Source: Billgrantia pellis (lineage in GTDB: Bacteria; Pseudomonadota; Gammaproteobacteria; Pseudomonadales; Halomonadaceae). Taken from it: DNA of 64,000 bases. Shown piece by piece: positions 1 through 64,000 of this stretch; positions within the stretch are counted from its first letter, which is position 1; each line of letters starts with the position of its first letter. Below the pieces are notes generated by a model that was not told where the DNA came from, made no database searches, and was given only the letters and a program-made list of their open reading frames with translations. The translations under genes were made by a program, and so were the position numbers. Location of the stretch: the NCBI RefSeq assembly GCF_008297955.1, contig NZ_VTPY01000003.1, forward strand, positions 620,001 through 684,000. Direction: 5' to 3'.

Positions 1-217
1 CTTGCCGTTTCCGCCACTTGGTCGAGAATTACCTCTATCCGCCATTTGGCGACGGAGGTCATCGTGGTCCTACCCCAACTGCCCGTCGAAAAGCGCCAGC
101 ACATGAGCGCGGCGGCGATGCGTGCGTACCCCAACATCGCCAACGACTGGGGGCTGAAGGAGCAGGAAGCCGCTTTGCTCCTTGGCGTGCCTGAGTCGAC
201 CTATCGGCGTTGGCGCA

Positions 218-221
218 AGCA
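218..221. repeat. Target site duplication AGCA, left copy
   Basis: AGCA directly precedes the left terminal TG of the insertion sequence and matches 1433-1436 after the right terminal CA. Collapsing the two copies restores the antitoxin reading frame. Confidence 0.85.
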
Positions 222-277
222 TGAAGTGACCCCCTCCAGAGCTGCACAGGCTATAGTGCAGCGATCAGGAGGATGAG

Positions 278-589
278 ATGAGCAACGAACCCACCGTCAA
301 ACGCTGGACCGCGAAGCGCAAAGCCGCCGTGGTCATGGACATCTTCAAAGGCAAGACCACTGTCGCTGAAGTGGCTCGCCAGTACGACCTCACCGTCTCA
401 GAGGTCGAAGGCTGGATCGAGGAGGCCCAGCGCAACATGGAGAACGGGTTCCGGGCCCGCCCCAAGGATATCCGCTAGCAGTATGAGTCCGAGCTGCGGG
501 AAACCAAGGAGGCACTGGGCGAGGCCCATCTGCAGATCTACGCGCTAAAAAAGTGGCGTCGCCTGCTCGACGAGGACGAGAACTCGTAA
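278..589 (+). pseudogene. IS3-family transposase OrfA, interrupted by an in-frame TAG
   Basis: OrfA is the DNA-binding half of the transposase. An N-terminal helix-turn-helix (TVAEVARQYDLTVSEVEGW) is followed, after a TAG at 476-478, by QYESELRETKEALGEAH in the same frame up to TAA at 587-589. The second part resembles the usual C-terminal helix of intact OrfA proteins, so the stop is probably a point mutation. The start ATG at 278 has AGGAGG upstream. The stop lies about 70 bases before the frameshift site, so it abolishes both OrfA and the OrfAB fusion. Confidence 0.85.
547..553 (+). promoter_or_regulatory. Programmed -1 frameshift heptamer A-AAA-AAG
   Basis: In the orfA frame the codons read CTA AAA AAG, giving a classical X-XXY-YYZ slip site. 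Slipping back one base enters the orfB frame at GTG 553, which is where the open part of orfB begins. This is the standard way IS3 elements make the OrfAB fusion. Confidence 0.85.
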
Positions 590-1404
590 GGTCGCTGCAG
601 GTGGAACTGGCCCAAGAGGGCCATGTGGTATCACTCGTCAAGCTGTGCCAGTGGCTGGGCCTCTCGCGTAGGACGGTCTACTACCGGCCCAAGCCACGCC
701 GCCGCGTGATCAATGCCAATCTGGCCGCTCGCGTGAAGCTGGCCCTGGAGCGGTTTCCCACCTACGGCTATCGCCGCCTGGCGTGTGTCCTGGGTGAGAA
801 CCGCAAGCTGATTCAGCGCATCCTGCAGCTGAAGGGCTGGCAGGTGCGCAAGCGACCCCAGGGGTTCCGACCTCGTGCCCGGAGTCTGCCGTCCGTCGCC
901 TCACGGCCGGATGAGCGGTGGGCCACCGATCTGACGCATGTGTGGTGCGGCAAGGATCGGAGAGCCAGCCTGGCGGTGATCATCGACTGTTGCACGCGGG
1001 AGATCCTCGGCTGGCGATTATCGGACAAGGGCAGTAGCAAGACGGCGGAAGCGGCGCTGGAAGAGGCACTGGTGCATCGATTTGGCGCGCTGGGCCGCAT
1101 TCATCAGCCGCTGGCCCTGCGCTCCGACAACGGCATCGTCTTCAGCAGTCGGCACTATACGGCGACGGTGAATGCTTACGGGCTCACCCAGGAGTTCACG
1201 ACGCCCTACACCCCGGAGCAAAACGGGCTGATCGAACGCTTCTTCCGGTCCCTGAAGGAAGAATGCATCTGGCAACACCGGTTCGAGTCACTGGGTCAGG
1301 CGAGAGCGGTCATCGGCCGCTGGATCCGGTACTACAACGAAGAGCGGCCACATCAGTCTCTGGGCTATGTGGCACCCCGAGCACACCCGGCATTAGCCGC
1401 GTAG
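553..1404 (+). CDS. IS3-family transposase OrfB (DDE integrase core)
   Basis: This is the catalytic part of the transposase, which cuts and joins the element's ends. An N-terminal HTH_21-like region (LGLSRRTVYYRP, residues about 36-46) precedes the retroviral-type integrase core. The acidic triad is visible: D126 in RWATDLTHV, D192 in RSDNG and E228 in NGLIERF, a DD(35)E spacing, with the closing YNEERPHQSLGY. The 283-residue frame starts at GTG 553, inside orfA, and is normally reached by frameshifting rather than by its own start. The core looks intact, but its production is blocked by the TAG in orfA. Confidence 0.9.
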   Translation: MASPARRGRELVRSLQVELAQEGHVVSLVKLCQWLGLSRRTVYYRPKPRRRVINANLAARVKLALERFPTYGYRRLACVLGENRKLIQRILQLKGWQVRKRPQGFRPRARSLPSVASRPDERWATDLTHVWCGKDRRASLAVIIDCCTREILGWRLSDKGSSKTAEAALEEALVHRFGALGRIHQPLALRSDNGIVFSSRHYTATVNAYGLTQEFTTPYTPEQNGLIERFFRSLKEECIWQHRFESLGQARAVIGRWIRYYNEERPHQSLGYVAPRAHPALAA

Positions 1405-1432
1405 GGTGTGCAGAAACCAGGGGGTCATTACA

Positions 1433-1436
1433 AGCA
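1433..1436. repeat. Target site duplication AGCA, right copy
   Basis: Right-hand partner of 218-221. Four-base duplications are within the range known for IS3-family elements. Confidence 0.85.
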
Positions 1437-1672
1437 GCCCACGGCGGCGCGTCTCGACGTCAATCAGCTTGAACGCATGTCGCTGATTCTGGGGATCTAT
1501 AAGGCCCTGTAGATCCTGCTGCCGCGGGCCGACGCCGCGGATTCCTGGTTGCGCCGGCCTAACCGCAATCCCCTGTTCGCCGGCCAGCCACCGCTGGATC
1601 GGCTGCGCAGCAGCTTGGTGCAAGATCTGTATGTGGTCCGCCAGCACCTCGATACCGCCCGAGGCGGGGGCC

Positions 1673-2356
1673 ATGCGTGACGTTTCCGCTGTCCCCTGTT
1701 TGCTGGCACCCCTGCTATCGGATCATTCCTTCGCGTTTCCCGCCTATCGACCTGTTCTAGCGTGTTGCGGCACCTGACGACTGGAGCCTGCTACAGGAAC
1801 TCGAGGGAGAGACCTCGGCGCGCCTGCGAGAGCAGGCCGGGGCGATCCACCTGGTACGCGATGAAGACCGACGATACGGCCCAGGGTGGACGCCGGTGAT
1901 GGCAGCGTTCTGTCACTTCAGCGAGCACGGTTCCGGTTCACCGAAGGCACCTTTGGCGCCTACTATTGTGCCTTGACCGAGGCCACGGCCATCGCGGAAA
2001 CCCGCTATCGCGCCGAGCGCTTCATGCAGGAATCCAACGAGCCCCCCATGCAGCTTCAGCAGCAGGTCTACCTTGCGGACCTTCATAGCGAACTATTCGA
2101 CTTGCGCAACGACCCACCCGGGGCCGCCCCTCTGCTGGATCCGGATGACTGGAACGCTGGCCAGGCGTTTGGCCGAAAGGCCTGGGAGTCCCATGCCGAT
2201 GGGATTGTTTACCCAAGCGCGCGTGATCCGGAGGGTGAGTGTGCCGCGGTACTTCGTCCGCCGGTGTTGTCGGCAACACGGCAGGGCCGGCACCTTGGCT
2301 ATGAGTGGGATGGTGAGCGAATTCGCCATGTCCTCGAGCTGCGATTGATGGGGTGA
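1673..2356 (+). pseudogene. RES-family NAD+-degrading toxin, frameshifted
   Basis: RES toxins degrade NAD+ and halt growth when their Xre antitoxin is lost. The ATG at 1673 overlaps the antitoxin stop. The first frame reads MRDVSAVPCLLAPLLSDHSF and hits TGA at 1775. The protein continues one frame over (PDDWSLLQELEGETSARLRE) and returns to the first frame near 1920-1935 (FRFTEGTFGAYY). Two compensating single-base changes explain this: an extra base near 1755-1765 and a lost base near 1930. The C-terminal half keeps the family's key residues: R in RFTEG, Y in GAYY, E in AETRYR and S in YPSARDPEG. The toxin is almost certainly dead, which fits the broken antitoxin beside it. Confidence 0.85.
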
Positions 2357-2429
2357 GGATTGTTTTCGAGAGGAGTCCAACCATCGCCCTTTGCTGATGT
2401 AGTATCGCTATGTCGACCATCGTGAGCGC

Positions 2430-2480
2430 TTGACATAGCCTGGCGCTGCAGCAAAACTATACGCAACCTACGTACACTAT
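2430..2480 (+). promoter_or_regulatory. Candidate promoter and operator of higBA
   Basis: TTGACA at 2430-2435 is a consensus -35 box; AT-rich -10 candidates (AAAACT, AACTAT) lie 17-19 bases downstream. An imperfect inverted repeat, TATACG and CGTACA, spans 2458-2476 just before the higB ATG and could be the HigA operator, since HigA-type antitoxins repress their own operon. This is inference from position and symmetry. Confidence 0.4.
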
Positions 2481-2819
2481 ATGAAAGCAACATTTGTCGA
2501 GCTGCCATCCTTCGAGCGGCACCGATCCATCTACTTCGATGACGCCGCCTTTCGTGCCTTCCAGAGTTTCTTGCTCCAGAACCCGGGGGCCGGTGACGTC
2601 ATCCAAGGAACAGGCGGGTTGCGCAAGGTCCGGTTCAGTGATCCTAAGCGGCAGAAGGGCAAGCGGGGCGGTGTCCGCATCATCTACTACTGGTGGCTGG
2701 GAGGCTCCCAGTTCTGGCTGTTCACTCTGTACGACAAGGATTCACAGGATGACCTCACGCCAGCCCAGCGCAAGACCCTGAGACAGCTGCTGGATGCGGA
2801 AATCAACGCGAGGACATGA
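2481..2819 (+). CDS. higB: HigB-like toxin (RelE/ParE superfamily)
   Basis: This is probably a ribosome-dependent mRNA interferase. The 112-residue protein has the short RelE-type fold signature: FVELPSFERHR near the N-terminus, GLRKVRFSD, RGGVRIIYYWW and FWLFTLYDKDSQDDLTPAQ. This pattern matches the HigB2-type toxins encoded upstream of their antitoxin, as here. Start ATG 2481 is the only good one. The stop TGA overlaps the ATG of higA (ATGA), so the two are translationally coupled. The gene is intact, unlike the toxin-antitoxin pair upstream. Confidence is high for the family and moderate for the exact target. Confidence 0.85.
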   Translation: MKATFVELPSFERHRSIYFDDAAFRAFQSFLLQNPGAGDVIQGTGGLRKVRFSDPKRQKGKRGGVRIIYYWWLGGSQFWLFTLYDKDSQDDLTPAQRKTLRQLLDAEINART

Positions 2820-3136
2820 CCATGGGCCGTAACATTTTTGACGAACTCGTCGAGGGCTTCGACGCATTGGCAGATGAGCGCCAAGGCAAGCGCACGCTGC
2901 GCTCCCACTCCGTAGAGCTGGCGGAAGTTCCCGACGTCACAGCCAGCGAGCTCATCGAGCTGCGGGAGCGGCTGCATATGTCCCGCCCAGTATTCGCCAT
3001 GTATCTCCGCACCAACCCCAGGACGCTGGAGAATTGGGAGCAAGGCCGCGCCAAGCCCAATGCCCAGGCCATGATACTCATCCGACTGGTACAGAAGTAT
3101 CCTGAAACACTTGAGCATCTCGCTGATCTTGCCTAG
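2816..3136 (+). CDS. higA: HigA-like antitoxin (helix-turn-helix)
   Basis: The antitoxin neutralises the HigB-like toxin and represses the operon. It has 106 residues. The C-terminal half carries the helix-turn-helix: ASELIELRERLHMSRPVFAMYL, then RTLENWEQGRAKPNAQA, typical of HigA2. The N-terminal about 40 residues (FDELVEGFDALADERQGKRTLRS in part) would be the flexible toxin-binding segment. The start at 2816 overlaps the toxin stop; a second ATG at 2822 is equally possible. It sits between two decayed loci, so this pair may be what stabilises the island. Confidence 0.85.
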   Translation: MTMGRNIFDELVEGFDALADERQGKRTLRSHSVELAEVPDVTASELIELRERLHMSRPVFAMYLRTNPRTLENWEQGRAKPNAQAMILIRLVQKYPETLEHLADLA

Positions 3137-3148
3137 CAACATTGAGCG

Positions 3149-3304
3149 CTACGGCACCGGAAACCGCACCTCCCGCACCCTTACCCTAAAGAACGGAAAG
3201 TACGCCTCAGTACCGAAGTGATTGCCCACCTCGACCCGGGTGGGCAGGGTGAAGCCTTCGAAATTGCGGAAGTCGTCCAGATAACCGCCAAGGGCTGGAG
3301 CCGC
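3149..3304 (-). pseudogene. C-terminal scrap of an unidentified protein
   Basis: On the minus strand about 50 codons read GGYLDDFRNFEGFTLPTRVE, then VGNHFGTEAYFPFF and end with VRFPVP and a stop. This reads like the tail of a conserved DUF6544-like hypothetical protein, but I recognise the style rather than a named family. No upstream part exists: beyond about 3304 the sequence turns into the lasso B2 remnant on the other strand. So the rest of the gene was lost at a junction near 3300-3310. Confidence 0.4.
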
Positions 3305-3349
3305 CATTCTTGTCGGGGTTCGCGTTGCCCCATGAACCAAGCAGAAACG

Positions 3350-3597
3350 ACCTAATCTGCGCTAGCACTACTGCAGCCATCGTAGAGGTGGCACTATTGG
3401 GCACTTTATCGAGTGGAGTGTCTAGAGTGTTCGATATCGCTGTCACGGCTGCTTCTTTCACTGGGTATCTGCCCCACATTCCGCATAGGTGTCAGCGGTA
3501 CGATTTCTTATCGCATGCTTGGGTTGAAGTCGGGGGACAGGTGCTAGGCGACGATCCAAGCTTGCCTGTAAGGATATGCCCAATGGTTGGCATCTAG
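3350..3597 (+). pseudogene. Lasso-peptide maturation protease B2 (McjB-type), frameshifted remnant
   Basis: B2 is the cysteine protease that removes the leader peptide from a lasso precursor. Parts of it are spread over several frames. VECLECSISLSRLLLSLGI followed by CPTFRIGVS is readable in the frame of codon 3419-3421 (the putative catalytic Cys). RYDFLSHAWVEVGGQVLGDD is readable in another frame and ends at TAG 3595-3597, giving the His and Asp of the triad. The switch lies near 3500-3507. Upstream pieces (STTAAIVEVA; HFIEWSV) sit in yet other frames, so more indels are likely. The assignment rests on the C-x-H-A-W-x-E pattern and on the exporter 16 bases downstream. The N-terminus is missing. 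Confidence 0.6.
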
Positions 3598-3613
3598 ACC
3601 ACAGAGGTCTGCT

Positions 3614-5329
3614 ATGAAAGATCCGTATCAATCATCCTACTTTACGACCTATCGACGAGGACTCTACCTAGTCCGCTCAAGCTATCCAAAATTTCTAGTT
3701 CACCTCGTGCTCGTGTTGCTACTCATGATATGCATAGCGGCAGCCGGTGCAGCCGTTCCCTATTTGCTTCGCCAGACGACTAATCTCCTGGTTGCAGAGC
3801 CAGATGAAACGGTTGTTGGTATGATCTACGTCTTCGCAACTGCCTATGCGGTTGGCTGGACATTGAGCAATATGATGGAGTGGGGTAAAAACCTCGCGAG
3901 CTCGTACGTTATGGCCAGATGCGATGCGGCCGTTTATTCCAACATTGTACGAAGACTCTTTCATCTACCTTACCAAGCACAGAACCAACTTGAAACGGGC
4001 GTGGTTATGGCAGACGTGAACCGCGCGATGAGCAGCTTTGGCCTGATCAACCACGCCATCTTCTGGACCATCGCCCCGGTGGTCATCCAGCTCTGCTTCG
4101 TCTTCGGCATTCTGTGGCAGGTGATAAATCTTACCTTCGCGGCCGCCTTCATCCTGGCCATCGTGGTGCTCTTCGTGCTCACCTACCGAATTGCCGATAC
4201 GACAACCCGCATCCACAAGGACTTCTACCAGACGCATACCCAGCTGAGTGAATTCCTCGCCGAGCGCCTGCGCGCCCTGTACGACATCAAGATCAACCTC
4301 GCGGCCGGACATGAAGAGCGCACCCTCGACCAGCAACTGCGCACCTACGTTCACACCGTATACGGGACCCATGCCAAGCTCAGCGGCTTGATGGGTGGGC
4401 AAGTGCTCGCTGTGGGTCTCGTGCTTGGCGGGTTCACGCTCTATACCGTCAGTGAAACGCTACGCCAGCGCTATCAAGTCGGCGACTTCATCATGATCAC
4501 GACCTATGTGGTTCAACTCACCTCCCCGTTCGTCATGATTGCGGCGGCGTTGATCGACCTCAAGAAGAACTACGTCGCCCTCGGGGACGGCCTTAGATAC
4601 CTTGACCTGCCGACCGAGCCACAGGCCGCAGCCGATATCGCCCTTGATCGTCAGCAGCCTGTGTTCGCGCTGCGTGCGGTTACCCTGCGCTCTGATGGCG
4701 CCACGGCCGCCATGCCGCTCAGTGTGGAGATTCAGGCTGGCAAGATGTACGGGGTGCGTGGCTCCTCTGGAAGCGGGAAGTCCAGGCTGTTGAGGACCCT
4801 TCTAGGGCTCGAGCCCCAAGCGGCCGGCGAGATCCTCTTCCACGGTGTCAGTGTTCGCCGCCTTTCACCGGAGGCAATCCTTGGGGAAGTGAGTGTCGTT
4901 CCCCAAGCGCCGCTGATCTTCAGCGGCAGCCTTCGCGAGAACCTGCTGTACGCGCACCCTCAGCCTGTGCCTGACCAGGAGCTGCTGGCACTCGTCGACC
5001 TCCTGGATCTAGGACGAATCGGCGGTGAAACCTCTGGCGAAGGCGTGCTGGATTGGGATGTCGGCGTGCAGGGGCGAAATCTCTCGGGGGGTGAGCAGCA
5101 ACGCATTGCCATTGGCAGGGCTCTTCTACGCGGCACTCGCACCATGATCCTTGATGAGCCTACGGCGGCGCTGGATAGTGCTCGAGAAATTCAGCTCATG
5201 AAAGCGCTAAGAGAACGGGTGGATACGCTTGTGGTAGTCAGCCACCGTGAGCAGGTGCTCGCACTCGCTGATGAGTTGATTGATGTCGGGCCGTGTAATG
5301 CGACATTGGCTTGCCGCCACCTACCATAA
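3614..5329 (+). CDS. McjD-type ABC exporter (lasso-peptide D protein), intact
   Basis: This is a half-transporter with fused membrane and ATPase domains, predicted to export a lasso peptide and give self-immunity. Six hydrophobic segments occupy roughly residues 15-300. The ATPase shows Walker A GSSGSGKS at about 383-390, signature LSGGEQQR at about 490, Walker B MILDEP at about 511 and the H-loop His at about 544, so all catalytic motifs are present. The length of 571 residues is normal for McjD relatives. ATG 3614 is preferred over the upstream TTG because AGAGG lies six bases before it. It follows the B2 remnant as in real clusters. The first 400 bases are visibly AT-richer than the rest. 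Substrate is inference. Confidence 0.75.
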   Translation: MKDPYQSSYFTTYRRGLYLVRSSYPKFLVHLVLVLLLMICIAAAGAAVPYLLRQTTNLLVAEPDETVVGMIYVFATAYAVGWTLSNMMEWGKNLASSYVMARCDAAVYSNIVRRLFHLPYQAQNQLETGVVMADVNRAMSSFGLINHAIFWTIAPVVIQLCFVFGILWQVINLTFAAAFILAIVVLFVLTYRIADTTTRIHKDFYQTHTQLSEFLAERLRALYDIKINLAAGHEERTLDQQLRTYVHTVYGTHAKLSGLMGGQVLAVGLVLGGFTLYTVSETLRQRYQVGDFIMITTYVVQLTSPFVMIAAALIDLKKNYVALGDGLRYLDLPTEPQAAADIALDRQQPVFALRAVTLRSDGATAAMPLSVEIQAGKMYGVRGSSGSGKSRLLRTLLGLEPQAAGEILFHGVSVRRLSPEAILGEVSVVPQAPLIFSGSLRENLLYAHPQPVPDQELLALVDLLDLGRIGGETSGEGVLDWDVGVQGRNLSGGEQQRIAIGRALLRGTRTMILDEPTAALDSAREIQLMKALRERVDTLVVVSHREQVLALADELIDVGPCNATLACRHLP

Positions 5330-5341
5330 GACCATCCGGGT

Positions 5342-5740
5342 TTAGCGGGCAAATCCGGGAAACTTGGGCAGCTCGTCGGCAAGCTCGAACCACTCGGCCT
5401 TGGACGAGACCCAGGCGTGGTAGCGCTTGCAGGGCGATATCGGCGTATCGAGTGTGCCTAGCCGCAGCCGCTTGGCTTCGGGCAGGTCATCGCGGGCGCT
5501 GTAGAGCGGGCTGCCGCACTCGCTGCAGAACACACGCGCCTTGTTCGGCGTGGCGCGGTACTCCTTGAGGTATTCCGCGCCCTGGGTAATGCGAAAGTCG
5601 GACGAGCGGATGAGCGCCACGGCGGCGAAGGCCGAACCCTGGGCCTTCCGGCACTGCTGGCAGTGGCACATGGAGACTTCATCGATCTCGCCGCGGTAAT
5701 CGTACTTCACTTTCCCGCACAGGCAGCTTCCCTGGTGCAT
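5342..5740 (-). CDS. GFA-family zinc protein (CENP-V/GFA fold)
   Basis: This family is named after glutathione-dependent formaldehyde-activating enzyme, but most members have no proven reaction. The 132-residue protein shows the expected cysteine pattern: C6 and C8 (SCLCGKV), C25, C27 and C30 (CHCQQC), and C72 and C75 (CSEC), which would bind zinc. The start ATG has GGGGAGAG upstream. It converges with the ABC exporter gene and ends 12 bases from it, marking where ordinary chromosome resumes. A second family member lies at 12858-13250. Confidence 0.9.
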   Translation of the reverse strand: MHQGSCLCGKVKYDYRGEIDEVSMCHCQQCRKAQGSAFAAVALIRSSDFRITQGAEYLKEYRATPNKARVFCSECGSPLYSARDDLPEAKRLRLGTLDTPISPCKRYHAWVSSKAEWFELADELPKFPGFAR

Positions 5741-5865
5741 CGGCGTCTCTCCCCGGTGGCTTTCGCTTACGATACTCCTTTCGGTACCCGATGGCTGAAA
5801 CCGGCGTCAAGCACGGCCTGAAGGTGCTAGGGTTCGAGGAAACCCTACCCAATGGCTCCGCGACC

Positions 5866-6519
5866 ATGCCCTACGTCGACCTCACCGTGATCTCCGATGC
5901 CATCTGCCCCTGGTGCTTCATCGGCAAACGCCACCTCGACCTCGCCTTGGCCGAACTTCCCGAAGACATCCGCGTATCGGTGGCCTGGCACCCCTTCGAG
6001 CTTAACCCCGACATGCCTGTCGGGGGCCTGTCGCGGCGTGACTACCGCACCGCCAAGTTCGGCTCCTGGGAGCGCTCCCAGGCTCTCGACGCCCAGGTGG
6101 AGGCCGCCGCCGCCCGGGCCGGTCTCGGGATTCACCACGAGCGCATGACGCGAACGCCCAATACCTTCGACGCCCACCGGCTGATCTGGCTCGCCGGGGA
6201 GCATGGCGTCCAGTCGGCCGTGGTCGATGCACTCTTCCGGCGCTACTTCGTCGAGAGTGAGGACATCGGAGACAGTGCGGTACTGGCCAAGGCCGCCCGA
6301 GACGGCGGGCTAGCGGATGTCGACATACCGGCCTTTCTCGCCAGCGACCAGGGCCGCAGCGAGGTACAAGCAGGCCTCGACGAGGCGCGGCGCCTGGGCG
6401 TGAGCGGTGTACCCACCTTCATCATCAATAACTCAATCGGCCTGTCGGGCGCCCAACCGCCCGAGGCGCTGCGCCAGGCAATTATCGAGTCGACCGGCGG
6501 GAGTGGAAGGCCGGGCTGA
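5866..6519 (+). CDS. FrnE-like DsbA-family thiol oxidoreductase
   Basis: A 217-residue cytoplasmic thioredoxin-fold protein of the FrnE/2-hydroxychromene-2-carboxylate isomerase group. The N-terminal strand TVISDAICPWCFIGK carries the C14-P-W-C17 redox motif. The helical insertion follows, and the cis-proline loop GVSGVPTFIINN is near residue 186. There is no signal peptide, which separates it from periplasmic DsbA. The start is placed at ATG 5866, where homology begins; an in-frame ATG at 5791 adds 25 unconvincing residues. Likely roles are disulfide isomerisation or oxidative-stress tolerance; the substrate is unknown. Confidence 0.88.
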   Translation: MPYVDLTVISDAICPWCFIGKRHLDLALAELPEDIRVSVAWHPFELNPDMPVGGLSRRDYRTAKFGSWERSQALDAQVEAAAARAGLGIHHERMTRTPNTFDAHRLIWLAGEHGVQSAVVDALFRRYFVESEDIGDSAVLAKAARDGGLADVDIPAFLASDQGRSEVQAGLDEARRLGVSGVPTFIINNSIGLSGAQPPEALRQAIIESTGGSGRPG

Positions 6520-6607
6520 ACCCGCCTCTACCAGGCTTGCCCCCTGTCGGCGTCGGTGTCATCGTCTTGCGGTCACCATTGGCTGCCAGACCACAAGGAG
6601 CAATATC

Positions 6608-6940
6608 GTGTTCATCGCCATGAACCGTTTTCGGGTCAACCCCGAGCGAGTGGAAGAGTTCGAGCAGATCTGGCTGGAGAGGGAAACCCACCTGCAGGGC
6701 CTGCCCGGCTTCGTCGAATTTCATATGCTGCGCGGCCCCGAGAAGGAAGACCACGTGCTCTACGCCTCGCACACCCTCTGGCGTTCGCGCGAGGACTTCG
6801 AGGCCTGGACGCACTCCGAGGCATTCCGCAAGGCGCACGCCAACGCCGGCCAGAGCAAGCGCGAGGGGCTCTACCTGGGCCCGCCGAACTTCGAAGGGTT
6901 CGAAGTCATCCAAACGGTCGGCAACGATAGCGATGCCTGA
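6608..6940 (+). CDS. Antibiotic biosynthesis monooxygenase-fold protein (HmoA-like)
   Basis: A 110-residue dimeric ferredoxin-like (ABM) protein. The family includes haem-degrading monooxygenases and quinol monooxygenases. FIAMNRFRVNPERVEEFE is followed by LQGLPGFVEFHMLRGP and WRSREDFEAWTHSEAFRKAH, the usual order of strands and helices. The start is chosen as GTG 6608 because AAGGAG lies seven bases upstream; ATG 6620 is the alternative. The His in FEAWTHSEAF is where HmoA-type enzymes often place a haem contact, but activity cannot be decided from sequence. It sits 27 bases before the nucleosidase gene. Confidence 0.85.
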   Translation: MFIAMNRFRVNPERVEEFEQIWLERETHLQGLPGFVEFHMLRGPEKEDHVLYASHTLWRSREDFEAWTHSEAFRKAHANAGQSKREGLYLGPPNFEGFEVIQTVGNDSDA

Positions 6941-6967
6941 GGCCATGGAGCGCATGAGGCGCGACAC

Positions 6968-7615
6968 ATGAGCACGGCAACACCGCCGCTGACGCCACTG
7001 GGCGGCTGCAACGTGCTGTTCGCGATGGCCGCCGAGGCCGAATACGGCCCGCATCTCAAGCAGCGTTTCGCGCCGTTCATGACCGGCGTCGGCCCGGTAG
7101 AGGCAGCGGTGGAACTCACCGCGGCTCTGGCCGCCCTCGCCCAACAGGGGCGCCTGCCCAACCTGGTGGTGTCGCTGGGTTCGGCAGGCAGCCGGTCGCT
7201 CGAGCAGACCGAAATCTATCAGGCGAGCTCCATCGCCTATCGCGACATGGATGCCTCGCCGCTGGGTTTCGAAAAAGGCACCACGCCCTTTCTCGACCTG
7301 CCGGCAATCGTTCCGCTGCCGCTGCGCATTCCCGGCATTCCCGAGGCGACGCTCTCCACCGGGGCCAACATCGTCTCGGGCGAGGCCTATGCCGCCATCG
7401 CCGCCGACATGGTGGACATGGAGAGCTACGCCTGCCTGCGTGCCTGCATGCGCTTCGACGTACCGCTGATCGTGCTGCGCGGCATTTCGGACGGCAAGGC
7501 AGAGCTGCACCACGTCGACGACTGGACGGAGTACCTGCACGTCATCGACGAGAAGCTGGCCGCCGCCGTGGACCGCCTTGGCGAGGCGCTGGCCGAGGGG
7601 CTGCTGGCGCGCTGA
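6968..7615 (+). CDS. 5'-methylthioadenosine/S-adenosylhomocysteine nucleosidase-like protein
   Basis: Predicted to split the glycosidic bond of MTA or SAH, recycling adenine and removing inhibitory by-products of methylation. Of the PNP/UDP fold signatures, MTGVGPVEAAVEL, VSLGSAGS, the substrate-binding DMVDMESYA and RGISDG with the catalytic Asp are visible. At 215 residues it is a little shorter than the usual 230. The start ATG at 6968 follows GAGGCGCGACAC. A related purine nucleoside phosphorylase-type activity is possible, so no gene symbol is given. Confidence 0.82.
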   Translation: MSTATPPLTPLGGCNVLFAMAAEAEYGPHLKQRFAPFMTGVGPVEAAVELTAALAALAQQGRLPNLVVSLGSAGSRSLEQTEIYQASSIAYRDMDASPLGFEKGTTPFLDLPAIVPLPLRIPGIPEATLSTGANIVSGEAYAAIAADMVDMESYACLRACMRFDVPLIVLRGISDGKAELHHVDDWTEYLHVIDEKLAAAVDRLGEALAEGLLAR

Positions 7616-7633
7616 TGCGCGGGAGTGGCCGGG

Positions 7634-7975
7634 TCAAGGAGTCTCCGATGCGGCTTCGCCACCTTCCGGGCCGTAAAAAAACACCCAGGTGGCGAAGTCA
7701 TCGGTGAAGTCTTCGAACCGGTGATCGACGCCCGCCGGCACGAACAGCACCTCACCGGCCTCGAAGGGCTGTCGGGTGTCGCCGTTGACGAAATGGCCCG
7801 AGCCGGCGATGACGACGTACACCTCGTCTCGGGTATGCGGCGTTTGATGATCCACGCCTTCCGGCTTGTAGAGCTCGACCTGGAGCGAACCGTGTCGGAA
7901 GACTTCGGCAAAGGGCACTCCGTGAGTGTCCTGCAGTTTCTTCAAGGCCGCCGACGGGATCAGGCGCTCCATCAT
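7634..7975 (-). CDS. Small cupin-domain protein
   Basis: A 113-residue single-domain cupin. The metal-binding motif 1 is seen in HTRDEVYVVIAGSGHF, and motif 2 in GEVLFVPAGVDHRFED. This kind of small cupin may act as a sensor, isomerase or dioxygenase; nothing here picks one. The start is the first of two adjacent ATGs (7975) with GGGGAGAG just upstream; a longer frame adds 18 residues without homology. It converges with the nucleosidase gene. Confidence 0.85.
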   Translation of the reverse strand: MMERLIPSAALKKLQDTHGVPFAEVFRHGSLQVELYKPEGVDHQTPHTRDEVYVVIAGSGHFVNGDTRQPFEAGEVLFVPAGVDHRFEDFTDDFATWVFFYGPEGGEAASETP

Positions 7976-8116
7976 GGTCTCTCCCCGGTAGGGTTGAAGG
8001 TAAATGAGCCGCGGACGGATTCCGCCCACGGGTCAAGCGAGGCCTATTTGCCGAGCTTGCCGTGGGTAGCTAGGCTGCTCCCTGTGACCCACGATATTCG
8101 ACAGGAGGTCGAAGCC

Positions 8117-8605
8117 ATGTCCAGCCCTGAGCACAAGCAGAAGATATGGAAGATGATCAAGGACATCAAAGTCGGCATGCTGGTCACGCTGGATGGCGAG
8201 ATGCCACGTGCCCGACCGATGCACCTGGTGCAGGAGGAGTATGACGGTACCCTGTGGTTCTTCACCCATCGCAGTGCCGAGAAGGTGTCCGAGACCCACC
8301 GCGACCACGACGTCTGCTTAAGCTTCTCCGACCAGGAAGAAGGCGTGTACGTGTCGCTCTCGGGCAAGGCCAACCTGACCGATGACCGTGAGCTGATCGA
8401 GAAGTACTGGAACCCCTTCGTCGCGGCCTGGTTTCCCGACGGCAAGGACGACCCGGACCTTGCCCTGCTGGAAATCAAGGTGACCATGGGCGAGCACTGG
8501 AAGGCCAAGGAGAGCAAGGTGTTTCAGCTCTATGAGTTCGCCAAGGCCAACATCCAGAAGGACGCCAAACCGAACTTGGGCGAGAACGAGAAGTTCGGTG
8601 GCTGA
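8117..8605 (+). CDS. General stress protein 26-type flavin-binding protein
   Basis: A 162-residue member of the pyridoxamine-5'-phosphate-oxidase-like split barrel fold, close to general stress protein 26. KVGMLVTLDGEMPRARPMHL, GTLWFFTHRSAEKVSE and VYVSLSGKANLTDDREL mark the flavin-binding barrel; PFVAAWFPDGKDDPDLALL is the subgroup's typical middle. These proteins bind FMN or FAD and respond to stress; no pyridoxine oxidase activity is implied. The start ATG 8117 has CAGGAGG upstream. An in-frame extension to 7625 is antisense to the cupin gene and is rejected. Confidence 0.9.
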   Translation: MSSPEHKQKIWKMIKDIKVGMLVTLDGEMPRARPMHLVQEEYDGTLWFFTHRSAEKVSETHRDHDVCLSFSDQEEGVYVSLSGKANLTDDRELIEKYWNPFVAAWFPDGKDDPDLALLEIKVTMGEHWKAKESKVFQLYEFAKANIQKDAKPNLGENEKFGG

Positions 8606-8775
8606 GATGATGCCGACAGCGCTCTTACCGGGGCGCTCTTGGCGTAGCTCACCGCCGCCACCACTCCCTGAATGTCATGCCAAGGCGCGCCCGGAAATGC
8701 CTGCGCCGTGAGGCGGAAGGAAAAGCCCACCGGTTCGGCGATGGCCGCCGCCCTACCCTCGCCTAAGCCATATTC

Positions 8776-8991
8776 TTAGTCCCCGATCTTGGTCAGCGCC
8801 GAGTCCTTGTGCATGGCAATGTGATCGGTCTTGTCGCTCTTGATCTCGTATTGCGGTTCTTCTTCGCTGGCATGTCGCTTGTGCCCCTTGTACTCCGTGT
8901 CCTGGGTATGAACGCGAATGATTTTTCCGCTGACGTGCCCTGCCTCGGAGTTCCAGCTGACGTGATCGCCCACCTTGAAACGCTTGGCCAT
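8776..8991 (-). CDS. DUF2945 (TUDOR-like) small protein
   Basis: A 71-residue basic protein: FKVGDHVSWNSEAGHVSGKI starts a small SH3/TUDOR-like barrel, followed by VHTQDTEYKGHKRHASEEE and YEIKSDKTDHIAMHK. This matches the DUF2945 family, often found as a short stand-alone gene in proteobacteria and fungi. Function is unknown; nucleic-acid or chromatin-like binding is only suggested by the fold name. The gap of 170 bases upstream of it (8606-8775) shows no gene. Confidence 0.85.
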   Translation of the reverse strand: MAKRFKVGDHVSWNSEAGHVSGKIIRVHTQDTEYKGHKRHASEEEPQYEIKSDKTDHIAMHKDSALTKIGD

Positions 8992-9114
8992 GCTTCACCT
9001 CATCAACCTTGAAAGGACGGGATGAAGCATAGCCCAGGCCCGCGTGGCCTTCCGCCTAGCGGTCTTCCGTCATGGTCGCCTTGTCGCCATCGAATGCCAG
9101 GCAACCTGCGGAAT

Positions 9115-10281
9115 TCAAGCCGACAGCGCCTGCATCTCCCGGTACAGGTCGGCCTTACCCTCGAAGCCGATGCCGGGAAATTCGGGCAGCGTGACGCAGC
9201 CGTTTTCCACCCGCACGCCGTCCGGGAAGCCGCCGAAGGGTTGGAACAGGTCAGGGTAGGACTCGTTGCCGCCCAGGCCCAGGCCGGCGGCGATGTTGAG
9301 CGACATCTGGTGGCCGCCATGCGGGATGCAGCGGCTGGCCGACCAGCCATGCTCATCGAGCATGTCGAGGGTGCGCAGGTACTCGACCAGGCCATAACTC
9401 AGCGCGCAATCGAACTGCAGCCAATCGCGATCGGGGCGCATGCCGCCGTAGCGGATCAGGTTGCGTGCGTCCTGCATCGAGAAGAGGTTCTCACCGGTCG
9501 CCATGGGGTTGCGGTAGAAGCTGCGCAGCGTCGCCTGCAACTCGAAATCGAGCGGGTCGCCGGCCTCCTCGTACCAGAACAGGTCGTACTGGGAGAGCGC
9601 CTTGGCGTAGGCGATGGCGGTTTCCAGGTCGAAGCGGCCGTTGGCATCCACGCATAGCTTCTGGCCATCCTGCAGCACCTCCATGACGGCGTCGATCCGG
9701 CGCAGGTCCTCGTCCAGGGAGGCCCCGCCGATCTTCTTCTTGACCACGGTATAACCGCGGTCGAGATAACTGCGCATCTCGTCCTGCAACTTGCGGTAAT
9801 CCTGCCCCGGGTAGTAGTAACCTCCGGCCGCATAGACGAACACTTCGCGGTTGGGCCGGCCGTTACCGTAGCGCTCGGCCAGCAACTGGAACAGTGGCTT
9901 GCCTTCGATCTTGGCCACGGCATCCCAGATCGCCATGTCGATGGTGCCGATGGCGACCGAGCGCTCGCCGTGCCCGCCGGGCTTTTCGTTGACGAACATG
10001 GCGTCCCAGATCTTGTGAGGATCGAGGTTGTGGCCGCCGGCATCGAGCAGCTCATCCGGGTTAGCCTCCATCACGCGGGGAATGAAGCGCTCGCGCATGA
10101 GGGTACCCTGGCCGTAGCGGCCATTGGAATTGAAGCCGTAGCCCACCACGGGCTTGCCATCGCGTATCACGTCGGTGATGACGGCCACCAGGCTCAGCGT
10201 CATCTTGCTGAAGTCGATGTAGGCGTTGCGGATGGACGAGCTGATAGGCACGGTCTTTTCGCGAATCTCGACGATCTTCAT
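9115..10281 (-). CDS. tarD: D-tartrate dehydratase (enolase superfamily)
   Basis: Converts D-tartrate to oxaloacetate using Mg2+. The sequence is close throughout to the Bradyrhizobium enzyme as I recall it, including the tail QFDCALSYGLVEY and CIPHGGHQMSLNIAAGLG. Catalytic residues line up with a one-residue shift: K183 in VVKKKIGG, metal ligands D212, E238 and E264, and H321. Length 388 residues is normal. ATG 10281 has AGGAGG upstream. A LysR gene diverges from it and is the likely regulator. No tartrate transporter lies nearby. Confidence 0.9.
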   Translation of the reverse strand: MKIVEIREKTVPISSSIRNAYIDFSKMTLSLVAVITDVIRDGKPVVGYGFNSNGRYGQGTLMRERFIPRVMEANPDELLDAGGHNLDPHKIWDAMFVNEKPGGHGERSVAIGTIDMAIWDAVAKIEGKPLFQLLAERYGNGRPNREVFVYAAGGYYYPGQDYRKLQDEMRSYLDRGYTVVKKKIGGASLDEDLRRIDAVMEVLQDGQKLCVDANGRFDLETAIAYAKALSQYDLFWYEEAGDPLDFELQATLRSFYRNPMATGENLFSMQDARNLIRYGGMRPDRDWLQFDCALSYGLVEYLRTLDMLDEHGWSASRCIPHGGHQMSLNIAAGLGLGGNESYPDLFQPFGGFPDGVRVENGCVTLPEFPGIGFEGKADLYREMQALSA

Positions 10282-10320
10282 ACTGGCCTCCTGGGGATAT
10301 CGAAGTCAGGTCATGATCGA

Positions 10321-10339
10321 CCGAACAAGAGGCGTTCGG
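10321..10339. promoter_or_regulatory. Inverted repeat between tarD and its LysR regulator
   Basis: CCGAAC and GTTCGG are perfect six-base arms with a seven-base spacer, midway in the 102-base divergent gap. A second symmetrical site, GGTCATGATCGACC, lies at 10309-10322. LysR proteins usually bind such sites between themselves and their target; assignment is positional. Confidence 0.45.
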
Positions 10340-10383
10340 CCAATGCGCAATTTCGCTGATGTCATGCACGGGACGAACCGGTC

Positions 10384-11289
10384 ATGAACTTCATCTGGCT
10401 CGAAGATTTTCTCGCCCTGGCGGCGACGGGCAATTTTTCCCGCGCGGCGGAGGAGCGGCACAGTTCCCAGCCTGCCTTCAGCCGCCGCATCCGCGCATTG
10501 GAGGCTTGGGTCGGGGCCGAGCTGTTCGACAGGAGCACCCAGCCCGCCAGGCTGACCGAGGTCGGCGAGTGGTTTCGCGGCGTGGCACAGGATCTTCTCG
10601 CCCGGGTCTCACGCGTGCCGGGCGATGCCCGGCGGGTGGTCGAGGCCAGCTCGGTGACGCTGCGCCTGGCCTCCACTCATGCCCTCTCCTTCACTTTCCT
10701 GCCACGCTGGTTGCGCAACCTCGAATCGGCAACGGGGCTCGAGTCGGTCCAGTTGATGTCGGATGTCCTGCAGCGCTGCGAAGCGCTGATGCAGGAGGGA
10801 AAGGTCCAGTTCGTGTTGAGTCATGCGCATCCGAAGGCGCCTGGCGTGTTGGAGGCAGAGACCTATCTTGCCACCCGGGTCGGCGACGACACTTTGATCC
10901 CGGTTTCCATGCCGGGGAAGAAGGGCGAGCCTCGCTATCCGCTGCGCGCCGGGGCCGGTGTGCCGTTGCTTCGCTACAGCGAGGAGTCGGGCCTTGGCCG
11001 CATCATTCGGTCGGTATTCGCGCAGCGTTTGGCGACATGCGCTGCGCATACCGTCTTCACCGCACATCTCGCCTCGGTGCTGCACACGATGGCACTCGAC
11101 GGCCGGGGTGTCGCCTGGTTGCCGCGCACGCTGGCGGAGGTGGATCTGGAGGCGGGTAGGCTGGTGGCGGCGGGAGGCGAAGAGTGGTGCATTCCCGTCG
11201 CCATCAAGCTCTACCGCGAACGCGAGCTCACCGGCCGGGCGGCGGAGACGCTATGGCACGCCGTGGCGGGAAGGCCCCGCCCTTCCTGA
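10384..11289 (+). CDS. LysR-family regulator, HypT/YjiE-like
   Basis: A 301-residue transcription factor. The N-terminal winged helix reads FLALAATGNFSRAAEERHSSQ, then AFSRRIRALEAWVGAELF, very like the HypT (YjiE) branch, whose E. coli member senses hypochlorite. The effector domain follows (LRLASTHALSFTFLPRWL; MALDGRGVAWLP near the end). Divergent from tarD with paired palindromes between, it most likely controls tartrate breakdown, so the HypT resemblance may be of ancestry only. The start is ATG 10384; downstream an unrelated convergent gene begins. Confidence 0.88.
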   Translation: MNFIWLEDFLALAATGNFSRAAEERHSSQPAFSRRIRALEAWVGAELFDRSTQPARLTEVGEWFRGVAQDLLARVSRVPGDARRVVEASSVTLRLASTHALSFTFLPRWLRNLESATGLESVQLMSDVLQRCEALMQEGKVQFVLSHAHPKAPGVLEAETYLATRVGDDTLIPVSMPGKKGEPRYPLRAGAGVPLLRYSEESGLGRIIRSVFAQRLATCAAHTVFTAHLASVLHTMALDGRGVAWLPRTLAEVDLEAGRLVAAGGEEWCIPVAIKLYRERELTGRAAETLWHAVAGRPRPS

Positions 11290-11326
11290 GCGGTTCAGCG
11301 GCCCGCGAGACATCCCTATCTCTCGT

Positions 11327-11902
11327 TCATGCCTCACGCAGGGCCCTGATCCCTTTCCAGTCTTCCCGGTCCAGCTCCGGCCGCTCGGCGCGGAAGCGGG
11401 CATAAAGCTCGATACCGCGTGCGTCTTCCAGAATATCCACCTGGATGCCCTTGTCGCGTAGCAGCGGCTCCGTACCCGAGGCATTGGTGACATCGCCCAC
11501 TACCACGCGGGAGAAGCCGCGCATGTGGAGCAGAGTCGCGCAGATCTCGCAGGGGCTCAGGGAAGTGAAAAGCGTGGTGCGGCTGAAGTCCTGGCGGCCG
11601 GCATCGCGAATGGCCGAGGTCTCCCCGTGGTTGTAGGGATGATTTTCCTGCACCAGGGTATTGTGACCCTTGCCGAGAATGCGCCGCGTGGCGTTGTCGA
11701 CGATCACCGCGCCGATGGGGCAGCCGCCCTCGCCATGGCTCTTCTGCGCCAGCAGCACCGCGATGCGCATGACGTCCGCATCGCTCAGCCGCTGGGCGAA
11801 CGCCTCATCCATCAGCATTGGCAGGCTGGCGGTCGGCATATGCGCGATGGCGGCCAGGGCGGCCTCCGTCACCTCCGAGTGCGAATTCAGTAGCGTTTCC
11901 AT
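11327..11902 (-). CDS. Cytidine/deoxycytidylate-deaminase-fold nucleoside deaminase
   Basis: A zinc-dependent deaminase of 191 residues. Zinc ligands and catalytic acid are clear: H92 and E94 in NHGETSA, C118 and C121 in SPCEICATLL. KSHGEGGCPIGAVIVDN forms the N-terminal part of the pocket. Such enzymes act on guanine, cytosine, adenine in tRNA or small purines; the shape is nearer the guanine/creatinine-type stand-alone deaminases than TadA. The start is ATG 11902 rather than 11914 because GGGAGG lies four bases before it. The nitroreductase gene begins upstream on the same strand with a 28-base gap. Confidence 0.87.
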   Translation of the reverse strand: METLLNSHSEVTEAALAAIAHMPTASLPMLMDEAFAQRLSDADVMRIAVLLAQKSHGEGGCPIGAVIVDNATRRILGKGHNTLVQENHPYNHGETSAIRDAGRQDFSRTTLFTSLSPCEICATLLHMRGFSRVVVGDVTNASGTEPLLRDKGIQVDILEDARGIELYARFRAERPELDREDWKGIRALREA

Positions 11903-11930
11903 GCTGCCTCCCATCGTGGTGGAGAGTCCC

Positions 11931-12662
11931 TCATTTCATCTCGAAGCCACGCTTAGTAAGAAACTCCCGCATATGGGCGCGCAGCTTGCTGTCGAACAGC
12001 GGGGTCAGGTTCCGGGACCAGTTGGAATCCTTGTTGCCGCCGCGCCGCTCGCTGTAGTAGCTCTGCATGGTGTCGTCGTAGGCCGCCACCAGCTCGCTGT
12101 CGTCGGTGTAGTAGTCCTCCTTGAGGATAGCTTCCACCGGCAGGCGCGGCTTGACGTCCGGGTCGACGGCCGGATAGCCAAGGCACATGCCGAACACCGG
12201 GTAGACGTGCTCCGGCAACCGCAGCAGATCGCTGACGGCCTGGGGGTTATTGCGGATGCCACCGATGTAGCAGATGCCGAGCCCCTCGGATTCGGCGGCG
12301 ATGGCCACGTTCTGGGCCAACAGCGCGGTGTCCACGCTGGCCACCAGCAGCTGCTCGGTCATGCCGCGCACGACGTTGGCGCCGGTGCGTTCGGAAGCCT
12401 CGGTGGGACGCTTCATGTCGGCACAGAACACCAGGAAGTCGGAGGCGGTGGCCACGTAAGCCTGGCCGCCGGCCAGCTCGGCGAGCTTCTCGCGGTTGGC
12501 CGGGTTCGTCACATGAATGACGGTGTAGGCCTGAACGTGGCTGGAGGTCGCGGCGGCCTGGCCGGCGCGAATCAGCTCGACCAGCAATTCATGCGGAATC
12601 TTCCGGTCGGTGAATTTGCGAATGGAGCGATGGGATTTCAGCAGTTCGATGGTGGGGTTCAT
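11931..12662 (-). CDS. nfsA: NfsA-type NADPH-dependent nitroreductase/flavin oxidoreductase
   Basis: A 243-residue FMN enzyme that reduces nitroaromatics, quinones or flavin with NADPH. The N-terminal KSHRSIRKFTDRKIP binds FMN phosphate. AAATSSHVQAYTVIHV, LAQNVAIAAESEGLGICYIGG and the late SYYSERRGGNKDSNW are typical of the NfsA/FRP branch. ATG 12662 has TTGAGGC upstream. It likely forms an operon with the downstream deaminase. The 195 bases up to the divergent GFA gene hold both promoters. Confidence 0.88.
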   Translation of the reverse strand: MNPTIELLKSHRSIRKFTDRKIPHELLVELIRAGQAAATSSHVQAYTVIHVTNPANREKLAELAGGQAYVATASDFLVFCADMKRPTEASERTGANVVRGMTEQLLVASVDTALLAQNVAIAAESEGLGICYIGGIRNNPQAVSDLLRLPEHVYPVFGMCLGYPAVDPDVKPRLPVEAILKEDYYTDDSELVAAYDDTMQSYYSERRGGNKDSNWSRNLTPLFDSKLRAHMREFLTKRGFEMK

Positions 12663-12857
12663 GTTGCCTCAAGGAATGCGTGTCGTTCGTTAACCTGCTT
12701 ATTGTCTGGTATTTCGCGACGCATTGCATTCCGCCAGGCATCGGGCTGAACTCGGTCGGTTCGTTCACGCGATTTCCGCTACCTTAGCGTTATCGTCGTC
12801 AAAGGGCACTCTGCCCTCTCCTGGCGTTCCGGCCAGTCGATACGAAGGAGGCAAGGC

Positions 12858-13250
12858 ATGGCCCCGTACAGTGGCGGTTGCCTCTGCGGCAACGTTCGAA
12901 TCGTGGCATCGGGACGCCCCTACCGGGTCGGCCTTTGCCACTGCCTGGATTGCCGCAAGCACCACGGCGCCCTTTTTTTCGCTGCCGCGATGTTCCCTCA
13001 GGAAGCGGTGACGATAGAAGGCGAAACGCGTGACTACAACGGGCGGTTTTTCTGCCCCCGCTGCGGCTCGTCGGTGTTTGCACGCACCGGGGACGAAATC
13101 GAAGTACACCTGGGCATCCTCGATAGCCCCGATCAGTTGATACCTACCTATGAGAGCTGGATCGTGCGTCGCGAGTCCTGGCTGCCCCCGTTTACGCACA
13201 TGAAGCGCTACGATCGTGATCGTGACGACGCGGGACGGTTTGAAGAGTAG
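12858..13250 (+). CDS. GFA-family zinc protein, second copy
   Basis: A 130-residue relative of the protein at 5342-5740, but clearly divergent. Cysteines are at C8 and C10 (GGCLCG), C27, C29 and C32 (CHCLDC), and C66 and C69 (CPRC). The C-terminal half (HLGILDSPDQLIPTYESW, EsW-LPPF type) is that of the GFA families found widely in proteobacteria. AAGGAGG lies before ATG 12858. No partner gene suggests a reaction. Confidence 0.88.
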   Translation: MAPYSGGCLCGNVRIVASGRPYRVGLCHCLDCRKHHGALFFAAAMFPQEAVTIEGETRDYNGRFFCPRCGSSVFARTGDEIEVHLGILDSPDQLIPTYESWIVRRESWLPPFTHMKRYDRDRDDAGRFEE

Positions 13251-13366
13251 GCGGTCGCGTTCAATGGCGCCCTCGGCCTCGACCTACCGCTAGCCGCAGC
13301 CCGTCACCGCCCCACGCTGTCGGGCTCGTTACGTTTTCAGGCGATGCTACCCCGGCCATCCCGGCT

Positions 13367-13894
13367 TCAGCGCAGAGGAAGGCAGTTTTCCTCAATGTGG
13401 CGCAAGGTGTACTGAGCCATGCGTTGCCATGCTTCGTCGGTATCACCTCGATAAGACAAGAGTTGCTCGCAGGCAAACGTGTTGTTGTCGTCCAGATCCA
13501 ATACCGCCAGCCTTACCCTTCCAATCAGCGTACTCACTTTGTGAACTTCGCCGACAAGGAGATATTGCGCACCGGCGGTCCTGGCCTGCCTCGTAAGAAC
13601 GGCCAGACCAGGGGTCCGGTGCGTACAGCGCTCCCCCCCGCAGGTCAGGCGAACGAGGGCGATCTCTCGATTCCTGGCAAGCCCGCCATGCAATGTCTCA
13701 TTGAGCGACTTCAGTCGCGCTTCATGCTCGGCGCTTTGATCGTGAACTTCACCGGACGTGTCCTGGAAATCGAATTGGGCCAGGGCCAATGTTTCGGTAT
13801 CGGCTGAAGTCGTCGATGCCATGGCGATCGTGCTTGCCAGAAGCAGGAACGGCATTCCGCGCGCGATCCCGCGATATATGTCCTGTGGGGTCAT
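13367..13894 (-). CDS. Exported DUF2380/DUF3280-type protein
   Basis: A 175-residue protein with an N-terminal signal peptide (hydrophobic stretch MPFLLLASTIAMASTTSADT around residues 14-33). The mature part follows the family plan: LALAQFDFQDTSGEVHDQ, an alpha/beta middle with a Cys pair (CGGERC), AQYLLVGEVHKVSTLIG, DLDDNNTF and YRGDTDEAW. Such proteins are periplasmic with no known job; the fold resembles TolB-N-like domains. GGGAGG lies before ATG 13894. It is transcribed alone, divergent or convergent with unrelated neighbours. Confidence 0.75.
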   Translation of the reverse strand: MTPQDIYRGIARGMPFLLLASTIAMASTTSADTETLALAQFDFQDTSGEVHDQSAEHEARLKSLNETLHGGLARNREIALVRLTCGGERCTHRTPGLAVLTRQARTAGAQYLLVGEVHKVSTLIGRVRLAVLDLDDNNTFACEQLLSYRGDTDEAWQRMAQYTLRHIEENCLPLR

Positions 13895-14018
13895 GCCGCC
13901 TCCCTGAAGGAACCCGAGCCAAACGTGCAGCCGTACCTTGCCTCAAGCGGTTCCAGAACCGGCCTGCTCAACGAGGCGGTTCGTTTTCCGTCTTAGTACA
14001 TGGAGGCCTTAACGGCCA

Positions 14019-14624
14019 TCATTTCTGCGCCAGCGGCAACCACACGTGCTCGTAACCGATGGTAATGGCAACCCATACCAGCAGGGCCGCCATGGCGAGG
14101 CTGAAGCCCTTCAGCAGCCAAGGGTTCGCGAGGCGCTGGCCGATCACGGCGCCCATCAGGGCATAGCTGGTGGGAGCACCGAAAGCCAGCGCGGCCAGTC
14201 CAAGCGACCACAGGAACAGGGGCACGCCGTGGATGCCGGCGGCGGGGAACTGGATGGAGGCGATCGGCAGGGTCGCGATCATGGCCTTGGGATTGCAAAG
14301 CTGCATGATCAGGCCGTCGCGAAAGCTCAGTACGCGCGGCGTGTGCCGTACCGCACCGAGGTCGATGCTGGAGCGGGCGACCTTGATCGCCAGGTAGAGG
14401 ATGTACCCGCACCCCACCGCCCCCACGACGGCGAGCATGTCGCCGCGCACCCAGGCCGCCCCGGCCCAGCCGAACAGCAGGAATAGCGTGAGCATGGCCA
14501 GCCCCACGCCGGCGAAGAAGCCGAGTGACGTCTTCGCCTGACCGTTGAGGCCGGCATTCAGGCCGAGCAGGTTCACAGGCCCAGGCGTGTACATGACGCC
14601 CAGGGCATAGGCGACGATCTCCAT
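14019..14624 (-). CDS. LysE/RhtB-family amino-acid exporter
   Basis: A 201-residue inner-membrane protein with about six hydrophobic segments. It has the family start (ALGVMYTPGPVNLLGLNAGL) and the mid-protein FRDGLIMQLCNPKAMIATLP. LysE relatives expel amino acids or their analogues. The start is ATG 14624 with GGAGAG upstream; the longer frame is antisense to the AraC gene region. The AraC regulator directly upstream on the same strand probably controls it. Confidence 0.88.
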   Translation of the reverse strand: MEIVAYALGVMYTPGPVNLLGLNAGLNGQAKTSLGFFAGVGLAMLTLFLLFGWAGAAWVRGDMLAVVGAVGCGYILYLAIKVARSSIDLGAVRHTPRVLSFRDGLIMQLCNPKAMIATLPIASIQFPAAGIHGVPLFLWSLGLAALAFGAPTSYALMGAVIGQRLANPWLLKGFSLAMAALLVWVAITIGYEHVWLPLAQK

Positions 14625-14682
14625 GGGAATCTCTCCGATAGAAGGCAGCGTTGTGTGGCCGGGCGGCCGGGAAACGGCTCTG

Positions 14683-15513
14683 CTAGATGACGCTGCGTTG
14701 ATACTGGTATGGCGTCTTGCCGTAGATGCGCTTGAAGCGCCGATTGAAGTGGCTGAGATCGGTGAAGCCGTAGCGGAAGGCCACCACGGAGGGCGCCACA
14801 CCGGTCTCCAGGTCGCCGCGCGCGGCATTGATTCGACAGCTCAGCACGTACTGGTGCGGTGTGATACCGAACTGCTGCCGGAACAGGCGCAGGAAATGGT
14901 ACTTGGAGAGGTGGGCAGCCTGGCTGATTTCATCCAGCGAGAGATTCGCCTCCAGATGCGCGAGGATGTACTCCTTGGCACGCAGCAGCAGCGTATCGGG
15001 GCGGCTCACCCTGCCGCTGGGCTGGAACTTTCCGGCGCGCTGCACCAGGCGGGTCGCCATGCGGTGCAGGGCGTGCTCCTGGTCGATGCGAGTTCCCTGC
15101 CGTTGGATTATCCATTGCGCCAGGTCGAGGATGGCACGGCGCAGCTCGGGGTCGGCCAGCAGGGTTTCGCTGCCGTGGAACCGAGCGGCCCGCTCGCACC
15201 CCGCCGCATCGGCGAACGAGGCCTCGAGCTGGGCGGAGGGCACATAGATCATCACGTAGCCCAGCGTGCTTCCGTCGCCCGGGTGGCCGTCGTGCACTTG
15301 CTCGGGGTTGAACTGGATGACGTTACCGGGCGGGCTGCGGTGAAATTCACCGCCGCTGAAGAAGTCCTGGCGCCCCGAAAGGGTGACACCGAAGGCGTAC
15401 TCCTCATGGGCGTGGCGGTCGTAGCTGAAGTCGTTCAGCGACGCCTGGAGCACCGTGAGTTCGGGTATCTGCCGACTCTTGTAATAGTCGAACCGGCTGG
15501 ATTGCCTGGCCAT
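14683..15513 (-). CDS. AraC-family regulator with cupin sensor
   Basis: A 276-residue transcription factor. The N-terminal AraC-type cupin (YDRHAHEEYAFGVTLSG, QFNPEQVHDGHP) would bind the inducer. The C-terminal double helix-turn-helix is clear: LSLDEISQAAHLSKYHFLRL, FRQQFGITPHQYV, FRYGFTDLSHFNRRFKR, GKTPYQYQ. Placed 58 bases upstream of the LysE exporter and read in the same direction, it likely senses the exported amino acid. AraC proteins paired with LysE exporters are common in gammaproteobacteria. Confidence 0.9.
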   Translation of the reverse strand: MARQSSRFDYYKSRQIPELTVLQASLNDFSYDRHAHEEYAFGVTLSGRQDFFSGGEFHRSPPGNVIQFNPEQVHDGHPGDGSTLGYVMIYVPSAQLEASFADAAGCERAARFHGSETLLADPELRRAILDLAQWIIQRQGTRIDQEHALHRMATRLVQRAGKFQPSGRVSRPDTLLLRAKEYILAHLEANLSLDEISQAAHLSKYHFLRLFRQQFGITPHQYVLSCRINAARGDLETGVAPSVVAFRYGFTDLSHFNRRFKRIYGKTPYQYQRSVI

Positions 15514-15577
15514 GTCGCGCCTCCCTGAACGCCTGACAGGGGTAGCTTAAGCCGAGCCTGAAGGGAAGGCTTGGACA

Positions 15578-16531
15578 TTATTGCGGAACCTGGCCAGGTG
15601 CCTGCTTCGTTCTCATGCCGGCCCGGATGTCTGTCGCTTTCAGCAGATCGATGAAGGCGCGCAGTGCGGCGGGTACGTGGCGATGCCCGGGGTAATAGAG
15701 CATCAAGCCGGGGTATGGCGGGCTCCAGCGTTCCAGGACCGCAACGAGCTGGCCCGATGCGAGGCGATAGCTGGCCTCGATTTCGGGAACGTAGGCGATG
15801 CCGAGGCCATCGGACGCCGCTTGGACCATGAGATCGTTATCGTCGAGCGTCAGCGCGCCGGGAACGTCGATGGCGATTTCCTGCCCTCGCCGCTCGAACT
15901 CCCAGCGGTAGCGCTTACCGCTGGGCAAGCGCTGGCGTATGCAGCGGTGCTGGAGAAGATCGTCGGGAACGCAGGGCGTGCCGAATCGGCGCAAGTAATC
16001 CGGCGAGGCCACCGCCAGGAATCGTATGGCGCCGCCCAGCTTCACCGCAATCATGTCCTGGGGTACCGCCTCACCCAGCCGGACCCCGGCATCGAATCCC
16101 TGCTCGACGATATCGACGAGGCGCCCTTCGCTGACGAGATCGAGCTCCACCGCCGGATGCCGGCTCAGGAAGACAGGGACGACATGGGCCAGCAGCAGCC
16201 GGGCAGCCCCTTGGCTGGCATTGATACGCAGCAGGCCGCGGGGTTCGCCACGATCCTCGGCGAGGGTATCCAGCGTGGCATTCAAATCACTCAAGGTGGG
16301 CGTGATCCGCGCCAGAAACCGGCTGCCGGCATCGGTGAGGGAAACGCTGCGGGTAGTGCGGTGAAGCAGCCGCACGCCGACCCGCGCTTCCAGATGCCGC
16401 ATCCGGTGGCTCAACGCCGAGCGTGAAACCCCCATAATGTCGGCGGCTCGCCGAAAGCTACGCTCGGCAGCCACCACCGCGAAGGCTTCCAGGTCGGCCA
16501 GGGTCGGCTTGGTCATGCTCGGCCTGCTCAT
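15578..16531 (-). CDS. LysR-family regulator of the adjacent SDR gene
   Basis: A LysR protein of about 317 residues. The helix-turn-helix is FAVVAAERSFRRAADIMGVS then SALSHRMRHLEARVGVRLL. The effector domain carries LLRINASQGAARLLL and PALRAFIDLLK-type ending. The reading frame is open to 16600, but the start is placed at ATG 16531 (ATG 16516 is the other choice). A perfect GGTGAA/TTCACC palindrome lies immediately upstream. It diverges from an SDR gene in the arrangement typical of LysR regulators of SDR enzymes. Confidence 0.85.
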   Translation of the reverse strand: MSRPSMTKPTLADLEAFAVVAAERSFRRAADIMGVSRSALSHRMRHLEARVGVRLLHRTTRSVSLTDAGSRFLARITPTLSDLNATLDTLAEDRGEPRGLLRINASQGAARLLLAHVVPVFLSRHPAVELDLVSEGRLVDIVEQGFDAGVRLGEAVPQDMIAVKLGGAIRFLAVASPDYLRRFGTPCVPDDLLQHRCIRQRLPSGKRYRWEFERRGQEIAIDVPGALTLDDNDLMVQAASDGLGIAYVPEIEASYRLASGQLVAVLERWSPPYPGLMLYYPGHRHVPAALRAFIDLLKATDIRAGMRTKQAPGQVPQ

Positions 16532-16532
16532 T

Positions 16533-16549
16533 GGTGAATTTCTTTCACC
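16533..16549. promoter_or_regulatory. Perfect inverted repeat upstream of the LysR gene
   Basis: GGTGAA, five bases, TTCACC, directly before the likely start codon of the LysR gene and 87 bases before the SDR gene. Good candidate autoregulatory operator. Its closeness to the ATG would favour the downstream start at 16516. Confidence 0.45.
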
Positions 16550-16636
16550 GGAACATGCCATATTAGCCGACTTCTTCTTTCCAATGAAGCGCGCCACCAT
16601 GGCTTCGTCAACCCACCCGAAGGAAGGAATGAAACG

Positions 16637-17482
16637 ATGAGCAAGACATGGCTGATTACCGGTGCTTCCTCAGGCCTCGGCCGAGGGATGACGGAACGCC
16701 TGCTGGCGCGTGGCGATCGTGTGGTCGCCACGCTGCGCCGGGAAGGCGTGCTCGACGAGCTGCAGCAGGCCTATGGCGAACGCCTGCTGGTGCTGACACT
16801 CGACCTCACCGACGTACCTCGGATTCAAGAGGCGACCCGCCAAGCCTTCGCCACGATGGGGAGGATCGATGTGGTGGTATCCAATGCCGGTTATGGGCTC
16901 TTCGGTGCTGCCGAAGAATTCAGCGATGCACAGATCGAACACCAGATCGCCACTAACCTCACCGGTTCGATTCAACTGATCCGCGCGGCACTGCCCCACC
17001 TGCGCGACCAGGGCGGCGGGCGCATCGTGCAGGTCTCCTCCGAAGGCGGCCAGAAGGCCTATCCCAACTTTTCGCTCTACCACGCCACCAAGTGGGGCAT
17101 CGAAGGCTTCGTCGAATCGACGGCACGGGACGTGGCGCCGTTCGGGATCGATTTCATCCTGGTCGAGCCGGGCCCCACCGCGACCGACTTCGTCGCGGGG
17201 CTCATGCGTGGAACGCCGATGGCCGTTTATGACGCGACGCCGGCCGGTGACGTCAGGCGTGCCCTAGCAGAGGGCAGCTTCGAGATCAGGGGCGACGCCG
17301 CCAGGACGGTGGACGCCATGATCGCCGCCGCCGACGCGGCGAAGCCGCCCTTGCGGCTGGCGCTCGGCAGCACGGCCTATTCGGGCATCAAGCAAGCGCT
17401 GGAAGAGCGGCTCCACGCGCTCGAGGCACAGCGCGACGTGGCCTTCTCGGCCGATGTCGATGGTTTCGAGCCAATGTCGTGA
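16637..17482 (+). CDS. Short-chain dehydrogenase/reductase
   Basis: A classical NAD(P)-dependent SDR of 281 residues. The Rossmann motif TGASSGLGRG is at residues 9-18, NAG in VVSNAGYG, the active-site Ser in VQVSSEGG, and Y-x3-K in LYHATKWG. The post-catalytic EPGPTATDF is the usual PG motif. Substrate is not evident. GGAAGGAATGAAACG before ATG 16637 gives the ribosome site. It ends just before a GC-rich hairpin at 17498-17519. Confidence 0.9.
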   Translation: MSKTWLITGASSGLGRGMTERLLARGDRVVATLRREGVLDELQQAYGERLLVLTLDLTDVPRIQEATRQAFATMGRIDVVVSNAGYGLFGAAEEFSDAQIEHQIATNLTGSIQLIRAALPHLRDQGGGRIVQVSSEGGQKAYPNFSLYHATKWGIEGFVESTARDVAPFGIDFILVEPGPTATDFVAGLMRGTPMAVYDATPAGDVRRALAEGSFEIRGDAARTVDAMIAAADAAKPPLRLALGSTAYSGIKQALEERLHALEAQRDVAFSADVDGFEPMS

Positions 17483-17497
17483 GCCCCTTCGGGAGTC

Positions 17498-17519
17498 GCC
17501 TCGGCAAGTACGCCGAGGC
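17498..17519 (+). terminator. Stem-loop after the SDR gene
   Basis: GCCTCGGC and GCCGAGGC form a perfect eight-base stem with a six-base loop, 16 bases past the SDR stop. There is no T-run after it, so it may be a processing or weak termination hairpin. Confidence 0.5.
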
Positions 17520-17547
17520 GGCACCTTGCAGCTGCCTTGAAAACCGA

Positions 17548-17560
17548 ATGCGAATCGCAT
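17548..17560. promoter_or_regulatory. Fur-box-like palindrome upstream of the ferritin gene
   Basis: ATGCGA, one base, TCGCAT is a perfect 6-1-6 palindrome, the geometry of Fur boxes, within AATGCGAATCGCATGCGAAG. It lies about 40 bases upstream of the ferritin -35 box. Upstream placement would suit activation or relief of silencing; this is inference. Confidence 0.4.
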
Positions 17561-17598
17561 GCGAAGGCAATATCAACCAACTGAATTTAAAGGAAAAA

Positions 17599-17627
17599 TT
17601 GACCAACCCTTCGATTCGCCCTAGGAT
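17599..17627 (+). promoter_or_regulatory. Sigma-70-type promoter of the ferritin gene
   Basis: TTGACC at 17599-17604 and TAGGAT at 17622-17627 are separated by exactly 17 bases. Transcription would start near 17634, 31 bases before ATG 17665. It is the clearest housekeeping promoter I saw in the window. Confidence 0.65.
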
Positions 17628-17664
17628 GGGCCGATCACCACCCTCGGCTAATACAGGGAACCCC

Positions 17665-18132
17665 ATGAAAGGCAACCAAGACATCATCGACGCCTTGAAC
17701 GGCCTGCTGGCGGCGGAACTCGCCGCCATGGACCAGTACTTCATCCATTCCGAAATGTATGCCGACTGGGGGCTCACCAAGCTTTACGAGCGCATCGCCC
17801 ACGAGTTCGACGACGAAAAGGGCCACGCCAAGCAGTTGATCGAGCGAATCCTGTTCCTGGAAGGGAAGCCCGACATGCACACCCGCACCCCGGTGCGCGT
17901 CGGCCAGGACGTGGAGGAAATGCTCGCCAACGATCTCCAGCTCGAGTACGAGGTGGGCGACGCCCTGAAGGAAGCCATCGCCCTGTGCGAGCGTGAGCGC
18001 GACTTCCAGACCCGCAACGTGCTGCTGGAGCTGCTGGCCGATACCGAAGAGGACCATGCCTACTGGCTCGAGCAGCAGCTGCGACTGATCAAGATGCTGG
18101 GCAAACCGAACTACCTGCTCTCGCAGATGTAA
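17665..18132 (+). CDS. ftnA: FtnA-type ferritin (bacterioferritin-like without the haem Met)
   Basis: A 155-residue 24-mer iron-storage protein. Diiron ligands are present: E18, E51, H54, E94, then E128 and H131 in the ADTEEDHAYWLEQQL helix. The residue before K/H at position 52, which is the haem-ligand Met in true bacterioferritin, is Lys here (E51-K52-G53-H54). The ending (DTEEDHAYWLEQQL, YLLSQM) matches the Pseudomonas FtnA type formerly called BfrA. So it probably does not bind haem at the two-fold axis. The start ATG 17665 has ACAGGGA upstream. It is a single gene behind its own promoter. Confidence 0.85.
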   Translation: MKGNQDIIDALNGLLAAELAAMDQYFIHSEMYADWGLTKLYERIAHEFDDEKGHAKQLIERILFLEGKPDMHTRTPVRVGQDVEEMLANDLQLEYEVGDALKEAIALCERERDFQTRNVLLELLADTEEDHAYWLEQQLRLIKMLGKPNYLLSQM

Positions 18133-18201
18133 GCCCGGGGCGCCCTGGCGATAACGCCATGCTAAGCTCGAGTTCTCATTAGCTCGATAACGGAATGACG
18201 C

Positions 18202-18726
18202 ATGGACGAGATCGGACTCCGGTGGCTGTTGGGCCAGGGCGTCAGCCTGGTGGCGCTGGCCCTGTGCCTGGTCGCCTTCGCCAGCAAGCGCGACGACCGG
18301 CTGTTCGTCCTGCTGCTGTTCGCCAATGTGGCCTTCGCGGCACAGTTCGCCCTGTTCGAGAGCTGGGTGGCGGCGGGAATCTCCGCGCTGATCGTGCTGC
18401 GCATCGCCCTGGTGCGCCGCTTTCGCCGCAACCGCGCGATCATGCTCGGCATGCTGCTCGCCACCGTGGCGGTCGCCCTAGTGACCTGGAGCGGCCCGCG
18501 AGACATCCCCGCCCTGGCCGCTGGCCTGCTCGGCACCTACGGCATGTTCATGCTGAGCGGCATTCCCATGCGCCTCGCCCTGGCCGCGGCGGCGCTGTGC
18601 TGGGTCGCCAGCAACCTGCTGGCGGGCTCCATCGGCGGCACCATCGCCGAAAGCCTGATCTTCCTGACCAACGTGATCACCATGCTGCGCCTGAGGCGCG
18701 ACGCGCGGTTGCCGTGCGCGCCATGA
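18202..18726 (+). CDS. YgjV-family inner-membrane protein
   Basis: A 174-residue protein with about six closely spaced hydrophobic helices separated by short basic loops (FASKRDDRLFVLLLFANVAF; RRFRRNRAIMLGML). The layout and the paired-helix repeats match the YgjV (Imp-YgjV) family of small membrane proteins with no assigned function. It stands alone between the ferritin and the convergent IclR gene. The start ATG 18202 is preferred; there is no strong ribosome site. Confidence 0.75.
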   Translation: MDEIGLRWLLGQGVSLVALALCLVAFASKRDDRLFVLLLFANVAFAAQFALFESWVAAGISALIVLRIALVRRFRRNRAIMLGMLLATVAVALVTWSGPRDIPALAAGLLGTYGMFMLSGIPMRLALAAAALCWVASNLLAGSIGGTIAESLIFLTNVITMLRLRRDARLPCAP

Positions 18727-18739
18727 GGAGACGACAGCG

Positions 18740-19510
18740 TCATAACCGCGACAACTGCCGCGCCGTGGCGATCAACAGATCCGAAAGGTTCTGTTCCAGT
18801 TCCTCGGGCATGCTCCGCACCCGTGACATCGAGATGCTGACGGCCGCTCGAGGCCGGCTGTGCCTGTCGAGCACCGGTACCGCGATCGAGATATCGGAGA
18901 GAAAATATTCTTCTACCGAGAGGGCGTAGCCTTGGCGCTTGAATCGATCCAGGCGCTCCATGATGGCGGGCACCTCATGCACGGTATTCGGCGTGTAAGC
19001 CTTTCGCTGCGTTCCCTCGAGAATCGCCCTGGCTTCCCCTTCCTCCAACTGCGACAGCATCGCCAGACCGGGAGCCGTACAGAAAGCGGGAAGGCGCGAG
19101 CCGATGGTGATGTCGGTATCCAGCATGTTGCGACTCAGCAGGCGGGATAAATACACCACATCCGGCCCGTCCAGGATCGTCAAACTGACCGAACCTTCCG
19201 TTTCCTTGCTCAGATTCAGTAGGTAGGGCCGGACCTTGTCGACCAGGGGGTGCGCATGCAGGTAGTGCGCCGCGATATCCAGCGTACGAACGCTGGGTTC
19301 GATCAGCTGCGTTTCCTCGTTGCGCTGCAGGTAGCCTAGCTGCGTCAGGGTGTGTACGAAGCGTTGCGCCGCACTCCGGTCCATGTCGCAGCGCTCCGCC
19401 AGTTGCTTGACGCTCATTGCCGGATGCTCGGCATCGAAGACTTCGAGGATCCGAAACGCCTTCACCACGCTCTTGACCATCAGGCGGTCTACTTTTCCCT
19501 TTTCATTCAA
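18740..19510 (-). CDS. IclR-family regulator of the CoA/TRAP cluster
   Basis: An IclR-type transcription factor of about 256 residues. The N-terminal winged helix reads VVKAFRILEVFDAEHPAMSV then QLAERCDMDRSAAQRFVHTL. The effector domain follows (SLTILDGPDVVYLSRLLS; AFCTAPGLAMLSQL; YALSVEEYFLSDISIAVPVL). Start is uncertain: TTG 19510 has a strong AGGGAGGGG before it, while ATG 19480 is the first ATG close to the conserved domain. It diverges from the enoyl-CoA hydratase operon, with a palindrome in the gap, and is its likely regulator. Confidence 0.88.
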   Translation of the reverse strand: MNEKGKVDRLMVKSVVKAFRILEVFDAEHPAMSVKQLAERCDMDRSAAQRFVHTLTQLGYLQRNEETQLIEPSVRTLDIAAHYLHAHPLVDKVRPYLLNLSKETEGSVSLTILDGPDVVYLSRLLSRNMLDTDITIGSRLPAFCTAPGLAMLSQLEEGEARAILEGTQRKAYTPNTVHEVPAIMERLDRFKRQGYALSVEEYFLSDISIAVPVLDRHSRPRAAVSISMSRVRSMPEELEQNLSDLLIATARQLSRL

Positions 19511-19595
19511 ACCCTTACCCCTCCCTAGCCTGCCTTTCTCGCAAGAAAAGTCGCTTTGTGCGTTGTTTTTGGGTTTTACACTGAGCACTATTCGA

Positions 19596-19614
19596 CTACA
19601 TTGATTAAATGTAG
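19596..19614. promoter_or_regulatory. Candidate IclR operator
   Basis: CTACATT and AATGTAG are perfect seven-base arms around GATTA, in the AT-rich 157-base gap between the IclR gene and the enoyl-CoA hydratase gene. A second symmetrical patch (GATCATGATTGATC) follows at 19614-19627. IclR proteins bind such palindromes at divergent promoters. Confidence 0.5.
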
Positions 19615-19667
19615 ATCATGATTGATCGTATTGCAATCACAAAGACGTAAATAACCGAGAGACCATC

Positions 19668-20420
19668 ATGTCCGAACACATCCTCACCAACAAGCAAGGC
19701 CGCGTCGGCGTCATCACCCTCAACCGCCCCGATGTCCTCAATGCCTGGCACAGCGAGATGCGTCAGCAGCTTATCGCCGCTCTCGACACGTTCTGCAATG
19801 ACGACGCCCTTGGCGCCATCGTCCTGACTGGCGCGGGGGAGAGAGCGTTCAGTGCCGGCCAGGATCTCAACGAGACTCGCGCTTTCGACGCCGAGCGGGC
19901 CGAACGCTGGGTGGGTGAATGGGAAGCGCTTTACGGCAAGATGCGCAGCAGCCCCAAGCCCATTATCGCTGCGCTCAACGGAGTGGCGGCCGGCTCGGCT
20001 TTTCAGGTAGCTCTGCTATGCGACTTCCGGATCGCTCACGCCGATGTGCGCATGGGCCAACCCGAAATCAACTCGGGCATTGCCAGTACCACCGGCCCAT
20101 GGATCATGCGGGAACACCTGGGACTCGCCCGTACCATCGACCTGACCCTGAGCGGTCGCCTGATGAACGCTGACGAGTCGCACGCGCTGGGATTGATCAA
20201 CCGGGTGGTCGCAGCCGACCAGGTACTGCCGGAGGCGTTGGCGCTGGGAGAGGAACTGGCGGACAAGCCTCCGGTTGCGATGCGCCTGGATCGTCAGCGT
20301 TTCAAGGAGATCACCGAGCCCGGCTTCCGCGACTGCCTCGAGGCCGGCGTTCGCATCCAGAGAGAAGCCTACGCCTCGGGCGAGCCGGCACGCATGATGG
20401 AAGCCTTCCTCAAGCGCTGA
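19668..20420 (+). CDS. Enoyl-CoA hydratase/isomerase-family protein
   Basis: A crotonase-fold enzyme of 250 residues, expected to hydrate or isomerise an acyl-CoA. VITLNRPDVLNAW, the oxyanion-hole strand RAFSAGQDLNE, and the second motif AALNGVAAGSAFQVALLCDF are clear. The usual catalytic Glu pair region reads MGQPEINSGIASTTGPWI: the first Glu (E in PEINSG) is present. First gene of the operon; the acyl-CoA ligase starts 27 bases later. Context suggests it acts on the CoA ester made by that ligase from a carboxylate imported by the TRAP system. Confidence 0.88.
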   Translation: MSEHILTNKQGRVGVITLNRPDVLNAWHSEMRQQLIAALDTFCNDDALGAIVLTGAGERAFSAGQDLNETRAFDAERAERWVGEWEALYGKMRSSPKPIIAALNGVAAGSAFQVALLCDFRIAHADVRMGQPEINSGIASTTGPWIMREHLGLARTIDLTLSGRLMNADESHALGLINRVVAADQVLPEALALGEELADKPPVAMRLDRQRFKEITEPGFRDCLEAGVRIQREAYASGEPARMMEAFLKR

Positions 20421-20447
20421 AACGGCTGAAGCGAGACCTGACACACT

Positions 20448-21980
20448 ATGAAATTCAACCTCAACGATCCCAGCTTCATCCTCGCGCTACGCCATATCGC
20501 AGCGCGCGAGCCGGAACGCTTGTTCGGGAGCTTCGACCAACGCCCCCTGACGTTCGGCCAGCTCGACCGCCAGTCGGAAGCTCTCGGCGTACACCTTCGC
20601 CGTGAGCTGGGCATTCAGCCGGGCGAACGTGCCGCGGTCATGATGCGAAACGGTCCCGAGGCCATCGCCGTTGTGTTCGCTCTGGCCAAGGCCGGTATCG
20701 TCTGGGTGCCGGTCAATGCCCGTCAGCGCGGCAACGGATTGAAGTACATTCTCGAGCACTGTGCCCCCTCGGCCTTGGTCGCCGATGCCGACCTATGGCC
20801 GGTCGTCGTCGAGAGCGGAGCCGCATTCACCGGCAGGACGCTGTTGCTGGGCGGCGAAGAAGACTCGCTCTCCCAGCCCCTCGCAGGCGGGGAAAGGCTG
20901 GATGCGCCGGTGCCGGCCATGTCCGAGCTGTACGCTCTGATGTACACCTCCGGTACCACGGGCAAGCCCAAGGGGGTGTGCGTCACGCACGCGATGATGG
21001 CCTACGCCCTCAAGAGCGTCGAACTACTGTGCTCCATCGAGCCGGGCGACGTCTTCTTCCAATGGGAGCCCTTCTATCACATCGGCGGCGCCCAGATGCT
21101 CCTGCTGCCGCTGTTCTTCGACGTACGCCTCAGCCTGACCGAGCGCTTCAGCGCCAGCCGCTTCTGGGAGCAGGTCAATGCCAGCGGCGCGACTCACGTT
21201 CACTACCTAGGAGGCGTGCTGCAAATCCTGCTGAAGCAACCGCCCAGCGAGCTGGAAAGCGCCCACAACGTGCGCATCGCCTGGGGCGGAGGGTGCCCCA
21301 GCGAGATCTGGTCGACGCTGCAGGATCGTTTCGGCTTCGAGATTCGTGAATGCTACGGCATGACGGAAGCTTCCAGCCTGACCACCTTCAACGCCGAAGG
21401 AAGACCAGGGTCGGTGGGCCGAGCCGTGCCCTGGCTGGATATTGCCATTCACGACGAACAGGATCGCCCCGTCCCGGCAGGAGAGCCAGGCCAGGTGGTG
21501 GTCCGTGAGACACAGCCTGGCGTGCTGTTCGGTGGCTACTTCCGCAACGCCGAGGCCACCGAAAAGACGCTGGCAAACGGCTTGCTGCATACCGGCGACC
21601 GCGGCTGGCTCGATGCGGATGGCTTTCTCTACTTCCTCGGGCGTATCACCGATAGCGTGCGCTGTCGGGGAGAAAACGTCTCGGCCTGGGAGGTAGAGTC
21701 GGTCACCCAGCAACACCCCGATGTCGAAGAGTGCGCCATGATCGGTGTCGCCGCCGATATCGGCGAGCAGGAGATCAAGCTCTTCCTGAAGCCGAAAGCC
21801 GGCCGCGCCATTGAACTACAGGCGCTGCATCGGTGGCTGAAGGAGCGTCTGGCCTCCTACCAGTGTCCGCGCTACCTCGCCGTCGTGGAGGAGTTCGAGC
21901 GAACGCCCAGCCATCGCATCGTCAAACACAGCCTGCCCACCACCACTCACGAAGCCTGGGACAGTCAACGGCTTCACTGA
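20448..21980 (+). CDS. Acyl-CoA ligase (ANL superfamily, CaiC-like)
   Basis: A 510-residue ATP-dependent CoA ligase. The P-loop A3 motif is LMYTSGTTGKPKGV; A5 reads CYGMTEASSLTTF; A7/A8 is HTGDRGWLDADGFLYFLGRI then DSVRCRGENVSAWEVE; the catalytic Lys of A10 lies in HRIVKHSL. The domain order matches carnitine-CoA ligase-like and cyclohexanecarboxylate-type ligases; the exact acid is unknown. It is the second gene of the operon and is followed by the TRAP binding protein. Confidence 0.9.
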   Translation: MKFNLNDPSFILALRHIAAREPERLFGSFDQRPLTFGQLDRQSEALGVHLRRELGIQPGERAAVMMRNGPEAIAVVFALAKAGIVWVPVNARQRGNGLKYILEHCAPSALVADADLWPVVVESGAAFTGRTLLLGGEEDSLSQPLAGGERLDAPVPAMSELYALMYTSGTTGKPKGVCVTHAMMAYALKSVELLCSIEPGDVFFQWEPFYHIGGAQMLLLPLFFDVRLSLTERFSASRFWEQVNASGATHVHYLGGVLQILLKQPPSELESAHNVRIAWGGGCPSEIWSTLQDRFGFEIRECYGMTEASSLTTFNAEGRPGSVGRAVPWLDIAIHDEQDRPVPAGEPGQVVVRETQPGVLFGGYFRNAEATEKTLANGLLHTGDRGWLDADGFLYFLGRITDSVRCRGENVSAWEVESVTQQHPDVEECAMIGVAADIGEQEIKLFLKPKAGRAIELQALHRWLKERLASYQCPRYLAVVEEFERTPSHRIVKHSLPTTTHEAWDSQRLH

Positions 21981-22066
21981 CCGAACCAGAGGAAAACATG
22001 GACAACAACGACAAGAGAAAGGCCACGTCCTGCATCCCTACAACGAGAAAAGAGGAGAACCACTCC

Positions 22067-23047
22067 ATGGCCCATTCACTCAGCAAGACCGTTGCCATCA
22101 CCACGCTGGCCCTGGCCGTCAACGGCGTCGCCCACGCCGAGGTCTGGGATCTTCCCTCTCCGCAGCCATCGGATAACTACATCACCGAGAATGTCATCTG
22201 GTTCGCCGACCAGGTGCGCGAGGCGACCGATGGAGAGCTGGACATACGCGTCCATCCCAGCGGATCGCTGTTTCCCGGCGATCAGATCAAGCGCGCCGTC
22301 CAACGCGACCAGGCACAGATCGGCGTTCACGTGCTGTCCGCCCATCAGAACGAAAACATCCTTTACGGTATCGACTCCGTGCCTTTCCTGGCGGACTCCT
22401 TTGAAGAGTCCGCAGAGCTCTGGGAAGTGACCAAGCCGGCCCTGGACGAGTTGATGGCGGAGCAGAACATGCAACTGCTCTATCACATTCCATGGCCGCC
22501 GCAGGGCATCTTCTTCGACCGTGCGATCGACTCGCCCGAAGATGCGGAGGGGCTCAAGTTCCGGGCGTACAATACCGCTACGGCGCGCTTCGCCGAACTG
22601 ATGGGCATGACGCCCACCCTGATCGAGGAAGCCGAGCTTTCACAGGCGGCCGCCACGGGGATGGTGCAATCGCTGATCTCCTCAGGCGATCCCGTCTACA
22701 ACCACCAACTGTGGGACTACCTTCCCCACTTTTACGACGCCAAGGCTTGGCTCGTTCTCAGCCACGTCTTCGTCAACAAGGATCGTTGGGACGCGCTCGA
22801 CGAAGAAACGAAACAGGAAGTCCTCGCCATTGCGGCAGAAGCCGAGCAGCGCGGTGAGCAGCAGGCCAGGGATCTCACCGACACGCTCAAGAGCCGGCTG
22901 AGCGATAAGGGCGTTTCGATCAACCAGCCCAACGAGGAACTGCAGGCCGAATTCGAACGCATTGGCGAAGTGATGCAGAAGGAGTGGCTGGAAAAAGCCG
23001 GCGAAGAGGGCCAGCGACTGGTCGAGGAATATCGTGCGCTGCAGTGA
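22067..23047 (+). CDS. TRAP transporter substrate-binding protein (DctP family)
   Basis: The periplasmic receptor of the TRAP carrier, 326 residues. A signal peptide ends near AVNGVAHA (residues about 17-24). The mature protein shows DctP features: IWFADQVREATDGELDIRVH, GSLFPGDQIKRAVQRDQAQIG, and the conserved-Arg strand GLKFRAYNTATARFAELMG, where Arg salt-bridges the carboxylate ligand. A second in-frame ATG at 21998 adds 23 charged residues and also has a ribosome site; 22067 is preferred since the signal peptide starts there. A stable hairpin follows the gene. Confidence 0.9.
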   Translation: MAHSLSKTVAITTLALAVNGVAHAEVWDLPSPQPSDNYITENVIWFADQVREATDGELDIRVHPSGSLFPGDQIKRAVQRDQAQIGVHVLSAHQNENILYGIDSVPFLADSFEESAELWEVTKPALDELMAEQNMQLLYHIPWPPQGIFFDRAIDSPEDAEGLKFRAYNTATARFAELMGMTPTLIEEAELSQAAATGMVQSLISSGDPVYNHQLWDYLPHFYDAKAWLVLSHVFVNKDRWDALDEETKQEVLAIAAEAEQRGEQQARDLTDTLKSRLSDKGVSINQPNEELQAEFERIGEVMQKEWLEKAGEEGQRLVEEYRALQ

Positions 23048-23060
23048 CGGCACGATTCAC

Positions 23061-23084
23061 GTCCCCACTCCACGGAGTGGGGAC
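23061..23084 (+). promoter_or_regulatory. Stem-loop between the TRAP receptor and small permease genes
   Basis: GTCCCCACTCC and GGAGTGGGGAC are perfect eleven-base arms with only two bases between, so the folded form would be a ten-base stem with a CACG loop. It lies 14 bases after the receptor stop and 35 before the permease start. Such hairpins often protect the upstream mRNA and let the receptor be made in excess over the membrane subunits. Confidence 0.6.
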
Positions 23085-23118
23085 TCCGCTTGGCTGGATG
23101 TCACCAGGGGTCGCTCCC

Positions 23119-23658
23119 ATGAATACTCCCTTTTCCCGTGCCGCCAGATGGCTGGAAGCGCTCTACCGCGTCTTCGGCTACCTTGCCGCACTCTGTATCT
23201 TCATCATGCTGGTCGTGATCGTCGTCCAGGTCGTGCTGCGCTGGAGCGGCATGACCCTGCCTGGCGCTACCAACTACGCCGGCTACTTGATGGGCGCCAG
23301 CACGTTCCTTGCGGCGGCCTACACCTTTCACGAAGGTGGGCATATCCGCGTCGGCCTTTTGGTTGAGCGTCTCGGGCGCTTTCGTCCCATTGGCGAGCTG
23401 TGGTGCCTGCTGGTCGCCAGCGGCATTGCCGGCTTCATCACCTGGCATGCTTTCGATGCCACCTACTGGTCCTATCGGTTCGGCGATGTCTCGTCAGGGC
23501 AGGATGCGATGCCGCTTTGGATACCTCAGGCACTGCTCGCGCTCGGCTCCATGGCCTTCACGATTTCGATCGTCGATCAGCTCGTTCGTACGCTTGCCGC
23601 CCTGATTCGTCCCGTACGCATCAAGAGCCACGGCACCCATCCCGTGAGGAGTCTCTGA
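23119..23658 (+). CDS. TRAP transporter small permease (DctQ family)
   Basis: A 179-residue membrane protein with four hydrophobic helices (for example LAALCIFIMLVVIVVQVVLR and ALLALGSMAFTISIVDQLV). NYAGYLMGASTFLAAAY and FHEGGHIRVGLLVERL carry the family's conserved middle. It pairs with the large permease, whose ATG overlaps its TGA by one base (TGATG). The start ATG 23119 is the first after the intergenic hairpin. Confidence 0.88.
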   Translation: MNTPFSRAARWLEALYRVFGYLAALCIFIMLVVIVVQVVLRWSGMTLPGATNYAGYLMGASTFLAAAYTFHEGGHIRVGLLVERLGRFRPIGELWCLLVASGIAGFITWHAFDATYWSYRFGDVSSGQDAMPLWIPQALLALGSMAFTISIVDQLVRTLAALIRPVRIKSHGTHPVRSL

Positions 23659-24965
23659 TGGATTTTACCGAACTGGCCATTGCGCTATTGCTCATCCTGT
23701 TCTTGCTGCTGGGCTCCGGCGTTTGGGTGGCCTTGTCCCTGGTCGGGGTCGCCATCGTGGGCATCGCATTTTTCACCGGTCGCCCGATCGGGGCCTCGAT
23801 GTACAGCACGCTCTGGACCTCATCGACGAGCTGGACGCTCACTGCCCTTCCCCTGTTCATCTGGATGGGTGAGATTCTTTACCGTACGCGACTCTCCGAA
23901 AGCCTCTTCCGCGGGTTGAGCCCTTGGCTCAGTTGGCTGCCGGGACGGCTGATGCATACCAATGTCATCGGCTGCACGCTGTTCGCCGCGGTTTCGGGCT
24001 CTTCTGCCGCCACCCTCACCACCGTGGGCAAGATGTCCATGCCGGAGCTCAGCAAGCGTGGCTATTCCGATTTCATGAGCGTGGGGACCCTGGCCGGCGC
24101 CTCGACCCTTGGCCTGATGATTCCCCCCTCCCTGACGATGATCGTCTATGGCGTGATCACAAATCAGTCCATTCCCAAGCTCTTCATCGCGGGGATACTC
24201 CCCGGGTTGATACTGGCCGCGCTGTTCATGGGTTACGTCATGGCCTGGGGCGTCCTGAAGAAACCCAACATCGTCAAGGAGCCAGCCATGACGATGAGAC
24301 ATCGCCTCTACGAGTCACGCCTGCTGATTCCCGTTGCGCTGTTGATCCTCACCGTGATCGGTTCGATGTATTCCGGCCTGGCGACGGCAACCGAAGCCGC
24401 CGCGCTCGGGGTCGTCGGGGCCCTGGTGCTTGCCGCCATACAGCGCAGCCTGACGTTCTCCTCCTTGGTGGAAAGCCTGATGGGGGCGGCGAAGACCTCC
24501 TGCATGATCGCCCTGATCCTGGCAGGCGCTTCGTTCCTGACACTCGCCATGGGCTTTACGGGACTGCCGCGAGGCCTGGCCGAGTGGGTGGGCACCCTGC
24601 ATCTCTCGCCTTTCATGCTGCTGCTGGCCCTGATGTTCGTCTACATCGTGCTGGGCTGCTTTCTGGATGGCATTTCAGCGGTGGTGCTGACCATGGCCGT
24701 CGTCACGCCCATGCTCAACGAGGCCGGCATCGATCTGCTCTGGTTCGGCATTTTCGTCCTGGTGATGGTCGAGATGGCCCAGATAACGCCTCCGGTCGGT
24801 TTCAACCTCTTCGTCATGAAGGGCTTGACCAACCATAGCCTCGGCTTCATCGCCAAGGCAGCGGCGCCGATGTTCCTGATCATGGCGCTCATGGCACTAT
24901 TGCTGATTGCCTTCCCCGGCCTGGCCACCTTCCTGCCCGGCTACATGAACGAAGCCACGATGTGA
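23658..24965 (+). CDS. TRAP transporter large permease (DctM family)
   Basis: A 435-residue sodium-coupled transport subunit with about twelve membrane helices. SGSSAATLTTVGKMSMPEL and GASTLGLMIPPSLTMIVYG carry family motifs, and the second inverted repeat shows MVEMAQITPPVGFNLFVMKG. Together with the receptor and small permease it imports a carboxylate by Na+ symport, suiting a halophile. It is the last gene of the IclR-controlled cluster; a long imperfect stem-loop follows. Confidence 0.92.
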   Translation: MDFTELAIALLLILFLLLGSGVWVALSLVGVAIVGIAFFTGRPIGASMYSTLWTSSTSWTLTALPLFIWMGEILYRTRLSESLFRGLSPWLSWLPGRLMHTNVIGCTLFAAVSGSSAATLTTVGKMSMPELSKRGYSDFMSVGTLAGASTLGLMIPPSLTMIVYGVITNQSIPKLFIAGILPGLILAALFMGYVMAWGVLKKPNIVKEPAMTMRHRLYESRLLIPVALLILTVIGSMYSGLATATEAAALGVVGALVLAAIQRSLTFSSLVESLMGAAKTSCMIALILAGASFLTLAMGFTGLPRGLAEWVGTLHLSPFMLLLALMFVYIVLGCFLDGISAVVLTMAVVTPMLNEAGIDLLWFGIFVLVMVEMAQITPPVGFNLFVMKGLTNHSLGFIAKAAAPMFLIMALMALLLIAFPGLATFLPGYMNEATM

Positions 24966-25339
24966 GACGGCGACCAACCGGCAATGATAGGCAGCATGAG
25001 TCCATCAGATCCGTAAGGGCTCACTGCCTATCGTCGAACCTGACAGTCCTAGGGAACGTTGCTACGGCTTGTAGCGCGTCAATGCGATACCGCATGTGCC
25101 GCCAAAGCGCACCTTGGCGTCATGATCAATGAAGCAGGCATAGCCCACGCCCCCCTTCCGTTGGTTGGCGTCATGGTTCGTTGTCGTGTCGGCCGCTCAC
25201 ATTCGACATGCCAGCGCAGGCAGACAGGCGTCTTTCCAGAAAGTACCGACGGCATGTCGAAACCGCCCGATCACGTTCGACTAGCGAAAGGGAGCACAGC
25301 CCACTATTTCTGATAAACCAACTTGGTGGAGACCTTCGT
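24966..25339. other. Gene-free gap after the TRAP operon, with a long stem-loop
   Basis: No convincing gene is present. At 24986-25032 GATAGGCAG pairs with CTGCCTATC, and inside it TGAG pairs with CTCA after a two-base bulge, giving a long stem likely to end or trim the TRAP transcript; no T-run follows. The rest shows open frames of up to about 84 codons with no homology I can recognise and no good ribosome site. Confidence 0.5.
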
Positions 25340-25759
25340 ATGTCACGCATGATCTTCGTGAACTTGCCCGTTGCCGATCTCGAGACGTCGATGGCGTTCT
25401 ACGACTCGCTCGGCTTTACCAACAACCCGCACTTCACCGACGAGACAGCGGCGTGCATGGTGTGGAGTGAGGCAATCCATGTGATGCTGTTGACCCATGC
25501 CAAGTGGCGCACCTTCACCAACCGTCCCATCCCGCCGGCCAACTCCAGCGAGGTGATGTTGGCTCTCTCCTGCGAGAACCGCGCAGCGGTGGATGCCATG
25601 AACGAGGCGGCCGCCGCCAATGGCGGCACCGCCGACATCAACCCGCGCCAGGACCATGGCTTCATGTACAGCTGCGCATTAGCGGACCCCGACGGTCACG
25701 TCTGGGAGTCATTCTGGATGGATCCGGCGGCCATCCCCCAGGGTGGGGCTACAGGCTGA
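25340..25759 (+). CDS. VOC-family (glyoxalase/bleomycin-resistance fold) protein
   Basis: A 139-residue vicinal-oxygen-chelate protein: MIFVNLPVADLETSMAFYDS, LGFTNNPHFTDETAACMVWS, then DHGFMYSCALADPDGHVWES, the strands and DPDGH motif usual in the family. Members include glyoxalases, extradiol-like proteins and antibiotic-binding proteins; this subgroup (often called PhnB-like or lactoylglutathione lyase) has no proven substrate. The start ATG 25340 is the only sensible one. A DUF1772 gene follows 34 bases later on the same strand. Confidence 0.9.
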   Translation: MSRMIFVNLPVADLETSMAFYDSLGFTNNPHFTDETAACMVWSEAIHVMLLTHAKWRTFTNRPIPPANSSEVMLALSCENRAAVDAMNEAAAANGGTADINPRQDHGFMYSCALADPDGHVWESFWMDPAAIPQGGATG

Positions 25760-25793
25760 CAGGCAGCGTCATGATACAGGGGAAGCAGAACGC

Positions 25794-26264
25794 ATGCTGT
25801 CGTTAATTCTGTGGTTTTCCGCCATCGGTTGTGGTCTCGTCGCCGGGCTCTACTTCGCCTTCTCGGGGTTCATCATGCAAGCCCTCGGCCGCATCGACCT
25901 GGGGGCCGGCATCAGTGCCATGAACGCGATCAACAAGGCCATCCTCCGTTCCCTGTTCATGCCTCTCTTTTTCGGCACGACTCTCGCCAGCGCTGTGCTG
26001 GCCGCCCTTGCCCCGATGCGCTGGGGCGAGCCTGGAACAGCGCTGATGCTAGCAGGCGGGCTGATCTACATGGTCGGCATGTTCGGCGTCACGTTGGCCT
26101 TGAACGTGCCGCTCAACAACGAACTGGCCAGAGCCGCGGTGACTGGCGATGCGACCGCCGTCTGGCCGCGCTACCTGAAGCATTGGACACTTTGGAATCA
26201 TGTACGCACGGTCGCGTCGACGGTCGCTTGCAGCTGCTTCATCGCGGCCCTGTTGGCTGTATGA
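25794..26264 (+). CDS. DUF1772-family membrane protein
   Basis: A 156-residue protein with four hydrophobic helices, starting MLSLILWFSAIGCGLVAGLY. FSGFIMQALGRI and NVPLNNELARAA, with WTLWNHVRTVAS near the end, are the signature of the DUF1772 (anthrone-oxygenase-like) family. Function is unknown. AGGGGAAGCAG lies before ATG 25794. The last 26 bases overlap the convergent DUF1835 gene tail to tail. Confidence 0.85.
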   Translation: MLSLILWFSAIGCGLVAGLYFAFSGFIMQALGRIDLGAGISAMNAINKAILRSLFMPLFFGTTLASAVLAALAPMRWGEPGTALMLAGGLIYMVGMFGVTLALNVPLNNELARAAVTGDATAVWPRYLKHWTLWNHVRTVASTVACSCFIAALLAV

Positions 26265-27432
26265 GCGAGGGATTGACCCATTTAAGCCGCCCCGCGAGCA
26301 CATTCCGCCCCGGCTCAGTCAGGGCGAGCTGGCGGTGGGGCCACTCCCGGTGGGTAGCGCTGATATTGAGAAGCGGCTCTGGTTCGGCGATAAGCGGCTG
26401 AAGCAGCCACCAGAACATCAGGTCGCCCAGGTAGGGCAGCGGTTCGTACTCGCGCATCAGGTACGAGAATGCCTTGCCCACCGGGAGCGGGCCGTGGTCG
26501 CGCACGATTTCGAGCGCCAGCCGTTCCGTCAGGCCGAGGCCGGTATCCGGTGATGGAGACTCCTGCAGGTGCCGGGCCAGCGCACGCCCCATCATCGGCA
26601 GAGCCGGCGTGCCGGTGGCGGCGAGCGCTTGCAGCGGTCCGGGGCTGCCCGCGGTAAGCGCCCGCCAGGCCTGGGCGCCCAGTTCGAGCAGGGGCGCCTC
26701 GACGGGGTGACGCTGTCGCCACAGCCAGGCCAGTAGATCCGGCGCAAGCTGGCCGATGCCGATGAAACGCTCCACCCCGGGCACTGACTCTACCGCCACC
26801 AGCTCGATCCGCACCTTGGGCGGGTTGGCCCGCAGGCGGTGCAGCAGGTAGGCGAGAATCAGTTGATCGTAGCTGTCGTGCTCGAACCACAGCACCAGCC
26901 GTTCATAGCGCTCGAGTTGGTCTAAGGCCTCGTATCCCTTGCGCAGCCGGGCCAGGGCGTCGCGCTCGGCCATGCCGGAGACCTCTGCCAGGAAGCCGGC
27001 ACGCAGCCGCATCAGCTCCTCGGGCGGAAGATCCTGCAGCGGACCGATGCAGAACGGATCGGAGAATTCGAGGAAGTCGCCCTCGAAGCCGGCGGTGCGC
27101 AGGGTGTGCTCGATGTCCGAGCCGCAGCGAAGGTGCAGCGTGGCCATGTCGCGGTCGCCGCATTCATTCAACAGCCGCCGCGAGGCATCGAGCGATTCGA
27201 TATGCGACTTGAGCTTCGCCCAACTGGGAAAACCGCATTCGCGGGCGATGACGAACTGGGCGTCGGCCAGTTTCAGCGGCGTCTCGCGCGGCGGGATGTG
27301 CTGAAGCATCCTCGCCAGGGCGGCCGGTTCATCGGCACGGGCGGCCTTGAGCAGTTCCTTGGCGCGCTTGCGCTGCTGTTCGAGATTGAAGCGGCCGTGA
27401 GACGTGGCGTCACGCCGGGGGAGCGTGGACAT
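26239..27432 (-). CDS. DUF1835-domain protein with an N-terminal helical module
   Basis: A 397-residue cytoplasmic protein. Residues about 15-85 form a helical module (LEQQRKRAKELLKAARADEP; IARECGFPSWAKLKSHIESL) also found before ankyrin repeats in other proteins. Residues about 97 onward are DUF1835: LHLRCGSDIEHTLR, FLEFSDPFCIGPLQD and LVLWFEHDSYDQLILAYLL. A C-terminal winged-helix-like part closes it (LTERLALEIVRDHGPLPVGK). Function is unknown. The start is ATG 27432 with GGAGGG upstream. Its 3' end overlaps the convergent DUF1772 gene. Confidence 0.82.
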   Translation of the reverse strand: MSTLPRRDATSHGRFNLEQQRKRAKELLKAARADEPAALARMLQHIPPRETPLKLADAQFVIARECGFPSWAKLKSHIESLDASRRLLNECGDRDMATLHLRCGSDIEHTLRTAGFEGDFLEFSDPFCIGPLQDLPPEELMRLRAGFLAEVSGMAERDALARLRKGYEALDQLERYERLVLWFEHDSYDQLILAYLLHRLRANPPKVRIELVAVESVPGVERFIGIGQLAPDLLAWLWRQRHPVEAPLLELGAQAWRALTAGSPGPLQALAATGTPALPMMGRALARHLQESPSPDTGLGLTERLALEIVRDHGPLPVGKAFSYLMREYEPLPYLGDLMFWWLLQPLIAEPEPLLNISATHREWPHRQLALTEPGRNVLAGRLKWVNPSLIQPTGPR

Positions 27433-27597
27433 ACGATTCCCTCCATGCGCCTGTGTCCGCCGGGCAGGCCGGGAGTCGTATGGAATCCGTGATGTAAAAG
27501 ATGGGCGCAGCCCTTTCCGCGGACGGAGACGCCTTGCGGCGCAGCCCTTAGCCTCTCCGAAAACCACAGAAGCGTCAATCCGGGCTGGCCCCATTCC

Positions 27598-27625
27598 TTG
27601 ACCCGCCAATTTATCATGATAAATT
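27598..27625 (+). promoter_or_regulatory. Promoter of the YfcC/DUF1028/hydrolase operon
   Basis: TTGACC at 27598-27603 and TAAATT at 27620-27625 lie 16 bases apart, 56 bases before the carrier ATG. The -10 box and spacer are covered by the perfect palindrome at 27607-27626, so a bound repressor would block RNA polymerase. Confidence 0.5.
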
Positions 27626-27626
27626 G
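27607..27626. promoter_or_regulatory. Perfect 20-base palindrome, likely GntR operator
   Basis: CAATTTATCATGATAAATTG reads the same on both strands. It is AT-rich in a GC-rich region and sits over the candidate promoter of the operon whose regulator (GntR, 31077-31823) lies at the other end. Best operator candidate in the window. Confidence 0.65.
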
Positions 27627-27680
27627 CATGGTATGCGTCGGTACTCCCCTCGCCGGCGCCCGGCGAACAAGGACAACGAC

Positions 27681-29072
27681 ATGCAGACAACCGAGCAGGC
27701 GCTGATACAGCGCAGGAAAAAGTGGTACCGGACGGTACCTGACCCCATGGTCTTGATCTTCATGATACTGCTGGCCACCTATGCCCTCACCTTCGTGGTG
27801 CCGGCGGGTGAGTACGAGCGGATCGAGGAGGACGGACGCACCCGCGTGGTGCCGGAATCCTTCACCTATCTTCCCGATGTGGATGCCATCTCTCCTTTCG
27901 ATATCTTCGTGGCGGTCCCTCGCGGCCTCAACGAGGCATCGCTCTATCTATTCATCGTGTTCATAGCCGGCGGCCTGTTCCATATCCTGCAGCGTACCGG
28001 CGCCTTGGAGAATGCGATTGGCGTGGCGGTGAACCGAGTCGGCGTCGAACGACGCAACATCATCATTATTGCCGGCACCTTCATCTATGGCTTCTTCGGC
28101 GTAGCCGTGGGCTTCGAGAACAATATCGCCCTGGTGCCCATCGCAGTGCTGATCGCCAGCGCTATCGGCTGCTCCAGCCTGGTCGGCACCACCATGGCCG
28201 TCGGCGGCATCGGTATCGGCTTTGCTCTCTCACCGATCAACCCTTACACCGTTGGCGTGGCCCAGGGCATCGCCGAACTGCCCACCTTCTCCGGTGCCTG
28301 GCTGCGCACCCTGCTGGTGGTCTCTTCGCTGGCCCTGCTCTCGTTCTACATCTGCAAGTGGGTGGTCAAGATGGATTTCGAGGAACCGGACAATGCCAAG
28401 GCCATGACCAGGTCTCTGGATGAATACCAGCTGACAAAGCAAAACAAGATGACCCTGGGCGTGTTCATCCTGGGCCTGGCCGCGATGCTGGTGGGAGTTT
28501 TTACCCAAGGTTGGTACATCAACGAGATCGCCGGCATGTTCCTGTTGATTGCCATCGTGATCGGCATCGTTAATGGGCTCTCCGCCAACGAGATCGTCCG
28601 CCAGATGATGGAAGGTGCCTCCAAGGTCACTGCCGGGGCACTGGTGATCGGCCTAGCCGCCTCCATCCAGGTGATCCTCAATCAGGCCCAGATCATCGAC
28701 ACCATCGTTCACGGGCTTAGCGGTCTGATCCAGGGAATTCCCGGCGCCATGTCGGCGATCATGGCCAGTGTGGTGCAGGGAGCGATCAACCTCTTCGTGC
28801 CTTCCGGCTCCGGACAGGCCCTGGTCACCATGCCCATCCTGATTCCCGTGGCCGACTTGGTGGGCATGAGCCGCCAGTTGATGATCACCGCCTTCCAGGT
28901 GGGTGACGGCCTGACCAACCTCATCGTGCCCACTTCCGGCGGCACCTTGGCCATGCTGGCTCTGGGGCGGGTCTCCTATGTGAAGTGGCTAAAAGCCATC
29001 CTGCCCTTCATGGCGCTGGTTTATATCCTGGCCTGGATCGGCCTGGTCATCGGCCACTACGTCGGTTACTGA
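27681..29072 (+). CDS. YfcC-family carrier (DcuC superfamily)
   Basis: A 463-residue permease with about twelve membrane helices. YfcC proteins belong to the C4-dicarboxylate/arginine-type carrier group. PAGEYERIEEDGRTRVVPESF near residues 40-60, GFFGVAVGFENNIALVPIAV, and the late VPSGSGQALVTMPILIPVADL and DGLTNLIVPTSGGTLAMLAL are characteristic. It is the first gene of an operon with DUF1028 and an M20-family amidohydrolase, so it probably imports an amide, ureido or N-carbamoyl compound. The start ATG 27681 follows AAGGACAACGAC. Confidence 0.88.
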   Translation: MQTTEQALIQRRKKWYRTVPDPMVLIFMILLATYALTFVVPAGEYERIEEDGRTRVVPESFTYLPDVDAISPFDIFVAVPRGLNEASLYLFIVFIAGGLFHILQRTGALENAIGVAVNRVGVERRNIIIIAGTFIYGFFGVAVGFENNIALVPIAVLIASAIGCSSLVGTTMAVGGIGIGFALSPINPYTVGVAQGIAELPTFSGAWLRTLLVVSSLALLSFYICKWVVKMDFEEPDNAKAMTRSLDEYQLTKQNKMTLGVFILGLAAMLVGVFTQGWYINEIAGMFLLIAIVIGIVNGLSANEIVRQMMEGASKVTAGALVIGLAASIQVILNQAQIIDTIVHGLSGLIQGIPGAMSAIMASVVQGAINLFVPSGSGQALVTMPILIPVADLVGMSRQLMITAFQVGDGLTNLIVPTSGGTLAMLALGRVSYVKWLKAILPFMALVYILAWIGLVIGHYVGY

Positions 29073-29080
29073 GTCATCGC

Positions 29081-29782
29081 ATGACTTTGTCACTCGTTCA
29101 CGTGCAGCCGGCGACCGGCACGGTCGCCGCGCTGACGGCCACCGGCGGCGTGGCGGTGGGCGGCTACGTGCATCACGCCTGGCGTGGCCTGGGAGCTTGT
29201 GCCACCCAGGGGCTGGTCACGAATCCTTGGTACCCCGAGGGTATTCGCCAGGCACTGGGCCGGCACTGCACCGCCCAGGAAGCCCTGCAGGAGGTGATCC
29301 AGCAGGATGGCGGTGCGTCGCGCCGCCAGTGCCTGGTGATGGATGCCAGCGGTCAGGCCGCGGTGCACTCCGGCAGCGATAACGTCGCGGTGGTAAGCGC
29401 CGAGCTGCGCCCTACGGTGGCGGCGGCCGGCAACATGCTGGCCGATGAGCAGGTCGTGGCGAAACTACTGCAAAGCTTTCTGGCGCTAACCAGCGCCAAC
29501 CCCGACGAGGTATGGGCGCAGAATGCCACACCCTGCTACCGCGACGGCTACGAGGCACACCTGCTGGAGACCTTGGTCGAGTCGCTGGACGTGGCTTTGC
29601 AGGTCGGCGGCGATGCCCGCGGCACCCGCTCGGCCGCCCTGCGCATCGAGTCCTTCGATACCGCTCCCATCGACCTGCGTGTGGACTGGGACGACGACCC
29701 CGCCGGTGCGCTTCGTGCGCTGGCCCGACGTGTGCGCGCCCCGGAATTCGCTGCCTTCCTCGCCTCGCTGCCCACGAAATGA
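29081..29782 (+). CDS. DUF1028-family protein (Ntn-hydrolase-like)
   Basis: A 233-residue protein of the DUF1028 family, thought to share the Ntn-hydrolase fold. SLVHVQPATGTVAALTATGG, LGACATQGLVTNPWYPEGIR, AGNMLADEQVV and RGTRSAALRIES match the family plan. The second residue is Thr (M-T), as in relatives where it could become the N-terminal nucleophile after Met removal; this is speculation. It starts nine bases after the carrier's stop and 15 bases before the M20 gene, so the three are one operon. A hydrolytic step on the same imported compound is likely. Confidence 0.82.
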   Translation: MTLSLVHVQPATGTVAALTATGGVAVGGYVHHAWRGLGACATQGLVTNPWYPEGIRQALGRHCTAQEALQEVIQQDGGASRRQCLVMDASGQAAVHSGSDNVAVVSAELRPTVAAAGNMLADEQVVAKLLQSFLALTSANPDEVWAQNATPCYRDGYEAHLLETLVESLDVALQVGGDARGTRSAALRIESFDTAPIDLRVDWDDDPAGALRALARRVRAPEFAAFLASLPTK

Positions 29783-29797
29783 TTTCAGGAGAGAAGC

Positions 29798-31057
29798 ATG
29801 ACCGATTCCACGACGCAGGCGACACTGGGCCGCCGACTGATGGCACGCCTGGACGAGGCCGCGCGCCACTCCCAGCCCGGCCCAGGCGTCACGCGCCTGT
29901 TCTGCTCCGACGAGCATCGTGCGGTACTGGAGCCGATCGCCGACTGGATGCGCCAGGCCGGGCTCACCCCGGAACTCGATGCATCCGGCAACCTGGTGGG
30001 GCGAAATGCGCAAGCCATGGCGGGCGAAAAGACACTGATATTGGGATCCCATCAGGACACGGTCGCCGAGGGGGGCAAGTACGATGGCATGCTGGGCGTT
30101 GCCCTGCCGCTGCAAGCCCTGCAAGCCCTGAAGGAGACCGGCATCGAGTTGCCCTACGGGGTCGAGGTGGTGGCCTTCGGCGATGAGGAAGGCACGCGTT
30201 TCCAGTCGACCCTGATCGGCAGCCGCGCCCTGGCCGGCACCTTCGACCTCGCGAGCCTGGAAGCGCGCGACGCCGAGGGCGTATCACTCGGCGAGGCCCT
30301 CGAGGCTTTCGGCGGCAACCCGCAGAAGATTCCTCATCTGGCGCGCAGGCCCGAGTCGGTCATCGGCTTCGTCGAGGTGCATATCGAACAGGGGCCGGTG
30401 CTGGAACAGCGTGACCAGGCGGTGGGTGTCGTCACCGCGCTGACCGGGATCGAGCGTCATCGCATGTGCGTGCGCGGCAGGGCCGGCCACGCCGGCACCA
30501 CGCCCATGCCGGGCCGTCGCGACGCGTTGGTGGGCGCAGCCGAGATGGTGATGGAAGCAGACAGGATACTGAACGCCACCCAGGACTTCGTTGGCGTGGT
30601 CGGTAAGCTGGAGGTCAGGCCCAACGCCGTTAACGTGATTCCCGCCGAGGTGAACTTCACGCTGGAGCTGCGCTCCCCCGACGCCGCAGTGCGCGAACAG
30701 GGCCGCAAGGTAATCCTGGACGCCTGCCAGCGGCTGGCCCAGGCGCGCGGGCTCGAGCTGTCGAGCGAGCTCACCTACCAGGCCGAGGCGGTGGCATGCG
30801 CCGAATGGCTGATCGAAGCCTTGGAAAGCGCCTGCGAAGCATGTGGTGAGCCCGCCGAACGCATGTTCAGCGGTGCCGGCCACGACGGACTGGCCATGCA
30901 CGACCTCACCGATATCGGCATGCTTTTCGTACGCTGCAAGGATGGCCTGAGCCACCACCCTGATGAAGCCATCATCCTCGAGGACGCTGACCGCGCGACC
31001 CGTGTGCTGATGCGCTTCCTCACCCATCTGGGATCGCAAGCGCGCAGCAGGAGCTGA
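29798..31057 (+). CDS. Zn-dependent amidohydrolase, M20 family (carbamoylase/allantoate amidohydrolase type)
   Basis: A 419-residue dinuclear metal hydrolase of the HyuC/AllC group, which hydrolyse N-carbamoyl amino acids, allantoate or ureidoglycine. Metal ligands are visible: H85 and the Asp of GSHQDTV, D96 in GGKYDGMLG, E130/E131 in FGDEEGTRF, and the later H in GFVEVHIEQGPVLE; the dimerisation domain motif RGRAGHAGTTPM and the closing SGAGHDGLAM are typical. The start ATG 29798 has TTTCAGGAGAGAAGC upstream. It completes the operon; the convergent GntR gene follows. Confidence 0.9.
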   Translation: MTDSTTQATLGRRLMARLDEAARHSQPGPGVTRLFCSDEHRAVLEPIADWMRQAGLTPELDASGNLVGRNAQAMAGEKTLILGSHQDTVAEGGKYDGMLGVALPLQALQALKETGIELPYGVEVVAFGDEEGTRFQSTLIGSRALAGTFDLASLEARDAEGVSLGEALEAFGGNPQKIPHLARRPESVIGFVEVHIEQGPVLEQRDQAVGVVTALTGIERHRMCVRGRAGHAGTTPMPGRRDALVGAAEMVMEADRILNATQDFVGVVGKLEVRPNAVNVIPAEVNFTLELRSPDAAVREQGRKVILDACQRLAQARGLELSSELTYQAEAVACAEWLIEALESACEACGEPAERMFSGAGHDGLAMHDLTDIGMLFVRCKDGLSHHPDEAIILEDADRATRVLMRFLTHLGSQARSRS

Positions 31058-31076
31058 CCTCAGGCAAGGCGCGGCA

Positions 31077-31823
31077 TCAGTCGGTCAGGAAGCCGCGCCG
31101 AACCTGGGCCTCGTTGTCGTTCATTACCGCCTGAGCCGAAAGCATGTGCTCCCGCATGAGTTCACGGGCCAGGCCGGCATCGCCCGCTTCGATGGCATCC
31201 AGGAGCCGCGCGTGATACTGACAGCCGGTGGGACCGATCTGGTGATCCCCTGGCTCGTAGAGCCGACGATAGACGGTCAGGTCGGAGAGCACCTGTACGG
31301 TGAAGCGGATGATGAACGACAGCAGCGGATTGCCCCCCGCCAGCTTGGCCAGCATTTCATGGAAACGCAGTGAGTCGATGTGCTGCTGGCGCTCGGTTTC
31401 CATGTCGGGCGCCGGCGTGGCGTAGGTGTGCAGGCTTTCACGCAGGCGAGCCAGATCGTCGGCACCGACCTTGCCGGCCAGCGAAGCGACGAGCTCGGGC
31501 TCCAGCGCCAGGCGGATTTGGTAGATGTCCCGGATCGAGATGTCCTGGAAATAGAAGTAGTGACTGAGCAACGAGGTCGCCTTGGCCTCGCTCATCCGAC
31601 AGACGAAAACGCCGCCCCCCGGGCCGGTACGCGTCACCACCAACCCTTGTGCTTCCAGCACTCGTGTGCTCTCGCGAATGGTGCCCTTGGATACGCCCAG
31701 GGTCTCCATCAGCTCGGCCTCACTGGGCAGGCGATCGCCCGGCACCAACTGGCGTTCCACGATCCAGCCCTTGATGGTGTCCGCGACATGGTAGGGAAGG
31801 CGACGCGATGCAGAACCAGCCAT
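31077..31823 (-). CDS. GntR-family (FCD) regulator of the YfcC operon
   Basis: A repressor of about 248 residues. The N-terminal winged helix has RQLVPGDRLPSEAELMETLG then VSKGTIRESTRVLEAQGLV. The FCD effector domain carries the metal-binding pattern in RLALEPELVASL, RFHEMLAKLAGG and HARLLDAIEAGD, with REHM near the end. It converges with the operon's last gene, and the only striking palindrome nearby covers the operon's promoter, so it most likely represses it until the substrate appears. ATG 31823 is preferred; ATG 31835 is possible. Confidence 0.85.
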   Translation of the reverse strand: MAGSASRRLPYHVADTIKGWIVERQLVPGDRLPSEAELMETLGVSKGTIRESTRVLEAQGLVVTRTGPGGGVFVCRMSEAKATSLLSHYFYFQDISIRDIYQIRLALEPELVASLAGKVGADDLARLRESLHTYATPAPDMETERQQHIDSLRFHEMLAKLAGGNPLLSFIIRFTVQVLSDLTVYRRLYEPGDHQIGPTGCQYHARLLDAIEAGDAGLARELMREHMLSAQAVMNDNEAQVRRGFLTD

Positions 31824-31977
31824 TGCTTCTCTCATGCAGCACAGGGAAACCAAGGGTAAGCCATTCATCAGGAAGCGAACAGAGCGCTGCCAAGCCGACA
31901 CTGCCCGGCGAGCCTTCGACCCGTTCAGCCCACCATGCCAAGCCACGGCATTGCTTGAGTGCGGCAGGTTGGCTCAA

Positions 31978-32958
31978 TCACCCGTCTTGCTTGGCATTCT
32001 CTCTCTTATGCTCTTGGCCTTGCCGTTCCAATATCAGATACATCAGGCAGGCTACCGCCAAGGGAAGCAGGAAGTAGATGGCGCGGTAGCCGATCAGCGC
32101 CGCGAGTATCTCGCTCTTGGCCACCTGATGCTGAAGCAGGGCGAGGAAGACCGCTTCCAGCACCCCCAGGCCGGCGGGAATGTGGGTAATCACCCCGGCG
32201 ACGGCACTGATCAGCAGGATGCCGAGGATGCTGGGGAAGAACAGTCCTGGCGGTAGCAGCAGGTAGATCAGCGTTGCCATCAATGTCCAGTTCGCCGCAC
32301 CCAGCGCGGCCTGCATCAGCGCCAACCGGAGCGGCGGAAGAACGATCTCATGGCCTCGCACGTGCCATGCGCGTCGCTTGGAGAAGCGACAGGCAGCCAG
32401 GTAAGCGAAGGAGACCGTTAGCAGGCCGAAGCCGATGAATTGCAGGCCGGTGGCCCCGATCTCCCAGTTTTTCGGCAGCTCGAGCAGGCGAAAAGAGAAG
32501 ACGACACCAGCGAGAATCATATAGCCCAGCCAGTTGGCGATCAGGCTGATGCTGAGTATGCGGGTGACGGTGCCGACCCCAAGCCCCAGACGCGTATACA
32601 GGCGGTAGCGCATGGCCAGACTGCCGACCCATGCCCCCAGGTTCAGGTTGAAGGCGTAGCAGACGAAGGCCAACTGCAACACCTGCCTGGCCGGCAGCCC
32701 GTGCCCCGTGTAACGCTTGCCCAGCAGGTCATAGCTGCTGAAGGCGGTGTAACTGGCCGCGGTAATGCCCACCCCGGCGACCAGCACCAGCGGGCTGTAG
32801 CCCCGCAGGGTCGTGGCGACTTCGGGCCAGTCCACGTTGCGGGCCATCGAGAACAGCAGCCCCCCCACCAGGACGAAGAACAGCAGTGTGACGCCACGCT
32901 TCAGCCAGCGTAGCCAGGGTTTTCGCGGGTGGGGTCTATCGGTCTCGGAGGCTTTCAT
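31978..32958 (-). CDS. ybhN: YbhN-family membrane protein (UPF0104, flippase-like)
   Basis: A 326-residue inner-membrane protein with about eight helices, of the UPF0104/MprF-flippase-like family. GYSPLVLVAGVGITAASYTAF, CYAFNLNLGAWVGSLAMRYR, GVITHIPAGLGVLEAVFLAL are typical. It is the last of three genes in the order seen in E. coli as ybhP-clsB(ybhO)-ybhN, with cardiolipin synthase just upstream. A role in moving or placing phospholipid made by ClsB is inference. AAGGGAACCCC lies before ATG 32958. Confidence 0.87.
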   Translation of the reverse strand: MKASETDRPHPRKPWLRWLKRGVTLLFFVLVGGLLFSMARNVDWPEVATTLRGYSPLVLVAGVGITAASYTAFSSYDLLGKRYTGHGLPARQVLQLAFVCYAFNLNLGAWVGSLAMRYRLYTRLGLGVGTVTRILSISLIANWLGYMILAGVVFSFRLLELPKNWEIGATGLQFIGFGLLTVSFAYLAACRFSKRRAWHVRGHEIVLPPLRLALMQAALGAANWTLMATLIYLLLPPGLFFPSILGILLISAVAGVITHIPAGLGVLEAVFLALLQHQVAKSEILAALIGYRAIYFLLPLAVACLMYLILERQGQEHKRENAKQDG

Positions 32959-32974
32959 GGGGTTCCCTTCAGGT

Positions 32975-34180
32975 TCAGTTCGGCGTGCGTTGTTTTTTTC
33001 TCGGCTTCGCCGTCAACGGCTCGAGCCGGGAGGTATGACCCGGCAGCCAACCCGCACTGAGGGGAAAATGGCGCAGGAAGTGGAAGCTCACCAGCATCAA
33101 GGGCGCCCGCCACCAGCGTCCCCGGTCGGCGGCTTCGGGCGTCACCATCCGGCAGCTGCTGTCGATGAGCGCCATCAGGTGGTCGTGGATCTGCTGGTTG
33201 AGCCCGGCATCGCGAATGATCAGGTTGGCCTCGAGATTCAGCGACAGGCTGAGCGGGTCGAGATTGCTCGACCCCACCGTCGACCAGTCATGATCGGCGA
33301 TGGCGATCTTGGCGTGCAGAGGGTGCTCCTTGTACTCGAATATCTGTATGCCATCCTTAAGCAGGTAACTGTAGAGCGAGCTCGAGAACATCCTGGCCCA
33401 TGGCATGTCAGGGCGCCCCTGCAGGATCAGGATGACCTCGACCCCCCGCCGCGCCGCACTTCGCAGCTCATGCCACAGTCGGTACCCGGGAAAGAAGTAG
33501 GCATTGGCAATTATCAAGCGAGACTTGGTCGAGCGAATCGCGTCGATGTACTGGTCTTCGATGTCGGTGGGATGCTGGTCGTTGTCACGGAGGGTCAGGC
33601 GCATCTTCGACTGGCCAACGGGAGGGCACGATGCCAATGATTCCGGCAGCTCCTTTACCGCCTGGTGCTCGATCAGCAGCGTCCTGGCCGCCTGCCGAAT
33701 ATCCTCCACGATCGGGCCGCGCACGCGCACGCCGTAGTCCTGCTTGCCCATGGCGTACTTGTCGGGCAAGTGGTCCCAGCCGAAATTGATCCCACTGATG
33801 TAGGCCACCTCCCCGTCCACCACGACGATCTTGCGATGCAGGCGGCGAAACAGGTTGGTGCGCATGCCGAGCCGACGCGGCTGGGGATCGTAGATGTGCA
33901 AGTTGACGCCGGCAGCCTCCAGCTCGGCAATGTAGTCGCTATCCAGGTCCGCTGTGCCATAGCCGTCCACCGTCACTTCGATGCGCACTTGCCTCGCTGC
34001 AGCCTGGAGTAAAGCGTCCTTCAGCTCCTTTCCGACCTCGTCGTGGAAGATGATGAACGTCTCGATCAGGATTTCCCGGCGCGCCGCGCGTATGGCAGCG
34101 AATACGCTGGGAAAGTATTGGTTTCCATTGATCAACAATTCGGCTTCGTTGCCTTCCTTCCATTGGAAATTCACAGGCAT
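32975..34180 (-). CDS. clsB: Cardiolipin synthase B (phospholipase D family)
   Basis: Joins two phosphatidylglycerols, or PG and another lipid, to make cardiolipin. The 401-residue protein has two HKD motifs: H115, K117 and D122 in [10 protein letters not shown], and H289, K291 and D296 in [11 protein letters not shown], followed by [31 protein letters not shown] opens the first PLD domain. The length and lack of N-terminal membrane helices match ClsB (YbhO) rather than ClsA. It overlaps the upstream endonuclease/phosphatase gene by ten bases and is followed by ybhN after a 16-base gap. Confidence 0.9.
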
Positions 34181-34959
34181 ATCTCAGCGATGAGTGGCAC
34201 ATGATCGGAGAGGTGCGACCAGGGCTTGCGGTAGAGCGCTCTTGGATTTCGACACGAGGCATTGCGGACATAGATTCGATCGAGGCGCAGCAGGGGCCAG
34301 CGCGCCGGAAACGTCTTGGCCGGACGGCCCTGGTGATGAACGAAGACCTCGCGAAGCCCACACCCCGTCAGGACAGCATCGGCCTGCAGCCGCCAGTCAT
34401 TGAAGTCGCCCGCGACAATCACCGGTTCATGGCGCGGGATCGAATCCAGCAGTTCGCACAGCAGCATCAATTGCTCCAGGCGATGTCCCTGTCGCAGCCC
34501 AAGATGAACGCAGATGGCGCGCACCCCGGCATGGCCGGGAATATCCAGCTGACAATGCAGCAGGCCTCGTTTCTCGGTGCCATGGATCGACACGTCCCTG
34601 TTGTCGTATTGCAGTATCGGGTAATGGGAGAGAACGGCATTGCCGTGATCGCCTTCGGGGTACACCGCGTTGCGGCCGTAGGCGAAGTCGGGCCACATGG
34701 TGTCGGCAAGGTACTCGTATTGCGGCACGCTCGGCCAGTCATGAAAGCGGTTGGCGTGCTTCCTGTGCTCGCCGATCACCTCTTGCAGGAAAACCAGGTC
34801 GGCAGACAAAGTGGCGACGGCATCGCGAAGCTCCGGCAGGATGTGGCGACGGTTGAAGACATTGAATCCCTTATGCACGTTGATCGTCATGACCTGCAGC
34901 GTCTGTACGGACGCCGAGTGCTTCATCTCCTGCTGCGGGCTCCTGTCCGTAACACTCAC
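34171..34959 (-). CDS. ybhP: YbhP-family endonuclease/exonuclease/phosphatase protein
   Basis: A 262-residue EEP-fold hydrolase. [20 protein letters not shown], the metal Glu in [24 protein letters not shown], the [10 protein letters not shown] loop and the final [14 protein letters not shown] with the catalytic Asp-His are all present. Its position before ClsB, as in E. coli, suggests a phosphodiester target in lipid metabolism rather than nucleic acid. The start is GTG 34959 with AGGGAGGG at good distance; ATG 34926 is too close to its purine tract. Confidence 0.87.
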
Positions 34960-35097
34960 TTATCCCTCCCTGTCCTGACCCATGACGCAGCCCTCCTGGC
35001 AGTGCGTCATGGAAAAGCGTAGCAGGCGCCTCCCATCCTTGCTTTTGCCCGAGCTCGGCACAGGCAGGATGACGTCGCCCTGCGCCATGGTATGAGA

Positions 35098-35475
35098 TCA
35101 GTCCAGCACTCGCTGCTCGACCACATTCGTGTCGAAGGCAAGCCTCCCGGCTATCGCCGCCATGGCCTCGAAGGGCGCTTCGTAGCTCCAGGCGGCATCG
35201 CGGAGGGTTTCGCTGCCGAGGACGACGGCGTAATAGCTGGCGTCGCCCTTGAACGGGCAGTGCGTGACGGTATCGGTGCGCTCGAAACGCTCCATGGCCA
35301 CGTCCTCCCGCGGCAAGTACAGCCGGGCAGGATAGCCGGTTTCGCGCAGTTCGATGGCATTGCGGGTGTCGGCGAGCAGTACCTCACCGGCCCGGATCTG
35401 TACCCGCCGATCATGCGAGTGCAGCGAGATGCGACCGTCCGGGTCGTGATTCGAATCTCGAGAAGACGCGGTCAT
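35098..35475 (-). CDS. DUF427-family protein
   Basis: A 125-residue protein with one DUF427 domain: VQIRAGEVLLADTRNAIELR, then YLPREDVAMERFERTDTVTHC, PFKGDASYYAV and WSYEAPFEAMAAIAGRLAF. This small beta-tent domain is widespread in bacteria and fungi without known function. GAGGTGATCC lies before ATG 35475. It starts 12 bases after the SDR gene ends, so the two may share a transcript. Confidence 0.9.
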   Translation of the reverse strand: MTASSRDSNHDPDGRISLHSHDRRVQIRAGEVLLADTRNAIELRETGYPARLYLPREDVAMERFERTDTVTHCPFKGDASYYAVVLGSETLRDAAWSYEAPFEAMAAIAGRLAFDTNVVEQRVLD

Positions 35476-35487
35476 GGATCACCTCGC

Positions 35488-36540
35488 TTACGGGCCGCCG
35501 CTGCCGCCCGTGGCGCTATAGACGTGGCCGGTAGCGTAGCTGGACGCCTGTGAGGCGAGCAGCACGTAGACGCCAGAGAGTTCCACCGGTTGGCCGGGGC
35601 GGCCCATCGGCGTCCCTTGACCGAAGGTGGTCACGTTCTCCTGCGGCTGGCCGCCGCTTGGCTGGAGGGGAGTCCAGAACGGACCGGGAGCTACGGCGTT
35701 CACCCGAATGCCCTGGCCGGCGACCTGCTTGGCCAGGCACTTGGTGAAGTTGATGATCGCCGCTTTGGTCATCGAATAGTCGAGCAGGATCTCGGGCGGA
35801 TCGTAGGCCACCACCGAGGCGGTATTGATGATCGAGGCACCCGCCTCGAGGTGCGGCATGGCGGCTTGGGTAATCCACAGCATGGCGTAGAGGTTGGTCT
35901 TCATGGTGGCGTCGAAGTCCTCGGTGCTGATGTCCGTGATCGAGGCCTTCCACTGCTGCCGGGCGGCATTGTTGACCAGGATGTCGAGCCCCCCGAGCCG
36001 TTCCACCGCCGTTTCGACCAGCTCTCGACAGAAGGCCTCGTCGCGGATGTCGCCGGGAATGGCCACGGCCGTACGTCCCTCCGCTTCGATCAGTTCGATC
36101 ACTTCGCGGGCGTCCGACTCCTCCGCCTTCAGGTAGTTGATCGCCACATCGGCGCCCTCGCGGGCATAGGCGATCGCCGCGGCCCGTCCGATACCCGAAT
36201 CGCCGCCGGTGATCAACGCCTTGCGCCCCGTCAGCCGGCCACTGCCCAGGTAGCTCTCTTCGCCGTGATCGGGGCGCGGCTCCATCTCGCCGGCCAGCCC
36301 CGGCCACTCCTGCGGCTGCTCGGGAAACGGCGGCTTGGGATACTGCTCGGTGGGGTCCTGCTTCTGCAGCAGGGATCCATTCCCGGCGCCGGCTACGGCA
36401 CCCTGCCCTTCGGCTTGCGAGGTAGACGTGGACGACGGCTGGCCAAGTGCCGGCCCGGCCACCGCCGCAGCGGCCACTCCCGAGGCCAGGCCACCGACGA
36501 TCTGCCGGCGAGCGGGATCGAAAGCTTGATCGGATGGCAT
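35488..36540 (-). CDS. Exported-looking short-chain dehydrogenase (YghA/GsiB-like SDR)
   Basis: A 350-residue SDR with a Tat-like N-terminus: RRQIVGGLASGVAAAAVAGP followed by a low-complexity linker, then the typical EYPKPPFPEQPQ-like lead-in found in YghA relatives (YPKPPFPEQPQEWPGLAGEM). The catalytic part has ITGGDSGIGRAAAIAYAREG, NNAARQQ, the Ser in INTASVVAYDP and Y-x3-K in YSMTKAAI. A second Arg-pair context and lack of an exact S/TRRxFLK motif make export uncertain. GGGAGG precedes ATG 36540. Substrate unknown; this group is linked to stress. Confidence 0.82.
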   Translation of the reverse strand: MPSDQAFDPARRQIVGGLASGVAAAAVAGPALGQPSSTSTSQAEGQGAVAGAGNGSLLQKQDPTEQYPKPPFPEQPQEWPGLAGEMEPRPDHGEESYLGSGRLTGRKALITGGDSGIGRAAAIAYAREGADVAINYLKAEESDAREVIELIEAEGRTAVAIPGDIRDEAFCRELVETAVERLGGLDILVNNAARQQWKASITDISTEDFDATMKTNLYAMLWITQAAMPHLEAGASIINTASVVAYDPPEILLDYSMTKAAIINFTKCLAKQVAGQGIRVNAVAPGPFWTPLQPSGGQPQENVTTFGQGTPMGRPGQPVELSGVYVLLASQASSYATGHVYSATGGSGGP

Positions 36541-36638
36541 TGCAGCACCTCCCTGTCGTGCGGTTGCGATGACTTCTCACTAAGACCCTAGCCCGAGCCG
36601 GCAGGATTACAATCCACGAGAGGTAACCGTATGTTGCC

Positions 36639-37574
36639 TCAGGAAGCGGCTCGTCGCCTGAGCGCCCCGACACCGGCCACTACCGCCAGAATCACGGCCC
36701 CCGCCAGAGCGCCCAAGGCGGCATTCAGCACCGTCTCGCTGAGCGGCCCGAGGATCGTGCCGACACTGGGCAGATCGGCCGCGACGTGGGCCAGTGCCTC
36801 GACCCCATGGTGCGCGACAGGCAGTCCGTGGGCCAGGATGCCGCCGCCGACCATGAACATGGCCGCGGTACCGATCACCGAAAGCGACTTCATCAGGTAG
36901 GGGGCCACGCGTACGATGGCATTCCCCGCTGCCCGGGCCGGCGCAGCGCGCTGGCGGCTGAGCAAGAGACCGAGGTCGTCGAGCTTGACGATGCCGGCCA
37001 CCAGGCCGTAGACGCCGACGGTCATGATCAGTCCGATGCCCACCAACACCGCGATTTGCTGCATGAAGGGGGCTCCGGCCACGCTGCCCAGCGTAATGGC
37101 GATGATTTCTGCCGACAGAATGAAATCGGTGCGCACGGCTCCCTTGATCTTGCCGCGCTCCAGCGCCACCACGTCGGCGTTCGGATCGGAGAGGGTCTTC
37201 ACGAGCCGCCCGTGGGCCTGCTCGGCGTCGGCCTTGCTGTGAGTGAAGGCGTGAAAGAGCTTCTCGGCGCCCTCGTAACAGAGGAAAGCGCCCCCCAGCA
37301 TCAGCAGCGGTGTCACGGCCCAGGGAGCGATGGCACTGATCAGCAGCGCCGCCGGTACCAGGATGGCCTTGTTGCGCAGCGATCCCTTGGCCACCGCCCA
37401 CACCACCGGCAGTTCACGATCGGCCTTCACCCCGCTCACCTGCTGGGCGTTCAAGGCCAGGTCGTCACCGAGCACCCCGGCAGTCTTCTTGACCGCCACC
37501 TTGGTCATCAACGAGACGTCATCGAGGAGAGTGGCGATATCGTCGATCAGCGTGAGTAGGCTTGCTCCGGCCAC
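36639..37574 (-). CDS. DUF808 (YedI-like) membrane protein
   Basis: A 311-residue inner-membrane protein with seven to eight hydrophobic segments. The family N-terminus is exact in style: [60 protein letters not shown]. The start is GTG 37574, since homology begins there and no upstream ATG fits. Function is unknown; no partner gene gives a clue. A small hypothetical gene lies 55 bases upstream on the same strand. Confidence 0.88.
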
Positions 37575-37629
37575 GTTCCGTCTACCTGTTCATCGGGGGA
37601 CATGCACCAGTATCGTCAATCACCTCTCG

Positions 37630-37992
37630 CTACGCTCGGCCGACGTCACCTCGTTGACTCAATGCCCGCCGATATTCCTTCCGATAAGCCTCGACGTGCC
37701 GGGTCGGATCGGCCGGCAGGCGACCGAGCGCCACGGCCAGATCGAAGAAACCACGGTTGGGCAGGTTCTCGCCCCGGCGGCTGACCACCAGCGCGGCGAT
37801 CAAGGGCCGGCCCTGCTCGGCGTCCTCTCGCATGAGCTGCTCAAGCGCGTGCGCCGTGCGTTGAATGGTGCGCGGTGGCGTGAGCCCGAGCGCCTCGGCG
37901 AGTTGCTGGTAAGTCATCGGCAATGCCGCTTCAGGCATCGCTTCGAGGATTCGGCGCGCCCGGGGTGCCAAAGGCATGTTGGCTGAAGTCAT
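37630..37992 (-). CDS. Small winged-helix-like hypothetical protein
   Basis: I do not recognise this 120-residue gene's family. Residues about 10-55 look like a winged helix (ARRILEAMPEAALPMTYQQL, AEALGLTPPRTIQRTAHALE), and the rest has a conserved-looking PLIAALVVSRRGENLPNRGF then FDLAVALGR. Codon use and position before the DUF808 gene argue that it is real. A DNA-binding role is only suggested by the helix pattern. GGGAGG lies 11 bases before ATG 37992, a rather long gap; ATG 37977 is another possible start. Confidence 0.6.
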   Translation of the reverse strand: MTSANMPLAPRARRILEAMPEAALPMTYQQLAEALGLTPPRTIQRTAHALEQLMREDAEQGRPLIAALVVSRRGENLPNRGFFDLAVALGRLPADPTRHVEAYRKEYRRALSQRGDVGRA

Positions 37993-38235
37993 CGTCGCTG
38001 GCGCCTCCCATCGGTGTCTCGCCTCATTTCACAGCAACAAGTCGACGGGGGCCAGGCACCAGCGACCCCCTGGGCGCCCCCGGCAATATCCAGCAATGCC
38101 GGATCAAAGGCTGCGTAAGCGAACCGCCGCCAAGATAGCCGGCCTGCGGCAGCGAGCGCTCCCCACGGCTAGCAGGGCGCTCGCGTTGAAGCCTGCCAGC
38201 GGGGCACGAGACGCAGCTTCCTGCCGCCTTTGCGT

Positions 38236-39510
38236 TTACCGTTCTGTCCTCTCTTCGTCATTGCCCTTCTCTTCCTCGGGCTTCGCCGAGCCTTGGTGGG
38301 CGAGAGGCTCGGCCCGATCGAGGCGCGGGTGGTGGTCGAGGAATTCGCGGTGCGGATCGGGCAGCGCGTCCAGCGCCTGGAGGGTGCGGGCCAGAACGTG
38401 AATGGCGGCCAGCACGTCCTGGGTATTGCCGGTTTCGGAAATGGTGTGCATGTTGCGAATGGGGAACCCGATGGAGGTCGCCGCACAATCCACCGCGGCG
38501 AGCACGCCAGCCATGCCGTCGGTTCCGGTGTCGGCACCGACGATGTCGCGTTGCATGGGGATGTCATGCTCCCGGGCGGTGCTTTCGATGATGCGATTGA
38601 GCTGTTCACTGGCGATGGCGCCTACCGACATGGTGAAGCCCTTGCCCATCTGCAACGGCTGCATGCGCCGGTCGCCGATGCCGGGGGCCGCCACATAGTC
38701 GTGATTCACGTCCACGCCGATTACCACATCCGGCCGCAGCTCGCCGGCAAGCACGCGGCTGCCGAAGCGACCGATTTCCTCGTAGCTGGCGATGGCGAAC
38801 AACACCCGTACCTTCTCGGTACCGCCGGCCTCGGCGATCAAGCGGGCGACTTCGGCGGTGACGAAACAGCCAAGGCCGTTGTCCAGGTAGGCGCCGTAGA
38901 ACGTATCAGGGCTGAAACCATGGCGGATGGGGCGGTCGAAGATGATCGCATCACCGGGACGCACGCCGAGGTTGAGCACCTGCTGCTTCTTGTTCTCGCC
39001 ATGTATTTGCAAGTCGAGATAGATCTGTTCCTTCTTGATGCCCTTGCTGCCTTCGCGCTGGGCCGCGTCGGAAAAGTGGATGGCGCCGAGAGCCTCCACG
39101 GTACCGCCCTGGATGATGCGGTACCGGCCAGGATGCTCGGGGTCCTCACTGAACAGCTTGACTTCATGGCCGACCAGCACGTTGGGCAGGAAGGCGTCGG
39201 TGTTGATCCAGATCTTGCCGTCGTCGCCGATGCTGCGCACTTGCATGCGGATCTTGTCGGCGTGACCGATGATCATCACCTTGAACATGTCATCGCGGCC
39301 CGGATGGGTATCCCATACCGCGCCGGCATGTCCCTTGTACTGGTGCATGTGCCACCCCTTCGGCGCGAAGCGCTCGAAGTGGGGCTTGAGTACGCCATAG
39401 GTCATCGCCCCCTCGAGCCCAACGGGGCTGGGAGCGTCCAGGATGCGACGCATCAGGGTGAATTGCGCTTCCGGCATGGGCTCGGCCCAAGGCTTGCGGA
39501 TTTCGCTCAT
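38236..39510 (-). CDS. M42-family metallo-aminopeptidase-like protein
   Basis: A 424-residue member of the M42/M20-like dinuclear peptidases. Ligand motifs are present: H and D in GHADKIRMQV (the usual HxDE has Lys in place of Glu), the bridging Asp in GAYLDNGLGCF, the catalytic Glu pair in ASYEEIGRFGS, D in IGVDVNHDY and H in NMHTISETGN. The C-terminal about 30 residues are a charged tail (HQGSAKPEEEKGNDEERTER). It probably trims peptides in the cytoplasm. AAAGGAAGCC lies before ATG 39510. It stands as a single gene. Confidence 0.85.
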   Translation of the reverse strand: MSEIRKPWAEPMPEAQFTLMRRILDAPSPVGLEGAMTYGVLKPHFERFAPKGWHMHQYKGHAGAVWDTHPGRDDMFKVMIIGHADKIRMQVRSIGDDGKIWINTDAFLPNVLVGHEVKLFSEDPEHPGRYRIIQGGTVEALGAIHFSDAAQREGSKGIKKEQIYLDLQIHGENKKQQVLNLGVRPGDAIIFDRPIRHGFSPDTFYGAYLDNGLGCFVTAEVARLIAEAGGTEKVRVLFAIASYEEIGRFGSRVLAGELRPDVVIGVDVNHDYVAAPGIGDRRMQPLQMGKGFTMSVGAIASEQLNRIIESTAREHDIPMQRDIVGADTGTDGMAGVLAAVDCAATSIGFPIRNMHTISETGNTQDVLAAIHVLARTLQALDALPDPHREFLDHHPRLDRAEPLAHQGSAKPEEEKGNDEERTER

Positions 39511-39710
39511 TTGGCTTCCTTTCTCTTCGGCTTCTGACGTTGGACAGACTGCCCCTAGTTTGACAGATTCTGCGCCAAGTTGGCCTAGCGGAGCGAAGTG
39601 GGGGGGCGCAGCCGAACAGCAGCAGCCTCAGCCATAGCGCAAGAAGCCGCTTCGGCAGATGTCCTACGTGGACCGCTACCCATGTTCGCGACTCCCGCCG
39701 GACCACGTGA

Positions 39711-39768
39711 CAAGAAAAAGGCAAGACCCTCGGGCCTTGCCTTCGTTCGACGACAGGCGTCGAACGGA
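39711..39768 (-). terminator. Double stem-loop terminator of the PRC-barrel gene
   Basis: Read on the minus strand after the stop at 39783: first CGTTCGACG pairs with CGTCGAACG (39744-39768), then AAGGCAAG pairs with CTTGCCTT (39718-39743) and runs into a T-run (CTTTTTCTTG). The second is a textbook intrinsic terminator. Confidence 0.8.
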
Positions 39769-39782
39769 GCCGTGACGCTCGC

Positions 39783-40598
39783 TTAAAGTCCTTCGGCGTC
39801 CGACAGGTTCATGTCGTCGTCCACCGTCTCGTGACGCTCTTCGTCGTACTCCTGGCCCAGCCCCTCGAGCTCATCCTCGCCGAGCGGTTGCTGAAAGACC
39901 AATTGCTCACCCTCCAGTTGCATGTCCGCCAACGGCAGGGCAACTTCCGTGCCGCCGAACACCCAGAAACCTCCCACGGTGGTGGTCGCCTGCAGGTCAC
40001 CGCTGTCCTTGTGCTTGAGCACCTGCTCGACATCGCCGATCGTCTCCCCCTCGAGATTGACGATGGTCATGCCCTTGAGGTCGCCGGCCGTCATGTCCGC
40101 GATGCTGGGATCTAGGTGGCTCTCGGGATTGTCGAGATCGTCGAACCCTTCGTCAGAGCCGGCCTGGCCGGTATCGAGCTCGCTGTCGCTGGCGGTTGCC
40201 TGCTCATAATCGCTGGCATCGTCGCCCTCTTCGGGCAAGGCGGCTTCCGTATCCTCGACCGGTTCGACGCTTTCGTCTCCCCCCGTTGCCTGGGTTTCTT
40301 CGTCCTCGGTCGGCGGTGCATCGCCAGCGTCATCCCCCGCCGGAGTTCCCTGGGCTTCGCCGGTTTCCTCGCCTTGGCTATCCTGGGCTTGGCTGTCGGA
40401 GCCTTCGTTCTGGCTATCCTGAGACTCGTCGCCTTGATCGCTGGATTGGGTTTCGGCCGTCTCGGTGGTCTGCGCCTCCATGGCAGCGTCGTTGCGTTCG
40501 CTATCGCTCTCGGCGCTCTCGCCATCTTGGGCCATCGCGCCGCCCCCCAAGCCGGCCGAAATGGCGCCGATAGCGATCGCCAGTAGTGTCCTTTTCAT
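39783..40598 (-). CDS. Exported, highly acidic PRC-barrel-domain protein
   Basis: A 271-residue periplasmic protein. The signal peptide is MKRTLLAIAIGAISAGLGG with cleavage near AMAQD. Residues about 25-165 are a long Asp/Glu/Ser/Gln-rich linker almost free of basic residues (for example SDQGDESQDSQNEGSDSQ). Residues about 165-245 are a PRC-barrel-like domain: GDLKGMTIVNLEGETIGDVE, then DLQATTTVGGFWVFGGTEV and LPLADMQLEGEQLVF. The acidic linker fits a protein facing high salt. AGGAGGGAGAGCG precedes ATG 40598. A double hairpin terminator follows. Confidence 0.85.
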   Translation of the reverse strand: MKRTLLAIAIGAISAGLGGGAMAQDGESAESDSERNDAAMEAQTTETAETQSSDQGDESQDSQNEGSDSQAQDSQGEETGEAQGTPAGDDAGDAPPTEDEETQATGGDESVEPVEDTEAALPEEGDDASDYEQATASDSELDTGQAGSDEGFDDLDNPESHLDPSIADMTAGDLKGMTIVNLEGETIGDVEQVLKHKDSGDLQATTTVGGFWVFGGTEVALPLADMQLEGEQLVFQQPLGEDELEGLGQEYDEERHETVDDDMNLSDAEGL

Positions 40599-40817
40599 CG
40601 CTCTCCCTCCTGGAATCGAGCATCCTGATAGGTCTCGGTAGGGCCTTGTCGGCTTTCTCAAGATAGCTGAGGCCAATCGCTCCCTGCCAACAACACGACG
40701 AAATGAGGCGTTACGTCGACGCAACGCCATGTGGCTGTCCGGAGCCGTTCAAGTGGTTCACTCGGCGCGTCTTCCACGCCAAGAAAGGGCCACTGCGTGA
40801 CGAGTGGCCCACCAGGG

Positions 40818-41294
40818 TCAGACGCTGGGATGCACGTACCCGCTCCAGCCTTGGCCGGTGCCCAGATGCGTCGCCACGCCGACCACATCGGGCCGGTGGC
40901 GAGACATCACCGACCGCCCTTGCTGCGTGCCGAGATGCGTGGCGGTCATGCGCTCGGGGGCTTCGCTGCGGGTAGGGATCGTGCCATCTCCCGCTCCTAC
41001 GTATGGCGAGCCGCCTTGTGTGCGTGAGTCGGAGCGGGGCCTGAACTGCGAATAGACCAGCCAGCCGAGTCCCACACTGGTCAGCAGCACGGGAACGGGG
41101 TTCTCACGTACGGAGTTGCCGAGGTTGTCGAAGAAGGCGCGGGCCCTGTCGCGGGGGACGAAACCGGCCGCCTGACGCTTGAGCTGCCGTGGCGAGAGCC
41201 GGTTCTCGATTTCATGAAGGGTTTCGTTCAGGTGCGCGCGCGAGCGTTGAATATCCGCTTCGATCTCGTCCGGTCTGCGATCGTGTGAACGCAT
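40818..41294 (-). CDS. DUF3618-family protein
   Basis: A 158-residue protein. DRRPDEIEADIQRSRAHLNE, TLHEIENRLSPRQL is the DUF3618 N-terminus; one hydrophobic helix (VPVLLTSVGLGWLVYSQF) follows near residue 70. The C-terminal part is low-complexity with a near-repeat, ATHLGTQQGRS and ATHLGTGQGWS. Such proteins often sit beside phage-holin-like and YqjK genes; none is here. ATG 41294 is chosen since AAGGAGG lies seven bases before it; ATG 41300 would be too close. Confidence 0.85.
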   Translation of the reverse strand: MRSHDRRPDEIEADIQRSRAHLNETLHEIENRLSPRQLKRQAAGFVPRDRARAFFDNLGNSVRENPVPVLLTSVGLGWLVYSQFRPRSDSRTQGGSPYVGAGDGTIPTRSEAPERMTATHLGTQQGRSVMSRHRPDVVGVATHLGTGQGWSGYVHPSV

Positions 41295-41510
41295 GGGCAT
41301 GCCTCCTTGGCGTCGCCGCTCCAATGGCTTCCTTCATGCTTCAAATTGGCCTGCGTTCTGGCTTACGTCAAGGAGTGACATGGGTTCAGGCACAACGAGG
41401 CCGGGCAGTTGCGCCATGCTGTCGCGCACAGGTCACTGTCTCGGGAATCCCATCTCGACGTCGTCAAGAACACCACCGGACGGGCGAGAAGCACGCGCAG
41501 GTGCGGGCGA

Positions 41511-41837
41511 TCAGGCAGCGATTCGCTCCAGTATCTCCTCGATGGCCTCACGACGGGTGGGACGTACCAAGCGCGCCACCTCCGCACCGCCGTCGAGAAA
41601 GATCAGGGTTGGCCAAAGCTTGACGCGGAAAGCTCGCCCAAGACGACGCCCGCGTCCATCCTCGATCTTGAGATGGCGTACGTCGTCACGTCCGGCCAGT
41701 GCCGCCTCGAGCGGGGGTTGCATAGCTAGGCAATATCCGCACCAAGGGGCACCAAACTCGATCACGGCCAACCCCTCGAAACGCTTGATCTCGCCGAGGC
41801 TCGGTTCGACCGGCAGGTATCGATGTTGCATGGGCAT
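41511..41837 (-). CDS. Thioredoxin-family protein
   Basis: A 108-residue single thioredoxin domain. VIEFGAPWCGYCLAMQPPLE carries a C-G-Y-C active site instead of CGPC, VKLWPTLIFLDGG has the cis-proline, and the last helix is RREAIEEILERIA. There is no signal peptide, so it acts in the cytoplasm. The start is ATG 41837, five bases after AGGAGG; GTG 41843 lies within the purine tract and is rejected. Stand-alone gene; substrate unknown. Confidence 0.88.
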   Translation of the reverse strand: MPMQHRYLPVEPSLGEIKRFEGLAVIEFGAPWCGYCLAMQPPLEAALAGRDDVRHLKIEDGRGRRLGRAFRVKLWPTLIFLDGGAEVARLVRPTRREAIEEILERIAA

Positions 41838-42023
41838 GGGCACCTCCTCTTCGGCTCGCCAACGCCGTTACCCTCACCATAAGGGGCGAATCTCGCTGCG
41901 CTCAATGACAACGACCCCGCGCCTCTCTCGGCAGTATCGGACACTGGAACGCGCTGCGTCATGCACAAGTCGTTTCTCCTGCATATGCTATGGGCAGGTC
42001 CGGTCGCCACTCGAGGAATCTTC

Positions 42024-42800
42024 ATGTCTCCCCTGAGTCCCCAATCCCGGCTGCGCGGCGGCCGTTGGCCATCGGGCATCGCCTGGCTGAGTGCGCTGCT
42101 GCTGGTCCTGGCCGCCCTGCTGCTGCTGGTCGCTGGGCCCGCCTATCGACTGGAGCTGCTGCCGCTGAGTACCGCCTTCGGCCTGCTGCGCTACGGCGGG
42201 CTACTGGGCCTGGGCGCCATCGCAATCGCCCTGCTGGCCCTGTTGGTGGCGCTGCTGTGTCGTCGCAAGCGCGTCATCTGGGGGACGGCGTTCACGATCG
42301 CATCCACCGTCGCTCTGCTGTGGGTCCCCTGGACGTACTGGCAGCGCGCTCAGTCGGCGCCGCCGATTCACGACATCACCACCGACCTGGAGACCCCACC
42401 GGCATTCATGGCGTTGGCTCCTGCCCGCGAAGCCGCTCCCAACGCCGTCGATTATCCCGGCGAGTCGTTCGCACGCCGTCAACGCGAGGCCTACCCCGAT
42501 ATCCAGCCGCGTCATTACCCCCTGCCCCTGGCCACGGTACGTGCCGCCGCCGAAGCCGCCGTGCTGGACATGGGCTGGGAAATCGCCGACATCACCGTTG
42601 ACGCCGTCGATACCATCGAGGCCACCGCAACGACCACCTGGTTCGGCTTCAAGGACGACGTAGTGATTCGTTTGACCCAGGAATCCGACGGTATACGGGT
42701 CGATGCGCGCTCGGCCTCGCGCCTGGGGCGCGGCGATGCGGGCGCCAATGCGCAACGAATCCGCGACTATTTCGAAGCATTGGAACGGCGTACCGGCTGA
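42024..42800 (+). CDS. DUF1499-domain membrane protein
   Basis: A 258-residue protein with three N-terminal membrane helices (ALLLVLAALLLLVAGPAYRL; LLGLGAIAIALLALLVALLC; VIWGTAFTIASTVALLWVPW), then a soluble DUF1499 domain: PPIHDITTDLETPPAFMALA, LDMGWEIADITVDAVDTIEA and WFGFKDDVVIRLTQESDGIR. The function is unknown. ATG 42024 is favoured by TCGAGGAATC; the upstream in-frame ATG at 41961 precedes a less typical stretch. Confidence 0.87.
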   Translation: MSPLSPQSRLRGGRWPSGIAWLSALLLVLAALLLLVAGPAYRLELLPLSTAFGLLRYGGLLGLGAIAIALLALLVALLCRRKRVIWGTAFTIASTVALLWVPWTYWQRAQSAPPIHDITTDLETPPAFMALAPAREAAPNAVDYPGESFARRQREAYPDIQPRHYPLPLATVRAAAEAAVLDMGWEIADITVDAVDTIEATATTTWFGFKDDVVIRLTQESDGIRVDARSASRLGRGDAGANAQRIRDYFEALERRTG

Positions 42801-42851
42801 TATCTTCTTCAACCGATAACGGACCCAGGTTGACCGCTGCCAAGGAAGCTT

Positions 42852-43589
42852 ATGCTACTGCAAGGCCTCAGTATCACGATTCTCGTGTTGAGTCATATCT
42901 ACGCGGGGAAACTCCGCAACTTGAGCCGCATCCCCAGGAGTGCCTGGCTCTCGCTGGGTGGCGGCATTTCCGTCTCGTACGTTTTTCTCCATATCTTTCC
43001 GGAACTCGAACAGGCGCAGCAGCATCTGGCGGAACAGGCCGCGCTGGCCTTCATCGAGAGCCACGCCTACCTGGTGGCTCTCGCGGGCCTGCTACTGTTC
43101 TATGGCCTGGAGCACAGGATCAAGGCAAGAGGGCCCCTGCCTACCGACGGCGAGGCAGGAAGCGCGGAAAGGCCCGCCACCCGTGCTGGCATGTCCCTGT
43201 TCTGGCTGCACATTGCCACCTTCTCGCTCTATAACGCCCTGATCGGCTACCTTCTGGTCTACCGGGACAGCACGGTTACGGAAACCGTGTTTTTCGTCGT
43301 GGCCATGGCGTTTCATTTCCTGGTCAATGACCATAGCCTGTATTACCACCACCGAAACGCCTACCTGCATTTCGGCAGATGGATACTCTCGGCGTTCATT
43401 GGCCTGGGCTGGGTCGTCGGCTTGAACTTTCAAATCAGCGAAGCGGCGACGAGCGTGCTGTTTGCTTTCCTGGCGGGAGGCATCATCCTCAACGTATTGA
43501 AGGAAGAGCTGCCGGAGGAGCGCAAGAGCCGCGTCTGGCCTTTTGCCTTCGGAGCCACGCTATATTCCGTTTTACTTTTGACCAGTTGA
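42852..43589 (+). CDS. ZIP-like membrane protein
   Basis: A 245-residue integral membrane protein with about seven helices. The layout is ZIP-like: ISVSYVFLHIFPELEQAQQH near residue 40 resembles the first metal-site helix, AFHFLVNDHSLYYHHRNAY is a His-rich helix end, and GGIILNVLKEELPEERKSR resembles the ZIP helix with H/N-x-x-E. It could move divalent metal, but the classical HSVADG-type motif is missing, so the call is about fold only. AAGGAAGC precedes ATG 42852. ExoD follows 13 bases later, so they share a transcript. Confidence 0.6.
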   Translation: MLLQGLSITILVLSHIYAGKLRNLSRIPRSAWLSLGGGISVSYVFLHIFPELEQAQQHLAEQAALAFIESHAYLVALAGLLLFYGLEHRIKARGPLPTDGEAGSAERPATRAGMSLFWLHIATFSLYNALIGYLLVYRDSTVTETVFFVVAMAFHFLVNDHSLYYHHRNAYLHFGRWILSAFIGLGWVVGLNFQISEAATSVLFAFLAGGIILNVLKEELPEERKSRVWPFAFGATLYSVLLLTS

Positions 43590-43602
43590 TGAGAGGGGTG
43601 AG

Positions 43603-44217
43603 ATGGCCCAGACATCGTCCGACCAGTCCCAAGAACCTCATAACCTCGAGCAGATGCTGGATCGGTTCGTGCAGGCGGAGCGTGACGAAAAAACCGATCA
43701 GGTCAGTCTCGGCGGCATCCTTCACGAAGTCGGTCGCCGATCTTTTGCCCCCCTCCTGCTGGTTCCCGGTATTATCACCCTGTTGCCTGTCGTCGGGGAT
43801 ATTCCCGGCGTTCCTACCCTGATGGCACTGTTGGTCCTACTGGTTGCCGTACAGCTTCTGTTTCGGGCGCATCATTTCTGGATACCTGAGTTCCTGTTGA
43901 ATCGATCCGTTTCCAAGGGGAAGCTCGACAAGGCGGTCAGTTGGAGCCGCCGATCCGCTCGCTTTCTGGACAAACTTCTCAAGCCGCGACTGACCTTCCT
44001 GACACACGGTCCGGGCATCATCGCCGTTGCGCTTGCCTGTATCGCCATTGCCTTGGCCATGCCGCCCATGGAAGTGGTGCCTTTTACCGCCAACGGTGCC
44101 GGCCTGGCCCTCACGCTATTCGGCCTTTCCCTCATGTCCCACGACGGTCTGCTGGGGGCAGTGGCGTTTGTCCTGACCTTCGCCACGTTATTCTTCGTCT
44201 ATCTCGGTATTGTCTAG
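43603..44217 (+). CDS. ExoD-family membrane protein
   Basis: A 204-residue inner-membrane protein of the ExoD family, named for a Rhizobium gene affecting exopolysaccharide and alkaline growth. VSLGGILHEVGRRSFAPLLL, VPGIITLLPVVGDIPGVPTL, RAHHFWIPEFL and the C-terminal hydrophobic pairs are typical. Sodium, pH or osmotic adaptation would suit a halophile, but this is inference. It follows the ZIP-like gene in the same transcript and converges with the SCO gene 19 bases away. Confidence 0.88.
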   Translation: MAQTSSDQSQEPHNLEQMLDRFVQAERDEKTDQVSLGGILHEVGRRSFAPLLLVPGIITLLPVVGDIPGVPTLMALLVLLVAVQLLFRAHHFWIPEFLLNRSVSKGKLDKAVSWSRRSARFLDKLLKPRLTFLTHGPGIIAVALACIAIALAMPPMEVVPFTANGAGLALTLFGLSLMSHDGLLGAVAFVLTFATLFFVYLGIV

Positions 44218-44236
44218 CTCGCCAACCTCTCTTCCC

Positions 44237-44899
44237 TCATGAGCGGTTGTCGTCGCTCACGAGTCGACGCAGGTCGCTCAGGACCTCTTCCCTTGGGTCG
44301 TCCTGGCGGATGAGCAGTTGCGCTTCCCCGTTGCGGTCGAAGGCGAAGACCGCGCTGGGGTGAGAGACCATGTAGTGCCCCTCGCTATCCTTTTCGCCAT
44401 AGCCGTAGGTCACACGATAGCGACGCGTTAGCGCATCCAACTGCTCTTCGTTGCCGGTGAGGCCGACGAACTCGGGTCCGAAATTGGCGGTGTACTCACG
44501 CAGGGTCTCGGCATCATCACGGGCCGGGTCCACCGAAACGAACAGGACCTGCAGGTCGTCACGCGCCTCCTCGCCGAGTTCATCCAAGAGCGAATCGAGA
44601 TGCGCCATCGTGGCCGGGCAGATGTCGTGGCAGTGGGTGAAACCGAAGAAGAGCAGCGTCGCATGGCCGCGAAAGGCCTGTGCCTCGACGGCTTCCCCCG
44701 ACTCGCTCATGAGTTGGAATTCCAGCGGCGGCATGAGGCCGGAAATGTCCTTGGTGTGCCAGCCTGGGTCGGAGCAGCCGGCCAGCAGCGCGACGAACGA
44801 TAGCACGCCCATTACCCGTCCCCTTTTCGGCAGAAGACACACCGGGAAAGGAGCATGGCGTCGTCTCGCCGTGCCCGGAAGGGTCATGAATGATCTCAT
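44237..44899 (-). CDS. SCO-family copper chaperone of the caa3 oxidase
   Basis: Delivers copper to, or reduces, the CuA site of subunit II. The 220-residue protein has a lipoprotein-type signal (FVALLAGCSD), and a thioredoxin fold with the copper motif C-x3-C in THCHDICPAT and the later His in YMVSHPSAVFAF. The start at 44899 overlaps the stop of ctaG (ATGA), which argues for coupling, though it leaves a long basic N-region; ATG 44812 gives a shorter signal. It lies with ctaG, divergent from the oxidase operon it serves. Confidence 0.88.
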   Translation of the reverse strand: MRSFMTLPGTARRRHAPFPVCLLPKRGRVMGVLSFVALLAGCSDPGWHTKDISGLMPPLEFQLMSESGEAVEAQAFRGHATLLFFGFTHCHDICPATMAHLDSLLDELGEEARDDLQVLFVSVDPARDDAETLREYTANFGPEFVGLTGNEEQLDALTRRYRVTYGYGEKDSEGHYMVSHPSAVFAFDRNGEAQLLIRQDDPREEVLSDLRRLVSDDNRS

Positions 44900-45765
44900 G
44901 GTGGCGGCATCTCCCGTTCATGCTCTGCTTCGCCCTGGTCCACATCGCCCTTGCCGGAGAGGATGTCACGAATCACGATCAGTACGCCGATCACACTCAT
45001 CATCGATGCCGGTATCCAGGTGATCAAGCCACCGAGCTGCTGGTCGGTCAGTGGCGCGATGGGCCAGGCGCGGCCGCAGACGGCATAGACGTCGAACAGC
45101 ACGCTTTCGCTGAAGGTGAGGTAAGCCCCCAACAGGATCTGTGGCGGAACCACCACCAGCATCGCCATGATGCGCGCGCCATATCCCAGGCCGCCCTGCT
45201 CCGGCGTATGCGGATCGAGCACCAGCCACCAGAACAACAGACCATCAAGCAGCATGCTCCAGTTCATGATCTGGTAGCGCTGACGGCTGAGCATCGCATC
45301 GAAGTGGATGTCGGGAATCAGCCAGAAATAGATCAATCCGACAAACAGCATCGGGGCGACCACAGGATGTTGCAGCAAACGGTACGCTGGGCGAACGACC
45401 CAGCCAGCCAAGTTCCGTCCGGAAATATGTCTCACCCGTCGCGGCGTGCCTGCCGCCAGTACCGGCAGCGGCGCCGCCAGCGCAATGAGAAACGGTGCCG
45501 CGTGATGCAACACCAGGTGCTGGGCGCGATGGGTGAAGAACATGTACTGCGAGAGGTAATCGTAGTGGGTCTGAGAGACGGCGTAGATCGCCACGACACC
45601 GAGCAAGAAGGCAAGCGGGCGCCAGAATCCCGGCGCTTGGTCCCGGCTCCGCAGTCGCTTCAGGCCACGCAGGTAGCACCCGGCGGCAGCCAGACAGACC
45701 AAGGCCCAGGCGGGTGAAAACTCCCAGGGCAAGAGGTAACCGGCGACTCGCTCGAACTCGAGCAT
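44896..45765 (-). CDS. ctaG: CtaG-type cytochrome c oxidase assembly factor
   Basis: A 289-residue membrane protein of the caa3_CtaG family with about seven helices. It is needed in Bacillus for active caa3 oxidase, probably for CuB insertion. YDYLSQYMFFTHRAQHLVLH then HAAPFLIALAAP holds the family's conserved His residues; WWLVLDPHTPEQGGLGYGAR and MMSVIGVLIVIRDI are typical. It is distinct from Cox11. Divergent from the oxidase structural genes; the 385-base gap between must hold both promoters. Confidence 0.88.
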   Translation of the reverse strand: MLEFERVAGYLLPWEFSPAWALVCLAAAGCYLRGLKRLRSRDQAPGFWRPLAFLLGVVAIYAVSQTHYDYLSQYMFFTHRAQHLVLHHAAPFLIALAAPLPVLAAGTPRRVRHISGRNLAGWVVRPAYRLLQHPVVAPMLFVGLIYFWLIPDIHFDAMLSRQRYQIMNWSMLLDGLLFWWLVLDPHTPEQGGLGYGARIMAMLVVVPPQILLGAYLTFSESVLFDVYAVCGRAWPIAPLTDQQLGGLITWIPASMMSVIGVLIVIRDILSGKGDVDQGEAEHEREMPPP

Positions 45766-46150
45766 TTTCCTTCCTTTACCGAGGCGACATGTCGCCGCCT
45801 GATAGCTTGACCCTCAAGCATAGCGAACTTGGCCCGCCATGAAACACCGGGCCGGTACATCGGGCGAGACGAACGGCGACCGATCCGAAAGAAATGTAAC
45901 CCTGCCTTGAGAAGCGTAAGAAACGGTGACCATCTTCGGCAGCGACAAGCAGGAAGCACCATCCTGTACTAGGTTGAAGCCGAAACAGGCAACGAGCCGA
46001 CTCAGACCCAGGACCGGGACTGGCGAAGTACTCTCAGCGCATCGCCGAGAAGCCAAGCAGATGCGCGGCATGACGCGCCTATCGAATTCTGAATGGAATG
46101 CGCAGCCACCACCGTTTCGCGCACGCACGTTGCAATGGACTGGCATCCCG
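45766..46150. other. Divergent promoter region of the oxidase locus
   Basis: No gene is supported here. The subunit II frame is open upstream to 45926, but that stretch lacks homology and has no ribosome site, and the lipoprotein signal begins at 46151. The gap must carry promoters for ctaG on one strand and the oxidase operon on the other; I could not pick out boxes with confidence. Confidence 0.5.
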
Positions 46151-47164
46151 ATGTCCCTTAGCAAGCACATACGGACAACAGGACCGCTCGGGGCCGCCGC
46201 CCCGTTTCTGGCTGCCTGCGAAGGGCCCCAATCGGCCCTCGATCCTGCTGGCTCGGCCGCGGCGCTGATCGCCAGGCTCTGGTGGCCGACGTTGTTCGTC
46301 GCCATCCTCGTCACGCTGCTGGTGCTCGCGTTGCTGACGGTGGCTGTGTTCCGTGCCCATAGGCGACACGCCGCACTTCCGTTGAACGCTCGCCAGAGCC
46401 GCAACCTGGTGATCGCCGGCGGCATCATTCTGCCGCTGGCGGCAACGATTCCCTTCGCCCTGTCGAGCTTCTCCATCGGACGCACGATCAATGCCCCGCT
46501 CCCCGACGATGCCATGACCGTGGAGGTCGTCGGTAAACAGTGGTGGTGGGAAGTTCACTACCTGGACGAGGCGGGGAACCGCATCGCCACGACCGCCAAC
46601 GAGATACACATCCCCGCTGGCGAGCCGGTCCGCTTTTTGCTCAAGTCGGACAACGTCATTCACAGCTTCTGGGTACCCAACCTGCAGGGCAAGACGGACA
46701 TGATGCCGGGGCGCACGAATGTCACCTCGGTGACGGCGGACGAACCTGGGGTCTATCGCGGCCAGTGCGCGGAATACTGCGGCACGCAGCATGCGCTGAT
46801 GGCGTTCCTGCTGGTGGCCGAGGAGCCGGAACGATTCGACGCCTGGCTGGAGGGCCAGCGCCAGCCGGCGACAATGCCGGAAACGCAGGCCCAGGCACGC
46901 GGACACGACGAATTCTTCGAGGCCGGATGCGCCGGATGCCACACCATCCGCGGCACATCGGCCTCCGGCGATCTAGGCCCCGACCTGACCCATATCGCCA
47001 GCCGGCGCACGTTGGCCGGCGCCACGGTGCCCAACCGTATCGGACACCTCGGCGGCTGGATCACCGACCCGCAGCACGTCAAGCCGGGTAGCAGGATGCC
47101 GCCGAGCGAATTGACGCCGGAGGAGCTCAAGACATTGCTCGGCTACCTGGAGAGCCTGGAATGA
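46151..47164 (+). CDS. ctaC: Cytochrome c oxidase subunit II fused to cytochrome c (caa3 type)
   Basis: Takes electrons from cytochrome c through its own haem to CuA. The 337-residue protein starts with a lipoprotein-type signal (lipid Cys C23 in FLAACEG), has two membrane helices (about 41-68 and 85-107), then the CuA domain: W-rich KQWWWEVHY, H171, C206, C210, H214 and M217. The C-terminal cytochrome c domain has C260-x2-C263-H264 and a likely axial M316 (RMPPSE). Its stop overlaps the subunit I start (ATGA). ATG 46151 fits the signal peptide. Confidence 0.93.
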   Translation: MSLSKHIRTTGPLGAAAPFLAACEGPQSALDPAGSAAALIARLWWPTLFVAILVTLLVLALLTVAVFRAHRRHAALPLNARQSRNLVIAGGIILPLAATIPFALSSFSIGRTINAPLPDDAMTVEVVGKQWWWEVHYLDEAGNRIATTANEIHIPAGEPVRFLLKSDNVIHSFWVPNLQGKTDMMPGRTNVTSVTADEPGVYRGQCAEYCGTQHALMAFLLVAEEPERFDAWLEGQRQPATMPETQAQARGHDEFFEAGCAGCHTIRGTSASGDLGPDLTHIASRRTLAGATVPNRIGHLGGWITDPQHVKPGSRMPPSELTPEELKTLLGYLESLE

Positions 47165-49071
47165 CGCTGGAGAAACCCGCCAACCCTCGCGACGTGACCG
47201 ATTCGCCGGAGGAAACCGCGTGGCTGGAGCGCACCTGGCACTCGCCCGGCGGGTTGCTTGGCTGGTTCACCCACGTCAATCAGCGCATGATCGGCAAGCG
47301 CTTCATCATCACCGCCTTCATCTTCTTCCTGCTGGCAGGGATTCTCGGCATCCTGATTCGCCTGCAACTGGCCGGCCCCGAGCAGCAGTTGCTCGGGCCG
47401 GAGCTCTACAACCAGTTCTTCACCATGCACGGCACGGTAATGATGTTCTTTTTCGCCATTCCGGTGATGGAGGGCTTCGCCATCTACTTCGTGCCGCTGA
47501 TGATCGGCACGCGCGACATGGCCTTTCCCCGGCTCAACGCCTTCGGCTATTACGTCTATCTGATTGGCGGGATCGTATTGTTCGGCTCGCTGCTGCTGAG
47601 CATGGCGCCCAATGCGGGCTGGTTCAACTACGTGCCGCTGTCGAGCAAGCTCTACTCGCCCGGCTACGGCGTCGACATCTGGACCACCATGATCACTTTC
47701 ATCGAGGTCTCGGCACTGACCGCGGCGGTGGAGCTGATCGTCACCACACTGAGAATGCGTGCACCGGGCATGTCGCTGAATCGCATGCCGCTGTTCGTCT
47801 GGGCGGCGCTGGTGATGTCGTTCATGATCGTCTTCGCCATGCCGGCGGTGATCGTCAGCAGTACGCTGCTGATCCTCGACCGGCTGGTCGAGACTCAATT
47901 CTTCATTGTCGAGGGCGGTGGCGAACCGCTGCTGTGGCAACACCTGTTCTGGTATTTCGGCCACCCCGAGGTGTATATCATCCTGGTGCCGGCGCTGGGC
48001 ATGATCTCGACCATCATCATCACCTTCACGCGGCGTCCGATCTACGGCTACACGGCCCTGGTACTGTCGGTGGTGGCCATCGGTTTCGTCAGCTTCGGTC
48101 TGTGGGTGCACCACATGTTCACCACCGGCCTGCCCCAGCTCGGCATGAGCTTTTTTACCGCTGCCAGCGCCACCATCGCCATCCCCAGCGGGGTGCAGAT
48201 CTTCTGCTGGATCGCCTCGCTGTGGGGTGCCAAGATCCGCTTCGCTACGCCGATGCTGTGGGTGCTGGGGTTCTTCGCGATCTTCGTCATTGGGGGGCTG
48301 ACCGGCGTCATGGTAGCCTCCATTCCCTTCGATACCCAGGTGCACGATACCTTCTTCCTGGTCGCGCACTTCCACTACGTGCTGATCGGCGGGGCGGTCT
48401 TCCCGCTGATCGGCGCGACCTATTACTGGTGGCCCAAGATCACCGGTCGCATGATGAGCGAAGCGGCCGGCAAATGGAGCTTCTGGCTGGCCTTCATCGG
48501 TTTCAACGTGACCTTCTTCCCCATGCACCAGCTGGGGCTCGAAGGCATGCCACGGCGCATCTACACCTACGTCGAGGAGATGGGCTGGGGCGATCTCAAC
48601 CTGCTGGCGACGATCGGCTCCCTGGTGCTGGCGACAGGCTTCGGCGTCACCCTGATCAATGCCATCTGGAGCGTGTTTCGCGGCCAGCGGGCCGAGCCGA
48701 ATCCCTGGGGTGCGCCTACCCTGGAGTGGGCGGCGGACTCACCGCCAGCCTCCTATAATTTCCGCCATATCCCCGTGGTACACAGCCGCTGGCCGCTATG
48801 GGACTGGGAGAGGGATCGCGAACGCGCGGTCGTCACCGGCCTGCGCAACGACCGCCGCGAGGTGGTGCTCACCAGTATTCTGGATGCCAAGCCCGTGGGG
48901 GTGCAGGTGCTTCCCGCACCGACCATCTGGCCGTTCGTCTCGGCGGTGGCCGCCTCGCTGGGTTTCATCGGCATCATCTTCCATCCGATCTTCTTCGCGA
49001 TCGCCTTCTTCCTGGTGGCATTCACCTTGGTGGCCTGGTTCTGGCCACGCCGACCCTGGAGGAACGATTGA
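47161..49071 (+). CDS. ctaD: Cytochrome c oxidase subunit I
   Basis: The catalytic haem-copper subunit that reduces O2 and pumps protons; 636 residues. Haem a ligands are H90 (FTMHGT) and H405, haem a3 ligand H403 (VAHFHYV), CuB ligands H268, H317 and H318, with the crosslinked Tyr in GHPEVY. The Glu of that motif is the D-channel end. Where A1-type oxidases have the K-channel Lys (TGxKxFxW), this protein has Gln346 in PSGVQIFCW. Two extra C-terminal helices (about 575-630) give a 14-helix layout as in Bacillus CtaD. Overlaps both neighbours. Confidence 0.93.
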   Translation: MTLEKPANPRDVTDSPEETAWLERTWHSPGGLLGWFTHVNQRMIGKRFIITAFIFFLLAGILGILIRLQLAGPEQQLLGPELYNQFFTMHGTVMMFFFAIPVMEGFAIYFVPLMIGTRDMAFPRLNAFGYYVYLIGGIVLFGSLLLSMAPNAGWFNYVPLSSKLYSPGYGVDIWTTMITFIEVSALTAAVELIVTTLRMRAPGMSLNRMPLFVWAALVMSFMIVFAMPAVIVSSTLLILDRLVETQFFIVEGGGEPLLWQHLFWYFGHPEVYIILVPALGMISTIIITFTRRPIYGYTALVLSVVAIGFVSFGLWVHHMFTTGLPQLGMSFFTAASATIAIPSGVQIFCWIASLWGAKIRFATPMLWVLGFFAIFVIGGLTGVMVASIPFDTQVHDTFFLVAHFHYVLIGGAVFPLIGATYYWWPKITGRMMSEAAGKWSFWLAFIGFNVTFFPMHQLGLEGMPRRIYTYVEEMGWGDLNLLATIGSLVLATGFGVTLINAIWSVFRGQRAEPNPWGAPTLEWAADSPPASYNFRHIPVVHSRWPLWDWERDRERAVVTGLRNDRREVVLTSILDAKPVGVQVLPAPTIWPFVSAVAASLGFIGIIFHPIFFAIAFFLVAFTLVAWFWPRRPWRND

Positions 49072-49682
49072 TGAAAGTCGTGCAGGGTATCGATGTCTCG
49101 GACATGACCCGTTTCAATCCCGATCAGCGCGCCCCCTTGTGGTGGGGCATTCTCGGCCTGATCGCAATCGAATCCGCGGTGGTGCTGACCTTCTGTGTCA
49201 GTTACCTGTACCTGGCGGCCTACGCCGAAGCCTGGCCGCCGAGCGGCGAGTCGGCCCCGCCCATGCTGTGGCCGAGCATCAACCTGGGGCTGTTGATGCT
49301 GAGTAGCCTCACCATGTTTCTCGCAGGGCAGGCCATCAACCGGGGCAATCAACGAGGCTTGGCCATCGGCGTCACCGCAAGCGTACTGTTGGCGTCAGCG
49401 GTGCTGGTGCTGCGCTCACTGGAGCTCATGGCCTACGAGTTCAGCTGGAAGGACCATGCCTACGGCTCGATCGTCTGGACCATCTCCGGCTTTCACTACG
49501 TTCACGTGACATCGATCGTCTTCGGCAGTGCGGTGGTGGCCATCCTCGCCTGGCGCGGCTATTTCACCCAGCAACGACAGATCGGCGTCGTGGTGGATAC
49601 CAATTACTGGTATTTCGTCTGCTTCGCCTGGATTCCCTTTTATCTACTCTTGTATTGGGGGCCTCGCGTTTATGGCCAGTGA
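49071..49682 (+). CDS. ctaE: Cytochrome c oxidase subunit III, five-helix form
   Basis: A 203-residue membrane subunit that stabilises proton uptake. The usual first two helices of the long form are missing; five remain, matching an oxidase whose subunit I has two extra C-terminal helices. VLTFCVSYLYLAAYAEAWPP, YEFSWKDHAYGSIVWTISGF, HYVHVTSIVFG and the last NYWYFVCFAWIPFYLLLYWG are typical. ATG 49071 overlaps the subunit I stop. A GTG or ATG further up belongs to the subunit I gene. Confidence 0.9.
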   Translation: MKVVQGIDVSDMTRFNPDQRAPLWWGILGLIAIESAVVLTFCVSYLYLAAYAEAWPPSGESAPPMLWPSINLGLLMLSSLTMFLAGQAINRGNQRGLAIGVTASVLLASAVLVLRSLELMAYEFSWKDHAYGSIVWTISGFHYVHVTSIVFGSAVVAILAWRGYFTQQRQIGVVVDTNYWYFVCFAWIPFYLLLYWGPRVYGQ

Positions 49683-50040
49683 GTCGAATGGCGACGTGCT
49701 GCTGCACCCCCTGATGCTGTGGTCCGGCTGGGTGATCGGTCCCGGCGCCTGGGCGCTGCACCTGATGGGCAGTTACCTGCTGGTATCCAGGGCCTGCGAA
49801 ACCGGCTCCATGTGGCTGCTGCACGGCACGACACTGGTTACCTTATTGCTCGGCCTGGCTGGCGCCGCAGTGGCCTGGCGACAGTGGGGCCGCGCCGGGC
49901 GGCGCTGGCCGGGCTCCGGCGATGGCGAGGCGGGGCGCATACGTTTCATGGCCGTCATGGGCCTGCTCATCAGCGCCCTGTCCGGGCTGCTTATCGTGGC
50001 CGAAGGGATTCCCAACTTTTTCCTGGGTCCGTGCCTATGA
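49672..50040 (+). CDS. Small membrane protein of the oxidase operon
   Basis: A 122-residue protein with three hydrophobic helices (LWSGWVIGPGAWALHLMGSY; GTTLVTLLLGLAGAAVAWRQ; MAVMGLLISALSGLLIVAEG). It ends NFFLGPCL. It overlaps the end of subunit III by 11 bases and the following cytochrome c by four, so it is clearly part of the operon. It may correspond to subunit IV-like or assembly proteins seen in other caa3 operons, but I recognise no named family. The start at ATG 49672 is fixed by the overlap. Confidence 0.8.
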   Translation: MASESNGDVLLHPLMLWSGWVIGPGAWALHLMGSYLLVSRACETGSMWLLHGTTLVTLLLGLAGAAVAWRQWGRAGRRWPGSGDGEAGRIRFMAVMGLLISALSGLLIVAEGIPNFFLGPCL

Positions 50041-50399
50041 CAGCGAGATCCGTGTGCTTCCTGCTGCTAGCGCCACTCCTGGCTACCGGCTGCGGCAGTG
50101 ATGAAGCCGCCCCGCCCCCGGGCGATCCGGAAAAGGGTCGAGCGATCATTCGCGCGTACGGCTGCGGCAGTTGCCATGTCATTCCCGGCATTCCCGGAGC
50201 GGACGGTCGCACGGGACCGTCGCTCGAGCGCATCGCCAAGCGCGTCTACCTGGCGGGGGTATTGCCCAACACACCCGATGACATGGCGCGCTGGATTCGC
50301 GAGCCGGAAACGGTCGACCCGCGCACGGCCATGCCGAACATGGGCGTCAGCGAAAGCGACGCACGAGACATCACCGCCTACTTGTACACACGGAAATGA
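50037..50399 (+). CDS. Lipoprotein monohaem cytochrome c
   Basis: A 120-residue membrane-anchored cytochrome. The signal ends with a lipobox (LLATGC, lipid Cys C19). Haem motif C43-x2-C46-H47 (YGCGSCHVIPG) and axial M99 in TAMPNMG are clear. RVYLAGVLPNTPDDMARWIR matches the C-terminal haem domain of the next gene almost word for word, a sign of duplication. It starts within the previous gene's last codons (ATGA) and ends overlapping the next. Likely an electron feeder to the caa3 oxidase. Confidence 0.88.
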   Translation: MTARSVCFLLLAPLLATGCGSDEAAPPPGDPEKGRAIIRAYGCGSCHVIPGIPGADGRTGPSLERIAKRVYLAGVLPNTPDDMARWIREPETVDPRTAMPNMGVSESDARDITAYLYTRK

Positions 50400-51292
50400 A
50401 TAACCGGGATCGCCAAGATTCAATCCAGCAGATCCGCAAGCGGATCGAAATCCATGTCGGCCTTGCCATCGCGGCACTGGTCGTCGCCATGGGAGTGGGC
50501 GCGGCCGGCTTCGTCTATTGGGGCGCCTATAACGTCTCGGCGCTGCAACAGCATACCGAGCCCGTCTTCACCCTGCTCAACCTGGCGCTGGACCGCTCCA
50601 TACGTCAGCGGGCCGAGGAGATCGAGCCACCGCCGTTGACGCCGGAAAGGGCCGAGCAGGGCCGGCTGATCTACCAGCATAAGTGCGTGCAGTGCCATGG
50701 CGCGCCCGGGGTGGGCCGCGACGACGTGGGCAAGGGCATGACGCCGGTGCCGCCCAACCTGGCGCATACGGCAAAAACCAAGAGCGCCGCCGAACTCTTC
50801 TGGCCCATCAAGCACGGCATCAAGATGACCGGCATGCCGAGCTGGCAATTCACGTTCACCGACGAGCAGATCTGGGACATCGTCGCCTTCATCACGCAGA
50901 TGCCCGAAATGTCTCCGGCCGACTACCGGGCGATGGGGGGTGGCGAGGAGCGCGAACCGACTCGCGACGTGACGACCGCGAGCGCTCCCGCTCCGACACG
51001 TGCCGCCGCGGTGCCCGACCCCGAGCGGGGCAAGCTGGCGCTGTACGGCTATGCCTGCATCGCCTGCCACAGGATTCCGGGCACGGTAGGGCCGCATGCC
51101 GACGTCGGCCCGCCACTCAACGGCATCGGCGGGCGCCGCTACCTTGCCGGCGTGCTGCCCAACACCTTTGACAACATGGTGCAGTGGCTTCGCCATCCCA
51201 CCGAAGTCAATCCGCTCACTGCCATGCCGGACCTGGACGTGACGCAGCAGGACGCCATGGACATGGCGGCCTATCTCGAAACGCTGGAGTAG
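50396..51292 (+). CDS. Membrane-anchored dihaem cytochrome c
   Basis: A 298-residue protein with one N-terminal anchor helix (HVGLAIAALVVAMGVGAAGF, about 20-42) and two haem domains in the periplasm. Domain 1 has C97-x2-C100-H101 and axial Met in TGMPSW (M147). Domain 2 has C221-x2-C224-H225 and axial Met in TAMPDLD. An Ala/Pro/Thr linker joins them. Domain 2 repeats the preceding cytochrome (RRYLAGVLPNTFDNMVQWLR). Last gene of the operon. Probably carries electrons from the bc1 complex or a dehydrogenase to subunit II. Confidence 0.9.
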   Translation: MNNRDRQDSIQQIRKRIEIHVGLAIAALVVAMGVGAAGFVYWGAYNVSALQQHTEPVFTLLNLALDRSIRQRAEEIEPPPLTPERAEQGRLIYQHKCVQCHGAPGVGRDDVGKGMTPVPPNLAHTAKTKSAAELFWPIKHGIKMTGMPSWQFTFTDEQIWDIVAFITQMPEMSPADYRAMGGGEEREPTRDVTTASAPAPTRAAAVPDPERGKLALYGYACIACHRIPGTVGPHADVGPPLNGIGGRRYLAGVLPNTFDNMVQWLRHPTEVNPLTAMPDLDVTQQDAMDMAAYLETLE

Positions 51293-51348
51293 GAGCGAAG
51301 CGCGACCCCCGGCCAATTCGAAGCGCTCGGCCGCGAGCCGCGTCACCG

Positions 51349-52182
51349 TCATGCCTCTGGCGGCAGTGCATCAAGGGTACGCAGCGCCTCGTTGACGATG
51401 CCCTGCCGCTTGGGCAGGTCGGCCATGCGGTTGGGCGTTTCCATGTTGAGGGCGAAGAACACCGGGCCGCTGGGGCGCTCGACCCAGCCCACCCACCAGC
51501 CGAGCTTGCCGCTCCAGCCGGTCTTGCCACGCAGGATCCAGTCGCTGCCGGCGCCGACGATCATCAGGTCCTTGACCAATCGCTGGTCGGCCTCGTCGAA
51601 CGGCAGTTCGTTGCGATAAAGCCGCTCGAGGAACTCGATCTGCTCCTCGGCAGAGATCGCCAGCATGCCCTCCTCCAGCCAGAAGTTCTCGACGTCGTCG
51701 CCGATCTCGGCATTGCCGTAGTCGATCGCCTCCAGGTAACGCCGCTCCCTCTCGTCGCCGAGTTCCCGGGCGAATTGCTGATAGAGCCATACGACAGAGA
51801 GGCGCATGCCCGAACGCAGGTCCTGGTCGCCGTTCCATTGGGGAAAGCCTCGCTCGACGCCATCCCAGGGAAAGACCTGAAACTCGTCCTCCACCACATC
51901 GGCATCCAGGACAAACAAGGTGTGAGGAATCTTGAAAGTCGAGGCCGGCACGAAGCGTTCACGGGCACGCTCTTCGTCGTGCACCAGGATGCTCCGGCCG
52001 CCTTCGCGCTTGTCGACCACCAGCAGGGTACCGCTGGCCTCGTTGGCGCGGAAGATCTCGCGCCAATCGGCGCGCTCTTGCCAATCCCCCGCCGCAGCGC
52101 TCAGCGGAACGAGGGTCAGCAGCGCGGCCCCGGCCAACGCTTTTTGCCACAGGGATTTCAGCCTCAAGGTTTTTAGGGTCAT
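51349..52182 (-). CDS. Class D beta-lactamase (OXA type)
   Basis: A secreted serine beta-lactamase of 277 residues. The signal peptide (LAGAALLTLVPLSAAAG) ends near residue 32. Class D motifs are complete: S81-T-F-K84 (the Lys is carbamylated in active enzymes), S129-V-V131, Y155-G-N157 and K220-T-G222 with the following WSGKLGWWVGWVERP. So it should hydrolyse beta-lactams, with spectrum unknown. It diverges from an AmpR-type LysR, which suggests induction by cell-wall fragments. Chromosomal in ordinary context with no mobile element nearby. Confidence 0.92.
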   Translation of the reverse strand: MTLKTLRLKSLWQKALAGAALLTLVPLSAAAGDWQERADWREIFRANEASGTLLVVDKREGGRSILVHDEERARERFVPASTFKIPHTLFVLDADVVEDEFQVFPWDGVERGFPQWNGDQDLRSGMRLSVVWLYQQFARELGDERERRYLEAIDYGNAEIGDDVENFWLEEGMLAISAEEQIEFLERLYRNELPFDEADQRLVKDLMIVGAGSDWILRGKTGWSGKLGWWVGWVERPSGPVFFALNMETPNRMADLPKRQGIVNEALRTLDALPPEA

Positions 52183-52293
52183 GGTTCCATCCGTTCGTCT
52201 TGGGTTGTCGTGATAGGAGTAGGCGACGCGTCGGATGGGAGATTAGCGGCACGCTGCCGGGGTTCACAAACCATGTTATCTTGCCCGAGCCAT

Positions 52294-52304
52294 TAACTGA
52301 GTTA
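52294..52304. promoter_or_regulatory. Small inverted repeat in the ampR/beta-lactamase gap
   Basis: TAACT, one base, AGTTA, eleven bases long, lies just before ampR in the 128-base divergent gap. It could be part of an AmpR site or ampR's -10 region. Weak evidence; size is small. Confidence 0.3.
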
Positions 52305-52310
52305 GGGCTT

Positions 52311-53210
52311 ATGACCCGACCCTACCTGCCGCTCAATGCCCTGCGTGCCTTTGAGGCCTCGGCCCGCCATCTGAGTTTCACGCGCGCCGCCGATGAGCTG
52401 AATGTGACCCAGGCGGCGATCTCCCACCAGGTCAAGCTGCTGGAGCGACGCCTCGATGTGGTGCTGTTCAAGCGCCTGCCTCGCGGGCTGATGATCACCA
52501 GCGAGGGGGAGGCGCTGCTGCCGGTGTTGCGCGATGCGTTCGATCGCATGGCAAACATGTTGGAGCGGCTCGAAGGCGGCAAGCTACGCGAGATTCTCAA
52601 CGTGGGTGCGGTGGGCACCTTCGCGGTGGGCTGGCTGCTGCCGCGCCTGGCGCGCTTCCAGGCCGAGCACCCGTTGATCGAGGTTCGCCTGTCGACCCAC
52701 AACAACCGGGTCGACCAGGCCACCGAAGGACTGGACTACACGATTCGTTTCGGTGACGGCGCCTGGCACGGCCTGGAAGCGACCCGTCTGTTTCCGGCGC
52801 CCCTGTCGGCGCTGTGCGCGCCGTTCATCGCCAACCGGCTGCGCACCCCGGCGGATCTCATGCACCAGACGCTGCTGCGCTCCTACCGTGAGAACGAATG
52901 GACGCAATGGTTCACCGCCGCCGGCGTGGCACGCCCACCGGCGCGGACGCACGCCATCGTCTTCGACTCTTCGCTGGCGATGATGGAGGCGGCCACGCAA
53001 GGGGCCGGGGTCGCACTGGCGCCACCGCGCATGTTCGCGCGCCAACTCGACGAAGGGCTCGTCGTGCAGCCCTTCGATCTCTATGCCTCGCTCGGCAGCT
53101 ACTGGCTCACACGGCTCAAGTCGCGCCCGCCGACGCCGGCCATGCAGGCCTTTCACGACTGGCTGCTGGTGGAGGTACACATGGCCTACGGCGACACCGT
53201 CCAGGGCTGA
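52311..53210 (+). CDS. ampR: AmpR/GcvA-type LysR regulator of the beta-lactamase
   Basis: A 299-residue regulator. The start MTRPYLPLNALRAFEASARH, LSFTRAADELNVTQAAISHQ and VKLLERRLDVVLFKRLPRGL is the AmpR-type winged helix, very close to classical AmpR. The effector domain has VGTFAVGWLLPRLARFQAEH and AMMEAATQGAGVALAP, where muropeptides would bind. It diverges from the OXA gene, giving the classic inducible layout, though AmpR is better known with class C or A enzymes. The longer frame to 52200 runs through the shared promoter and is rejected. Confidence 0.87.
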   Translation: MTRPYLPLNALRAFEASARHLSFTRAADELNVTQAAISHQVKLLERRLDVVLFKRLPRGLMITSEGEALLPVLRDAFDRMANMLERLEGGKLREILNVGAVGTFAVGWLLPRLARFQAEHPLIEVRLSTHNNRVDQATEGLDYTIRFGDGAWHGLEATRLFPAPLSALCAPFIANRLRTPADLMHQTLLRSYRENEWTQWFTAAGVARPPARTHAIVFDSSLAMMEAATQGAGVALAPPRMFARQLDEGLVVQPFDLYASLGSYWLTRLKSRPPTPAMQAFHDWLLVEVHMAYGDTVQG

Positions 53211-53242
53211 CCCACGCACCGTCGCTCGCGGCGAGGGAGCCC

Positions 53243-53875
53243 CTAGCAGAGCGCCTCGGCGATCGGCCGCTCGCCATCGAGCAGCACGTATTCGCGACCG
53301 ATAAGATCGCGCGATTGCACCAGGTGCCGCAGGGCGTAGGCAACATTGGCACGCGATACGCTGTTCTCGCCGCCGGTCTCCGTCAGCGAAGTGGCCACCC
53401 GCTGGCTGGCGGGTTGATCGATCAATCGCCCCGGCTTGAGGATCACGTGGGGGACCGCCGAGGCACGCAGATGGGCATCGGCGGCGTACTTGGCAGCCAT
53501 GTAGGGGCGCAGCTTTTCAGGCGCCTCGAGCGGGTCTTCGGCGCGCATGGCGCTGACCATCAGGAAGCGCGACAGGCCGCGCTCGCAGGCCAGGTCGATG
53601 GCACGGATGGCACCGAAGAGATCGATCATCAGGGTCTTGTCGGGGCCGGTATGCGGCCCCGAACCGGCAGTGAAGATAACCTGGTCGCAGCCATCGAAAG
53701 CGTGGCGCAGCTCGCCTTCGAGATCGGCGACCACCGTGTCGATGCCGCGCTCGTCGAACCAGGCCCGCTGGCCGGCATCGCGAATCATCGCGCGGATGGG
53801 CAGGGCCGCCGTTTCGGCCAGTTCGCAGAACTGTCGGCCGATTTGGCCATTGGCGCCGATTACCAGTGTGGTCAT
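53243..53875 (-). CDS. NAD(P)H-binding atypical short-chain dehydrogenase
   Basis: A 210-residue Rossmann protein of the NAD(P)-binding (NmrA/YwnB-like) type. LVIGANGQIGRQF is the nucleotide loop; MIRDAGQRAWFDERGIDTVV, DQVIFTAGSG, and YMAAKYAADAHLRASAVPHV (K in a Y-x3-K-like place) follow. ILKPGRLIDQP is the usual loop near the end. Role unknown; such proteins sense redox state or isomerise small compounds. ATG 53875 has GAGGGGGCTC before it. Confidence 0.87.
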   Translation of the reverse strand: MTTLVIGANGQIGRQFCELAETAALPIRAMIRDAGQRAWFDERGIDTVVADLEGELRHAFDGCDQVIFTAGSGPHTGPDKTLMIDLFGAIRAIDLACERGLSRFLMVSAMRAEDPLEAPEKLRPYMAAKYAADAHLRASAVPHVILKPGRLIDQPASQRVATSLTETGGENSVSRANVAYALRHLVQSRDLIGREYVLLDGERPIAEALC

Positions 53876-54035
53876 GAGCCCCCTCGATGCGGTCAGACAA
53901 TCGGAAAGGAAAATCGAGAGAATCGTTCCACAGCCTAGCTCACGCCTGCGCGTGCCTCCAAGCATGGGCGCCTCGCGTGTCGGCTGTGCTAGCCTGTCGT
54001 TGCCGAATGAATCCATCACGTTGCCCGAGGCCGAT

Positions 54036-54449
54036 ATGCTGCGCATCTCCAACAACGTGGAACTGCCCGACCACGAAATCGAGATCAGCCAGATCCGCGC
54101 CCAGGGGGCGGGCGGCCAGAACGTCAACAAGGTGGCCTCCGCGGTGCATCTGCGCTTCGACATCCCCCACTCAAGCCTGCCGTCCTCTTACAAGGAGCGG
54201 CTGCTGGCGCTGCGCGATCAGCGCATCAGCAAGGAGGGGATCGTGGTGATCAAGGCGCAGAGTCATCGTACCCTGGAACTCAACCGCGAGGACGCCCTGC
54301 AGCGTCTGAAGGCGCTGATCCAGGAAGCGGCAAAGACGCGCAAGACACGCAAGCCCACCAAGCCGACCCGCTCTTCACAGCGCAAGCGCGTGGACCGCAA
54401 GACACAGAAGGGGCAGACCAAGGCCATGCGCGGCAAGGTGAAGACCTAA
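54036..54449 (+). CDS. arfB: ArfB ribosome-rescue peptidyl-tRNA hydrolase
   Basis: Frees ribosomes stalled on broken mRNA. The 137-residue protein has the release-factor GGQ loop in QIRAQGAGGQNVNKVASAVH, LRFDIPHSSLPSSYKERLL, then a basic C-terminal tail (KTRKTRKPTKPTRSSQRKRV) that enters the empty mRNA channel. Tail length and lysine/arginine spacing match ArfB (YaeJ). ATG 54036 is the natural start; longer frames run through unrelated sequence. No tmRNA gene is visible in this window. Confidence 0.92.
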   Translation: MLRISNNVELPDHEIEISQIRAQGAGGQNVNKVASAVHLRFDIPHSSLPSSYKERLLALRDQRISKEGIVVIKAQSHRTLELNREDALQRLKALIQEAAKTRKTRKPTKPTRSSQRKRVDRKTQKGQTKAMRGKVKT

Positions 54450-54480
54450 CTAACGGGCGGCTGCTAGGCTAAGGAGACGT

Positions 54481-55506
54481 ATGCCGAACCGGGGAGAGTC
54501 GATGCCATCGCCGAGAGTCACGCGCACGTTGCCCCTTGGCCTGGAGCGCCTGCACCTCGCATGGGATCTGCTCGTGATCGTGCTGGTGGTGGCCAACCTG
54601 GCGCTGCTGCTGTTCGACAGCCTGTTCCTGCTGCCGCCCCTCAACGATGCCTTCGCCGCCCTGGCGCCGGGACTGCACGCTACCTACGACCGCCATGTGC
54701 ATGACAATTTCATCGCCATCGATCTGGCGTTCGTCGCGGTCTTCGTGCTCGACGTGCTGCTGGGGTGGGCGGCGGCGATCGCCGAGCGGCGCTACCATCG
54801 CTGGTTCTTCTACCCTTTCGTGCATTGGTACGATGTGCTGGGCTGTATCCCGCTAAGCGGATTTCGCCTGCTGCGCGTGCTGCGTGTCTTCTCCCTGCTC
54901 TTCCGGCTTCAGCGCTTGGGTCTTATCGATGTCCGTCGCTGGCAATTCTACGCGTTCTATGCCAAGTACTACGACATCCTGATGGAGGAGCTTTCCGATC
55001 GCGTGGCGATTCGCCTGCTCGGCAACATGCAGGAGCAGATCCGCTCCGGTGACTCGCTCTCGGCCCGGGTCATCGACCAGGTCGTCATGCCGCGCAAGCA
55101 GCAATTGATCCAGGAGATCACCACCCGCCTGGAGGAGATGGCCGGCAGCGCTTACGCACGCAACCGCGACGATACGATGCGCTACGTCAGCGCGTTGGTC
55201 GGGCGCACCGTGGCGGAAAGTCAGGAGATGCGACGCCTGAGGCGCCTGCCCATGGGCGATCTGATCTCGCGCGGGATGGAGTCGAGTCTCGCCGAGCTGG
55301 CCTGTCGGCTGGTCAACGAAGCGATGGCGGGACTGCGCTCGCCGGAGTTCAAGGCGCTGCTGGCGCGCCTCACCGAGAGCGGCTTCGATTCTTGGGTGCA
55401 GATCGACAAGCACACCGACCGGGTAACCGAACAGGTGCTCGTCGACATGCTCGAGCTGGTCAAGGAGCAGGTCGCCGTGAAGCAATGGCGACGCCGCTAC
55501 GAGTGA
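54481..55506 (+). CDS. Voltage-sensor-like membrane protein with a large soluble tail
   Basis: A 341-residue protein with about four N-terminal helices to residue 150. The fourth looks like an S4 segment: Arg at 129, 132, 135 (RLLRVLRVF), then 142 and 145. FAVFVLDVLLGW and HWYDVLGCIPLSGF match S2/S3 of voltage-sensor domains. No pore helix or selectivity filter follows. Instead residues 150-341 are soluble and helical (DRVAIRLLGNMQEQIRSGDS; QEMRRLRRLPMGDLISRGME). Sold in databases as ion-transporter-like. AGGAGACGT gives ATG 54481. Function unknown. Confidence 0.7.
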   Translation: MPNRGESMPSPRVTRTLPLGLERLHLAWDLLVIVLVVANLALLLFDSLFLLPPLNDAFAALAPGLHATYDRHVHDNFIAIDLAFVAVFVLDVLLGWAAAIAERRYHRWFFYPFVHWYDVLGCIPLSGFRLLRVLRVFSLLFRLQRLGLIDVRRWQFYAFYAKYYDILMEELSDRVAIRLLGNMQEQIRSGDSLSARVIDQVVMPRKQQLIQEITTRLEEMAGSAYARNRDDTMRYVSALVGRTVAESQEMRRLRRLPMGDLISRGMESSLAELACRLVNEAMAGLRSPEFKALLARLTESGFDSWVQIDKHTDRVTEQVLVDMLELVKEQVAVKQWRRRYE

Positions 55507-55515
55507 GTTGCCCGA

Positions 55516-56559
55516 TTACGGGTGTCTGGAACTGAGGATATGGTGGACCCCGCCACAGTCGACCATCGGGTCCTCGCAGTTGACCACGATCTCCGAGCGG
55601 GAGAGCACGTAGCTCTTGCCGGTGATGGTGTTCTCCACCACCTGGTGCCCACCGCCGGCCTCGCGCACCTCGATGAACTCGCCGATGAAGCCCGTCTCGC
55701 GCAGCGAAATGGTTTCCAGTTTGTCGCCCGGCTTGATGGTGCCTTCATACTGCATCAGCGCCAGCCGTGCCGAGGTGCCGGTGCCGGTGGTGCTGCGGCA
55801 GATCACACCCGGGTGGACGTAGGTTGCCGAACGCGAGCGGTAGAAATCGTCTGCCACCTGCTCCACTGGCCCCATGAAATGCAGGAACGGCAGCGGTCCC
55901 ACATCGCCCAGGGTGTAGTGCGAGAAGCCGCTGTGGGCCTGAATCGCCTCGACGATGCGAAACGCGCACTCGGACAGCGCCCGCTCCTCCTCGCGCTTGA
56001 GCGAGAAGCCTAGCTCGGCGGCGTCCACCAGGGCGTAGAAACCGCCGCTATAGGCGATGCTGTAGGTCACGTCGCCCACCGCAGGCACATGGATGCGTGC
56101 CCGGTGGGTGTCAATGTAGCTCGGCAGGCCGCCGCAGGTGATCGCCTCTACCACCCCATTCTCGACCCGGGCCTCGATCTGCACCAATCCGGCGGGCGAC
56201 TCGAGGGTGAAGTGCTGGATGCCTTCCCGCTTGGGAATCAGCCCGGTCTCGAGCAGCGCCGTGGCGGTACAGATGGTATTGGAACCGGAATAGACCGGAT
56301 AGCCCATCACCTCCATGATGATGTAGCCCATCTGTGCCTTGGGGTCGCAAGCCGGCACGATCAGGTCCACCGACATCTCGGGGATGCCGTAGGGCTCGTT
56401 GAGCAGCAGACGGCGCAGGCCGTCGGCATCGTTCTCCAGGTATTCCATCTGTTCCCGCACGGTACTGCCGGGCAGTGGGTCGATGCCGCCGGTTACGATA
56501 CGGCTGACGTCGCCGCCGGCATGGGTATCGAGCAGTTGCAGGGTGAGTTCGTGGCTCAT
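55516..56559 (-). CDS. Proline-racemase-superfamily protein with a Ser/Thr active-site pair
   Basis: A 347-residue member of the proline racemase/hydroxyproline epimerase/dehydratase family. The first catalytic motif, usually M-C-G-H, is Y-S91-G-S (PVYSGSNTI), and the second, usually RSPCGTGTSA, is RSTTGTGTSA with T258. So both catalytic cysteines are replaced. HAGGDVSRIVTGG at the start and YVHPGVICRSTTGTGTSARL are otherwise standard. It may be a dehydratase or epimerase on a non-proline acid; racemase chemistry with two thiols is excluded. Its ATG overlaps the upstream alcohol dehydrogenase stop. Confidence 0.85.
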   Translation of the reverse strand: MSHELTLQLLDTHAGGDVSRIVTGGIDPLPGSTVREQMEYLENDADGLRRLLLNEPYGIPEMSVDLIVPACDPKAQMGYIIMEVMGYPVYSGSNTICTATALLETGLIPKREGIQHFTLESPAGLVQIEARVENGVVEAITCGGLPSYIDTHRARIHVPAVGDVTYSIAYSGGFYALVDAAELGFSLKREEERALSECAFRIVEAIQAHSGFSHYTLGDVGPLPFLHFMGPVEQVADDFYRSRSATYVHPGVICRSTTGTGTSARLALMQYEGTIKPGDKLETISLRETGFIGEFIEVREAGGGHQVVENTITGKSYVLSRSEIVVNCEDPMVDCGGVHHILSSRHP

Positions 56560-57728
56560 GCGTTTTCCTTCAGCGCGTAAGGGGCCCCATGCTCGGCCCA
56601 CTGGGCGTCGGGCACGACGACGATCTTGCCCAGGAAGTTGCTGCCACGGTTGACGAAGTAGCGTTCCGCCAAGTGAAGCTCGGAGAGTTTGAAGGCGGCA
56701 TGCAACACCGGCTTCAGTTGGCCGCCGCGAATCCACTCCACCAGTTGCTCGGCCTCCTCGCGGGTGCCGTGGGAAACGCCGAAAATCTGTACCTGGTAGA
56801 GATAGATGCGGGTCCACATGATCTCGCTGACGTTGCCACCGCTGGCCCCGGCGATGGAGAGGCGCGGGTAGGTGGTGCGGGCTTTCATGTCCTGGATCAT
56901 GGTGTCGATGAAGAGGTCGGTCATCTCGCCGCCCACCAAGTCCATCACCGCGTCGATCGGTGCACCGCCCGTGGTTTCGAGCACACGCTCGACGAAGGTC
57001 GGCAGATCGCCGCGATCGATCACCGCTTCGGCGCCCAGCTCGAGCAACGCCTCCGCCTTGTCGGGCTGGCTCACCGCATAGGGAATCGCGCCCACGACGC
57101 GGCACAGCTGGATCAACGCGGTTCCCACGCCACCGCTGGCGCCGCTGACCAGCACTCTTTCGCCGGCCGCAACCCGGGCCGAAGTCATCATGTGGTAGGC
57201 GGTCTGGTAGGAGCACATGCCCATCGCGGCCAGTTCGGCGTCGGCGAGTTCCGGGTTGGGCACATGGTGGAACTGATCCGATGGCACGGCAATGTACTCG
57301 GCGAAGCCGCCGTCGGCACCGTGGCCGTAGTAGTCGGGCGTCAGGTTGATATCGCGGCGCGCATCGGGGTAAAGATTGAAATCGAGTAAGCCACGCTCGC
57401 CGAGACGCGCGGCATCCACCCCCTCGCCGACCGCCACCACGCGCCCTGCCACGTCCGCGCCTTGGATACGGGGAAAGGTCAGGGTCGGCTCCCCCCCCAT
57501 GGCGAAGGACGTGACGTCCCCCTTGTCCTTGGTCGGATAGAGCCCTTCGCGGGCCTTGCGGTCGGTGTTGTTCTTTGCCGTGGCGGTGACCTGCACCAGC
57601 ACCTCACCCGGTCCAGGGCGCGGCGTGGCGACGTCTTCTTGGTACACCAGTTTGTCGATGTCACCGTGTCCGGTCAGCAGCATGGCTGCCATGGTATCCG
57701 GAACGATGGGGGCGTTGGCTGCAGGCAC
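56556..57728 (-). CDS. Medium-chain alcohol dehydrogenase/quinone-oxidoreductase family protein
   Basis: A 390-residue MDR enzyme. VTATAKNNTDRKAREGLYPT, FPRIQGADVAGRVVAVGEGV, the Rossmann loop VLVSGASGGVGTALIQLCRV, and DAVMDLVGGEMTDLF are clear. Zinc-ligand Cys residues of classical ADH are absent in the first part, so it is nearer the zinc-free or Zn-independent group. The start is GTG 57728 with AAGGAGGAGC before it. The stop overlaps the ATG of the racemase-family gene, making a two-gene operon. Confidence 0.85.
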   Translation of the reverse strand: MPAANAPIVPDTMAAMLLTGHGDIDKLVYQEDVATPRPGPGEVLVQVTATAKNNTDRKAREGLYPTKDKGDVTSFAMGGEPTLTFPRIQGADVAGRVVAVGEGVDAARLGERGLLDFNLYPDARRDINLTPDYYGHGADGGFAEYIAVPSDQFHHVPNPELADAELAAMGMCSYQTAYHMMTSARVAAGERVLVSGASGGVGTALIQLCRVVGAIPYAVSQPDKAEALLELGAEAVIDRGDLPTFVERVLETTGGAPIDAVMDLVGGEMTDLFIDTMIQDMKARTTYPRLSIAGASGGNVSEIMWTRIYLYQVQIFGVSHGTREEAEQLVEWIRGGQLKPVLHAAFKLSELHLAERYFVNRGSNFLGKIVVVPDAQWAEHGAPYALKENA

Positions 57729-58223
57729 GTGCTCCTCCTTTGCTCGGTTCTCGTCGATCGGTTGGCACCCCGACGGATCGATCGCCCTTCCGTTCCATGA
57801 CCTGCCATTCCAGGCAACGACATGCCCGAGCTGCACGCAGGGCGTGTCAACGGGGAGTCATTGCACATGGGTAGCGAAAGGAGATGGAGGGGCAGTTGGA
57901 TCCGGCGAGTCGCGATGACAGTGATTGAAGCATGCTCGGGACGTGGCTGCATACCGTTGATCATGGGGTATTTTTTCTGTTTTTGACGGTAACGACTGGG
58001 GGTTCTTTCTTCACGTGGAATACCGACCACGATCGGGTCGGCTGCGCGCGAGGGGAAGCCCCTCGTTCGGCCGGTCGCTTGCGCTGGTGACCGGCGCCTT
58101 CGCGACACGCGTCGTTCGCGTGGGCATGGCACTCGATCGGTCGCTATTCTTAGGAACATAGACGCCCAGCCAAGGGCAAGGAGCAATGGGACGCAGGAAG
58201 TCCGCACGGGTGAGGGAGACACC
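57729..58223. other. Gene-free divergent region with a short hairpin
   Basis: No gene is supported. The region separates the alcohol dehydrogenase gene from the lipid kinase gene and must carry both promoters. A seven-base stem, CGAGGGG and CCCCTCG with three bases between, lies at 58049-58065. A T-rich patch near 57967-57985 (GTATTTTTTCTGTTTTTGAC) could be part of the leftward promoter. Confidence 0.45.
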
Positions 58224-59180
58224 ATGAACTATTGGCTGATCGTCAACGACGCCGCCGGCGATGGCCGCCGGGGGGAGCGTTTCTGGCGGGAGCATCTGGA
58301 GGCGGCCGGCCTTGAGCACTTGCGGATAGGCCAACTCACCGATACCGACTGGGAGCGAGAGGTAGAACCCGGCGATCGGGTACTGGTGGCCGGCGGTGAC
58401 GGCTCGGTCGGCCGGGCGGCCACGGTCTGTATCGAACGGGATGCCACCTTGGCCGTATTGCCCTCCGGCACGGCAAACGATTTCGCGCGCAACCTGGCCC
58501 TGCCGGAGGATCCAGCGGCACTGTGCCGTCTGGCGGTGTCCGGCCAGACAGCCAGCGTCGATGTCGCCTGGATCAACGGTCGTCTGTACCTCAATGTCGC
58601 CCATATCGGGCTCGGCACCATGCCCGCCCGCGAGGCCACCCATGAGCGCAAGCAGCGTCTGGGGCGTTTCAGCTACTTGATCACCCTGGCGCAGCGGGCC
58701 AAGTTGCAGCGCGGTTTTTCCGGCCGCATCGAATGCGACGACCGGATCGTCGAGGGTCACTGGCTGACCATTGCCATCGCATCAGGCGCCTATTTCGGCG
58801 GCGGATACCACATCGCCGAAGCCCGGATCGACGACGGCCAGTTGGATGTGGTGGCGGTGCGCCATCGCTCCTGGTTGCGTCTGCTGTTCGCCTTCTTCGC
58901 CACCCGATTGCTGGGGCATACGCCACGCAACGACGACACTGTGACTCATATCCATACGCCTCAATGCCATATCCGGCTTCGCCAGAGCCGCACCTTGACC
59001 GCCGATGGAGAAACGCTGGGGCGCATGAGCAGCGTTTCGGCGTTTACCCGACGCGGCGTGCTCAAGGTCGTGAGTCATCCCCTCGCCGAGTCCCAGTCGA
59101 CCCCGCTGCATCCGGCCGAAGACCGAGCGCCCGGGTACGATGCCCCCATGGTGCGTCCGGGCCAGGGCCAAGAGCCATGA
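58224..59180 (+). CDS. YegS/DgkB-type lipid kinase
   Basis: A diacylglycerol-kinase-catalytic-domain protein of 318 residues. WLIVNDAAGDGRRGERFWRE at the start, the nucleotide loop VLVAGGDGSVGRAA, and LAVLPSGTANDFARNLALP are signature motifs; YFGGGYHIAEARIDDGQLDV closes the beta-sandwich part. It should phosphorylate a lipid such as phosphatidylglycerol or diacylglycerol. The last about 35 residues (STPLHPAEDRAPGYDAPMVR) are an unstructured tail. ATG 58224 has GAGGGAGACACC before it. Confidence 0.88.
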   Translation: MNYWLIVNDAAGDGRRGERFWREHLEAAGLEHLRIGQLTDTDWEREVEPGDRVLVAGGDGSVGRAATVCIERDATLAVLPSGTANDFARNLALPEDPAALCRLAVSGQTASVDVAWINGRLYLNVAHIGLGTMPAREATHERKQRLGRFSYLITLAQRAKLQRGFSGRIECDDRIVEGHWLTIAIASGAYFGGGYHIAEARIDDGQLDVVAVRHRSWLRLLFAFFATRLLGHTPRNDDTVTHIHTPQCHIRLRQSRTLTADGETLGRMSSVSAFTRRGVLKVVSHPLAESQSTPLHPAEDRAPGYDAPMVRPGQGQEP

Positions 59181-59186
59181 GGGTGC

Positions 59187-59675
59187 CTAGGTGCTGGGCA
59201 AGTGCAGAATGGCGCCCCGCAGACCGTCCGCATCGGCCCACAGCTTGCCCAGGGTGATCGGCAGGCGGAACCGACGCCTGCCGGCCGCGCCGGGGTTGAA
59301 CAGCAGCCGTTCGTGACGCCACTCGTTACGCGGCTTGTGCGAGTGCCCGTGCAGCACGGCATCGCACGGCACATCCGGGTCGGAATCGGCCAGGTCGTGT
59401 ACCAGGTGCAGACGCCAGCCGTTGACCACGAGGTCACGCGTCATGGGCAGCGATTCCGCCCAGGTGGCCCTGTCGATGTTGCCGCGCACCGCCTGAAGCG
59501 GCGCCAGGCCGGAGAGACGTTCGAGAATGGCGGCATGTTCCGGCTTGTGACCCACGTCGCCGAGGTGGAGGATCAGCGCGCAATCCGCAAGCAGGCACAA
59601 GGCCTCATCACGCAGCAGGCCATGGGTGTCGGAAATCACTCCGATGGGAGCGGAGATACTGAACGTCGCTGACAT
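59187..59675 (-). CDS. YfcE-like metallophosphoesterase
   Basis: A 162-residue calcineurin-like phosphodiesterase. IGVISDTHGLLRDEAL has the D-x-H motif, LILHLGDVGHKPEHAAI the GD motif, VRGNIDRATWAE the GN-D motif, LVHDL the H motif and VLHGHSHKPRNEW the GHSH motif, so the dinuclear site is complete. The family includes YfcE of E. coli, a phosphodiesterase of unclear substrate. The start is ATG 59675; the longer frame lacks homology. It converges with the lipid kinase gene, six bases apart. Confidence 0.9.
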   Translation of the reverse strand: MSATFSISAPIGVISDTHGLLRDEALCLLADCALILHLGDVGHKPEHAAILERLSGLAPLQAVRGNIDRATWAESLPMTRDLVVNGWRLHLVHDLADSDPDVPCDAVLHGHSHKPRNEWRHERLLFNPGAAGRRRFRLPITLGKLWADADGLRGAILHLPST

Positions 59676-59822
59676 GGCTGCCGCCAACAGGAAGGATGAG
59701 CGAAGGTCTGGCCCACACGCAGCCGAGACGAGAAAGGGCATCGCCGCGACGATGCCCTGAAAATATCCCGCCAGAGCGTGGAAGACCGCTCTCGACGAAC
59801 ATGCCTGCTCAACATTCAATGC

Positions 59823-60245
59823 TTAGTGATAGTGCTTGCTGCAGTTGGCGATCTCGCGCGCCATCTCGTCATCCTCGCAGCGATCGGCGATGTCGCTGAG
59901 CGTCACCACACCGACGAGATCCTTGTCGTTCTGGTTGTTGAGCACGACCAGACGCTGCACGTGCTGCTGCTGCATGTTGCGCAGTACCTCCTTCACGTCC
60001 TGATCTTCGAAGGCATACAGCACTTCCGTAGTGGCGATCGAGCTTGCCTTGTCGTCCGGATTCTTGCCTTCGGCAAGCGCGCGAACCGCAAGGTCGCGAT
60101 CCGTGACGGTGCCGATGATCCGGTCATCCTGTACCAGGGGCTCGAAGCCGGAATTGTCCTTGCGCATGCGCTCCGCGACTTCGCGGATGGAAGCATCGGC
60201 ACTGCAATAGTCGGGGCGCTTGGTCATCACTTCACGTACTTGCAT
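59823..60245 (-). CDS. Two-CBS-domain protein
   Basis: A 140-residue protein made almost entirely of a CBS pair: VREVMTKRPDYCSADASIRE, VAERMRKDNSGFEPLVQDD, RIIGTVTDRDLAVRALAEG, then VLRNMQQQHVQRLVVLNNQN and VGVVTLSDIAD. Such proteins bind adenine nucleotides or sense ionic strength. ATG 60245 is chosen because AGGAG lies at the right distance; the nine-residue extension starts without one. Divergent from the secreted hydrolase gene. Confidence 0.9.
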   Translation of the reverse strand: MQVREVMTKRPDYCSADASIREVAERMRKDNSGFEPLVQDDRIIGTVTDRDLAVRALAEGKNPDDKASSIATTEVLYAFEDQDVKEVLRNMQQQHVQRLVVLNNQNDKDLVGVVTLSDIADRCEDDEMAREIANCSKHYH

Positions 60246-60483
60246 AGCACACACTCCTGTTTTGACCATGATGTGCGTAAAATCCGCACCGCTTCCTGCT
60301 TCTGCTTTGCATTGTCTTGCCTATGAAAAATAGCCACCTCACGGGCAGGCATCAAAACGTACACTGTCTTTGTTTATTGCGAGGAGTTAAGTCGAGTTAC
60401 CCGATTTGACGCCCTTCGGCCAAGTGCTAGCTTGACTAACGGAGCTCACCTCAACGCCATAACGACAAATGCTGGGGACGATC

Positions 60484-62055
60484 ATGAAGAGAACGGATGC
60501 CATGGCCCGACACCTGCCGAGCGCCTTGCCGCTTGCCCTGCTCATGGGCCTTGCGGGATCGACACAGGCCCAGTCGGACGCTCCCCCGGCAGCGCAGGAG
60601 ATCCCACGCATCGAGGCGTCGGAGTGCGCCACCGAAGTACTCACCGAGATGGGTGCCGAGTGCTATACCTTTCATGGTGAGGAGAATTGGAGTGCGCCGA
60701 GCGGCAATACCGTCAAGATACCGGTAGCGGTATTCGAGCCCGAATCGGGCGAGGCGGAAGAAATTCCCGTCTTCTTCTTTCCCGGCGGTCCCGGCTACTC
60801 CTCGCTGGGTGAACGCGAATACATGGAGCAGCTGCGCAAGGATATCGGCGACCGGACCCTGGTGACCATGGACAACCGGGGCTTCATCCATGCCGAACCG
60901 GCGTTGGAGTGCCCCGAATACGCCAAGGTTTCGCCGTATCACAACATCATCCATACGCCGGCGATTACCGCCTCGCTGGACCCCATGGAACGCATGGAGG
61001 CCATCACCGGCGTGGTGAGCGATTGCTACCGCAAGCTGGTCGATGAAGGCATCGACGTCTCGCAGTACAATGCGCTAGCCGTCTCGCGCGACGTCGACGA
61101 AATTCGCCGCCTGCTCGATTATGACCGGATCGACGCCTTCGGCTCCTCGACCGGCAGCGGCACCGTGGTCTCCTTCATCCAGTATTACCCCGACAGCATT
61201 CGCGCCGCGATCCTCGGCTGGGCCTGGTACAACCACCTGCGCAACCGCGCGCCGGTGGATGAACTCTACACGGCCAAGCAGTCGTTCACTGATGCCCTGG
61301 CCCTTTGCGTTGCCGACGACGAAGCCTGCCGGGAACTGGTGCCGAACTGGTTCCAGGCCATCGATCGCACGCGCCGTACCCTGGACGGCAAACCTTTCAC
61401 CGCCCAAGTGGAAACGGCGGCTGGCGGCGAGACGACCCTCTACTTCGATGGGGCGGCCTTCCTCGACACCCTTTACCTGACGCTCGCCTCCGACTATGCC
61501 GAGCTACCGAGCCTCGTCGCCGATGTCGAAGCCGGCGACTACTCGCGATTGAACGATTTCTTCCGCATCGACGATTATGTTCCCGAGCCCGAGGCGCCCA
61601 ACTATGCGCTCGGCTATTTCCTCGCCCACGTCTGCAACGACATGGGCAGTAATCGGCCCACTGTGGCCGACTCCACCGCTGCCGTGGCCCGCGAGCCCGC
61701 CGTGCTCGGCTTCGAGCCGCCGTGGTTGTGCGCCTGGTGGGGCGAGGATGGCGACGTGCCTCCCGAGCACAACGACCCGCCCGTCGCCGAGACACCCGCC
61801 TTGGCGCTGCATGGCCAGATGGACCCGTGCTGCACGCCGCGCTGGAGCGAGCATCTGGGTCGCACCATGCCCAACCTGCAGTACGTGGTGTTCCAGGGGC
61901 TCGGTCATAGCCCCGTCAACGAATGCCGTTCGCGGATGGTCAGCGCCTTCCTCGATGACCCGATGGCCGAGGTCGACGACAGCTGCAAGAACGAGGTGGC
62001 GCTGGAACCTTGGGTGATCGAACCGCCGGATGGCGCACAGAACCGGGATACGTGA
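60484..62055 (+). CDS. Secreted alpha/beta hydrolase (tripeptidyl aminopeptidase-like)
   Basis: A 523-residue exported hydrolase. A signal peptide (HLPSALPLALLMGLAGSTQA) ends near residue 28. FFPGGPGYSSLGEREY is the oxyanion loop, RRLLDYDRIDAFGSSTGSGT the nucleophile elbow (Ser in GSSTG), and LHGQMDPCCTPRWSEHL, then GLGHSPVNECRSRMV, the C-terminal TAP-like domain with the catalytic Asp and His. It should clip short peptides or esters outside the cytoplasm. ATG 60484 is preferred over 60469. Paired loosely with the downstream propeller protein. Confidence 0.87.
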   Translation: MKRTDAMARHLPSALPLALLMGLAGSTQAQSDAPPAAQEIPRIEASECATEVLTEMGAECYTFHGEENWSAPSGNTVKIPVAVFEPESGEAEEIPVFFFPGGPGYSSLGEREYMEQLRKDIGDRTLVTMDNRGFIHAEPALECPEYAKVSPYHNIIHTPAITASLDPMERMEAITGVVSDCYRKLVDEGIDVSQYNALAVSRDVDEIRRLLDYDRIDAFGSSTGSGTVVSFIQYYPDSIRAAILGWAWYNHLRNRAPVDELYTAKQSFTDALALCVADDEACRELVPNWFQAIDRTRRTLDGKPFTAQVETAAGGETTLYFDGAAFLDTLYLTLASDYAELPSLVADVEAGDYSRLNDFFRIDDYVPEPEAPNYALGYFLAHVCNDMGSNRPTVADSTAAVAREPAVLGFEPPWLCAWWGEDGDVPPEHNDPPVAETPALALHGQMDPCCTPRWSEHLGRTMPNLQYVVFQGLGHSPVNECRSRMVSAFLDDPMAEVDDSCKNEVALEPWVIEPPDGAQNRDT

Positions 62056-62313
62056 CGCCCCGCTCTTTCGAAGCCACGGCCGGGAGCCCGAACAGCGAGC
62101 CGGGTAAGCGGCGAGCCCCGACTCACGCGGCGCCCGGCGAACAGCGCCAGGCCGTCGCCCGCAACCGCGGTGATACGCTTCGTCGGTTCGACATCCCGGA
62201 GACGATACCGCCTCGACCAGCCAAGGCGTGCCGCGCTCCGTTCGATGCGCGATGGGTTTATTGCTACGTTGGAGAAGCATGGAAGGGAAGCATGGCATCG
62301 CTAGAGGATTGGT

Positions 62314-64000
62314 ATGAGGAAGGTTCTCACCCATCACGTTCGAGCGCCGCGCAATGCAGTGAGCAAGCTCTCGTTCCTGATGGTCGTGGCCGGCCTGTTG
62401 GCCAGCATGCCGAGCGCCGTACTGGCGCAATCCGGTCAGGTCGGACTCCCCCGATTCCCTTCGATCAGCCCTGATGGTTCGGAGCTCATCTTCAGCTGGC
62501 GCGGCGATCTCTGGCGCGCCCCGACGACAGGCGGTCAGGCCGTACGCCTGACGCGCCACGACCTGGACGATCTGCATTCCAGTTGGAGTCCCGATGGCGA
62601 GTGGATCGTATTCGCCTCGATGCGCGACGGCCATCTCAACCTCTGGCGCATGCGTCGCGATGGCAGCGAGCTCACCCAGCTCACCCACAGCGACCAGCAT
62701 TTGCGCAACCCGGCTTATGGCCTCGATGAACGGGGCGAGCCGGTGATTACCTTCTCCGGCATGCTCGTGGCCGATGTTTACCGCGATCAGCGCCCCTACC
62801 GACTCTCACCCGAAGGCGGCGAATATCGTCGACTGCACGGTGCCTTCGGCTCCGAGCCCCAGCTCTCACCCAACGGCCGGTACGTCGTGTTCACGCGGGG
62901 CGGGGCCTATCACGACTGGAACCGTCGCCACTATCGCGGACCGGATGCAATGAACGTGTGGCTCTACGATCGCAAGAGCGAGACCTTCGAGCCGCTCACC
63001 GAGCGCGACGGCGACGACGGCAAGGCACGCTGGGTCGACGACGACACCCTGCTGTTCATGTCCGACCGCGAGGATCGCACCGTCAACCTCTACCGCATGG
63101 AGCTCGCCGACGAGCGCCGCATCGAGCGACTCACCGATTTCGACGAGCGCGACCTGCAGCACTTCGATGTTGCCCGCGACGGCAGCCTCGCCGTGTTGCA
63201 GATATGGGACAGCCTGATGACCCTGGACCTGCAGGCCCCCGATGCCGAGCCCGAAGCCATCGCGCTGCGTGCCCCCGACGATGGACGCGACACACATGCC
63301 CTGCGGCGCATCGATCGCGACGTCAGCGAGGCCGCTCTGAGCCCCGACGGAAAGACCATGGCGTATATTGCCTATGGACGCGTCTACGTGCGCCATGTCG
63401 ACGAGCAGAGCCCAACGCTGGCGGTAACGCCCGGCAGCCACGCCCGTCACGAAGACCTCGCCTGGTCGCCCGATGGTCTGCGACTCTATTTCGTCAACGA
63501 TGCCGACGGCACCGAATCGATCTACGAAGCACGCGTCGCCCTGACCCGCGACGAGGTACGCCGCACCCACGAGCGTCAGCGCAGGCGCGGGCGAGCCACG
63601 TCACGGCGCTGGGACGGCGATGCTACCGTCTCGCTCACCGCGATCGATCCCATCGTCGAATCCACCCTCGACGAGGAGGAGAAACCCGAGGCGGAGCGGA
63701 ATCCTGACATCCAGGTACGGGGTGAGGAGCCCGAGGATCCCTTCGCCCCCCAGGACCCCGGGCTGATGCTGGATCCCAGCCTGTTGCCGCTGCCGACCGA
63801 ACCGACCGAAATACCCGAGCCCACCCCGCCACCCCAGCTCGAGGCCGACAGCATCCCCGAGGAGGAGCTGGAAGAGGAGCCGCCCGATGACGTCCCGGCG
63901 GAGCGCGACCCGACCCGCTGGCACGATGCGATTCAGTTCGTGGTCCGCCCGGTGGTGGCCAGCGAACACAACGACCGCGACGTCTCGCCGTCACCGGATG
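62314..64000 (+). CDS. Tricorn-like beta-propeller protein, 5' part only
   Basis: Runs off the window after 562 codons. A signal peptide (SFLMVVAGLLASMPSAVLAQ) ends near residue 40. It has at least five propeller blades ending in SPDG-type turns (SISPDGSELIF, WSPDGEWIVF, LSPNGRYVVF, LSPDGKTMAYI, WSPDGLRLYF). After about residue 460 comes a proline/acid-rich insert (PLPTEPTEIPEPTPPPQ; EEELEEEPPDD). This layout fits the exported S41/tricorn-like proteases whose catalytic part comes later, but no protease domain is in view. It starts at ATG 62314, 258 bases past the hydrolase gene. Confidence 0.78.
   Translation, partial: MRKVLTHHVRAPRNAVSKLSFLMVVAGLLASMPSAVLAQSGQVGLPRFPSISPDGSELIFSWRGDLWRAPTTGGQAVRLTRHDLDDLHSSWSPDGEWIVFASMRDGHLNLWRMRRDGSELTQLTHSDQHLRNPAYGLDERGEPVITFSGMLVADVYRDQRPYRLSPEGGEYRRLHGAFGSEPQLSPNGRYVVFTRGGAYHDWNRRHYRGPDAMNVWLYDRKSETFEPLTERDGDDGKARWVDDDTLLFMSDREDRTVNLYRMELADERRIERLTDFDERDLQHFDVARDGSLAVLQIWDSLMTLDLQAPDAEPEAIALRAPDDGRDTHALRRIDRDVSEAALSPDGKTMAYIAYGRVYVRHVDEQSPTLAVTPGSHARHEDLAWSPDGLRLYFVNDADGTESIYEARVALTRDEVRRTHERQRRRGRATSRRWDGDATVSLTAIDPIVESTLDEEEKPEAERNPDIQVRGEEPEDPFAPQDPGLMLDPSLLPLPTEPTEIPEPTPPPQLEADSIPEEELEEEPPDDVPAERDPTRWHDAIQFVVRPVVASEHNDRDVSPSPD

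Follow-up and report, generated by a model that had tools for sequence, protein, structure and literature searches.

The window analyzed here is a stretch of 64,000 nucleotides (positions 620,001-684,000 of contig NZ_VTPY01000003.1) from the 4.35 Mb genome of the salt-loving Billgrantia pellis. Lasso peptides are antibiotics with a knotted shape. The window hosts the remnant of a lasso-peptide B2 (McjB-type) protease gene, followed by the gene of a McjD-like ABC exporter whose frame is uninterrupted across 571 codons (Table 1). The protease remnant (B) ends with a stop codon at 3595-3597 and the exporter starts with the ATG at 3614, after a gap of 16 bases. An earlier note, written from the letters of the window alone, had given the same gap, had described the locus as a vestigial lasso cluster and had proposed that the exporter could remain as immunity against the lasso peptide of a relative.

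Table 1. Features of the lasso locus, numbered from the first base of the window
Feature	Coordinates	Strand	Evidence
Left flank: about 61 C-terminal residues of a DUF6544/DUF6920 gene, remainder replaced by the lasso fragment	3149..3332	-	63-aa frame; DUF6920 21.5 bits, below cut-off 27
Lasso B2 (McjB-type) protease gene, 3' remnant; 5' end absent, two one-base frameshifts	3350..3597	+	profile matches and alignment to cluster B genes
Cys codon within the B2 remnant; aligns to the Cys of cluster B genes	3419..3421	+	alignment
Lasso-type ABC exporter (McjD-like), 571 codons; final residues replaced at the 3' deletion junction	3614..5329	+	profile matches, open frame, alignment, tree
Central tract, approximate (codons 136-475), closer to other alleles than both ends: recombination mosaic	4019..5038	+	sliding identity and count test
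Walker A motif GSSGSGKS	4760..4783	+	alignment
Arg codon (position 391) after Walker A; Thr in the nine other open alleles	4784..4786	+	alignment
3' junction	5303..5346	.	exporter homology stops near 5302-5309 (exact end by eye); homology to exporter-less genomes restarts at 5347-5356
Right flank: ordinary open gene with weak resemblance to glutathione-dependent formaldehyde-activating enzymes (under NCBIfam cut-offs)	5342..5740	-	

The B remnant is the truncated and frameshifted 3' part of a lasso B gene. It is homologous to the B genes of the five clusters described below, with 75-83% DNA identity over 244 compared columns, and the B protein of B. kenyensis matches positions 3325-3594 far above chance (E-value 1e-15). 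Curated cut-offs for the B2 protease are not reached: with PF13471 the open frame of 95 codons at 3310-3597 attains 21.5 bits (residues 63-85; cut-off 26), and with the NCBIfam model lasso_biosyn_B2 (NF033537; cut-off 33) it attains 21.6 bits. The B proteins of Aidingimonas halophila and B. kenyensis score 66-80 bits, above both cut-offs. The two best PF13471 matches of the whole genome nevertheless both lie in the remnant, at 3499-3564 (19.9 bits) and, in a different frame, at 3317-3496 (16.9 bits). A complete lack of PF13471 matches, which the earlier note had named as evidence against its reading, did not occur.

According to the alignment, the remnant reads in frame 1, frame 2 and again frame 1, through two one-base shifts. 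The TAA at 3353 and the TAG at 3383 belong to frame 2 upstream of the first shift, where the gene is not in frame 2. Of 232 codons, roughly 140-150 are missing at the 5' end. The Cys codon and the His of the HAWVEV motif beginning at 3514, which we take to be the catalytic residues, both align with the cluster B genes, yet in different frames. These landmarks, and a reading spread over at least two frames, had been noticed before and are all present. The private substitutions of the remnant in the window lineage are distributed 2:7:22 over the three codon positions. Since they are mostly third-position changes, B was probably functional along most of the branch and disappeared late, and the loss of the maker genes in the window lineage looks recent.

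The exporter consists of a membrane domain fused to an ATPase (PF00664, 35.2 bits; PF00005, 87.5 bits; both above cut-off). McjD (PDB 4pl0) matches its residues 111-555 with an E-value of 3.5e-34 and is not the top PDB match, as P-glycoprotein-type chains score above it; McjD is not among the listed PDB matches of four other exporters. The NCBIfam transporter models listed for it, 25 of 191, are all far under their cut-offs. We built a protein tree of 27 sequences that used ten ABC exporters of the window genome as comparison group and did not include McjD itself, bacteriocin exporters from elsewhere or one paralog of the window genome (L147) in which no frame was found. In this tree, the exporter clusters with the exporters of lasso clusters and apart from the remaining ABC exporters of the host, with low supports within the exporter family (13-98). 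This grouping and the low NCBIfam scores do not support a multidrug or other exporter of the host genome. A grouping with multidrug or bacteriocin exporters, which the earlier note had named as further evidence against its reading, did not appear in this tree, whose comparison group came from the host genome. A simple scan detected no promoter-like site at 3100-5500 (shuffles averaged 1.0), a result that counts against a maintained immunity gene.

The B remnant is the only lasso gene near the exporter, while in five relatives a cluster surrounds its homolog. As had been claimed, neither a precursor nor a cyclase is present: searches of the window genome with the B. kenyensis precursor and the A. 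halophila cyclase returned no match, which also speaks against a maker gene elsewhere in that genome. In two genomes of the same genus (G083 and G043), the left flank runs into an open gene of 284 aa (DUF6544/DUF6920 by Pfam in G083) that adjoins the same right-flank gene. Compared to these genomes, the lasso fragment (3333 to about 5346) replaces about 780 bases, mostly the 5' part of the 284-aa gene. The exporter occurs in 2 of 90 genomes of the genus, including the window genome. In B. kenyensis the lasso cluster adjoins copies of stretches that the window also has (Xre-, cupin- and DUF6544-type), which fits a loss in place at the window locus.

Two other elements lie upstream in the window. 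Positions 1-2356 contain a RES/Xre-type toxin-antitoxin pair split by a transposase-bearing stretch, IS3-like by eye; positions -28 to 221 and 1431-2354 are adjacent in another genome (G009, L090) with an overlap of 6 bases. The RES frame has 156 aa, compared to 226 aa in Halomonas socia, and its start looks broken. Adjoining the lasso remnant, a small toxin-antitoxin-like pair at 2481-3136 combines a RelE-like and an HTH protein, both under Pfam cut-offs.

Our search of related genomes identified the cluster with the gene order A-B-exporter-C, where A is the precursor and C the cyclase gene, whole or nearly whole in five genomes of the family: A. halophila (L020), A. lacisalsi (L021), B. kenyensis (L019) and two MAGs (L025, L027). 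Their exporters are the same exporter (87-92% protein identity), and divergent LuxI and LuxR genes lie nearby. The existence of these clusters, and the matching neighbor stretches in B. kenyensis, confirm that the window locus is the vestige of a lasso cluster. In the A. halophila cluster, the B2 protease (68.6 bits), the asparagine synthase (71 bits), the LuxR domains and the autoinducer synthase all exceed their Pfam cut-offs. With NCBIfam, B2 passes (80.3 bits; cut-off 33) and the cyclase does not (best score 89.2; cut-off 300). The putative precursors have 49 residues, with cores of the form G[STG]GGGAIIEG[TS]YAV[YW]R[DA]PW[ST], and residue -2 is Thr in three of them and Ile in the two of Aidingimonas. 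No precursor model was passed, the best being the J25-family model in B. kenyensis (14.0 bits; cut-off 23), so that the assignment of the precursors rests on their place, conservation and core. By general lasso chemistry, the ring would close on Glu9 of the core. Some of the clusters are not entire: B. kenyensis has an insertion element, recognized by eye, that separates the exporter from C; C is divided across two contigs in G246, with a TAG in the shorter piece; and the reading of C contains two in-frame TAGs in G248. The LuxI-type synthase and LuxR regulator map to L020:5844-7519, L019:12111-13828, L025:6307-8016 and L027:3431-5164. Their presence suggests that lasso production in the family is under quorum control, and no obvious report of such control appeared among the papers listed in our literature search.

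We then counted the lasso genes across the family. The exporter is present in 11 of 275 genomes (E-value 1e-50 or better). Precursor, full-length B and long C are each found in five genomes, all of them among those 11, and none of the 275 genomes has a precursor, a full protease or a long cyclase without the exporter. Since the exporter was searched with a stricter E-value than A, B and C, this one-sidedness is not due to a laxer exporter search. Six of the 11 exporter genomes lack the maker genes, namely the window genome, Halomonas sp. ML-15 (G115), G242, Vreelandella nigrificans (G221), V. zhaodongensis (G272) and H. socia (G113). In five of these the exporter is open; in H. socia it is in pieces, with no B homology upstream. 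Short pieces of C persist 3' of the exporter in G242, V. nigrificans and V. zhaodongensis. We rejected a short C match in Halomonas sp. ML-15 as a remnant because it sits at the 3' end of the exporter itself, and set aside as weak a B-like match in G235 (20.7 bits, four stops, no exporter there).

The upstream junctions are distinct in the window, in Halomonas sp. ML-15, in G242 and in the pair formed by V. nigrificans and V. zhaodongensis. Moreover, a nucleotide tree built from the ten open alleles places the cluster-bearing alleles among the orphans with supports of 93-100, on the understanding that recombination can mislead such a tree. Because the junctions differ and the cluster alleles are nested, the maker genes appear to have been lost at least four separate times, if clusters were not regained. 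In G242, relatives of the EamA and LysR-type genes that flank the cluster of A. halophila are found a few kilobases away from the orphan exporter, and these neighbors fit a loss in place there as well. Beside the same exporter, at L023:11594-14711, PADLOC detects a protein pair matching Drt3a and Drt3b, reverse transcriptases of anti-phage defence.

To measure selection on the exporter we relied on a custom branch-wise codon model, coded in Python with F3x4 frequencies and a nucleotide tree from IQ-TREE, and applied to codons 1-560 of the ten open alleles, with H. socia excluded. A single omega across the ten alleles is 0.103. Cluster and orphan branches give 0.092 and 0.119, respectively (P-value = 0.11). 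Since orphan branches mix time before and after the loss, the clean test is offered by the tips of V. nigrificans and V. zhaodongensis. Both Vreelandella have the same upstream junction, the same 9-base gap in what remains of B and the same neighboring gene (oxidoreductase by eye), and the shared junction and gap indicate that B was lost before they split. On the two tips omega is 0.128, which does not differ from the rest (P-value = 0.31) and significantly different from 1 (P-value = 4e-24); the log-likelihood drops by about 2 at 0.08 and at 0.20. The differences between the two exporters are distributed 23:7:83 over the codon positions, and those of the neighboring gene 25:11:65. In V. nigrificans and V. 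zhaodongensis, the exporter without maker genes is thus kept by purifying selection, as is expected of an orphan gene that selection maintains in the absence of its makers. This result supports retention as orphan immunity. It shows that the exporter is in use and does not name its substrate or benefit.

The copy in the window makes a weaker case for orphan immunity than those of V. nigrificans and V. zhaodongensis. Its Walker A motif and, by eye, the signature LSGGE are present, and the residue after Walker A is Arg. Among the ABC loci of the host, with 28 motifs scored from the best 30 of 96 ABC matches in the window genome, this residue is Thr in 27, Ser in one and never Arg. Since all the scored host motifs have Thr or Ser where the window exporter has Arg, this exporter may be failing. 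In addition, 13 of its residues are changed at positions that are invariant in the nine other alleles, the highest count of the ten (the next is 8), and two of these changes, P384S and T391R, are located at Walker A. The allele is also a mosaic. In slices within codons 1-120 and 481-560 it shares 69-84% identity with other alleles, whereas slices within codons 141-480 are 88-98% identical to B. kenyensis, with the exception of slice 461-500 (85%), which spans the border. Changes found only in the window affect 51 of 420 bases in codons 1-140 and 13 of 780 in codons 141-400 (P-value = 6.5e-14), and the same contrast is absent in B. kenyensis (24 of 420 and 31 of 780, P-value = 0.19). Omega on the window tip is 0.096 (about 0.1 overall); for the central tract, the part in which this branch is shortest, it is 0.14 and still below 1 (P-value = 0.002). 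Because the loss is recent and the gene is mosaic, omega in the window is uninformative on selection since the loss; we set it aside as proof of immunity, both figures including pre-loss time.

Close copies of the exporter were detected within the family. A sample of 390 genomes from the order, which included members of the family, contained no close allele outside the family: besides the window's own, five matches showed 25-38% identity, the one at 38% spanning slightly more than half of the query. No viral carrier emerged from viral_contigs when they were scanned for close relatives by a pattern-based method, and no plasmid carries a close copy, all 33 plasmid records being under 60% identity. 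The closest (41%) lies in a lasso cluster of the Rhizobium leguminosarum BT01 plasmid pRlBT01d. This cluster (L097:2338-6782) has no annotation in the PLSDB record, and its long precursor core has two Cys in the tail. We examined six of the other 32 records. Three of the matches, one from E. coli and two from Pantoea (about 30-31%), are in C-B2-exporter clusters. Those from Psychrobacter, Salmonella and Klebsiella (28-30%) have no B2 annotated nearby in the PLSDB gene tables, which are incomplete. The Psychrobacter exporter nests among lasso exporters (support 98), and the Salmonella and Klebsiella ones form a sister branch to them. These three plasmids hint that orphan lasso exporters may not be confined to Halomonadaceae. 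The Psychrobacter plasmid measures 6,059 bases and bears a lone exporter at L133:2116-3798, with no B2 or cyclase annotated. On the Salmonella plasmid, the lone lasso-like exporter (L135:3968-5542) is flanked by two IS3 transposase genes with the same protein accession, and an asparagine synthase-like gene lies about 3.6 kb away. On the plasmid of Klebsiella variicola, the lone lasso-like exporter (L136:3974-5341) is between IS3 and IS110 genes.

The locus is the remnant of a family cluster of the A-B-exporter-C type with LuxI/LuxR, in which the maker genes would have been deleted on both sides of the exporter. Taken over the whole family, the data make it probable that the exporter has repeatedly been kept alone as immunity without production. 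The stand-alone exporter would pump the lasso peptide of relatives out of the cytoplasm, thus conferring immunity on a cell that does not produce it. We infer that this is the benefit because McjD doubles as exporter and self-immunity factor. The proposal of the earlier note holds better for the family, where repeated losses and the purifying selection in Vreelandella speak for it, than for the window genome, with its recent loss and the Arg beside Walker A. Likewise, the exporter that had been called intact is so as regards its open frame, and a working pump is doubtful given the replaced last residues and the same Arg.

Indeed, it is possible, though on the unlikely side, that the exporter of the window is a passive leftover, now functionless and at an early stage of pseudogene decay, with its frame open by chance. 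Arg in place of the Thr or Ser of the host motifs, the 13 unusual residues, the new C-terminal tail and the recent loss would all be expected of such a gene, and the broken exporter of H. socia, which counts against orphan immunity, could represent a later stage. The uninterrupted frame of 571 codons and the low omega of the window tip and central tract argue against it, the latter with the reservation on pre-loss time made above. It is less likely still that the full cluster was never at the site and that a fragment with part of B and the exporter arrived alone by illegitimate recombination. The replacement of about 780 bases, mostly the 5' part of a gene that G083 and G043 carry complete, and the presence of the exporter in just two genomes of the genus, are consistent with such an arrival, but the B. 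kenyensis cluster beside the same three types of neighbors fits a loss in place. Very unlikely, in our opinion, is that the stand-alone exporter is kept for a different job, for example as a general peptide or drug pump. Purifying selection is silent on the substrate and would be compatible with it; against it, the exporter clade is separate from the remaining ABC exporters of the host, and the nearest plasmid relative outside the family lies in the Rhizobium cluster, where B and C are accompanied by a precursor whose core is similar.

If the exporter is indeed retained as immunity, its non-producing carriers bear on a wider question. That lasso peptides are weapons among relatives in nature is hard to demonstrate, and non-producers in which selection retains just the exporter point indirectly to the importance of the peptide. 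Genome miners should bear in mind that a McjD-like exporter standing alone may serve immunity and need not mark a broken producer. Rather speculatively, Halomonadaceae non-producers might police one lasso family by shedding the makers, keeping the exporter as immunity and swapping its segments; the exporter would be a shared, tunable resistance gene against the quorum-controlled peptide of relatives. We regard this broader scenario as doubtful for now.

One of the closest known systems is mcjABCD of microcin J25, in which, according to two papers, McjD is needed for secretion and self-immunity (PMC5641919; PMC13352647). Like McjD, the exporter fuses membrane and ATPase domains and is encoded with a B2-type protease in lasso clusters. 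Unlike in mcjABCD, the order of the family clusters is A-B-exporter-C with LuxI/LuxR, the sequence is distant from McjD, and in the window the exporter alone is open. The cluster of pRlBT01d resembles those of the family in its exporter, in B and C identified by Pfam and in a putative precursor core, GQGGGAIVEGSYAVYRD, comparable to G[STG]GGGAIIEG[TS]YAV[YW]R. It differs in the order A-C-B-exporter and in its longer core with the Cys-bearing tail. Immunity genes that are kept or gained without maker genes are described for bacteriocins and microcins: PMC10926693 reports microcin B17-resistant E. coli with mcbG and an mcbF ortholog and no maker genes, and PMC12546727 reports 243 E. coli plasmids that carry an orphan immunity gene. 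These orphan genes serve other peptide classes than the lasso exporter; a search for mcjD in the main text of PMC12546727 gave nothing, and PMC10926693 has it in the reference list only. A literature search of incomplete coverage found no earlier description of a lasso exporter that selection maintains as an orphan. Orphan immunity is already known, and a lasso exporter would be a new case of it.
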